35,301 nucleotides of DNA, from contig JAFRHL010000047.1 of the NCBI GenBank assembly GCA_017433295.1, positions 1-35,301 on the forward strand, given 5' to 3'. This document shows positions 1 through 35,301 of this stretch, piece by piece. The translations under genes were made by a program, and so were the position numbers. Below the pieces are notes generated by a model. The model searched no databases and was not told where the DNA came from. It worked only from the letters and a program-made list of their open reading frames with translations. The first letter of the stretch is position 1. Each line of letters begins with the position of its first letter. Source of the DNA: Eubacterium sp. (GTDB taxonomy: Bacteria > Bacillota > Clostridia > Lachnospirales > Lachnospiraceae).

Positions 1-69
1 ATAGACAGCAACAAATCATATGAGGAAATCCTGGATATGATAAAAAATGATTGCTCCGACGAGGATTAA
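1..69 (+). CDS. 3' end of an unidentified gene (partial)
   Basis: The first 22 codons read open on the + strand and end in TAA at 67-69, with the acidic C-terminus EEILDMIKNDCSDED. A good intrinsic terminator follows 7 bases later, so this is very probably the tail of a real gene that begins before the window. There is too little sequence to assign a family. It is convergent with the adhesin gene that ends at 265. Confidence 0.6.
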   Translation: MDSNKSYEEILDMIKNDCSDED

Positions 70-76
70 AACAGGT

Positions 77-113
77 AGCCCCTTGACATTCTGATTGATG
101 CCAAGGGGCTTTT
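77..113 (+). terminator. Intrinsic terminator of the partial gene
   Basis: A perfect 9-bp stem, AGCCCCTTG (77-85) with CAAGGGGCT (102-110), encloses a 16-nt loop and runs into TTT. It starts 7 nt after the stop codon of the upstream partial gene. Confidence 0.75.
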
Positions 114-214
114 AGGTGTAAAATAATGCAAAGTTGAGATTTATGCTATCATATGTATTCTACCACATTTTCCCGAACTTGGTGTTATAAATTATTGATT
201 TTCGTGCAGAAAAA

Positions 215-251
215 AAAGCTTTCATGCGTTTTTTAAACCCATGAAAGCTTT
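215..251 (-). terminator. Intrinsic terminator of the adhesin gene
   Basis: A perfect 12-bp stem, AAAGCTTTCATG (215-226) with CATGAAAGCTTT (240-251), is followed on the - strand by a run of T (A211-217 on the + strand). It lies 13 nt beyond the stop codon of the adhesin gene. The stem is AT-rich but the poly-U tract is strong. The A/T-rich symmetry may allow some function in both directions. Confidence 0.8.
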
Positions 252-264
252 AAATTGTTAAATA

Positions 265-3200
265 TTATCTGTTCTGTCTCTTTCTCGCCAGTAAAGCTGC
301 TCCGGCCAGACTCACGAGTGTCATACCAAGGAGATAAATGCTCCTTGTCCCCGGGCCTCCGCTTTCCGGCAGCTCGACACCGGGACTGTTATATAATGTC
401 AGCTCCCAGACATCCCTGCCTTCAGAGTCTTTCACAGGCTCACATTCCAGTGGTTCCTGGTCCAGATAAGCCTTTATATCGTTTGTTCCGGCACTGGTAT
501 TTATCTTTACAGGTGCCGGGAGAAGGCTGTAACCATCCAGAGTTTTCGTTTCAAAGAGATAGTAACTTGTATTATTGCCTTCCAATCCTCCAAGATTCAG
601 AATACCGTCCTTGTCTGTGATACCTATCTGCTGAGGGGTCTCTCCCTCTTTTGGCAGGTTATTCTCAACCTGGCTTTGCTTATAGAGTGCAAATTCCACT
701 CCTTCAAGGTTCTTACCATTTGCATCCGTATCTTTCTTCCTGATGCGGACCGGGTTCTTCGGCGTGTTTTTAACTGTGATGCTCATAACCCCGTCAACTG
801 TGTCAATCACTGCAATATCCGGGGTTACAGGCTTAAATGTCCAGGGGCCTGACTGCTGAGGCCGGATCGCCTGCTGCAGGGTCACCTCTCCTGCTGCCGA
901 GATCATGATCCGGATGTCGCATCCCATGGAGATGTAGCCTGATGGGGTTTCGATCTCCCTCAGATAATAGTTGCCGGCAGTAAGCCCCCCGGGATTATCG
1001 GAGTTTTTCATCGCAGTTCCGGGAATAATACCATTTTCATCCGTCTCCAGTGATCTGTATCCTTCCATGGGCTGATAATCGGGCATCGGTTTTTCAGGAT
1101 CAGACAGGCCGTTGCTGCCGGAAGCTAAGATTTCTCTGTAAAGGGCGAACCTTACACCTGACAGAGCTTTCCCTGAGTATGAGTCGATCTTTTTTGCCTC
1201 AAGTGTACAGCTCTCATTCTTAATCGTTACAGTCGGCATCGCATCTGCTGTCGGGGGAGTATCAAGATTACTGATGATATAATAACCATCCTTATGGTTC
1301 TCAGTACTGTCATTGACCTTAACGGTATACTTATCGCCATCGACCTCGACTTTAATTTTCACCGAATCAATCAGGGCCCGGTATCCATAGGGAGCCACGG
1401 TTTCTTTAAGGGTATACTCTTTTCCCGGTTTCAGATAGGCCACTGCGATCAGACCATCTTTTGATGTGAACTCCTTGTTTTTTCCATCCACCTCTGACAA
1501 AGTAAAGACTGCTCCAGACAAAGAATTTCCTTTCAGATCCTCTTTTAACAGCTTGATACCCGGTCTGAAGTTTGTGACAGTATCTGTCCGGATATTTGGA
1601 TATTTCCCATCTGCTCCGGCCTTAAGCTCCTGCCGTGAATAACCTGCTGTATATAAGAGACTTGACGAATACCCTTGTTCATTCGTTTCTCCACCGGCTG
1701 TCAGAGTATCTTTTTCAGCGATTTTTATAATGTTATCTTCTTCGATTTTATGATATTTAGTTGTCTCCCCGGTCACTGTTGTATAACCGGTTACCTCCCC
1801 CGAAGAATCGATGGATACTTCTCCAAGGCTGCTGCCCTCCGGTACTTTCAGCATGATCTCATAGACTTCGTAGTCATTCAGGCTGTCCGCACCCTCATCG
1901 AGTTCCGGGAAAAACCAGCTTAATGAGTTGTCTGTTTTTCCCAGCTGGCGCACGGAATGTGGAACCAGACCGCCATTTTTGAGATAAACCGCAAAGTATA
2001 TCTCATCATGGTTGATCATAAAGTCTGCATCTGACCAGACTTTTTTGACGATGAGTCCATAGCCGTGCTGATTGTGAACAGTGACTGTCCGGCTGGCAGT
2101 GATGGAACCTGTAATAACCTTACCAAGCTCCTGGCGTTGTTCTTCATTTCTAAGTTCATTCTCGTCCAGAGTATATCCCAGCCTGTTATATCCGGCGGGA
2201 ATCTCATCGTCCCGCTCTGCCACCATGAATTCCGTGCCGCTCATAAGCCCGGGGATCTCTACACTGTATCCGGCTTCGATATTTTCAATCGTTCCATACT
2301 CAGAAGTCTGGAAGGTACAACGCTGCTTAAGGGTATCTCCATGCAGGATGGCCGGATCCACATATATATTATTAAGATCCTCAAAGTTGTTTGTACCGGT
2401 GGAAACAAAATCTCCGTCATAGTAATAGCAATAGTCTCCTTCCGGGTTCTTCACACGATAATCGCCCATTGCGTAAATCATGTATTTATCGTCTTTTTTC
2501 CCGATATACACACGGAACTTGAATCTTGTGCTGTCTTCTGTGTATTTGATCTCGTTTTTCCTGTCATTATCCCGCCAGAGTTTTTTCGTGATGGTCAGGG
2601 ATTTCATCGCCCCAGGATTTACATGATTTTCATATATAACCTTTTTGCAGCTGGAAACTGTCTTCTGGGCAGTGATGAAGTCTTTAAAAGCAGACTCTCC
2701 CTCTATCTCCCTCGGCTGGCCTCCCTGGTTCAACTCAGTATTGTTATAAAGATCAGGCGTCGGGTTTTTTTCCTCATTCACCTCATCGTTGACCTTGACC
2801 CAGTCGTATAGGGCAGGGGAATCCAGGGCACATTCTTTGATGTAATATTTCCGGTCCTCGCTCCCGAGGTTTACGGAAATGATCTGTCCTGCTTTCAGGA
2901 AGAACACATCTTTGTATACCATGGTTTTACCACCGGCCATAACGGAATATTCAGGCTCATAATGAACCGGATCTTTCGGGAAGCGAACATCTGTTACAGA
3001 TTCAGTACTATTCACCTTTGTCCATGCATCATTCTCGTCCTGATACCAGATCTGGAAGGGGAATTCCGTCTGGGAATTCTCTGTGCCGGATACTTTTTTC
3101 TCAAGCTGTATCTCACCTTCTTTATATTCCGAAAGATTGAAACGCATACGAAGATTGGAGGCTCCGGCTCCCCGTTCCAGATAGAACATCCTCATGGTAT

Positions 3201-6200
3201 GGCTGGAATAATCTTTGAATACGGTACCATCCGTGCCGTCTGCATTCTTTTTAAAAATGTCATTTGCCCAGTTGTTGACCTCTTCTTCTCCGGCATTTGG
3301 GTTCTTTTGCTTATAGGCTTTGATAAATTGTTCCCTGAGGGTATAGGTTACTCCGTTCTCAGTGATCTGGCCTGTTTTAAAGTTGATATTTCCGTCCAGT
3401 GCCGAATGAATACCGCCCAGGTCAAGAACCAGCATATCATCGATATACAGCCAGAAATCGTCATCCCCCGAGAATTCAAAGATCAGGTCATGGCCCCAGG
3501 CATCCTCACCGTTTTCACTCTGCATAAAGCGGGCAGACATTTCCATCCCGAAGAAATGATCCACATTGGGAAGCTGGTGTTTTTTGTCCCATTTAATTTC
3601 ATACATGGATTTTCCATAGTTGGGATCCAGAGTGGACAGCATATTTGCATGAATATCCGTTGTATTCTTATATATCTTTGATATCTTTTTGGTTTCTGGG
3701 ATTAAATTGCCGTTCTCATCATGGCAATAATTCCCATTCTGGTCTTTCTTAAACCCTTCAATCAAATCGTTGTAGGGAAGGAACTGGCCATGCCGCAGTG
3801 TGTCCTTACCGGTTTCGCCGGACGTTCCCAGCTGGTCATAAATTACAAAGTCGCCTACGGCATATTTCCCTCCGCCCGGTTTATCCAGACCGCACCAGGG
3901 GTCTTCTTCCTTTGATATCAGGTGAGCGAAGTTGCGGGTGGAATCGTATTCAAAATAGCCGGTCTCCTTATAGGTGCTCATGAGGAACTGGTTATTCACT
4001 GTGGAGGCACCATCAAACAGGGTGCCCAGTGAGGTCGGGGGATCCTGCCCTTGAACAGCATTGGGATAACCTGTTCCGTCATTTATATTTCTTTCCAGCA
4101 GATCTTTGGTTCCGGTCCACTGTTCATAGGGAGTATCTCCCAGAACACTGGTCATCTGGGGACTTCTGCCTCCGGTGAGGTCTTCATTCTCCCCAAAGTC
4201 TTTCATCTTCAATGTGATCCCGTGGTCATTATTATCCACTGTGGCAACTGTGGTCACGATTTGTTTGTCATTGGTATTCTCGATCATCCTGGCGAAGTAG
4301 AAATCGCTGGCTTTTGATAATGTTGAAGAGCATAGGCTCCTGTTCTCCTCATCTACCTTCAGTGAGGCATAATAGTAGTCATCCCAGGCCAGGATCGTGG
4401 TATAGTATTCGTTTTTATACCGTCCTTTAAGCTGGATACCGATTTTTGCGTCGGCGAGGAAGCCTTCATCACCATCCGAAGTCTTCGGGGCAATATATTT
4501 CTTTGAATATGGATTGTATAACTCATAATAATGATTCGGCTTCTGTGTTTTTTGATCATAATACTCTGTGAAATCCCACAGCATAGTATTATTTTTGCTG
4601 CCGACCCAGGAAATTGTATCTCCGAATTCGTAGGCTTTTATCAGCTTTCCGTCATAGTCAATGATATAATACTCATATTTACTGCCATTCCAGATACGGG
4701 TATAAACGATTACCTTATCGCCGTTTTTGACGTCTCCGGCTTCTTCTGAGATGCTGACCTTCTGGGAAGTATATGTCACAAAGTCATCATCATTCATGCC
4801 CGCAAGTGTGGCAAAATTCATCCAGACGCCCTGACCGTTATCCCTGGCGGTTGTTTTTTCAAACCAGCTCCTGCCGCCGTTTACTTTAAGGGCACCATTT
4901 TGGGTGCTGAACTTATACTTTCCTTCATTATTTCCTGTTCCGGCATCTATCTTTATTCGACAGTCATCGTCGGTTCCATCGTCTGCCAGTGATATTCCGT
5001 CACTGCTGATCTTAAGGTATTTCAGCTCAGATCCCACATATGTTGAAACGGAGTATCTGCCGCCGCCGGCCTCATTGAAAGTCCAGCTGGTAATATTACT
5101 GTTACTTGCAACATAGACATAGTCTTCGCGGTTAACGGTATTTATACGAACCGTTGTTGCTTTTCCCTGCAGCTTGCTGCCCTCTTTGTCGGCGGCAGCC
5201 ATCAGGGCTGTACCCTTGGGATTTGTCCCGTCCTCCGTATTGATCAGGCAAAAGCTTTTCCCCTTCAGATCCTCCAGATCATTTGAGGGCTCCAGCTTCA
5301 CGATGGCATAGACTGAAAACTTCTCCGCTTCGAAGGTAACTGCCACTTCGTCTTTCTCAGATTCAGTATCTTCCACATCCACCTCCCGGATGACTTCGGG
5401 CTTCTTCGATTCATCGGCAAAATGTACCACCTGGGTATCTGCCAGCTTATTGCTTTCGGCTTCCTTATATTCAATCTTTACATTAACCGGGCCGGCAGGC
5501 TCGATTTCTTTTTCCTCCTGGCCGCCGACGAAGGTTATGTCAAAGAAGCGGGCGACTGTTACGGTACCGTTCTTCTCCCTGACGGCAGCTTCAGCCCGTT
5601 CGTAATAATCCTGGTATTCCTTCTTCTCCAGCCTGCTGGTAGAGTCCTCCCTGATCTCACGGACATCAATCTTAACATCTTCAGGAAGCTTTGCGTCCTT
5701 CCCGTAGCTTGCAGTTACCGTAAAATCCCTGCCTTCATAAGTCAGAGTGCCCTCAGAGTATTCGTCCTCCCGGGCGGTGACCTGTGTGGTCGCCTCTGCC
5801 GGGGTATTGGCTTCCGTAGTCGCCTCAGCCAAGTGCTCAGCCTCGGTGGTCTTTTCCGGATCTTGAGCTTCCGTGGCTGTCTCGGCCGGATCTTGAGCTT
5901 CCGTGGCTGTCTCGGCCGGATCTTGAGCTTCCGTGGCTGTCTCGGCCGGATCTTGGGCTTCCGTGGCTGTCTCGGCCGGAGTTGTTGATTCTTCAGGATC
6001 TGCTTCCTTCTCAACACCTTCAAATGTAGTCGCAATGACCTGGTCATCCTGGTTGCTGTCCGAAAAGATGACCATATTGCTGCCATCCTCCAGGGGCTTT
6101 ACAGACCTGCCGGTAACATAGATGTCCGCCCACACGCTGACGTCCTTCTCTGCATTCTCGGAGATCATGGCAGAATTCCAGTCCACGGTCATGGTCCACC

Positions 6201-7308
6201 TTCCGGTGTTCTCGTTCTGACTGATGGCATAGCTGCCTGCTCCGGTGTCCTGAGATCCCTGATGGTTATCCGGCGTGGCTGTTCCCAGGATCAGCTGGGA
6301 CATACCCCGGTCTTCATTGTTATGCCAGTTGGCGATGACATCTGTAAACTCGATGTTGCCAGGGAGCATATACTTTGTGTCATAGGTGGCAGCTGTCACA
6401 GTTCCTTTTTTGAACTTCATGGCCAGATGGACACATACAAGGTCTTTCTCCTGCAGAACAGTACCCATCCTGACTCTCTTCCAGGAAGCTCTCTCTTTAT
6501 CAGAGGATCTGAAATACCACATTCCTGTATTCCGGGTCATATGATCAGACAGGTTGACGGCCAGCGCGCCTTTACGCTCTGCCTCTTTCTCATCTACAAC
6601 CTCTGCGTACTCTGTGGCGATCTCTTTATGTTCTTTTGTCTTTTTAACAAAGACGACTTTATTGCTGTCATCATCCAGAGGCTTTAAAGCTTTGGCAGTG
6701 ACATACATATCCGCCCAGACATCCACAGGCTTTTTTTCATTCTGGGATATAAGATAGGGATCCCATTCCGCAATCAGTTCCCATTTGTCTGTTTCTTTGT
6801 TTTTTGTAATCTTGTATTTTCCCGCCAGGTATTTCTGTCCTCCGGAGTTTTTGTCCGGGGTGGACCTGCCGAGAATCAGCTGGTTCATTCCGTGGTCATC
6901 ATCATTGAGCCAGTTGGCGATGACATCCGTGATCTGAACACTGTCAGGTATCTCATAGATCGACTCAGAAATATTGTCAGTGACAATCCCCTTCTTAAAC
7001 CTTAATGCCAGATGAAGGCATACCAGATCTTTCTTCCCGAGAACCGTGTCCTTATCCACTTCTTTCCATGAAGCTTTGTCTTTATCTGATGGTCTGTAGT
7101 ACCATAGTCCTGTATCATCTGTTAAATAATCGGCAAGATCCATAGTATCGGACTGGTTGTTATCTTCAAGGGCAAATGCAGGCTGAATGTTCATACAAAC
7201 AATGATACACACCAATATTACTGCTATTGCTGTTAAAACGGCAGTCAGGCTCCTGTTTTTCCTTTGTTGAGCAATTTTTAACTTAATCTGATCACCTGAT
7301 TTCTTCAT
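265..7308 (-). CDS. Giant LPxTG-anchored adhesin / pilin-like surface protein
   Basis: A 2347-residue surface protein. I start it at ATG 7306-7308 because AGGAGAT lies 6 nt upstream; an ATG at 7326 has no such site. Residues 1-46 are a long Gram-positive signal peptide (basic N-end, hydrophobic core, AFA cleavage site). Two ~180-residue copies of one domain follow (about 57-235 and 247-425), then four exact 10-residue repeats (PAETATEAQD, about 444-484). A fibro-slime domain is clearest around 1250-1305 (FSGDDDFWLYIDD). Five Cna-B/SpaA-like modules start near 1565, 1745, 1917, 2033 and 2185; the last three carry paired Lys and Glu motifs (for example LKETVAPYGY) typical of isopeptide-bonded pilin folds. 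The C-end is LPESG (2313-2317), a hydrophobic segment and RKRQNR, a sortase substrate signal. Expected role: covalently anchored adhesion or pilus tip/backbone. No sortase is in view; two signal peptidases lie upstream. Confidence 0.93.
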   Translation of the reverse strand: MKKSGDQIKLKIAQQRKNRSLTAVLTAIAVILVCIIVCMNIQPAFALEDNNQSDTMDLADYLTDDTGLWYYRPSDKDKASWKEVDKDTVLGKKDLVCLHLALRFKKGIVTDNISESIYEIPDSVQITDVIANWLNDDDHGMNQLILGRSTPDKNSGGQKYLAGKYKITKNKETDKWELIAEWDPYLISQNEKKPVDVWADMYVTAKALKPLDDDSNKVVFVKKTKEHKEIATEYAEVVDEKEAERKGALAVNLSDHMTRNTGMWYFRSSDKERASWKRVRMGTVLQEKDLVCVHLAMKFKKGTVTAATYDTKYMLPGNIEFTDVIANWHNNEDRGMSQLILGTATPDNHQGSQDTGAGSYAISQNENTGRWTMTVDWNSAMISENAEKDVSVWADIYVTGRSVKPLEDGSNMVIFSDSNQDDQVIATTFEGVEKEADPEESTTPAETATEAQDPAETATEAQDPAETATEAQDPAETATEAQDPEKTTEAEHLAEATTEANTPAEATTQVTAREDEYSEGTLTYEGRDFTVTASYGKDAKLPEDVKIDVREIREDSTSRLEKKEYQDYYERAEAAVREKNGTVTVARFFDITFVGGQEEKEIEPAGPVNVKIEYKEAESNKLADTQVVHFADESKKPEVIREVDVEDTESEKDEVAVTFEAEKFSVYAIVKLEPSNDLEDLKGKSFCLINTEDGTNPKGTALMAAADKEGSKLQGKATTVRINTVNREDYVYVASNSNITSWTFNEAGGGRYSVSTYVGSELKYLKISSDGISLADDGTDDDCRIKIDAGTGNNEGKYKFSTQNGALKVNGGRSWFEKTTARDNGQGVWMNFATLAGMNDDDFVTYTSQKVSISEEAGDVKNGDKVIVYTRIWNGSKYEYYIIDYDGKLIKAYEFGDTISWVGSKNNTMLWDFTEYYDQKTQKPNHYYELYNPYSKKYIAPKTSDGDEGFLADAKIGIQLKGRYKNEYYTTILAWDDYYYASLKVDEENRSLCSSTLSKASDFYFARMIENTNDKQIVTTVATVDNNDHGITLKMKDFGENEDLTGGRSPQMTSVLGDTPYEQWTGTKDLLERNINDGTGYPNAVQGQDPPTSLGTLFDGASTVNNQFLMSTYKETGYFEYDSTRNFAHLISKEEDPWCGLDKPGGGKYAVGDFVIYDQLGTSGETGKDTLRHGQFLPYNDLIEGFKKDQNGNYCHDENGNLIPETKKISKIYKNTTDIHANMLSTLDPNYGKSMYEIKWDKKHQLPNVDHFFGMEMSARFMQSENGEDAWGHDLIFEFSGDDDFWLYIDDMLVLDLGGIHSALDGNINFKTGQITENGVTYTLREQFIKAYKQKNPNAGEEEVNNWANDIFKKNADGTDGTVFKDYSSHTMRMFYLERGAGASNLRMRFNLSEYKEGEIQLEKKVSGTENSQTEFPFQIWYQDENDAWTKVNSTESVTDVRFPKDPVHYEPEYSVMAGGKTMVYKDVFFLKAGQIISVNLGSEDRKYYIKECALDSPALYDWVKVNDEVNEEKNPTPDLYNNTELNQGGQPREIEGESAFKDFITAQKTVSSCKKVIYENHVNPGAMKSLTITKKLWRDNDRKNEIKYTEDSTRFKFRVYIGKKDDKYMIYAMGDYRVKNPEGDYCYYYDGDFVSTGTNNFEDLNNIYVDPAILHGDTLKQRCTFQTSEYGTIENIEAGYSVEIPGLMSGTEFMVAERDDEIPAGYNRLGYTLDENELRNEEQRQELGKVITGSITASRTVTVHNQHGYGLIVKKVWSDADFMINHDEIYFAVYLKNGGLVPHSVRQLGKTDNSLSWFFPELDEGADSLNDYEVYEIMLKVPEGSSLGEVSIDSSGEVTGYTTVTGETTKYHKIEEDNIIKIAEKDTLTAGGETNEQGYSSSLLYTAGYSRQELKAGADGKYPNIRTDTVTNFRPGIKLLKEDLKGNSLSGAVFTLSEVDGKNKEFTSKDGLIAVAYLKPGKEYTLKETVAPYGYRALIDSVKIKVEVDGDKYTVKVNDSTENHKDGYYIISNLDTPPTADAMPTVTIKNESCTLEAKKIDSYSGKALSGVRFALYREILASGSNGLSDPEKPMPDYQPMEGYRSLETDENGIIPGTAMKNSDNPGGLTAGNYYLREIETPSGYISMGCDIRIMISAAGEVTLQQAIRPQQSGPWTFKPVTPDIAVIDTVDGVMSITVKNTPKNPVRIRKKDTDANGKNLEGVEFALYKQSQVENNLPKEGETPQQIGITDKDGILNLGGLEGNNTSYYLFETKTLDGYSLLPAPVKINTSAGTNDIKAYLDQEPLECEPVKDSEGRDVWELTLYNSPGVELPESGGPGTRSIYLLGMTLVSLAGAALLARKRQNR
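5858..5977 (-). repeat. Four tandem 30-bp repeats in the adhesin gene
   Basis: Four head-to-tail 30-bp units (5858, 5888, 5918, 5948) are identical except for one A/G change in the last. They encode the 10-residue unit PAETATEAQD. More decayed units (AEATTEANTP type) flank them. The stretch is a Thr/Ala/Glu-rich spacer between the N-terminal domains and the rest of the adhesin. Near-identity suggests recent expansion and likely length variation between strains. Confidence 0.95.
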
Positions 7309-7373
7309 ATAATTATCTCCTTCCATACCTTTAAATGGTTATGGGGAATACGTTATACAATAATTCGTTTTGT

Positions 7374-7382
7374 ATTATAGCA
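7374..7382 (-). promoter_or_regulatory. Extended -10 promoter of the adhesin gene
   Basis: On the - strand TGCTATAAT (TATAAT at 7379-7374, TGn just upstream) is a full extended -10 box. The -35 region is poor (TTGTTT at about 15 nt), as expected when TGn is present. T-rich DNA lies further upstream. The transcript start would be about 55 nt before the chosen start codon. Confidence 0.6.
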
Positions 7383-7424
7383 CCTTCAAAAGTAAAACAA
7401 AAGGAAAAAAAAATGTCCAAAAAG

Positions 7425-7533
7425 CAGGGCTGTTCCTTTTCATTTTTACATGAGTTTTCCAAAAGAATTACTATATATTATATTCCTTGCCCAACCACCG
7501 GGGTTCCCCGTCAACTTTAATATGGCAGCCCTG
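7425..7533 (-). other. Structured intergenic segment before the adhesin promoter
   Basis: CAGGGCTG (7425-7432) and CAGCCCTG (7526-7533) form an 8-bp inverted repeat, extendable by a G-U and an A-U pair, enclosing 93 nt. Inside is a small CGGGG/CCCCG hairpin (7499-7510). On the - strand the closing arm is followed by TTTTT and then a nine-T run (about 7405-7413). This resembles a leader or small RNA ending in a terminator, but I recognise no known family. The rest of the 305-bp gap holds the terminator at 7546-7580 and the adhesin promoter. Confidence 0.3.
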
Positions 7534-7545
7534 TTTCATTCAAAG

Positions 7546-7580
7546 CAAAAGCCCTACTTCCCGATGAAGTAAGGCTTTTG
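7546..7580 (-). terminator. Terminator of the signal peptidase operon
   Basis: A 15-bp stem with one mismatch (7546-7560 with 7566-7580) and a 5-nt loop lies 52 nt after the stop of the downstream signal peptidase gene. The stem ends in TTTTG on the - strand but has no long T-run, so it may terminate only partially. Confidence 0.6.
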
Positions 7581-7631
7581 GCAGATAGCAATCTTTTGTT
7601 GAATATCGAATCATTGGCAAAGGGCGAACTA

Positions 7632-8255
7632 TTAATGAACTATCCCGAAGCTCTTCAGGGGCCAGACCCTGATGAGCAGTCTTCCCACCATATCCTCTTC
7701 CGGGATGCAGCCCACGGACTGGCTTCTGGAATCGGAAGAATTCTCCCTGTTATCACTGAGAACAAAAATCTTGTTCTCAGGAACTGTATATGGAAATGTG
7801 ATGTTACATTCCCCCAGCATTTTCTCCTTAACATATGGTTCATCCAGGGCTGAGCCGTTTACGGTAACGGTTCCCGACTCGTCTATATTAATAGTATCTC
7901 CGGGTTCACCGATGACCCTCTTGACCAGGATCTTGTTGCTGCAGTAGAAAGCCACTACATTTCCCTTCTTCATGCCTCCCCGGCTGCACAGCACGATATC
8001 TCCCGCATTCACAGCGGGAACCATAGAGGTGCCGTATACCTGCAGAACAGGAAGCCACAGGGTGGCGACCAGCACAGCAATCCCGGCAACCGTGATCAGG
8101 GTAAATATTGTGGAACGCAGTGATTCGGCAAACTTTTTCCGGTAATTCTCCCTCTGAAATTCTTCCTCCAGGGCAGAAAGATCCAGGGTCCGGCTCCTGG
8201 ATGCCGTATCCATCAGTGAATCAATCCTGTTATCCTTATCATCCATATCATCCAT
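7632..8255 (-). CDS. lepB: Signal peptidase I (second of two)
   Basis: Type I signal peptidase, 207 residues. It cleaves signal peptides of secreted proteins on the outer face of the membrane. It has a charged cytoplasmic N-terminus, one membrane segment (about 49-71), then the catalytic Ser in GTSMVP (Ser77) and the general-base Lys in LVKRVIGEPGD (Lys112). The conserved SDNRENSSDSR box (usually GDNRxNSxDSR) closes the core. The start overlaps the stop of the preceding coiled-coil gene. ATG at 8255 sits directly against GGGAG, so the in-frame ATG at 8246, nine nt from GGGAG, may be the true start. It is one of two paralogues in the same operon directly upstream of the giant surface protein, which suggests dedicated processing of that protein or its partners (inference). 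Confidence 0.9.
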   Translation of the reverse strand: MDDMDDKDNRIDSLMDTASRSRTLDLSALEEEFQRENYRKKFAESLRSTIFTLITVAGIAVLVATLWLPVLQVYGTSMVPAVNAGDIVLCSRGGMKKGNVVAFYCSNKILVKRVIGEPGDTINIDESGTVTVNGSALDEPYVKEKMLGECNITFPYTVPENKIFVLSDNRENSSDSRSQSVGCIPEEDMVGRLLIRVWPLKSFGIVH

Positions 8256-8700
8256 CTCCCGCCGGTTCCTCCTGTACCATTACAGGGCTCTCTTCCGCTG
8301 CCGGTTCTTCTGCCGCTTTTTCCTCCTGTATCGTCTCAGGGTTTTCTTCTGTTGCAGCTTCTTCTGTTGCGGCTTCCTCCTGTACTGCTTCCGGTTTCGC
8401 CGGGGCTGCCTTCTTTTTCCTGCCCATGGACCAGATTGCATCGATCTCTTCCTCTGTCAGGCCTGCGTGAGCCGCCGAAAGCTTCTCAATTCTCTCAAGA
8501 CGTCTCATGATTATCTGAAGAGATGCTGCCTTCTCCAGATTGGCCTTGCATATAGCCAGCTCCTTGGTCAGCTTTTTATTTCTCTGACGAAGCCTGTCCG
8601 CAAGCCGGGTCTGTTCTATAAGCATCTCCAGAAGCTCAGCCCTCGACAGCTTCTTGATATCGTTATCAGGATTATTCTTTTTTCCAATACCAAATGCCAT
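8248..8700 (-). CDS. Small coiled-coil protein of unknown function
   Basis: 150 residues, ATG with AAGGAG 8 nt upstream. Residues 1-75 are rich in charged heptads (KLSRAELLEMLIEQ, RQRNKKLTKELA) and predict a coiled coil. Residues about 100-150 are a Glu/Ala/Pro-rich low-complexity tail with EEAAT repeats. There is no signal peptide or membrane segment. From memory, similar KLSRAELLE proteins occur beside surface-protein and signal-peptidase genes in Lachnospiraceae, but I know no demonstrated function. It lies between two signal peptidase genes and overlaps the second by up to 8 nt, so the three are probably translationally coupled. Confidence 0.75.
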   Translation of the reverse strand: MAFGIGKKNNPDNDIKKLSRAELLEMLIEQTRLADRLRQRNKKLTKELAICKANLEKAASLQIIMRRLERIEKLSAAHAGLTEEEIDAIWSMGRKKKAAPAKPEAVQEEAATEEAATEENPETIQEEKAAEEPAAEESPVMVQEEPAGDG

Positions 8701-8747
8701 ATCTCTTTCTCCTTACAATCAATCGAAAACGCCTCTGAGATTAACCA

Positions 8748-9359
8748 TTACTTTACTTTTTCAATTCCCGAAAGAGGCCATATCCGAAGTGCAATACGTC
8801 CGACCAGCTGTTCTTTGGGGATAAAACCGATGGAAGTATTTCTCGAATCAATGGAAACACTTCTATGATCCCCCAGGACAAACACCCGGTTTTCCGGGAC
8901 CTGACAGGGCAGCTCGATATTACACTCGCCCAATGCTTTCTGATCCACGTAGGGTTCGTCCAGAAGTTCACCGTTTAAATAAACATTCCCTTCCTCATCT
9001 ATGTCAATCCAGTCCCCGGGCATACCGATCAACCGCTTGACAAGCACTGAATTATTGTAGTAGAACGCAATGACATCCCCCGGCTTCAGGGAGGATGTCT
9101 TCACTGTAATGACAACATTCCCTTCATACAAGGTGGGTGTCATGGATGAACCGAATACTCTTAACACCGGCACCCAGAGCGTTGTGATCAAAACTGCTAC
9201 GGCTGCGACGGTGGCCATGGAAAAAGCGATCCTCTTAATAAGGTTCCTGATCCTTTTCTTGTTCAGCTCAAGAGCAAGCGCTTCCTCCAGTTCCGCCAGC
9301 TGTTTTTCTGATGAAAGTCCGGGGTCGGGTCCGGTATCCGGGGCTAAGCTGCTTTTCAC
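8748..9359 (-). CDS. lepB: Signal peptidase I (first of two)
   Basis: Type I signal peptidase, 203 residues from a GTG start at 9359. I prefer this start because AAGGAG lies 10 nt upstream; the longer frame from TTG 9380 would place that ribosome site inside the coding region. After a charged N-terminus and one membrane segment (about 45-67) come the catalytic Ser in GSSMTP (Ser72) and Lys in LVKRLIGMPGD (Lys108), then GDHRSVSIDSR. It is clearly paralogous to the gene at 7632-8255, with the same layout and the shared LGECNI motif. It is the first gene of the operon and is driven by a perfect-consensus promoter. Confidence 0.9.
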   Translation of the reverse strand: MKSSLAPDTGPDPGLSSEKQLAELEEALALELNKKRIRNLIKRIAFSMATVAAVAVLITTLWVPVLRVFGSSMTPTLYEGNVVITVKTSSLKPGDVIAFYYNNSVLVKRLIGMPGDWIDIDEEGNVYLNGELLDEPYVDQKALGECNIELPCQVPENRVFVLGDHRSVSIDSRNTSIGFIPKEQLVGRIALRIWPLSGIEKVK

Positions 9360-9419
9360 TGTAAGACATCTCCTTCTCAAACAATTCCCGCTGTGCCACA
9401 GTTACTTTTCTAACACTAT

Positions 9420-9448
9420 ATTATACTTTAACAGTTTCTTATTGTCAA
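9420..9448 (-). promoter_or_regulatory. Perfect-consensus sigma-A promoter of the signal peptidase operon
   Basis: On the - strand, TTGACA (9448-9443), a 17-nt spacer and TATAAT (9425-9420) match the housekeeping consensus at all 12 positions. It sits about 60 nt upstream of the GTG start of the first signal peptidase gene. Confidence 0.85.
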
Positions 9449-9504
9449 CGAACCGCGCCCGGCTTTTTGTTTGTCCGGGGTCTGGAAGATTTTTGTTCAG
9501 GACA

Positions 9505-9585
9505 GAAGCGGGGCTGCCGCTTCAGATGCTGCTAAAAAAACGTACAAACAGTTTTCCCCACATCTCAAACGGCAGCCCCGCTGCC
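9505..9585. other. Nested inverted repeats with two alternative folds
   Basis: AGCGGGGCTGCCG (9507-9519) and CGGCAGCCCCGCT (9570-9582) are perfect 13-bp inverted repeats 50 nt apart. Each arm also folds alone: GAAGCGG/CCGCTTC (9505-9523) and GGCAGC/GCTGCC (9571-9585). The long stem and the two short hairpins are mutually exclusive. The region lies between the STAS gene and the signal peptidase promoter. It may terminate STAS transcription, be a switching element, or be a pair of REP-like palindromes. Confidence 0.5.
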
Positions 9586-9657
9586 TGAGCAAATATTTTG
9601 TTATTCAGGAATGCCGGAACTTGCCGACATCCCTTCTTACTCTATAATCTGAAGTTC

Positions 9658-9957
9658 CTACTCTATGGTCAGAATATCAGAGAATCCTGTTACCTCAAAG
9701 ATCTCCATGATTGTCTCATTTACATTTGTGATCTTCATTTCGCCCTGCTTTGTCATAACTTTCTGGGCTGAAAGCAGAACTCGAAGGCCTGCTGATGATA
9801 TGTAATCCAGTTTGCCGAAATCCAGTGTAAGCTCTTTAAGGTCTGAAAGGATCTCTTTAAGTTCCTTCTCCAGGTCAGGGGCAGTAACCGTATCAAGGCG
9901 ACCCTCAAGTACTACATCTGCCTTAGCATTCTCAACTGTCTTATTAATATTCAACAT
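9658..9957 (-). CDS. STAS-domain anti-sigma-factor-antagonist-like protein
   Basis: 99 residues, one whole STAS domain, the usual length for the SpoIIAA/RsbV family. AGGAGG lies 8 nt before the ATG. The conserved loop LDYISSAGLRVLL carries the Ser (Ser54/55) that anti-sigma-factor kinases phosphorylate in this family; the unphosphorylated protein normally binds the anti-sigma factor and frees the sigma factor. No kinase, phosphatase or sigma factor gene adjoins it, so partners must lie elsewhere. A hairpin with one A-A mismatch (9996-10015) lies in the leader. It appears monocistronic. Confidence 0.88.
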   Translation of the reverse strand: MLNINKTVENAKADVVLEGRLDTVTAPDLEKELKEILSDLKELTLDFGKLDYISSAGLRVLLSAQKVMTKQGEMKITNVNETIMEIFEVTGFSDILTIE

Positions 9958-10148
9958 GATTCTTTCCTCCTGTAAAATGGTCTTTCATTCATGATGGGAC
10001 CTGCTGTCAGGACCCTGTTTCATATAGAATACTAAAAATAATCATAAATGTCCAGAGCAGCATTCATAAAAATTATAAAAAACACAGATGAACCGGCGAT
10101 ACGAAGCTGATCTGCCCGGCTCTCGGCCGCCCCGTTATTTTCGGAGGA

Positions 10149-11195
10149 TTAATCAAATATTCGGGTAGTAAATTTTTCCCATGGTATATCCACCTGGGCC
10201 CCCTGGTTGATGATCTGATCTACATGCATCAGCAGAGGATAATCTTCCAGGCTGACCAGGTCTCTTTCTGACAGCTTCTTAACGGCCCTTGCCGTTCTGG
10301 TGGCGATGACGATGGACTCCAGGGTCACACCGGAAAGCTCCTCCATGGCCTGGTCAAAGCTTAATCCCCGGCCGAGCAGGGTTCCTATTTTCCTGGTTCT
10401 GCCTCCAAATACGGTGACATACAGGTCTCCTGCCCCGTGGATGATGTTCTCGGGGCCTCCTCCTATGAGTTCAAGCAGCTGCATCATTTCCTTGACACCC
10501 TGGCCGAACAGGGCTGCCTGGGAGTTATAGTGAACTGCGCCGATCTTGCCGTCTCTTTTTTCTGCCAGGCCCACTGCCAGGGATACTCCCAGGGCATAGG
10601 CGTTCTTCATGGCCACTGCGCACTCGACGCCCACCACATCTGTGGAGAGACTGATATGATAATAATCTGTGGCCAGCAGGGACTTGATATAGGTAAGGGT
10701 TTCCGGATCCTTGCCGCAGAAGGCCACATGGCTGTCATCATGGTCTGCCAGCTCATAGCTGGTGCAGGGGCCGCCGATGGCATTGAAGTTGATGTGCTTT
10801 CCTGCCGGCTGTCTCTGTTCGAAAATGTGGGGATAAGGAACCAGGGTTCCGTCGGGCAGGTCCACCATACCCTTGGTTACTGTCAGCAAAGGTACCTCCT
10901 CCGGGAGAACCGGCAGGATCTCATCGCAAAACCAGTCCAGACCGAAGCTGCTGACTCCGCCCAGGATCAGGTCTGCACCCTCAAGGGCTTCCTCAAGCTC
11001 CTCGATCTGGTAATATTTGATTCCGTCATGAAGTGTCCGCTTTAATGTGATATGATAATTATCCTTCCTTAACCCGTCAATGATGTCCCTGTCCAGAGGC
11101 GACCCCACCAGTCTCACCTCATGTCCGTTCTCAAATGCCGGAAATGTAATTGCTGAATTCATCTGACCTGCACAAACAAATGTAATAACGCTCAT
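10149..11195 (-). CDS. gpsA: Glycerol-3-phosphate dehydrogenase (NAD(P)+), divergent GpsA family
   Basis: 348 residues from ATG 11195, which follows AGGAGG; the open frame continues to 11279 but that extension lacks a ribosome site. The family reduces dihydroxyacetone phosphate to sn-glycerol 3-phosphate for lipid synthesis. The C-terminal half matches GpsA well: AMKNAYALG with the catalytic-type Lys (Lys197), then NSQAALFGQGVKEM and GAGDLYVT. TVTKGM supplies the second conserved Lys (108). The N-terminal nucleotide-binding loop is odd: where GpsA has GxGxxG, this protein reads CAGQMN, keeping only the middle Gly. The substrate is therefore less certain than the fold. It has its own promoter and is divergent from a LacI-type regulator. 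Confidence 0.75.
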   Translation of the reverse strand: MSVITFVCAGQMNSAITFPAFENGHEVRLVGSPLDRDIIDGLRKDNYHITLKRTLHDGIKYYQIEELEEALEGADLILGGVSSFGLDWFCDEILPVLPEEVPLLTVTKGMVDLPDGTLVPYPHIFEQRQPAGKHINFNAIGGPCTSYELADHDDSHVAFCGKDPETLTYIKSLLATDYYHISLSTDVVGVECAVAMKNAYALGVSLAVGLAEKRDGKIGAVHYNSQAALFGQGVKEMMQLLELIGGGPENIIHGAGDLYVTVFGGRTRKIGTLLGRGLSFDQAMEELSGVTLESIVIATRTARAVKKLSERDLVSLEDYPLLMHVDQIINQGAQVDIPWEKFTTRIFD

Positions 11196-11303
11196 TTTTT
11201 CCCTCCTGAAATTCTGATCCCTGGGCCTGTCCATCTGCTGACAGATACCCGGAAACCGGTGTCTTTTTCTCTTCACCACACTATTTTGTAACCTGTTGGG
11301 CCC

Positions 11304-11332
11304 ATTAAATCATAGTTTTTTCTGCCTGTCAA
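11304..11332 (-). promoter_or_regulatory. Promoter of the gpsA-like gene
   Basis: On the - strand, TTGACA (11332-11327), a 17-nt spacer and TTTAAT (11309-11304). The leader would be about 100 nt. The nearest LacI-type palindrome (11376-11397) lies some 45 bp upstream of the -35 box. Confidence 0.7.
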
Positions 11333-11375
11333 ACCCCCCACACGGCTTAAACAGGGCGTGTTTTCAGGATATTTA

Positions 11376-11397
11376 TTAATCATATTTATTTGATTAA
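11376..11397. promoter_or_regulatory. Putative LacI-family operator, site 1
   Basis: TTAATCA (11376-11382) and TGATTAA (11391-11397) are perfect 7-bp inverted arms 8 nt apart. They share the half-site TTAATCA with sites 2 and 3 in the same gap. The site lies between the divergent gpsA and LacI promoters. Confidence 0.5.
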
Positions 11398-11416
11398 CAA
11401 CCCCTGCAAATTACCA

Positions 11417-11445
11417 TTGCAAATATAAGCATTTCAGGATAAAAT
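11417..11445 (+). promoter_or_regulatory. Promoter of the LacI-family regulator
   Basis: TTGCAA (11417-11422), a 17-nt spacer and TAAAAT (11440-11445). Putative operator site 2 begins 1 nt after the -10 box, over the expected transcription start, which fits negative autoregulation. Confidence 0.6.
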
Positions 11446-11446
11446 G

Positions 11447-11475
11447 TTATTAATCAATTTCTATTTGATTAATAA
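11447..11475. promoter_or_regulatory. Putative LacI-family operator, site 2 (strongest)
   Basis: TTATTAATCAA (11447-11457) and TTGATTAATAA (11465-11475) form a perfect 11-bp inverted repeat with a 7-nt centre. A lone half-site, ATTAATCAA, recurs at 11482-11490. Position over the transcription start suggests repression of the regulator itself. Confidence 0.6.
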
Positions 11476-11481
11476 ACAGCC

Positions 11482-11490
11482 ATTAATCAA
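11482..11490. promoter_or_regulatory. ATTAATCAA half-site (site 3)
   Basis: The 9-base half-site of operator 2 occurs again without a good opposing arm, 31 nt before the LacI start codon. An imperfect ATAAATCAAA follows at once. Confidence 0.35.
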
Positions 11491-11521
11491 AATAAATCAA
11501 ACGAAGCCGCCGGAGGTCATT

Positions 11522-12655
11522 ATGGGAAAGAGAAGAAAGGTTACCACCAGGGATATTGCGGAGTATACAGAACTGTCCCAGTCCACCGTTTCTATGATAC
11601 TGAGCGGAAAAGCAAATGTCTCCTTTTCTCCGGAGACGGTTGAAAAAGTGAAAAAGGCCGCCGGGGAACTGGGTTACAAAAAGCCGGAAAAAAAGGCCGC
11701 TGTCCTTTCGGGGGCAGATCTTTTACGGAGCACCATCCTTGTCTTTGCGCCCTCCCTGGCCAACGGCTATTTTTCCAGACTGATCCATTCCATTACGGAG
11801 CATGCCGCAAATTATAATTATACTGTAATGACTGCCGTGACCTTCCGGGACAGTGAAAGGGAGCAGGCCTTTCTTGCCCAGTACAGGAAAGCCCCTCCGG
11901 CCGGTATCATCATGCTGTACCCGCCACTGTGCCGTGCCATGGTAAACAGCCTGGCAAAGGAGATTCCGGTGGTTGCCATCGGGGAAAAGCCTTCCGGCAG
12001 CCGCTACGATTCCGTGGAGCTTAACGGCCACACGACCGGCTACATGATGGGGGAATACCTGATTTCCCAGGGGCACAGGAAGATAGCCTATGTCAGTCCT
12101 CCGGTCAACGAAAAAAACACCGGCCGTATCCGCCGCTACCGGGGCCTGGTCCGGGCCTTCGAGGATCATGGGCTGGATTCCTCATCCCTGATCCTGGCAG
12201 CACCAAAGCCTCTGACCTACAGCAGGTACAGCCCGGATGAAGCTGAATACAAAAACGGATATGACCTGACCCTCAATTTTATTGGCAGCTATGACCCGGC
12301 TGCGTCTGCGGGGCCTGATGACATGTCCTCTTACGGGAGGCATAACGACATCACCGCATTTGTGGGACATAATGATATGACCGCTCTGGGAATCATGGGG
12401 GCCATTCGTGCAAAAGGATACCGCATCCCCCAGGATTACTCTGTGGCGGGCTTTGACAATATTGTCCTTTCCGGCATGCCCCAGATCAACCTGACCACCA
12501 TCGAGCACTCCTCTGTACAAAAGGGCCGGGAGGCGGTGGAGCTGATTGTCAGAAAGCAGGCCGCAAGACAGAAAAAAGCGCAGAACGAAAAATACATTCT
12601 GCGCATGGAATACGAACCGGAGCTGATCGTCCGGGGTACTGTAAAAAAGATCTGA
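11522..12655 (+). CDS. LacI-family transcriptional regulator
   Basis: 377 residues from ATG 11522, with GGAGGT 4 nt upstream. An upstream in-frame ATG at 11444 is rejected because it overlaps the -10 box and operator. Residues 7-30 (VTTRDIAEYTELSQSTVSMI) are the LacI helix-turn-helix, followed by the hinge helix region. Residues about 65-370 are a periplasmic-binding-protein-like sugar-sensing domain (ITAFVGHNDMTALGIMGAIRAKG, then QDYSVAGFDNI as in other members). The effector cannot be read from sequence. It is divergent from the gpsA-like gene and separated by three candidate operator sites, so it probably controls itself and perhaps gpsA. Its stop lies 1 nt from the metY stop on the other strand. 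Confidence 0.9.
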   Translation: MGKRRKVTTRDIAEYTELSQSTVSMILSGKANVSFSPETVEKVKKAAGELGYKKPEKKAAVLSGADLLRSTILVFAPSLANGYFSRLIHSITEHAANYNYTVMTAVTFRDSEREQAFLAQYRKAPPAGIIMLYPPLCRAMVNSLAKEIPVVAIGEKPSGSRYDSVELNGHTTGYMMGEYLISQGHRKIAYVSPPVNEKNTGRIRRYRGLVRAFEDHGLDSSSLILAAPKPLTYSRYSPDEAEYKNGYDLTLNFIGSYDPAASAGPDDMSSYGRHNDITAFVGHNDMTALGIMGAIRAKGYRIPQDYSVAGFDNIVLSGMPQINLTTIEHSSVQKGREAVELIVRKQAARQKKAQNEKYILRMEYEPELIVRGTVKKI

Positions 12656-12656
12656 G

Positions 12657-13943
12657 TTACCGGCAGGCTTCAAGGGCCTGAGCCAGATCCGCGATAAGGT
12701 CCTCTTTGTCCTCAAGACCGCAGGACATACGGATCAGTCCCGCAGGGATTCCGGCTGCGTTAAGCTCTTCATCGTTCATCTGGCGGTGGGTGCTGGTGGC
12801 CGGATTCAGACAGCAGGTCCTGGCGTCTGCCACATGGGTCTCTATGGCAGCCAGCTTCAGGTTCTTCATGAACTTCTCCGCCATCTCTCTGCCACCTTTC
12901 AGTTCGAAGGAAACAACACCGCATCCTCCCTGCGGCATATATTTCTGAGCAATGTCATAATAGGGGCTGCTCTTAAGTCCCGGATAGGTCACCTTCGTAA
13001 CCAGCTCCCGTCCCTCCAGCCATTCGGCCACGGCCTGTCCGTTCTCCACATGCTTCGGCATACGCACATGAAGAGATTCCAGACCCAGATTCAGATAATA
13101 AGCGCTCTGAGGAGACTGGGTACAGCCCAGGTCACGCATCAGCTGAGATGTGGCCTTCGTGATAAATGCAGCTTCATTTCCGAATTTCTCCGCGTAAACG
13201 ATCCCATGATAGGACTCATCGGGAGTGGTAAGGCCGGGGAACTTATCAGCATGGGCCATCCAGTCAAAACGGCCGCTGTCTACCACAGCGCCGCCCACGG
13301 CGGAACCATGTCCGTCCATATATTTGGTTGTGGAATGGGTCACAATGTCGGCTCCCCACTCGATGGGACGAAGATTCACCGGGGTCGGGAAGGTATTATC
13401 CACGATCAGAGGAACTCCATGCCGATGAGCCGCCGCTGCGAACCGCTCGATATCCAGCACGGTCAGCGCCGGGTTGGCGATGGACTCGCCGAACATGGCC
13501 TTTGTATTCGGCTGGAAAGCCGCATCCAGCTCCTCATCACTGGCATCAGGTGATACAAAGGTGGACTGGATCCCCATCTTGGCCATGGTAACCTTGATCA
13601 GATTATAGGTTCCTCCATAAATGGAGGAAGAGGATACTATATGATCTCCCGCCTCACAGATATTAAAGATGGCAAAAAGGTTGGCGGCCTGACCGGAAGA
13701 AGTCAGCATACCGGCTGCCCCGCCCTCCATGGCAGCGATCTTGGCGGCCACGTGGTCACAGGTGGGATTCTGGAGTCTGGAATAAAAGTATCCTGAAGCT
13801 TCCAGGTCAAAAAGCTTGCCCATATCCTCACTGGTATCATACTTAAATGTAGTGGACTGGATAATGGGTATCTGTCTTGGACCACCATTCTCAGGGGTAT
13901 AACCAGCCTGTACACATTTGGTTCCGATTCTGAAATCACTCAT
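12657..13943 (-). CDS. metY: O-acetylhomoserine sulfhydrylase (homocysteine synthase)
   Basis: 428 residues from ATG 13943, which follows GGAGG; an in-frame ATG at 13994 lies within the promoter. A PLP enzyme of the Cys/Met metabolism family that makes homocysteine from O-acetylhomoserine and sulfide. The PLP-binding Lys is in THSTTKYMDGHG (Lys207); SRLQNPT (55-61) and DNTFPTP are other family motifs. Length and the GTKCVQAGYTPENG start favour MetY over cystathionine gamma-synthase (usually about 380 residues). It has its own promoter; I saw no SAM riboswitch or T-box in the 99-nt leader region. Confidence 0.92.
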   Translation of the reverse strand: MSDFRIGTKCVQAGYTPENGGPRQIPIIQSTTFKYDTSEDMGKLFDLEASGYFYSRLQNPTCDHVAAKIAAMEGGAAGMLTSSGQAANLFAIFNICEAGDHIVSSSSIYGGTYNLIKVTMAKMGIQSTFVSPDASDEELDAAFQPNTKAMFGESIANPALTVLDIERFAAAAHRHGVPLIVDNTFPTPVNLRPIEWGADIVTHSTTKYMDGHGSAVGGAVVDSGRFDWMAHADKFPGLTTPDESYHGIVYAEKFGNEAAFITKATSQLMRDLGCTQSPQSAYYLNLGLESLHVRMPKHVENGQAVAEWLEGRELVTKVTYPGLKSSPYYDIAQKYMPQGGCGVVSFELKGGREMAEKFMKNLKLAAIETHVADARTCCLNPATSTHRQMNDEELNAAGIPAGLIRMSCGLEDKEDLIADLAQALEACR

Positions 13944-13984
13944 GATTGTTTCCTCCGATTTCCATGTATTAAATAACTGAAATA

Positions 13985-14013
13985 AAGATAGCACTGTTTG
14001 ATCAGAATATCAA
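13985..14013 (-). promoter_or_regulatory. Promoter of metY
   Basis: On the - strand, TTGATA (14013-14008), a 17-nt spacer ending in TGC, and TATCTT (13990-13985). It has both a -35 box and an extended -10. It lies just after the feoAB hairpin. Confidence 0.6.
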
Positions 14014-14015
14014 CC

Positions 14016-14035
14016 GAAATCGCCTCGGCGGTTTC
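14016..14035. terminator. Hairpin after feoAB (possible terminator)
   Basis: GAAATCGCC (14016-14024) pairs with GGCGGTTTC (14027-14035) with one mismatch. It lies 7 nt past the feoAB stop and directly before the metY promoter. The following T content is weak, so termination may be partial. Confidence 0.4.
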
Positions 14036-14042
14036 AATTAAT

Positions 14043-16511
14043 TCACACGACCGCCCCGATCCCATACACCAGCAGGGCCCCCAGCCAGGCCACAAAGCAC
14101 TGCCAGGCCACAAGGCCGACTGCCCATCTGGTGCCCATTTCCCTTCTGATGGAGGCAATGGCGGCCACGCAGGGTGTATAGAGCAGGGAGAATACCAGCA
14201 GGGAGGCCGCTGCCCGGCCGGATATGGCGCCGGCCACCTGCCCGCCGAAAAGGATCTTCATGGTGGAGACTACGCTTTCCTTTGCCATGAAGCCGGATAT
14301 CAGGGAGGTGCAGATCCTCCAGTCCCCAAGGCCGATGGGGCGCATCAGGGGTACCAGGTGTCCGGCGATCAGGGCAAGAATACTGTCTTTGGAGTCCTTC
14401 ACCATATGGAAACCCGGATCGAAGCTTTGCAGCAGCCAGACGATTATGGTGGCAATGAATATTACGGAAAATGCTCTCTGAAGGAAATCCTTCGCCTTAT
14501 CCCAGAGCAGGCGGAAGACATTTTTTGCTCCCGGCAGCCGGTAATTGGGCAGCTCCATGACAAAGGGCACAGCTTCTCCCTGAAAGAGAACTTTCCGGTA
14601 AAGGCAGGCCGCAAGGATCCCGGAGGCTATGCCGAAGACATAAAGGGCGATCATGATCAGGGCTCCCTTTCCCGGGAAAAATACACTGATAAAAAATGAA
14701 AAGATGGGGATCTTTGCGCTGCAGCTCATAAAGGGGGTCAGCAGGATGGTCATCCGCCGGTCCCTGTCACTGGGCAGGGTTCTGGTAGCCATGACAGCGG
14801 GTACTGTACAGCCGAAGCCGATCAGCAATGGTACAATACTCCTTCCTGACAGACCGATCTTGCGCAGAAGCTTATCCATCACAAAAGCCACCCGGGCAAT
14901 ATATCCGCTGTCCTCCAGAAGAGACAGGAAAAAGAAGAGGGTCACGATGACAGGCAGGAAGCTTAAGACGCTGCCTACTCCGGCAAAAACGCCTTTGATA
15001 ACCAGCCCGTGAATGGCTTCATTGACATGTCCCAGACTGAGCAGCTGATCCACAAAAGCCGAAAGGGCGCCCACTCCCTTCTCGACCAGACCCTGAAGCC
15101 AGGCTCCGATCACATTAAAGGTAAGATAGAAGACCAGCCCCATGATCACAATAAAAGCAGGGATTGCCGTGTATTTACCTGTCAGGATCCGGTCCAGTTT
15201 CTCACTGCGGATCCTCTCCTTACTCTCATGGGGCTTCTTTACCGTAAGCTGACAGACCTTGCCTATATAATCAAACCGCATGGCGGCGATGGCTGCATTG
15301 CGGTCCATCCCCCTCTCGGTTTCCATCTGTATTACAATGTGTTCGATGGTCTCCAGTTCGTTCTGGTCCAAAGCCAGCTGCTTTATCACCAGCTCATCTC
15401 CTTCAATGACCTTGCTGGTGGCAAATCGAACAGGAAGCCCGCAGGCCCTGGCGTGGTCCTCGATCAGGTGGGCGATGGCATGGATACAGCGGTGGACCGC
15501 TCCCCTGTGGTCATTTTCATCACAGAAGTCCTGCCGGAGGGGCCTTTCCTGATAATAAGCGATGTGGATGGCATGGTCGATCAGCTCATGGACTCCCTGA
15601 TTTTTGGCCGCTGAGATGGGAACCACCGGCACGCCCAGCAGTCCTTCCATCTCATTGACATCCACGCTTCCTCCATTGGCCGTCATCTCGTCCATCATAT
15701 TCAGAGCCACCACCATGGGGATATTCATCTCCAGAAGCTGCATGGTCAGATACAGATTGCGTTCTATATTCGTGGCATCAACAATATTGATGATGGCTTT
15801 GGGCTTTTCATTCAGTACAAAGTTACGGGAAACGATCTCCTCACTGCTGTAGGGGGACATGGAGTAGATTCCGGGCAGGTCTGTGATCAGGGTGTCGGGA
15901 TGTCCCTTGATGACTCCGTCCTTCCGGTCGACCGTGACCCCCGGGAAATTTCCCACGTGCTGATTCGCCCCGGTGAGCTGGTTAAAAAGGGTGGTCTTGC
16001 CGCAGTTCTGATTGCCCACCAGGGCAAAGGTCAAAACGGTCCCTTCCGGCAGCGGATGGCCGGAACCCTTGGGGTGAAACTTTCCTCCCTCTCCAAGACC
16101 CGGATGGAAGCTTGTGTTCTTCTTTTCCCGGGGGAAAGAGACCCTGCCTGTAGCGGGGCGCAGCCTGCCTGGTGCATCACCGGCAGCTTGGCCGGCAGTC
16201 CGGCCCTGTCCTGAATCATCTGAGCCCATCTGCCCTGCATCCTCATGGCCCATCTGCTCTAAAACCTCAACGCCGATCTGCCCTGCGTCATTCAGTCTGA
16301 GGGTCAGTTCGTAGCCGTGGAGCATCAGTTCCACAGGATCTCCCATGGGAGCATATTTTATCACCGTAACTTCTGCTCCGGGAATTACGCCCATATCAAG
16401 AAAATGCTGGCGAAGGGCTCCCTGGCCGCCAACAGTTTTTATGACGGCGCTTTGCCCGATCGCCAGATCTTTTATGGTCATTGCTTTTGTTGAGTCGTCT
16501 ATATGTTTCAT
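14043..16511 (-). CDS. feoB: FeoA-FeoB fusion ferrous iron transporter
   Basis: 822 residues. Imports Fe2+ across the membrane, with a cytoplasmic G domain. Residues about 10-84 are a FeoA (SH3-like) domain; a Gly/Gln/Asp-rich linker (about 85-157) follows; then the FeoB GTPase with G1 GNQNCGKT (166-173), G3 DLPGIYS and G4 NMMD. The C-terminal half holds the membrane segments of the two FeoB gate regions (for example GRSIVPLLIGFGCTVPAVMATR). FeoA and FeoB are normally separate small and large genes; this fusion is known in some Firmicutes. The start is supported by GGGAG 9 nt upstream. No separate promoter is obvious; it lies 71 nt below the short membrane protein gene. Confidence 0.93.
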   Translation of the reverse strand: MKHIDDSTKAMTIKDLAIGQSAVIKTVGGQGALRQHFLDMGVIPGAEVTVIKYAPMGDPVELMLHGYELTLRLNDAGQIGVEVLEQMGHEDAGQMGSDDSGQGRTAGQAAGDAPGRLRPATGRVSFPREKKNTSFHPGLGEGGKFHPKGSGHPLPEGTVLTFALVGNQNCGKTTLFNQLTGANQHVGNFPGVTVDRKDGVIKGHPDTLITDLPGIYSMSPYSSEEIVSRNFVLNEKPKAIINIVDATNIERNLYLTMQLLEMNIPMVVALNMMDEMTANGGSVDVNEMEGLLGVPVVPISAAKNQGVHELIDHAIHIAYYQERPLRQDFCDENDHRGAVHRCIHAIAHLIEDHARACGLPVRFATSKVIEGDELVIKQLALDQNELETIEHIVIQMETERGMDRNAAIAAMRFDYIGKVCQLTVKKPHESKERIRSEKLDRILTGKYTAIPAFIVIMGLVFYLTFNVIGAWLQGLVEKGVGALSAFVDQLLSLGHVNEAIHGLVIKGVFAGVGSVLSFLPVIVTLFFFLSLLEDSGYIARVAFVMDKLLRKIGLSGRSIVPLLIGFGCTVPAVMATRTLPSDRDRRMTILLTPFMSCSAKIPIFSFFISVFFPGKGALIMIALYVFGIASGILAACLYRKVLFQGEAVPFVMELPNYRLPGAKNVFRLLWDKAKDFLQRAFSVIFIATIIVWLLQSFDPGFHMVKDSKDSILALIAGHLVPLMRPIGLGDWRICTSLISGFMAKESVVSTMKILFGGQVAGAISGRAAASLLVFSLLYTPCVAAIASIRREMGTRWAVGLVAWQCFVAWLGALLVYGIGAVV

Positions 16512-16582
16512 GTCCTGATACTCCCGTCTGATTCCATTTTAAATCTATAAAAACAAATGTATGATATCCACAATAAAAACCA

Positions 16583-16921
16583 TTACCAGGGCCAGGCTCC
16601 TGTAACAAGCTCCAGAAAATAAGAGGTTAAAAGCTCCAGCCCCGTTGCCATCACCATGCTGAGGAAAAAAATCATGGGGATCCGGACGAGCCTTTCCTTA
16701 AGGGTCCTGTCCTTCAGCATGGGATTGAGAAACAGGAGAAAGAACATGGCCCCGAATCCGTATACGGGGCACCAGGGTCCAAAAAGGACACCCCGGTTTG
16801 TAAAGCCCCAGTGATATACAACTACCTCCAGGAAGACTTCATAACACCATCCGAAAACAGAATACAGGGTAAAATAGATGATATACTGATAGATTATTTC
16901 TGCATTAAAATGTTCCTTCAT
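16583..16921 (-). CDS. Short CmpB-like membrane protein, probably C-terminally truncated
   Basis: 112 residues with about three membrane segments. SVFGWCYEVFLE, NRGVLFGPWCPVYGFGA and MATGLELLTSYFLE match the N-terminal half of the putative ABC transporter permease family (ABC_trans_CmpB, COG4905). Members usually run on past a WWDYS-like motif for another ~100 residues; here the frame stops at GAWPW followed by TAA. So it is either a natural short form or a truncated gene. GGAGG lies about 17 nt before the ATG, an unusually long gap; an in-frame TAA two codons upstream fixes the start at or after 16921. It lies between an Hpt gene and feoAB; function unknown. Confidence 0.65.
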   Translation of the reverse strand: MKEHFNAEIIYQYIIYFTLYSVFGWCYEVFLEVVVYHWGFTNRGVLFGPWCPVYGFGAMFFLLFLNPMLKDRTLKERLVRIPMIFFLSMVMATGLELLTSYFLELVTGAWPW

Positions 16922-16947
16922 GGTAAGTTACGACCGGGCCTCCTTTT

Positions 16948-17424
16948 CTATTCAAAAATATCCCGCAGCTTATCAATATCCCGGCAAAATACTCCGTATC
17001 GGGCCAGCAGCAGGCTCTCGCGGTCTCCCGAGACCGGCTGCTTTTCGGGGCAGTTTTCCTGTGACCTGACATATTGTTCATTCCTCTCATGATTGAAATC
17101 CTGAGATTCCCGGATCTGAGAATCCTGCGTCTGAGGTTGAAACACCCTCAGATCATCCAGCAGGTCTCCAAGATTCCCGAAGACCGGCATAAGGCCCAGG
17201 GTCGTTACACTGCCTTTAAGCATATGGGCTGCCTGAAAGGCAGCCCCGTAATCTCTTTGATCCATTGCTTCCATCAGGTTTTCCCAGGAACGTTCCTGAT
17301 AAAATACAGTAAGCAAATGTATATAAAACTCTCTGTCATTGGTCAGCCGCAGGACTGTCTCTTCCACATCGCAGCCCGCAGTCTTAAGTCTCTCCAATAT
17401 CTTGTCTGCTTCCACTATTTTCAT
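16948..17424 (-). CDS. Hpt phosphotransfer protein
   Basis: 158 residues. Residues about 25-105 are an Hpt four-helix domain with the phospho-accepting His in AAHMLKGSVTTLGL (His67; HxLKG motif). A polar Gln/Glu/Asn/Ser-rich stretch (about 96-135) is inserted before the last helix. Hpt proteins shuttle phosphate from a hybrid kinase receiver to another receiver. It lies 76 nt after the hybrid kinase gene, whose C-terminal receiver is the natural donor; the + strand receiver protein at 21729 is a candidate target (inference). Confidence 0.85.
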   Translation of the reverse strand: MKIVEADKILERLKTAGCDVEETVLRLTNDREFYIHLLTVFYQERSWENLMEAMDQRDYGAAFQAAHMLKGSVTTLGLMPVFGNLGDLLDDLRVFQPQTQDSQIRESQDFNHERNEQYVRSQENCPEKQPVSGDRESLLLARYGVFCRDIDKLRDIFE

Positions 17425-17500
17425 AAATCATCTGCTCCGTTTCTTTGCTCCGTTTCCTGAACATAAATCATCGGGAATCGCCGGAGAGATTCCCCGCTTA

Positions 17501-20500
17501 CTATAAATTATTTACACCTTCCTGAAAGCTGTTTTCCGCCAGTATCCTCATGGATTTCTCCTCAAATTCCTTGGCCAGGATAGAAAGGAGTCTTTCGGAT
17601 TCAATGGGCTTTGCTATGCAGGCATTCATTCCTGCGTCATAACAACGGGATTCTGTCTCGTCCTCCACATCTGCTGTGAGGGCGATCACGGGAACATTGG
17701 CAGAATCCGCCGTTCCCAGCTGGCGTATCTCCCGGGTTGCCTGCAGGCCGTTCTTCACCGGCATCATGATGTCCATGAGGATTGCCTGGTAATAATAGGG
17801 TCCCTGATTGCGGAAGAGCTCTATGACCTCCTGGCCGTCCCGGGCAATCTCCGCATGGATCCCCTTGGTATTCAGGATCTTTACGATCACCTCGGCGATG
17901 ATGTGATTATCCTCGGCCACCAGAACATTTTTGCCGAAGAGGAGCTGGTCTTCATAATTCCTTGTCTCCCGGTTCTGGAGCCGGATCTGTTCGTCGGTGG
18001 CAAGGTCAAAACGCAGTGTCACCACGAATTCCGAACCTTTGCCGACCTCGCTGGTGAAACGGATGCTTCCTCCCAGAAGATCCACCAGGCTCTTGCAGAT
18101 AAAGAGTCCCAGTCCTGTGCCTTCCCTGACCTCATTACTGTCGGTTTCCTGCTCAAAGGGCAGGAACATATAATTCTGGAAGCTGCGGCTGATGCCCTTT
18201 CCGGTATCGATGATCCGGTATGTATGGACAGATTGTCCCTTTTCGTAGGCCACATCCAGCCGGAAGGTGATCTTTCCGCCCTTGGGGGTAAACTTGATGG
18301 CATTGCTCAGCAGGTTGACCAGGATCCGCTCGGCATGCTCCGTATCCATGAGGACATATTTATCCTGGCTTCCAAAAATCTCAAACTCAAAATCAAGGGA
18401 GGCCTCGCCTGCCTGCTGGGAGATCATATCGGAGATGGACCGGCTTAAGGTGTTCTCGCGAACCGTGGAATTGAGTACCACCACTTTTCCTGCATTGATC
18501 CGGCTGGTCTCCAGTATCTCATCGATCAGGCCCATCAGATAATTACCTGATATTTCTATCTTCTTCAGGCTGTCCCGGGTGTCCTCGGGCAGGTCTTCTC
18601 TGGAAAGCTCCAATTGGGTAAGGCCTAAAACCGCTGTCATGGGAGTCCGCATATCGTGGCTCATATGGGAGAGGAAGGTTTCCTTCTCCTTGCTGGACTT
18701 CACTGCCTGTCTTAAGGCCTTGGCCATCTCCTCGATCTGCTGCTGGTCGTCCACCTGCTTTGTGGTATCTACAAATGTAAGGACAAGGCCCTTGAGCTGC
18801 TTTTTGGCAGTCCCTGCCTCCGGTTCGAATACACTCATGCTGTCCCGGGCTTTTTCCATGACATTATAGGGGGCGATCCTTACCAGATAGGTCTTGCCTG
18901 CCATGGAGGCGCAGTGCTTCTCAATGGGCTTCATGGTCTCAAGAACCTCCTGGCAGAGGCTGATAAGGTCTATGGTGCCGAAATGGAAGGACAGGTAGCG
19001 GAGAGACCTTCCCACATCCTGGTCTACTATATTAAATTCCTCGGCAATATATTCGGTAAATTTACGGATATTCAGTTTTCTGTCCACCATGAGGATCCCC
19101 ACCAGGGTCGTGGACAGGAAATTGGCCATGTCATCATTGACTGCCGCCAGCTCATTTACCTTGATCTGGTACTCTGAATTCACGGTGTAAAGCTCTTCAT
19201 TGACAGACTGCAGCTCTTCGTTGGAGCTTTGCAGTTCTTCATTGGCCGTAAGGAGCTCCTCGTTGGCTGCCTGAAGCTCCGCATTGACGGACTCCAGCTC
19301 CGTTACGGTCTGGCGGAGATTCTCCTGGGCGATCTTCAGCTCATTTTCAAGGTTCATGATCCGCTGGGAAGCGGCGGAATCGATCTGGTAATGACGGATA
19401 TCGCCTGAGAATTCCCGGTTCCCGCGAATAAAGAGCACCGCCGTATAGTCTGTCCTCTCCCCCCTCTTATCCAGGACCGGACTGGCGGATAAAGCAATGA
19501 CCTCCGGCCGGCCGGGAACGATCTCCAGGGGAATGGAATCATAGGTGACCTTCTTCATCTGAAGCCTGCACTCCCGGACCACCGTGGAAACGGCGATCTT
19601 CAGGTCTTCCCTGACCATGGAAAAAAGGTCCGAAGTCATGACCCCCACCGGCACCACCAGGAAGGTGGCTATATCACCGTAGGTCCTCCAGATCTCATTT
19701 TTCTCGTCAATGAGGGCGCAGGCGGGCATAAATTCTTCGAATACAGCGGTTTCCAGCTCGCTGGGTTTATACTGGATCTCATCTGTCATATCATATCCGG
19801 CGCTGTAAATGGGTTCCAGGGCGTGGTCCATGGTCTCCATGCTGTAATTCAGCTTCTCATGGGAGGGCAGCTTGCCGGACGCATTGTGGATAAAAATCTT
19901 CTCATTTGCCGAGATTACCCGGTAAACATCGTCATAGTCAAAGACGGACTCCGACCGGCCTAAAAACAGATAGCCCCTGTCCTTTAAGGCCACATGGAAT
20001 ATGGAAAAAAGGTTGCGCTGCAGTACGGTCTGGAAATAGATCAGCAGGTTCCGGCAGCTGATCAGGTCCAGCTTGCCAAAGGGCGGATCCTGAAATACAT
20101 TGTGCTGGGCGAAAATGATCATGGTCCTGAGATCATGGCGTACCACGTATTTATTGCCCTTCCTGGTAAAATAGCGGCTCAGGCGGCTGACACTGACGTC
20201 CTCTATGATATTGTCCCCGTAAATGCCTCTTCCTGCCTTATTGATGGCGTCGCCATCCAGGTCTGTGGCAAATATCTTGATATTTCTCCTGATATCCAGT
20301 TCTTCCATTACCTCCATAAATAATATGGCAATGGAGTAAGCTTCTTCTCCGGTGGAACAGCCTGCCACCCAGACCCGGATCTGGTCTGATTTGGAGCCGT
20401 TCCGTATAAGGTCCTTGATGACACGTTCCTTTAAAGCGTCAAAGTATTCCGGATCCCGGAAAAAGCAGGTGACACCGATCAGGACCTCCTTGGCCAGGAC

Positions 20501-21304
20501 CCTGGCTTCGTCCGGATTCTTGGACAGATAGGTGACATACTCCCTCAGGTTGGTATTGTGGGTCACCACCAGTCTCCTCTCGATCCGGCGGAGGATGGTG
20601 GTCTGCTTATAGTACTGGTAATTGATATTGGTTACCTGCTTCAGGATGGAAAATACCCTGGACATGAGCTCGTTATCCGACAGCTGCATCCTGGCGCTGG
20701 TATCGGCGATGGATGAAGCAATGTGGGCCATCTCCCTGGCAATGTTCTCCGGATTCCGGATCATATCCACGATGCCGGTGGATATGGCATTCCTGGGCAT
20801 TCCGTCAAACTTGGCGCTGTCCGGGGACTGGACGATGATAAGGCCATTGGCTTCCTTGATGGATCTGATGCCATTGGTTCCGTCAGAACCGGTACCGGAC
20901 AGGATCACCGCAATGGACCGGTTCTCATAGGCCACCGCCAGAGAGCGGAAAAATATATCCACCGGGTGGTTGATCTTGGTGTGATCGTACTCCTCAAGGC
21001 GAAGCGTGTCCGACTCGATCTCTATATTATAGCGGGGAGGAATCATGTAAATATGATTCTTTTCAACCCGCATGCCGTTTTCCGCTTCAATCACGGGCAT
21101 GATCGTATATTTTGCCAGAATCTCCGATAAAAGGCTCTTATGATTCGGGGCCAGATGCTGAATGATCACAAAGGCCATCCCTGTATTACTGGGAAGATAG
21201 GTTAAAAGCTGCTGGAGAGCCTCAAGCCCTCCCGCGGAAGCACCGATACCCACCACGCAGTTTGGCTGCGCTGCCCCTTTAGAACCAGTTTTTTTCCCTT
21301 CCAT
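17501..21304 (-). CDS. CheB-CheR-PAS-histidine kinase-receiver hybrid sensor
   Basis: 1267 residues, GGAGG 10 nt before ATG. Order: CheB methylesterase (about 15-195; catalytic Ser23 in GASAGG, His50 in IIQHLAPNH, Asp141 in GTGSDG); CheR methyltransferase (about 215-475; VAGCSTGEEAYS and IFATDLD SAM site, ISCRNLLIYF); a long coiled coil of NEEL-type heptads (about 650-725); a PAS-like segment; HisKA with intact His883 in SHMSHDMRTP; HATPase with NAIKFTP, DTGKGIS and GTGLGLFI boxes; and a receiver with Asp1178 in LMDIMMP. All catalytic residues I can check are present. Unlike chemotaxis CheB, there is no N-terminal receiver. No signal peptide, so probably cytoplasmic. It is followed by an Hpt gene and divergent from a pseudokinase-receiver gene. 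Confidence 0.93.
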   Translation of the reverse strand: MEGKKTGSKGAAQPNCVVGIGASAGGLEALQQLLTYLPSNTGMAFVIIQHLAPNHKSLLSEILAKYTIMPVIEAENGMRVEKNHIYMIPPRYNIEIESDTLRLEEYDHTKINHPVDIFFRSLAVAYENRSIAVILSGTGSDGTNGIRSIKEANGLIIVQSPDSAKFDGMPRNAISTGIVDMIRNPENIAREMAHIASSIADTSARMQLSDNELMSRVFSILKQVTNINYQYYKQTTILRRIERRLVVTHNTNLREYVTYLSKNPDEARVLAKEVLIGVTCFFRDPEYFDALKERVIKDLIRNGSKSDQIRVWVAGCSTGEEAYSIAILFMEVMEELDIRRNIKIFATDLDGDAINKAGRGIYGDNIIEDVSVSRLSRYFTRKGNKYVVRHDLRTMIIFAQHNVFQDPPFGKLDLISCRNLLIYFQTVLQRNLFSIFHVALKDRGYLFLGRSESVFDYDDVYRVISANEKIFIHNASGKLPSHEKLNYSMETMDHALEPIYSAGYDMTDEIQYKPSELETAVFEEFMPACALIDEKNEIWRTYGDIATFLVVPVGVMTSDLFSMVREDLKIAVSTVVRECRLQMKKVTYDSIPLEIVPGRPEVIALSASPVLDKRGERTDYTAVLFIRGNREFSGDIRHYQIDSAASQRIMNLENELKIAQENLRQTVTELESVNAELQAANEELLTANEELQSSNEELQSVNEELYTVNSEYQIKVNELAAVNDDMANFLSTTLVGILMVDRKLNIRKFTEYIAEEFNIVDQDVGRSLRYLSFHFGTIDLISLCQEVLETMKPIEKHCASMAGKTYLVRIAPYNVMEKARDSMSVFEPEAGTAKKQLKGLVLTFVDTTKQVDDQQQIEEMAKALRQAVKSSKEKETFLSHMSHDMRTPMTAVLGLTQLELSREDLPEDTRDSLKKIEISGNYLMGLIDEILETSRINAGKVVVLNSTVRENTLSRSISDMISQQAGEASLDFEFEIFGSQDKYVLMDTEHAERILVNLLSNAIKFTPKGGKITFRLDVAYEKGQSVHTYRIIDTGKGISRSFQNYMFLPFEQETDSNEVREGTGLGLFICKSLVDLLGGSIRFTSEVGKGSEFVVTLRFDLATDEQIRLQNRETRNYEDQLLFGKNVLVAEDNHIIAEVIVKILNTKGIHAEIARDGQEVIELFRNQGPYYYQAILMDIMMPVKNGLQATREIRQLGTADSANVPVIALTADVEDETESRCYDAGMNACIAKPIESERLLSILAKEFEEKSMRILAENSFQEGVNNL

Positions 21305-21346
21305 AACGCACTTTCCTCCGTGTTAATTAACTTGCTGATCCCTGCT

Positions 21347-21542
21347 GTTACTATTCACGGCCTGATCCGGCTATGATAACGGAAGGTTCATGCTTGCATG
21401 AAAACAGACATTATCATAGCCGGATCAGGCCTGCGAAGCAGGAACCCCACCTACAGCCTCAGCGATAAGCATCGAAGATGCGGCATACTCGCCTGAGCGA
21501 GGATGCGCTGAGGCTTGTAGATGGGGAGCCGTGAATAGTAAC
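21347..21542. mobile_element. 196-bp multi-hairpin element with 15-bp terminal inverted repeats (MITE-like)
   Basis: Termini GTTACTATTCACGGC (21347-21361) and GCCGTGAATAGTAAC (21528-21542) are perfect inverted repeats. Inside: a perfect 21-bp stem (21359-21379 with 21411-21431) capped by TTCATGC/GCATGAA; a CCTGC-GAA-GCAGG hairpin (21430-21442); a ~19-bp stem (21445-21464 with 21506-21526, one mismatch and one bulge) enclosing GCATC-GAA-GATGC (21469-21481) and CTCGC-CTGA-GCGAG (21488-21501). TCCCTGC occurs at 21339-21345 and again at 21543-21549, like a target-site duplication. No coding capacity is seen. It could be a miniature transposable element, or a structured RNA. It sits between divergent signalling genes. 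Confidence 0.7.
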
Positions 21543-21581
21543 TCCCTGCATGCCAACATAAAATTAATACCCAGAATATGG

Positions 21582-21610
21582 TTGAAATTTTATTTCTTTT
21601 CCAGTATTAT
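21582..21610 (+). promoter_or_regulatory. Promoter of the pseudokinase-receiver gene
   Basis: TTGAAA (21582-21587), a 17-nt spacer and TATTAT (21605-21610). The leader would be about 110 nt and contains a small GTTG-TTTT-CAAC palindrome. Confidence 0.6.
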
Positions 21611-21728
21611 ATACCTAAAGGTTAGTTGTTTTCAACAAAAATGTAATCAGAAAACCGCTTTAAGTTCCGGCTGCAGATAATCACCCGGGACACTATAGAT
21701 TAAATGTACAGAAAGGATGTGTGGGATA

Positions 21729-23402
21729 ATGAATAACAATACAGACATAATCCATAATACGACAGCTTCCGAACAATTATCAGGCAAGACGACTCCCGCC
21801 GAAATGCCGGAGCCTCCCGACAAAGAGGCCCTGTTATCCCGGATAGCCAGGAGGGCATTCGATGCTGATCATGAGTGTCTGTTCCTGATCGACCCGACCT
21901 CAGGTAAGGCCAGAAAGCTCTGGCAGTCAGACCCCTCAGCCTCCCTTTTTCCTGCCTCCTTTGATTATACGGAAGTGATCGCTGATTATTTTACCAGATA
22001 CTGTTACGAGAAGAACCCCCAGGAAATCATCCGGCAGACCTCCATCGCCACCATGCAGTCCATGCTCCGGATCCAGGATATTTACAGCATCACTTTTTAT
22101 GTGACAGGACCGGATCACCGGCTTCTCCACAAAAAAGCCACCTGCTTTTATACCGATGAAACGAAGGAAACCATCAGTCTGCTGATCCGGGACACCACCA
22201 AAAGCTTTGCCGATGAACGTGACCGTTATCTTGAACTCCAGAAGGCCCTGGATGAGACCCGGGCCATCGCCAAAGCCAACACCCGTTTTCTGAAGCTTTT
22301 TAACCGGGATATGAGGACTCCCATCCACTCCATTCTGGGCCTGGCCGAGATCGCCGACAGCGAGGTACAGAATCCGGATGTCATAAGGGATTATCTGTAT
22401 AAGATCAAGAGCGCCGGAAGCTCCATGTCCGAGATCATTGATGATATCCTGGTATTATCCCGTATCATACAGTCACCGCCCACCCCGCATCCGGAGACCA
22501 TTTCCTTAAAGAAATGGCTGGGATTCCTGCAGTCGGCCCTGGCGGAGAAGCTCCACTACAGGGGCCTGACTCTGCATTTTGATATCCAGGATGATATGTC
22601 CGAAGAGGTTGTCACCGACGCCTACTTCTTAAATATCACCTTACAGAAGCTCCTGATATTTGCGGTGAATAATACCGTCCGGGGCGGCGAGATCCACCTT
22701 TCGGTTCAGGAACTCCTGCAAAAGCAGCATAAAACCTTAATGGAATTTACCGTGATCAGCCACGGCATTGATCTTCACCCGGAACAGATCGAGAATCTCT
22801 TCCGGCCCAATGAATATCTGATGAATGAGCTGAGCAGCGATTTAAGCAGTGTGGATCTGAACACCGTGATCCTGAAGTACTATGTGGCGGCCCTTGGAGG
22901 AACCATAGTGGGACACATCGGCGCCGGAACACCCACCATGATCACAGTTTCCCTGAATTTCTTACTCCCTGAGAAAATCGAGCCTCCTGTCCCGGAGCAG
23001 GCCTCCCCCGGGATTCCCGATCTGCATCAGTACAACGCCCTGATCGTGGATGATGATCCCATCAACCTGGAAGTCGGCACCAAGCTGCTGGCCCGCACAG
23101 GGATACATACCATTTCAGAATCCAACGGCCTTGACGCCCTGCTGGCGGTCCAGGATTCCGGAGGAAAGCTGGATGTGATCCTGGTCGACATCAGGATGCC
23201 CGGCATGGACGGCCTGGAGGTCGCCAGGCGGATACGGCAGATGCCTCTGCCCTATGTGCAGAAGGTTCCCATCATCGCCATGACAGTCAATGATTCAGAC
23301 GAGGACCTTAAGATGAGTCTCAAGGCCGGCATCAACGCCCACCTCATCAAGCCCATCGAACCCTCCGATCTGTATGAGGTACTGAGGAAGTTCCTGTCAT
23401 AA
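21729..23402 (+). CDS. Degenerate histidine kinase with intact receiver domain
   Basis: 557 residues from ATG 21729; an ATG at 21717 abuts the AAAGG site and is less likely. Residues about 20-165 have no domain I recognise (sensor). Residues about 185-415 have the layout of HisKA plus HATPase, but the H-box reads LFNRDMRTP, with Arg193 where the phospho-accepting His belongs. The ATPase boxes are also eroded: SHGID replaces DxGxG, and the GLGL box is absent before the conserved AALGG. The receiver (about 435-557) looks functional: DDD, phospho-accepting Asp487 in LVDIRMPGMDG, Thr in AMTVND and Lys in HLIKPIE. It is expected to be a phosphorylation target or scaffold rather than a kinase. Divergent from the CheB-CheR hybrid kinase, its likely phosphodonor system together with Hpt (inference). 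Confidence 0.85.
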   Translation: MNNNTDIIHNTTASEQLSGKTTPAEMPEPPDKEALLSRIARRAFDADHECLFLIDPTSGKARKLWQSDPSASLFPASFDYTEVIADYFTRYCYEKNPQEIIRQTSIATMQSMLRIQDIYSITFYVTGPDHRLLHKKATCFYTDETKETISLLIRDTTKSFADERDRYLELQKALDETRAIAKANTRFLKLFNRDMRTPIHSILGLAEIADSEVQNPDVIRDYLYKIKSAGSSMSEIIDDILVLSRIIQSPPTPHPETISLKKWLGFLQSALAEKLHYRGLTLHFDIQDDMSEEVVTDAYFLNITLQKLLIFAVNNTVRGGEIHLSVQELLQKQHKTLMEFTVISHGIDLHPEQIENLFRPNEYLMNELSSDLSSVDLNTVILKYYVAALGGTIVGHIGAGTPTMITVSLNFLLPEKIEPPVPEQASPGIPDLHQYNALIVDDDPINLEVGTKLLARTGIHTISESNGLDALLAVQDSGGKLDVILVDIRMPGMDGLEVARRIRQMPLPYVQKVPIIAMTVNDSDEDLKMSLKAGINAHLIKPIEPSDLYEVLRKFLS

Positions 23403-23587
23403 GCCGGTGCGGCCGGGGACTGGAACAGCCGGTTACCGGCAAGATCGGTGGCCCTTCGGCTGGTGGCTGGAGCGGCGAAAGCTGTTTTACGCCCCTCGGG
23501 TATGAAATCGTTGATGCAACTGATTTTATCCCGCCCCTGAAAGATACAAAAATTGATGTTTTACTAGAAAAACCGGTCCAAACATAA
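23403..23587 (+). pseudogene. Possible 3' remnant of a lost gene
   Basis: A stop-free frame runs for 61 codons from just past the receiver gene to TAA at 23585-23587, with no ATG, GTG or TTG start and no ribosome site. Its last part looks protein-like (YEIVDATDFIPPLKDTKIDV, LLEKPVQT), and the stop falls inside the foot of a strong terminator hairpin, as at a real gene end. The first part is GC-rich and contains GCCGGTTACCGGC (23428-23440), so it could equally be a palindromic repeat. I recognise no family. The remaining bases to 23731 hold only the terminator. Confidence 0.25.
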
Positions 23588-23626
23588 AAGAACGGAGCAT
23601 TTTTAATAGTGCTCCGTTCTCTTATG
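23583..23626. terminator. Strong bidirectional terminator
   Basis: A perfect 11-bp core, AGAACGGAGCA (23589-23599) with TGCTCCGTTCT (23610-23620), extends to 17 bp with one mismatch. On the - strand it ends in TTTTATGTTT, making it the likely end of the molybdenum operon about 105 nt past the modC stop. It can also stop + strand transcription from the receiver gene. Confidence 0.8.
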
Positions 23627-23731
23627 TCAGTCAAAAGTTGATGTCTCACCTGGTTTTTTGGGTCAACAAGCAACTTTCTTATCTTTCTGCCCCACAAAAA
23701 GCGAACTTTCATCAACCATTTCGCAAAAAAT

Positions 23732-24778
23732 CTATTCTTTAAAATACAGCAGTTCCTCTTCCTTAATCCTCAGATAATCCGGCAGGCCTTTTTTTGCAAT
23801 TTCCGCCCGGGTATCTCTCTGGACGAACCAGGAAACGACTTCTTCCCGGCCGGCCCGGATATAATAGTTCTCTTCAAAGGGCAGCTCGTCCTTCCGGTCC
23901 AGTATAAAGGGGAGACAATTTCCCTCCGCCCGGCCCCAGACGGGAACGAATTCATGAGCCCGGTAGCCGATGTATTTGAGGTCATTTATTACAGGGGTGC
24001 TGGTCTTAATGTCCAGGCCCCAGTCCTTTGCCCTAAGGGTGAAGTCATTGATCTTTACAGCCCGGGAAAAATTCTTACATCCGGTCAGTACCGCCGCCGC
24101 CCTGGTTGCCGGCTTTGCAAATACTTCTTTCTTTTTCCCCTGACAGATGATCTTCCCCTTGTCCACTATAAGGATCTCGTCGCTGAAGCGGTAGATCTCA
24201 TCCCTGCTGTGGGAGACCATGTAGACCGGTCCCGGGTATTCCTCAAGCTGAGAGAGCAGTTCCCTTTGCATCCGGTCCTTCAGGTGAACGTCCAGCGCGG
24301 AAAATGGTTCATCAAGGAGGATCATATCGGGTGAATAGGCCATGATCCTGGCAAGGGCGACTCTTTGCTGCTGGCCTCCGGACAATTGGGAGGGAATCTG
24401 CTTTTCCAGGCCGCTCAGATTGAACCGTTCTATCATTCTTGTGACAATCTCTTTCTTCTGCGGGGATTTCCCCGGGATTCCCGCACCGATATTTTCCTCC
24501 ACGGTCATGGAGGGAAAGAGGGCATAGTTCTGGAACAGATATCCGACCCTGCGTTTCCGGGGTTTTATATTGATCCTTCTTGCGGTATCCAGAAACACCC
24601 TGTCATTCAGCCGTATCCTTCCCTCCCCGGGGGTCATGATTCCCGCGAGCATCTTTAAAGTCATGCTCTTTCCGGCGCCGGAGGCGCCCAGGATCCCTAC
24701 CCGGTCCAACCTGCTTTGAAAGTCGATATCCAGCAGAAAATTATCAAATTGGTGTTTCAGCTTCATTTCCAGTTCCAT
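23732..24778 (-). CDS. modC: Molybdate ABC transporter ATP-binding protein
   Basis: 348 residues. Energises molybdate import at the inner face of the membrane. Walker A GASGAGKS, Q-loop FQNYALFPSMTV, signature LSGGQQQR, Walker B MILLDEP and the H-loop His (VSHSRDE) are all present; the last ~120 residues match the position of the regulatory (TOBE/Mop-type) domain. I start at ATG 24778, whose A is the last base of the modB stop (TAATG) and which has AGGTG 8 nt upstream; ATG 24784 is an alternative. It is the last gene of the operon. Confidence 0.92.
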   Translation of the reverse strand: MELEMKLKHQFDNFLLDIDFQSRLDRVGILGASGAGKSMTLKMLAGIMTPGEGRIRLNDRVFLDTARRINIKPRKRRVGYLFQNYALFPSMTVEENIGAGIPGKSPQKKEIVTRMIERFNLSGLEKQIPSQLSGGQQQRVALARIMAYSPDMILLDEPFSALDVHLKDRMQRELLSQLEEYPGPVYMVSHSRDEIYRFSDEILIVDKGKIICQGKKKEVFAKPATRAAAVLTGCKNFSRAVKINDFTLRAKDWGLDIKTSTPVINDLKYIGYRAHEFVPVWGRAEGNCLPFILDRKDELPFEENYYIRAGREEVVSWFVQRDTRAEIAKKGLPDYLRIKEEELLYFKE

Positions 24779-25485
24779 TACCATTTCACCTGATTCTTTC
24801 CTGCTTTTCCTGTGATCAGATTCATCAGCAGCATGATCACGAAGGCAATGATCATCACAATGATCACCCAGACTCCGGCCGTCATATAATCTCCGTTCTG
24901 GATCACCATGGCAATCCTCTGGGAGATGGTTCCGGTCTTTCCCGGGATATTGCCTGCCAGCATGGAGGTTGCTCCGTATTCTCCGATGGCCCTGGCAAAT
25001 GTCAGCACTGTTCCGGAGGCGATCCCCGGCCTGGCTGCCGGAAAGACCACCTTCCGGAAAATGGTCATTTCCGACATACCAAGGGTCCTTCCGGCATAAA
25101 TCAGATTCACGTCCACCTGCTCGAAGGCCGCCCTGGCATTCCGGTACATCAGGGGAAATGAAATCACAAAGGCCGCAATCACACAGCCTGCCCAGGTCTG
25201 TACGATCTTTATATCAAAATGATCATATAAATACATGCCCAGGGGCCTGCGTTTGCTGAACAGCAGCAGGAGGAAAAAGCCCGATGCGGTGGGCGGAAGC
25301 ACCATGGGCAGGGTCAGGACAGAGTCCACCAGGGCCCGCACCCCGGTCTTCCTGCCCATGACCCAGCCTGCCGCGAGAATACCTAAGACAAAGCAGAGAG
25401 CCGTGGTCACAATGCCGGTTTTTAATGAAATATAAAGAGGACTCCAGTCCAGTGATTGTATGATCTGTATCAAAGTCTGCTGCAT
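24778..25485 (-). CDS. modB: Molybdate ABC transporter permease
   Basis: 235 residues with about five to six membrane segments. The EAA-loop that docks the ATPase is visible (GRTLGMSEMTIFRKVVFPAA), as is LPMVLPPTASGFFLLLLF, typical of ModB. It is 38 nt downstream of modA and overlaps the modC start, so ModB and ModC are probably translationally coupled. The ribosome site is weak (AGGT, 9 nt before ATG). Confidence 0.92.
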   Translation of the reverse strand: MQQTLIQIIQSLDWSPLYISLKTGIVTTALCFVLGILAAGWVMGRKTGVRALVDSVLTLPMVLPPTASGFFLLLLFSKRRPLGMYLYDHFDIKIVQTWAGCVIAAFVISFPLMYRNARAAFEQVDVNLIYAGRTLGMSEMTIFRKVVFPAARPGIASGTVLTFARAIGEYGATSMLAGNIPGKTGTISQRIAMVIQNGDYMTAGVWVIIVMIIAFVIMLLMNLITGKAGKNQVKW

Positions 25486-25523
25486 ATGGAAAATACCTGT
25501 CCGGTCAAAGACCCCTTATTATC

Positions 25524-26417
25524 TTACTCCACATTGGTATCAAAATAGTAACTGTTAAATACAGCTTTGGCCTCATCGGAAGTGATATAATCGATAAATT
25601 CCTTCGCTGCGGCCTTTTCTTCGTCATCCGCCTCTTCATTATTAATCTGGGCGATGGGGTAAATGATATTTCCTGTCAGGTCATAGCTGACGGTCTCCAG
25701 CACCTTAACCTGGTCTTCAAAGCCGTAGGTATCCGAATAGTAGGTGGTTCCCACTTCACAGGAACCCTCTACAACCGCATTTAAGACCTTGCTGACATTT
25801 CCCTGTTCGCTGATCTCCACCCCGCCTAAGGCATCGGAGACCTGGATGGTAGTAATAAGGGAAGGATCTTCGGTTTCCGGAAGGATTCCCAGGGCGATCA
25901 GAGCAACTCTGGTGTATTTTCCCACAGGGACACTGCCGTCTGCCAGAGCAATGGATTTCGCTTTGGCAAGGTCTGCAAGTCCTGTCACCTCCGTTTCACT
26001 GTCTTTTTGGGTAAGGACTATCAGCTGGTTGTTGACCACGTTGTCCCTTGTCCCTTCGACCACAAAGCCTTTGTCAGCCAGCTCATCCATCTGCTTCTGG
26101 GCAGCTGAGAAGAAGACATCACAGGCAAAACCTTCCTCAATCTGAGTCATCAGAGTTCCTGAGCTGTCAGCGTTAAAGGTTATTTTTACATCGGGATGTG
26201 TTTCATTATACTTAGCTGCCAGGTCCTCCATAACCTTGCTGAGGCTGGCTGCTATAAAAACTTTGATCTCCGTATTTCCACTGCCGGCTCTTACCTCTGT
26301 TGCGCTTTCTTCTCCGGTTTTATCCTCCGGGCCTTTCTGGTCTGCACCTGTACTTCCACAGGCGGCAAGTCCAAGGATTAGTAGTGCTGTCATGAATAAT
26401 GCTGTTAATCTTTTCAT
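25524..26417 (-). CDS. modA: Molybdate-binding lipoprotein
   Basis: 297 residues from ATG 26417, just after AGGAGGAG; an upstream TTG (26435) would place the ribosome site inside the gene. A lipobox (LGLAACGS, lipidated Cys20) anchors it outside the membrane. The mature protein has the ModA signature: FIAASLSKVMEDLAAKY, then DVFFSAAQKQMDEL. It captures molybdate (or tungstate) for ModBC. It is placed 27 nt after moeA, so import is co-transcribed with cofactor synthesis. Confidence 0.93.
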   Translation of the reverse strand: MKRLTALFMTALLILGLAACGSTGADQKGPEDKTGEESATEVRAGSGNTEIKVFIAASLSKVMEDLAAKYNETHPDVKITFNADSSGTLMTQIEEGFACDVFFSAAQKQMDELADKGFVVEGTRDNVVNNQLIVLTQKDSETEVTGLADLAKAKSIALADGSVPVGKYTRVALIALGILPETEDPSLITTIQVSDALGGVEISEQGNVSKVLNAVVEGSCEVGTTYYSDTYGFEDQVKVLETVSYDLTGNIIYPIAQINNEEADDEEKAAAKEFIDYITSDEAKAVFNSYYFDTNVE

Positions 26418-26444
26418 ATTCTCCTCCTTTCTCAAAGATAAATT

Positions 26445-27686
26445 TTACAGGATATAGGTCCATACCTCCTCTCCTGCTTTCCCGCTGCTTCCTTCCCCGA
26501 TCTCCACAAGGCAGCTGCAGTCTGCCATGGAAGACAGGGTCCCGGAAGCGTGGCTTCCCGTCAGGATCCTCACTCTCCCCTCTGTAAAGGATCCCCGCAT
26601 AAACCTCCTGATCCCTCCACGTTTTGGCGAATCATTTTCAAGGAGGCAGAGACGTTTCGGGCATAACCATGCGGAATTTCCGGTGATCTTTTCCATTACC
26701 GGACGGACAAGCAGTTCAAAATTCACTGCTACTCCATAGGGATTCCCGGTAAGGCAGATCACCGGAATTCTATCTGAACCGGAAAATGATCCGGTTTTTT
26801 TCCTTTCTATCGTAAAGGCCAGGGTGGGACTGCCGGGTTTTAAGCTGATCTTCCAGAAAAGCTTCTCAGCCCCCAGTTCTTCCATGACCCCGTGCATGAT
26901 GTCTTTTTCTCCCACGGACACACCTCCCGTGGTGATGATCAGGTCACTGGTCTTCGCCGCCTCCCTGATCCTTTCGCACATATCCCCGATACGATCGGGA
27001 CAATGACTGCTATTAATCTCTCCGAGCCCCAGGTCACCAAGCCTTCCGGCCAGGAGATAACGGTTGGAATCATAGATCTTGCCCGGTCTTATAGGCTCGC
27101 CAGGTGAGATTACTTCGTCTCCGGTGGAGATCACACTGATCCGGGGTTCCCGGTAAACGGTAACCATATCATCGCCGCTTCCCGCGGCTATGCCGATCCT
27201 ATCCCCATTCAATACAGTTCCGGCCCGCAGGAGGATATCTCCCTTCTTATAATCCTCTCCGGCATAACAGTAGTTTTTCCAGGGTTCAGATCCGCGGAAA
27301 ATGCGAACCGGATTTGCTTTCCGGGCTTCTCCGTAATCCGTATCTTCCTGCCGGATCACGGTATCGGCTCCTTCCGGTATGGGGGCTCCGGTCATCAGCC
27401 GGACGCACTGCCCCTTTTCTACTTTGCCGTGAAATACCTCCCCGGCGTATATTTTCCCGATGACTTCAAGGGTCACCGGGCACTCACGGGAAGCAGACAA
27501 GGTATCTTCTCCCCGGACTGCATATCCGTCCAGAGGGGACCTGGGGAAGGGGGGCTGGTCCATGGGAGCTGTGATGTCCTCCGCCAGAACCCTCCCGGAA
27601 GCCTCTATCAGGGGGATCCGTTCCTTATCCTGTACAGGTTCTGCTGAATCTCTCAAAATCTCAACCGCTTTTTCTAAAGTAAGCAT
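26445..27686 (-). CDS. moeA: Molybdopterin molybdenumtransferase
   Basis: 413 residues, AGGAG 8 nt before ATG. Inserts molybdate into adenylated molybdopterin. Family motifs in order: PPFPRSPLDGYAVR (about 45-58), GADTVIRQEDT, ISTGDEVISPGEPI, TTGGVSVGEKDIMHGV, KPGSPTLAF and LTGNPYGVAVNFE. Normal length for MoeA. The next gene upstream encodes the MogA activity that supplies its substrate. Confidence 0.93.
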   Translation of the reverse strand: MLTLEKAVEILRDSAEPVQDKERIPLIEASGRVLAEDITAPMDQPPFPRSPLDGYAVRGEDTLSASRECPVTLEVIGKIYAGEVFHGKVEKGQCVRLMTGAPIPEGADTVIRQEDTDYGEARKANPVRIFRGSEPWKNYCYAGEDYKKGDILLRAGTVLNGDRIGIAAGSGDDMVTVYREPRISVISTGDEVISPGEPIRPGKIYDSNRYLLAGRLGDLGLGEINSSHCPDRIGDMCERIREAAKTSDLIITTGGVSVGEKDIMHGVMEELGAEKLFWKISLKPGSPTLAFTIERKKTGSFSGSDRIPVICLTGNPYGVAVNFELLVRPVMEKITGNSAWLCPKRLCLLENDSPKRGGIRRFMRGSFTEGRVRILTGSHASGTLSSMADCSCLVEIGEGSSGKAGEEVWTYIL

Positions 27687-27768
27687 CTTAATCTCCTTTA
27701 TTTATAAACCCTCTTATTAAGCTTTATGGCGCCAGAAGCCCTGATACGGGAATTATTGTCTTTTATTG

Positions 27769-28713
27769 TCATTTTCTGGCACATTCTCCATCTCTGCCTG
27801 TAAGAATCTTTATCCCGTGCTCCAGCTGGTCGATCACAAAGCCCAGGCTCTCCTTTACTGCTTTGGGGCTGCCGGGAAGGTTGATGATCAATGTTTTATT
27901 GCGGATAACGGAGGCTTCCCTGGAAAGCATGGCCCGTCTGGTAATCTGCATGGATCCTGCCCGGATGGCCTCGGCGATACCCGGTGCATTTCTTGTGGCC
28001 ACATTGAGGGTGGCTTCCGGAGTGCAGTCGGTTTCAGAAAATCCGGTTCCCCCTGTGGTAACGATCAGGTTGACCTGCCTCTGGTCAGAAAGCCGGATCA
28101 GTTCCTTCTCTATCAAAGGCTGGCGGTCAGGAAGGAGAATCGTCTCAATCACCTCATAGCCATTTTCAGTGAGGATCTCCACAATGGCCGGTCCGCTCTT
28201 ATCCTCCCTCTCTCCCCTGAAGCCTTTATCACTGAGAGTGATCACTGCCGCGGTAAGGGGCCTGTCGGGGTCCGCACCAAGACATTCCACCATATCTCCC
28301 CGGTGGATCTCCCCTTCTTCTTTCACTACTGCAAATACGCCTTCCCTGGGCATGATACAGTCACCCATGGTCTTGTAAATGGCACAATGGGTGTGGCACT
28401 CCTTCCCGATCTGGGTCATCTCCAGCAAAACATTTCCGATACGAAACCTGGTCCCCACCGGGAGGGCCCTGAAATCAAATCCTTCAATAATCAGATTTTC
28501 CCCGAAATCCCCAAATTCAACCCGGGCTCCTTTCTCACGGAAGGCTTCGATCTTCTCCAGAGAAAGGAGGCTCACCTGCCGGTGCCAGTTACCGGCATGG
28601 GCATCTCCTTCAATACCCCAGTCTTTTTTCAGGAAAGCACTGTCGATCTCATGCTTCCTTGTCCCTTTTTTCTGGCTGATACATATTCCCTGAAGGGTTC
28701 CTTTATTATTCAT
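27769..28713 (-). CDS. MOSC domain - MogA/MoaB fusion protein
   Basis: 314 residues. Residues 1-150 are a MOSC domain, with IEGDAHAGNWHRQVSLL and the Cys-containing GKECHTHCAIYK, as in cofactor sulfur carriers/transferases. Residues about 152-314 are a MogA/MoaB molybdopterin adenylyltransferase: AVITLSDKGFRGEREDKSGP, TTGGTGFSETDCTPEAT and INLPGSPKAVKE. The fusion is known in Firmicutes molybdenum operons. It would adenylate the pterin for MoeA; the MOSC half may handle sulfuration. It lies 8 nt after moaA; an 82-nt gap to moeA contains an imperfect CCAGAA/TTCTGG inverted repeat. Confidence 0.9.
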   Translation of the reverse strand: MNNKGTLQGICISQKKGTRKHEIDSAFLKKDWGIEGDAHAGNWHRQVSLLSLEKIEAFREKGARVEFGDFGENLIIEGFDFRALPVGTRFRIGNVLLEMTQIGKECHTHCAIYKTMGDCIMPREGVFAVVKEEGEIHRGDMVECLGADPDRPLTAAVITLSDKGFRGEREDKSGPAIVEILTENGYEVIETILLPDRQPLIEKELIRLSDQRQVNLIVTTGGTGFSETDCTPEATLNVATRNAPGIAEAIRAGSMQITRRAMLSREASVIRNKTLIINLPGSPKAVKESLGFVIDQLEHGIKILTGRDGECARK

Positions 28714-28721
28714 AAGAGCTC

Positions 28722-29804
28722 TTATCCCCCTATTGCTATCATTTTATTTGTTTCTGAAATATCTTCTTTTTTCTCGAAACAGTGAGCCTCCGGTTTTTTT
28801 CTGATCACTTCTTTTAATATCTCCGCCGCTGCTTCTTCCCCCTGCTGCCGGAGAATCTCCCGGATATTCACGGAGGTTCCATAACAAAGACAGGGCTTGA
28901 GGTCTCCCGTGGCCGTCATCCTGATCCGGTTGCAGCTGCCGCAGAACTTGCCATGAATGGCGCTGATAAATCCGATACTTCCCTGATAACCCGGCAACTT
29001 ATAATAAACGGCCGGCCCGTTTCCGTGAATCTGCGGATCCTCCCGGATCTGCAGGGCTTCGTGAGGCTGCAGGGTCTCACAGGGCTGCAGGGCTTCGTGA
29101 GGCTGCGGGTCCCCTTGGGACTGCCGGGCTTCGTGAGGGTGCGGAACTTCTGAGGGTTCCGGAAAACGCCTTTTCAGCGCATCTAACAGTTCCCTGTTGG
29201 ATACCCCGGAGAAGTCCGCCCCTGCCCCAATGGGCATCATCTCAATAAACCTTACATCCAGCGGCCGGTTTTTTGCCAGTTCGACGATGTCCGTCCACTC
29301 CCGGTCATTGACTCCCCTCATAAGAACCGTATTGATCTTTACCCGGAGGCCTGAATCTATGGCAGCCTCAACCGATGCCAGTACATCATTAAGGTGATCT
29401 TTTCCGGTGATCTTCTGATAAGTTTCCCTGTTCAAGGTATCCAGGCTTATATTTACTGCGTCAAGGCCGGCTGCCTTTAGCTCCGGCAGATACTCTTTCA
29501 GCAGGACTCCGTTTGTAGTCATGGTCACCTGGCGGATCTCCGGCAGCTCCTTGACCATCTTTACCAGAGAAACCACCCCTTTTCGCACCAGGGGCTCTCC
29601 TCCGGTAATTTTAATCCGGTCGATGCCCAGCCGGGAGGCCTGCCGGCAGACCGCCGTAATCTCCTCCAGGCTCAGCAGGTCTGTCATGGGAAGAATCTCT
29701 ACGCCCTCCGGCATACAATAGCGGCAGCGCAGATTACATTTATCCGTAATGGAGATCCGCATATAATTGATCTGTCTTCCATAATTATCAAGCATGATAG
29801 TCAC
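28722..29804 (-). CDS. moaA: GTP 3',8-cyclase (molybdenum cofactor step 1)
   Basis: 360 residues. A radical-SAM enzyme that with MoaC turns GTP into c[11 protein letters not shown] gives the N-terminal CX3CX2C cluster; [18 protein letters not shown] gives the C-terminal CX2CX13C cluster; TGGEPL and RFIEMMPIG are further family motifs. Unusually, about 40 residues of 6-residue repeats (HEALQP type) are inserted before GNGPAVYY, where most MoaA proteins go straight on. GTG at 29804 has GGGGGA nearby and overlaps moaC by 17 nt; ATG 29795 is an alternative start. Confidence 0.93.
29031..29138 (-). repeat. 18-bp tandem repeats inside moaA
   Basis: Six 18-bp units start at 29031, 29049, 29067, 29085, 29103 and 29121. 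Units at 29049 and 29085 are identical (CTGCAGGGCTTCGTGAGG on the + strand) and the others differ by several bases. They encode 6-residue units such as [12 protein letters not shown] and PQPHEA. The frame is kept, so the insertion is a Pro/Gln/His-rich loop. Confidence 0.9.
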
Positions 29805-30273
29805 CGCTCTTCCCCCCGGATTTGCTGACCAGATGGACGTCCGAGATTACCATGGCCTTATCCACCGCTTTGCACATATCATAAATGGTAAGGAGGGCAA
29901 TCTGTACCCCGGTAAGGGCTTCCATTTCCACTCCGGTCTTTCCGGTGGTTTTTGCTCTGCAGAAGGCCCTGATCCTGCCGCCCCCTTCCATCTCAAACCA
30001 TACCTCCACGCCGGTAAGATTCAGTTTATGGCAAAGGGGAATCAGTTCCTCAGTTCTTTTGGCTCCCATGATTCCTGCGATCCTGGCCACCCCCAGAACG
30101 TCTCCCTTCTTCATCTGGCCTTCCCTGACTTTATCGTAGCACTCTGGCGACATGGTGATGAAGCCGCTGGCGACAGCTTCCCGCCGGGTATCGGCTTTTT
30201 TGGAAACGTCTACCATCCAGGCGTTTCCCTTTTCATCAAAATGTGTAAACTCTTTTTTTCCTAATTCATCCAT
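29788..30273 (-). CDS. moaC: Cyclic pyranopterin monophosphate synthase
   Basis: 161 residues, the usual MoaC length. With MoaA it makes cPMP. Motifs: [33 protein letters not shown] with the family's LCHKL, and [20 protein letters not shown] (the MEAL region with KAVDKAM downstream). AAAGG lies about 8 nt before the ATG. It overlaps moaA by 17 nt. Confidence 0.95.
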
Positions 30274-30359
30274 TAATCATTTCCTTTAAAGTAACATCAA
30301 TCTGAATCAATCCTGCCAATTCATCATACATTTACCAGTATCTATCCGTTCCTGTTCGT

Positions 30360-31400
30360 CTACCTGCCGGCACCTTTGCCAAAGCCACAGTTGGGGAAGA
30401 TACAGACCGGGCAGTTCAGGCAAAGGCCTCCCTCTCCCAGCATCGCCAGATCCCGGGCGCTTACTTTGTCTTCCGCCAGCAGCCTGGGCAGAATCAGATC
30501 AAAAATGGTCCTTTTTGCATACATGACGCAGCCTGGCAGTCCGGCAACCGGTATTGTACCTTTGCTTCCTTTAAAATAGCTGAGCAGGAACATGGCTCCC
30601 GGCAGCACCGGGGCTCCATAGGAAATGATCTCGGCACCGGTATTCTTGATGGCAAGGGGGGTCCGGTCATCCGGGTCCACGCTCATCCCTCCCGTACACA
30701 GCACCAGCTCTGCCCCCTTTTCAATCTGGTCAAAAATAGCTCCGGTAATCATTTCATGATTATCATCACAAACATCATGGGCAATGACTTTCACCTGATA
30801 GTGTGCAAGCTTTTTCTCCAGTACCGGAGTAAAGGTGTCCTGGATCCTGCCATGATATACTTCACTGCCCGTAGTTATAATGCCGGCTGTTTTCTTAGTA
30901 AAGGGCATCACAGTCAGCAGCGGTTCAGACCCGGCCGCCTCCCTTGCCCGGAGCATTTTCTCCTTTTCAATGACCAGAGGAATGATCCTGGTGCCGGCCA
31001 GTTTATCACCTTTATGTACCGGGAAATTTCCATGTCTGCTGGCGATCATCATCTCGCCCAGGCTGTTTACCGCCTGGAGTTTCTCTGAGTTGACCTTTAA
31101 CAAGCCGTCTATGTCGGAAATCAGTTCAATTTTTCCCTCAGAAACTTCTGTGGGATGCATTCCCTCCCCCTGACAGATCTGCCTTAAAATGTCTGCCGCT
31201 TCGTTCTCATGGAGCATATTTTCATTGTTCTCCCAGACATAGACATTCTCCTTGCCGACGGACAGGAGTACCGGAATATCTTCCTCCCGGATAATATGGC
31301 CCTTCTTAAACACCGGGCCCTTTTTCTCTCCCACTATGATTTGGGTAATATCATGGCACAGCACCTGTCCCACTGCGTCGGTCACCTTCATTATCTTCAT
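30360..31400 (-). CDS. MoeA/MogA-type molybdopterin-binding protein with Cys-rich tail
   Basis: 346 residues; GGAG 6 nt before ATG, which overlaps the HAD stop (ATGA). The middle and C-terminal parts carry a molybdopterin-binding (MoCF) domain: IITTGSEVYHGRIQDTF, LVLCTGGMSVDPDDRTP and PVAGLPGCVMYAKR. The N-terminal ~160 residues resemble the hinge domains of MoeA-like proteins in Clostridia, but this is not a full MoeA and a separate moeA lies downstream. The tail reads CLNCPVCIFPNC, a CX2CX2CX4C pattern that could bind a metal or Fe-S cluster. Such proteins are found in molybdenum hydroxylase gene clusters; the exact step is unknown to me. Confidence 0.85.
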   Translation of the reverse strand: MKIMKVTDAVGQVLCHDITQIIVGEKKGPVFKKGHIIREEDIPVLLSVGKENVYVWENNENMLHENEAADILRQICQGEGMHPTEVSEGKIELISDIDGLLKVNSEKLQAVNSLGEMMIASRHGNFPVHKGDKLAGTRIIPLVIEKEKMLRAREAAGSEPLLTVMPFTKKTAGIITTGSEVYHGRIQDTFTPVLEKKLAHYQVKVIAHDVCDDNHEMITGAIFDQIEKGAELVLCTGGMSVDPDDRTPLAIKNTGAEIISYGAPVLPGAMFLLSYFKGSKGTIPVAGLPGCVMYAKRTIFDLILPRLLAEDKVSARDLAMLGEGGLCLNCPVCIFPNCGFGKGAGR

Positions 31401-32113
31401 GGCAAACTCCTTTTTGGATACAGGGGAGACAGGGGACGGTTCTCTGTCTCCCCCTCCAGGAAATTCTTTAACTCATATAGGGAAGAAAAAATCCATGAAG
31501 CCTTCTCCTTCATCTCCCGGGTGGGAGGCAGCCTGTCCGGAATCATGACAGGCTGCATGCCGGCTGCGGCGGCTGCCCGGATCCCATTGTAGGAATCCTC
31601 GATCACATAGGTCTCCTTATAGTCCTCTGGTGATATCATGAGCTTACCGGCACACTGCAAAAAGATCTCCGGATCTGGTTTGCTGTGCGTCACCATATCT
31701 CCGCTGACAATGGCATCGAAATAGCCCAGAAGGTCATGTCCTTTTCCCAGCTCTTCCTCTATGGCTTCCATGGGGGATGAGGAGGCCAGTCCCGCTGGTA
31801 TCCCCTTTTCCCTTAAGAATATCAGAAGCTCCCTTGCCCCGGGTTTCAGATCAATCTGTCCGTTGCGGATAATCCCGGCAAAATATGCTCTGGATAATCG
31901 GAAGACATCCTCAAAGCGAAAACCCGGTCTGGCTCCGAACATTTCCTCCATCACCTGTTTTTCCACTTCCTCCGTGCAGCCGGTACATTTATTAACAGCC
32001 TCCCTGATCTCCTTTTCTGGCAGGCCAAGGATCCGGCCTGCATACAGGTAACCGTTCAGATACACCGTCTCGGAATCGAGGATCACACCGTCCATGTCAA
32101 ATATGATATTCAT
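31397..32113 (-). CDS. HAD-superfamily hydrolase (beta-phosphoglucomutase/phosphatase type)
   Basis: 238 residues from ATG 32113, which overlaps the glpK stop (TAATG). Motif I FDMDGVILDSE (nucleophile Asp), motif II Ser in GLASSSP, motif III Lys in SKPDPEIF and motif IV VIEDSYNGIRAA mark a subfamily IA hydrolase with an alpha-helical cap (about 15-85). Substrate not readable; coupling to glycerol kinase hints at a phosphorylated polyol or sugar. The last ~15 residues (GETENRPLSPLYP) are encoded by a REP-like hairpin, so the natural C-end was probably at NFLE. Confidence 0.85.
   Translation of the reverse strand: MNIIFDMDGVILDSETVYLNGYLYAGRILGLPEKEIREAVNKCTGCTEEVEKQVMEEMFGARPGFRFEDVFRLSRAYFAGIIRNGQIDLKPGARELLIFLREKGIPAGLASSSPMEAIEEELGKGHDLLGYFDAIVSGDMVTHSKPDPEIFLQCAGKLMISPEDYKETYVIEDSYNGIRAAAAAGMQPVMIPDRLPPTREMKEKASWIFSSLYELKNFLEGETENRPLSPLYPKRSLP
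31423..31453. repeat. REP-like hairpin, copy 1 (inside the HAD gene)
   Basis: Arms GGGGAGACAG (31423-31432) and CTGTCTCCCC (31444-31453) enclose GGGACGGTTCT. Allowing two G-T pairs the stem is 14 bp with a CGG loop. The same core occurs at 33634-33662 and 35233-35261, always in the same orientation. Confidence 0.85.
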
Positions 32114-33612
32114 TATTTCTTCAGCCAGCCGGACGCATGCTGAACAGCCCTGTTCCATCCTTCCATCAGCTTCTCACGTTCCTCTTTGGAAAGACGGGGC
32201 TCAAAGCGTTTTTCACATTTCCACTTGCCTGCAACCTCATCCATGTCCTTCCAGAATCCGGTGGCCACGCCGGCAAGATAGGCTACGCCTAAGCAGGTCG
32301 TTTCAGTAATAACCGGTCTCTCCACCGGGACACCCAGGATATCTGCCTGGAACTGGAGCAGGAAGTCATTCTGGGCTCCGCCGCCATCGGCCCGGACGGA
32401 CTGTATTTCCACTCCGGCATATTCTGCCATGGCATTAAAGGATTCTGCCACCTGATAGGCCATGGCCTCAATGGCCGCACGGCACAGATGTGCCTTCGTG
32501 GTTCCCCTGGTAATACCGATGATCGTTCCCCGGGCGTAGGGATCGCTGCCATTGGGAAGTCCCGCAAAGGCGGGCACAAAGTAAACGCCTCCGTTATCTT
32601 CCACGGAATTGGCCAGCTCTTCTGCCTCCTTCGCGTTGGTCACAACGCCTGCGCCGTCCCTGAGCCACTGGATGGCAGAGCCGGACACATTGGCGTAGCC
32701 TTCCAGAGCATAGTGCTGTTTATCGGTGATGTCATTTGCTGTCTCAATAAATAATCCTGTGGAAGCGGGGATATTTTTCGGCAGGTTCTCTCCGGCATTC
32801 AGCACGATAAAAGAGCCTGTTCCGTAAGTATTTTTGATCATGCCCGGTTTAATGCAGGCCTGGCCGATGGCTGCCGCTGTCTGGTCGCCGGCGGTGGCTG
32901 CAATGGGTACCTTGTATCCGAAGAAGACTTCCGGGTCCGTGTCCACACAGAACTTGCCCGTAAGTACCAGGTCCGGGAGAATATTTCTGGGGATACCGAA
33001 TTCCTCAAGCATTTCATCACAATAATCCAGTTTCGTGATATCTCCCATAAGGGTGCCGGCCGTATTGGTAAAGTCGCTGACATGGGCCTTGCCGCCGGAG
33101 AGTTTCCAGATCAGCCAGGTATCGATCCATCCGTAAAGGATATTGCCTTCCTCAATTCCCTTCTTTACCTCCGGAGTGTGCTCCATGATCCACTCAATCT
33201 TAGGTGCCGTGCTGTTGGTCATGGGATTACTTCCCAGTATATTATATTTTGAATCTCCGTATTTCTCAGTAAATGCGGTAACACGATCTGCAGTTCTCAT
33301 ATCCTGCCATACGATGGAACGGCAGACTGCCTTGCCTGTATTTTTGTCCCAGAGTACTGTGGTCTCTCTCTGGTTGGTGATTCCGATGGCCGCCAGGTCA
33401 TCAAAGGAAAGACCCCCGTCCTCCACACATTTTTTGATCATGGCAATGGTAACATCATAGATCTCGTTGGCATCATGCTCCACCCAGCCCGCCTCCGGAA
33501 AATACTGTGTAAACTCCGAATAAGCATTTGACAGCATGTTTGAATCATGGTCAAAGGCAATAGCCCGAATGCCTGTGGTTCCTGCATCAATACCGATAAT
33601 ATACTTTCCCAT
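32113..33612 (-). CDS. glpK: Glycerol kinase
   Basis: 499 residues, GGAGG before ATG. Phosphorylates glycerol to sn-glycerol 3-phosphate. FGGY family: phosphate loop DAGTTGIRAIAFD (usually DQGTT in GlpK), GITNQRETTVLWD, SIVWQDMRT, and the C-terminal ADGGGAQNDFLLQFQADILG that matches GlpK closely. Length is typical. It lies 55 nt after an amidohydrolase gene, with a REP-like hairpin but no promoter in the gap, and is coupled to the HAD hydrolase gene. No glycerol facilitator or GlpF/GlpP is in view. Confidence 0.93.
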   Translation of the reverse strand: MGKYIIGIDAGTTGIRAIAFDHDSNMLSNAYSEFTQYFPEAGWVEHDANEIYDVTIAMIKKCVEDGGLSFDDLAAIGITNQRETTVLWDKNTGKAVCRSIVWQDMRTADRVTAFTEKYGDSKYNILGSNPMTNSTAPKIEWIMEHTPEVKKGIEEGNILYGWIDTWLIWKLSGGKAHVSDFTNTAGTLMGDITKLDYCDEMLEEFGIPRNILPDLVLTGKFCVDTDPEVFFGYKVPIAATAGDQTAAAIGQACIKPGMIKNTYGTGSFIVLNAGENLPKNIPASTGLFIETANDITDKQHYALEGYANVSGSAIQWLRDGAGVVTNAKEAEELANSVEDNGGVYFVPAFAGLPNGSDPYARGTIIGITRGTTKAHLCRAAIEAMAYQVAESFNAMAEYAGVEIQSVRADGGGAQNDFLLQFQADILGVPVERPVITETTCLGVAYLAGVATGFWKDMDEVAGKWKCEKRFEPRLSKEEREKLMEGWNRAVQHASGWLKK

Positions 33613-33633
33613 CTTCTTCCTCCTTAATTAAAG

Positions 33634-33662
33634 AGGAGACAGGGGACGGTTCTCTGTCTCCT
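33634..33662. repeat. REP-like hairpin, copy 2
   Basis: Same 27-base core as copies 1 and 3: GGAGACAG (33635-33642) and CTGTCTCC (33654-33661) around GGGACGGTTCT. It fills the gap between the amidohydrolase stop and glpK and would form a hairpin in the transcript. Confidence 0.85.
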
Positions 33663-33667
33663 TCTCC

Positions 33668-35206
33668 TCAGCCGCAATATACCGTTCTGCCTTCCTTTAC
33701 AGTCCTGACCACCCGGATATCCTTAATGGCATCCGGAGCGGCTTCATAGGGGCTTTTCGAAAGAATGGTCAGATCACCCAGCTTGCCGGCTTCAATCGTC
33801 CCCTTCTTTTTCTCTTCAAAGGCGCTGTAGGCCCCGTCGATGGTAAACATCCGCAGTGCCTGATAGACACTGATCCTGTGCTCCGGATAGGGGTGATTGA
33901 CCGCTGCATGGATACCCAGCAGGGCATCTATGGGGGTCACATTGGAATCCGATCCGCCCGCCAGCACTGCACCGTAATCCAGGAACTTTTTATTGGGATA
34001 GGCTCTCCTCTCCCTCTCCGGGCCGGTGCGGATCTGATAAACACTTCCCGGGCCTCCCCTCAGATAACTGAAGGAGGGCTGGGTAGATATAATGATCTTA
34101 TTCTTTACCGCCCGCTCAATATCCCTGTCATCACAGAATCCAAAATGTTCGATACGAAATCTGGCATCCTCCCAGGGACAGCCGGCATATGCCTCCTCGT
34201 AGCAGTCGATGACATGACGGATAGCTTTCTGCCCAATGGCATGGAAACCGCATTGTATATGATTCTTCAATGCCTTGCCGATCCATTCTGTCATAAAAGC
34301 TTTGTCCAGGTACATGAGGCCGCAGGTGGACGGGTCATCCGCATAGGGTTCATCAAAGGCAGCGGTCCTGGATCCGATGGAGCCGTCAGACAGATTATCC
34401 GTGCCAACCCTGTCATAGCCTCTTTCTATCACCTGGTCCAGATCAAGGGTATCCCAGTAGATCACAAAATCCACATCCGTCTTCCCCTTTAGAGATTCAA
34501 AAACATCGATGTCTTTGTCGGAGAACATTTCCCCGCCCTCCATGGCGTGGATGGTAGTGATTCCCTTTTTAAGAGCCTCCTTTTCCACATTGCGTATGGC
34601 TGTCTCTCTCTGGGCATCTGTCATGGAATCATTAAAATAACCCCGCACAACCTTATTGGCTTCTTCATGCATACGGCCGTTGGGTTTTCCGTCCTCTCCC
34701 CGGCAAAGGCCCTTCTCCTTTCCGGTTAGACCGATTTCCTCGTATGCCTTCCGGTTCACCAGAGTATAGTGGAGACCGCGGTCCAGGATATAAACACCTC
34801 TGTCCGGGAAAATGCCGGAAAGCTCCGCCAGGGTGGGCGGCCGTTTCTCCGCAAGCCTGGATTCATCAAGACGGACCCCGCAGACCCAGCCCTCATCATG
34901 CCGTTTTCCTTCCTCTGCCAGGGCTTCAAGCACCTCCTTTACGGAAGCGCAGTCGTAAAGATCCACCCCCACCATGGCCATTCCGGTGCCCATGACATGG
35001 GCATGGCAGTCATGAAGGCCGGGCAGGACGCAGCAGCCATTCAGGTCAGTTATTTCGATCCCTTTTTCCTTTGCCAGAGCAGCTGTCTCCTTTGAGTCAC
35101 CGACAAAAGTAATCACTCCGTCTTCGATCAATATGCCCTCCGCCCTGGCAGCTTCATCGGTCATTGTGATGACCTCCGCATTGATCCATGCACTATTACT
35201 TCCCAT
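33668..35206 (-). CDS. Amidohydrolase of the YtcJ type
   Basis: 512 residues from ATG 35206, with GAGGAGG 6 nt upstream; the open frame continues to 35272 but that part is only a REP-like repeat. Metal-dependent hydrolase fold (amidohydrolase family 3): LPGLHDCHAHV gives the HxH pair (His68, His70), IEHFGFCDDRD gives a further metal His, and AGGSDSNVTPIDALLGIHAA gives the conserved Asp near the C-end; GTIEAGKLGDLTIL closes the beta-sandwich domain. Relatives cleave amides, formamides or imidic rings; the substrate here is unknown. It is the first gene seen in the long - strand run. Confidence 0.88.
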   Translation of the reverse strand: MGSNSAWINAEVITMTDEAARAEGILIEDGVITFVGDSKETAALAKEKGIEITDLNGCCVLPGLHDCHAHVMGTGMAMVGVDLYDCASVKEVLEALAEEGKRHDEGWVCGVRLDESRLAEKRPPTLAELSGIFPDRGVYILDRGLHYTLVNRKAYEEIGLTGKEKGLCRGEDGKPNGRMHEEANKVVRGYFNDSMTDAQRETAIRNVEKEALKKGITTIHAMEGGEMFSDKDIDVFESLKGKTDVDFVIYWDTLDLDQVIERGYDRVGTDNLSDGSIGSRTAAFDEPYADDPSTCGLMYLDKAFMTEWIGKALKNHIQCGFHAIGQKAIRHVIDCYEEAYAGCPWEDARFRIEHFGFCDDRDIERAVKNKIIISTQPSFSYLRGGPGSVYQIRTGPERERRAYPNKKFLDYGAVLAGGSDSNVTPIDALLGIHAAVNHPYPEHRISVYQALRMFTIDGAYSAFEEKKKGTIEAGKLGDLTILSKSPYEAAPDAIKDIRVVRTVKEGRTVYCG

Positions 35207-35232
35207 GTAACACCTCCTCACGGGAGAAAGGG

Positions 35233-35261
35233 GGGAGACAGGGGACGGTTCTCTGTCTCCC
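35233..35261. repeat. REP-like hairpin, copy 3
   Basis: GGGAGACAG (35233-35241) and CTGTCTCCC (35253-35261) around the same GGGACGGTTCT centre as the other two copies. It lies 27 nt upstream of the amidohydrolase start codon. No clear promoter is visible between it and the window end. Confidence 0.85.
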
Positions 35262-35301
35262 TCCACCCTCATCTGACTGATATCAGAAAATTTTTATTCT
35301 G

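Follow-up and report, generated by a model that had tools for sequence, protein, structure and literature searches.

Non-autonomous transposable elements (MITEs) with stable stem-loops have long been known in bacteria, among them Correia/NEMIS, ERIC, the Yersinia palindromic sequence and RPE, which are described as elements of about 100-200 bp with terminal inverted repeats and, in some cases, a target-site duplication, and whose predicted transcript structures are long, stable stem loops (PMC2229807). The 196-bp element analyzed here is alike in these respects and differs from them in its IS66-type ends, its 8-bp duplication, its branched multi-helix fold and its hypervariable paired arm. In other bacterial repeats covered by the same source the stem loop is formed by the repeat's own two ends, while the Caulobacter CIR element consists of two arms and a linker (PMC2229807), and compensating changes have been described for short repeats on Borrelia plasmids (PMC2674063). 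MITEPsy1 from Pseudomonas syringae, the transposition of which was shown by its authors, has ends that resemble those of a resident insertion sequence, as does the element studied here; however, it comprises 100 nt, has a 4-nt duplication and was assigned, with a query, to IS5, and its description contains no mention of a branched fold such as the one present here (PMC3189936). IS66-family insertion sequences have both the ends and the 8-bp duplication in common with our element, which, in contrast to them, encodes no protein and shares no sequence apart from the ends with the four that were compared. The table of a Paracoccus survey gives for two IS66 elements the figure 8, which we read as the duplication length (PMC3281130). 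No description of an IS66-type MITE in Lachnospiraceae was found in the open-access literature and, as far as that literature shows, the element represents a new MITE family: its kind is known, and the novelty lies in a branched fold that is conserved although one of its arms is hypervariable, with pairing retained.

We propose that the element is a MITE that was moved, now or formerly, in trans by an IS66-family transposase acting on the same ends (GTTACTRTTCACRG...). As a whole this explanation is very probable; the part of it according to which the hairpin arms are kept for pairing at the DNA level has about an even chance of being correct. The transposase would act in trans on the ends of the element, and insertion duplicates 8 bp of the target. 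A hairpin or cruciform in the DNA might serve replication, or recognition by the transposase or by host proteins, and the sequence of arm A would drift freely provided that the halves can still pair with each other.

The element is located in a stretch of 35,301 nucleotides from a contig of Eubacterium sp. (Lachnospiraceae), hereafter the window (Table 1). A sequence-only reading had described a multi-stem element with terminal inverted repeats, a perfect 21-bp arm, a 19-bp arm and four small hairpins, two of them with GAA loops. The element is real: folded as RNA, the region 21339-21549 reached -117.7 kcal/mol as compared to a mean of -63.3 for shuffled sequences (z -12.2, equalled by 0 of 200 shuffles), the opposite strand gave a z of -12.9, and both the ends and the 21-bp arm are perfect inverted repeats. 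In the minimum-energy fold a stem formed by the ends is followed by arm A with its tip hairpin, a hairpin with a GAA loop and the branched arm B with two terminal hairpins. All four small hairpins are present, and a GAA loop is found in two of them, as had been read. The arm given as 19 bp corresponds in this fold to 18 pairs, with bulges between them, which close arm B, and the statement that almost every base pairs is slightly overstated, given that 152 of the 196 bases are paired. None of the listed open reading frames of at least 80 aa overlaps the element, which is short, bears terminal inverted repeats and has no transposase gene. Screening of the whole window against Rfam at gathering thresholds yielded 0 matches among 4227 families. 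With loose (E-value) thresholds the matches were limited to one miRNA model and one snoRNA model, both far under their gathering scores. This result and the literature search bear out the earlier impression that no named family matches. Another very stable fold in the window, near 29009, lies within the range expected from its composition (z -1.7).

Table 1. Coordinates of the element, its parts and neighbouring features in the window.
Feature	Position	Strand	Basis or remark
MITE, 196 bp	21347..21542	+	'arm A first' orientation
Left terminal inverted repeat, GTTACTATTCACGGC	21347..21361	+	exact inverted repeat, 15 nt, 100% match
Right terminal inverted repeat	21528..21542	-	exact inverted repeat, complement of GTTACTATTCACGGC
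Arm A, left half (21-bp hairpin stem, hypervariable among copies)	21359..21379	+	100% complementary to 21411-21431
Arm A, right half	21411..21431	+	exact inverted repeat with 21359-21379
Arm A tip hairpin	21387..21402	+	fold; helix 3 of alignment A1
Small hairpin CCTGC-GAA-GCAGG	21430..21442	+	fold; helix 4 of alignment A1
Arm B, branched, with terminal hairpins 21469-21481 and 21488-21501	21445..21526	+	fold; helices 5-8 of alignment A1
Left target-site duplication, TCCCTGCT	21339..21346	.	7/8 identical to right copy
Right target-site duplication, TCCCTGCA	21543..21550	.	7/8 identical to left copy
CheB-CheR-PAS-HisKA-HATPase-receiver hybrid kinase gene	17501..21304	-	Pfam
HisKA and receiver gene, no HATPase_c at E 1e-5	21717..23402	+	Pfam
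Promoter-like site TTGAAA-18-TATAAT	21606..21635	-	consensus match 11 of 12

Many copies with variable flanks, which the sequence-only reading had named as a test of mobility, were indeed found. Of the 397 genomes searched in the family, 23, that of the window among them, contain a pair of the end repeats spaced by 140-170 bases, with up to nine matches per genome, and a reversed control gave none. Scanning of public genome contigs for the end pair returned at least 118 stretches; among the 80 matches listed from public genomes, 34 carried the title Lachnospiraceae, and the others came from Blautia, Pseudobutyrivibrio, uncultured Clostridia and the like. Altogether 136 distinct elements at 135 loci were collected, and 100 loci were compared with R1, a covariance model built from 25 elements including the window copy; most of the other 35 loci carry different types of element with common ends, and near-duplicates from the same genomes were set aside with them. 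On the better strand, R1 recognized 99 of the 100 loci with E-values no higher than 1.8e-18, where the seed sequences match by construction and the E-values are rough, and only L222 had no match at E 1e-8. The window copy, being one of the 25 seeds, likewise matches by construction, over positions 1-194 of 194 with 138.7 bits on the plus strand as compared to 64.8 on the minus strand.

Both blastn and R1 detected a single full copy in the genome of the window, where the end repeat also stands alone, including at two places near contig ends. Of the 24 genomes of the genus, two, among them that of the window, were matched by blastn, and 15 gave some match with R1 at E 0.001, with more than 90 bits only in the genome of the window and in G019; most of the other matches are taken to be different elements with common ends. 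Across the class, R1 matched 4 of 291 genomes at E 1e-10, namely the window's own, two more of its family and one from another family. Plasmid and phage collections queried with two different family members gave no match. In viral contigs an exact 14-mer was found in 93 stretches; among the 80 listed, only L072 has the inverted pair, and the single matches are presumed to be due to chance. A search of phage records for the L072 prophage site returned two matching records, which cover only a different part of the query.

Along with these copies, several related arrangements were observed. L153, L163, L168, L183, L208 and L235 as well as G006 harbor elements measuring about 173-175 bp that have the common ends and a different interior, many of them with matching 8-bp flanks, and it seems that these ends serve at least one further MITE family. 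In Blautia parvula NZ_CP084061 (L264, L269, L277 and L278), palindromes of about 47 bp, in which a short spacer separates two end repeats, are possibly collapsed copies of the element. Two elements each stand in direct tandem, nearly abutting, at L194 (4144-4514) and L213 (7332-7711). The genome of the window also holds a truncated copy (G000:C26:1-107, L120), in which the small GAA hairpin directly adjoins the end repeat, as would result from a deletion of arm A.

The duplicated flanks have a constant length of 8 bp. Taking the eight bases immediately outside GTTAC...GTAAC, the duplication is perfect in 49 of 125 elements with both flanks and reaches 7-8 matches in 72, the flanks of the remaining 53 agreeing at fewer than 7 of 8 positions. 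With the comparison shifted by one base in or out of register, 0 and 1 perfect duplications were counted. For the structured set (n = 98, one element per locus) the corresponding numbers were 34 perfect and 50 at 7-8 matches; re-dealing the right flanks 1000 times gave a mean of 0.34 perfect and 0.67 at 7-8 matches, with maxima of 3 and 4. The octamers differ from copy to copy and are AT-rich (71% as compared to 63% in the nearby flank). At the window copy, a 7-bp direct repeat had been read from the sequence: TCCCTGC is present at 21339-21345 and 21543-21549, but the true unit is 8 bp, with 7 of 8 positions matching. The single difference between the two octamers is as expected of a somewhat older insertion.

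Additionally, element-free sites, likewise proposed as a test, were found for another copy, that of G319, which is located just upstream of a gene that by eye reads like a response regulator at its start. Of the 21 genomes in the search around G319, ten, counting G319 itself, match this locus or part of it. The two flanking genes are separated by 119 bp in G430 and G426, with no copy of the element and with what appears to be a common terminator hairpin between them; for G427 and G424 the alignment covered a single gene, and the element is absent from the adjoining region. The end repeat at up to one mismatch was found in 0 of 10 stretches from eight relatives (G430, G426, G427, G424, G422, G423, G425 and G429). 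The MITE reading is thus supported by many copies, variable duplicated flanks and sites without the element. The region of the window copy itself was compared with four genomes of the same genus; they have no full element there, and the sequence after the shared gene differs too much for a clean comparison. In one of them, the leader upstream of the ortholog of the window kinase (L363, G019:C53) contains a lone exact 14-base end repeat near the place of the window element, and an older insertion near that place in G019 is possible.

A candidate for the moving enzyme was found in IS66-family elements. PF03050 matches were obtained in 6 of 10 genomes searched and none in the window's own. Exact ends were found on both sides of 3 of 30 IS66 loci, on one side of 6, and near-matching ends on both sides of 3; the other 18 fall into none of these groups, which indicates that only part of the IS66 elements carry these ends. 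Schaedlerella arabinosiphila (G420) harbors three copies of a 2176-bp IS66-family element with exact ends on both sides and a perfect 8-bp duplication each, and its transposase (P0001) matches PF03050 at E 4e-15. In the genus of the window, G006 has a 2420-bp IS66-family element with the same ends, flanked on both sides by TTTGACTG, the transposase of which matches PF03050 at E 2e-16. The G019 element has the same ends and a near-duplication shifted by one base, and the G321 element has near-matching ends and no duplication. PF03050 together with a perfect 8-bp duplication was observed at all three full G420 copies examined and in G006, and not in G019 or G321. Autonomous elements with the same ends occur in G420, G006 and G019. 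The left end of the window element is identical to the right end of the G019 element and one base off the G006 ends.

With P0001 as query, 4 of 24 genomes of the genus matched: full-length relatives with 46-47% identity are encoded in G006 and G019, the two genomes with full IS66-family copies, a weak match was obtained in G003, and the window's own genome retains a transposase tail at a contig end (C21:3-146, 48 residues, 63% identity, E 2.4e-14), with an end repeat at C21:248, about 100 bases away. An intact IS66 transposase was not found in this genome, which is 91% complete, and P0001 had no match among PDB sequences at E 0.01. Judging from the common ends and the duplication length, an IS66-family transposase is the likely agent that moves the element. 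Comparison of the MITE interior with four IS66 elements revealed only the ends in common, and origin by a simple or recent internal deletion of these four was rejected, as the interiors have no common sequence. All four properties looked for in a MITE, i.e., short length with terminal repeats, target-site duplication, dispersal and an autonomous element with the same ends, were observed.

The fold is conserved among copies. In an alignment of 25 elements, 82.4% of the structure cells are standard pairs as compared to 67.7 after shuffling, and 51 of 74 pairs show double changes; the compensating changes that had been proposed as a test are thus present in the structure. The covariation score was 0.401; shuffles gave 0.156, and sliding of the partners no more than 0.143. 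As the proposed structure had been drawn from one of the aligned sequences, it has some advantage over the slid versions. Helix 3, the tip of arm A, is paired in 99% of cells, with double changes in 3 of 4 pairs, helix 4, the small GAA hairpin, in 82%, and helices 5-8 of arm B in 65-79%. Arm A diverges faster than the rest. In a comparison of 98 elements limited to pairs with a remaining sequence at least 70% identical, the pairs not being independent, arm A was on average 77% and the tip 88% identical where the rest averaged 93%, and 54% and 70% where the rest averaged 72%, with shuffled arms at 49%; in single pairs, arm A fell to 48% at 91% in the rest. Despite this divergence, a median of about 28 predicted pairs was kept in arm A and its tip, with a minimum of 14. 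A search for an origin of arm A elsewhere in the genome, in which up to 3 mismatches were allowed, gave two further matches, each of them with 3, and k-mers common to arm A and the locus flanks were near the shuffled level. A 14-mer common to arm A and the flanks was found in 2 of 99 elements, L194, which has a tandem copy, and L243, where it is unexplained.

The observation that pairing is largely kept while the arm sequence approaches the random level might also be due to passive copying, i.e., template switching or correction within the hairpin that transfers one half to the other without selection. The near symmetry of G-U and A-C intermediates would be in accordance with this. However, one-sided changes outnumbered double changes by 18 to 5 in the closest element pairs, which indicates that double changes as a rule do not arise in one step, and double changes also occur in the tip hairpin and in arm B. 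Taken together, passive copying appears somewhat unlikely.

The second alternative is that the element is a functional structured RNA, either a cis-regulatory leader or a small RNA, which hitchhikes on IS66-type ends and whose RNA fold is selected. Selection for an RNA fold should leave G-U intermediates on the transcribed strand in far greater number than A-C. Isolated mismatches on the arm-A-first strand showed a G-U to A-C ratio of 68:40 in 99 elements, one per locus (p 0.009), and of 50:24 when the set was cut to 66 elements with under 85% similarity (p 0.003), and given this excess in the larger sets the element may have a role as RNA. The conserved multi-branch fold with covariation also argues for this alternative, as does the promoter-like site in the window (Table 1; 3 such sites were detected in the scan as compared to 1.3 expected), from which the minus-strand kinase mRNA would start with all of the element in its leader. 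By contrast, at the strictest redundancy cut, which kept 43 elements with under 75% similarity, the ratio was 28:23 (p 0.58), and pairwise counting of one-sided changes in arm A gave 206 G-U, 169 A-C and 295 other mismatches, a count drawn from 211 non-independent pairs of 109 elements with base pairs taken from folds that allow G-U. Moreover, there was no orientation bias relative to tandem genes (24 versus 22; a crude ORF caller was applied to the 75 of 99 elements with enough flank, 71 of which were classed and 11 of the 75 overlapped a called ORF), and no Rfam family was matched. The substitution pattern thus neither speaks clearly for the folded-RNA option, which the sequence-only reading had kept beside the mobile element, nor rules it out, and weighing all of these points we consider this option unlikely. 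Together with the unbiased orientation, the substitution pattern makes us lean towards pairing that is kept mainly in the DNA, where a change in one half would come first and be compensated afterwards.

A further reading would see here a mobile folded nucleic acid with a purposely diversified part, in which a conserved core made of ends, tip, small hairpin and branched arm is joined to a stem that changes from copy to copy with its pairing kept. We hold this to be quite improbable; if true, the shape would be needed and sequence common to sister copies disfavoured, or each copy would need its own specificity. That the element is an ordinary, immobile terminator or attenuator is hardly credible: it sits between two divergent genes and folds strongly, but no terminator-like site was detected in 21200-21760, and the dispersed copies with duplications and the site without the element speak against it.

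Returning to the MITE in its genomic context, the sequence-only reading had placed it between a catalytic hybrid kinase and a divergent pseudokinase and suggested that it may affect both. The second of these genes encodes HisKA and receiver domains without an ATPase domain at E 1e-5, which makes its product a candidate pseudokinase, in line with that description, and a putative effect of the element on the neighbouring genes is possible. Among the 71 classed loci, insertions between divergent genes (20) were more frequent than between convergent genes (5), which may reflect longer, AT-rich promoter regions. Elsewhere in the window (265-7326), a 2353-residue open reading frame with SpaA-type prealbumin-like folds probably encodes a surface protein.

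The identification as a MITE explains a repeat that, seen in one genome, would otherwise resemble a new RNA gene. Furthermore, about 100 natural variants of one fold are now at hand, which permit asking directly what purpose a branched hairpin serves in a mobile element, and whether its pairing matters for the DNA, in transposition or replication, or for the RNA, in regulation.
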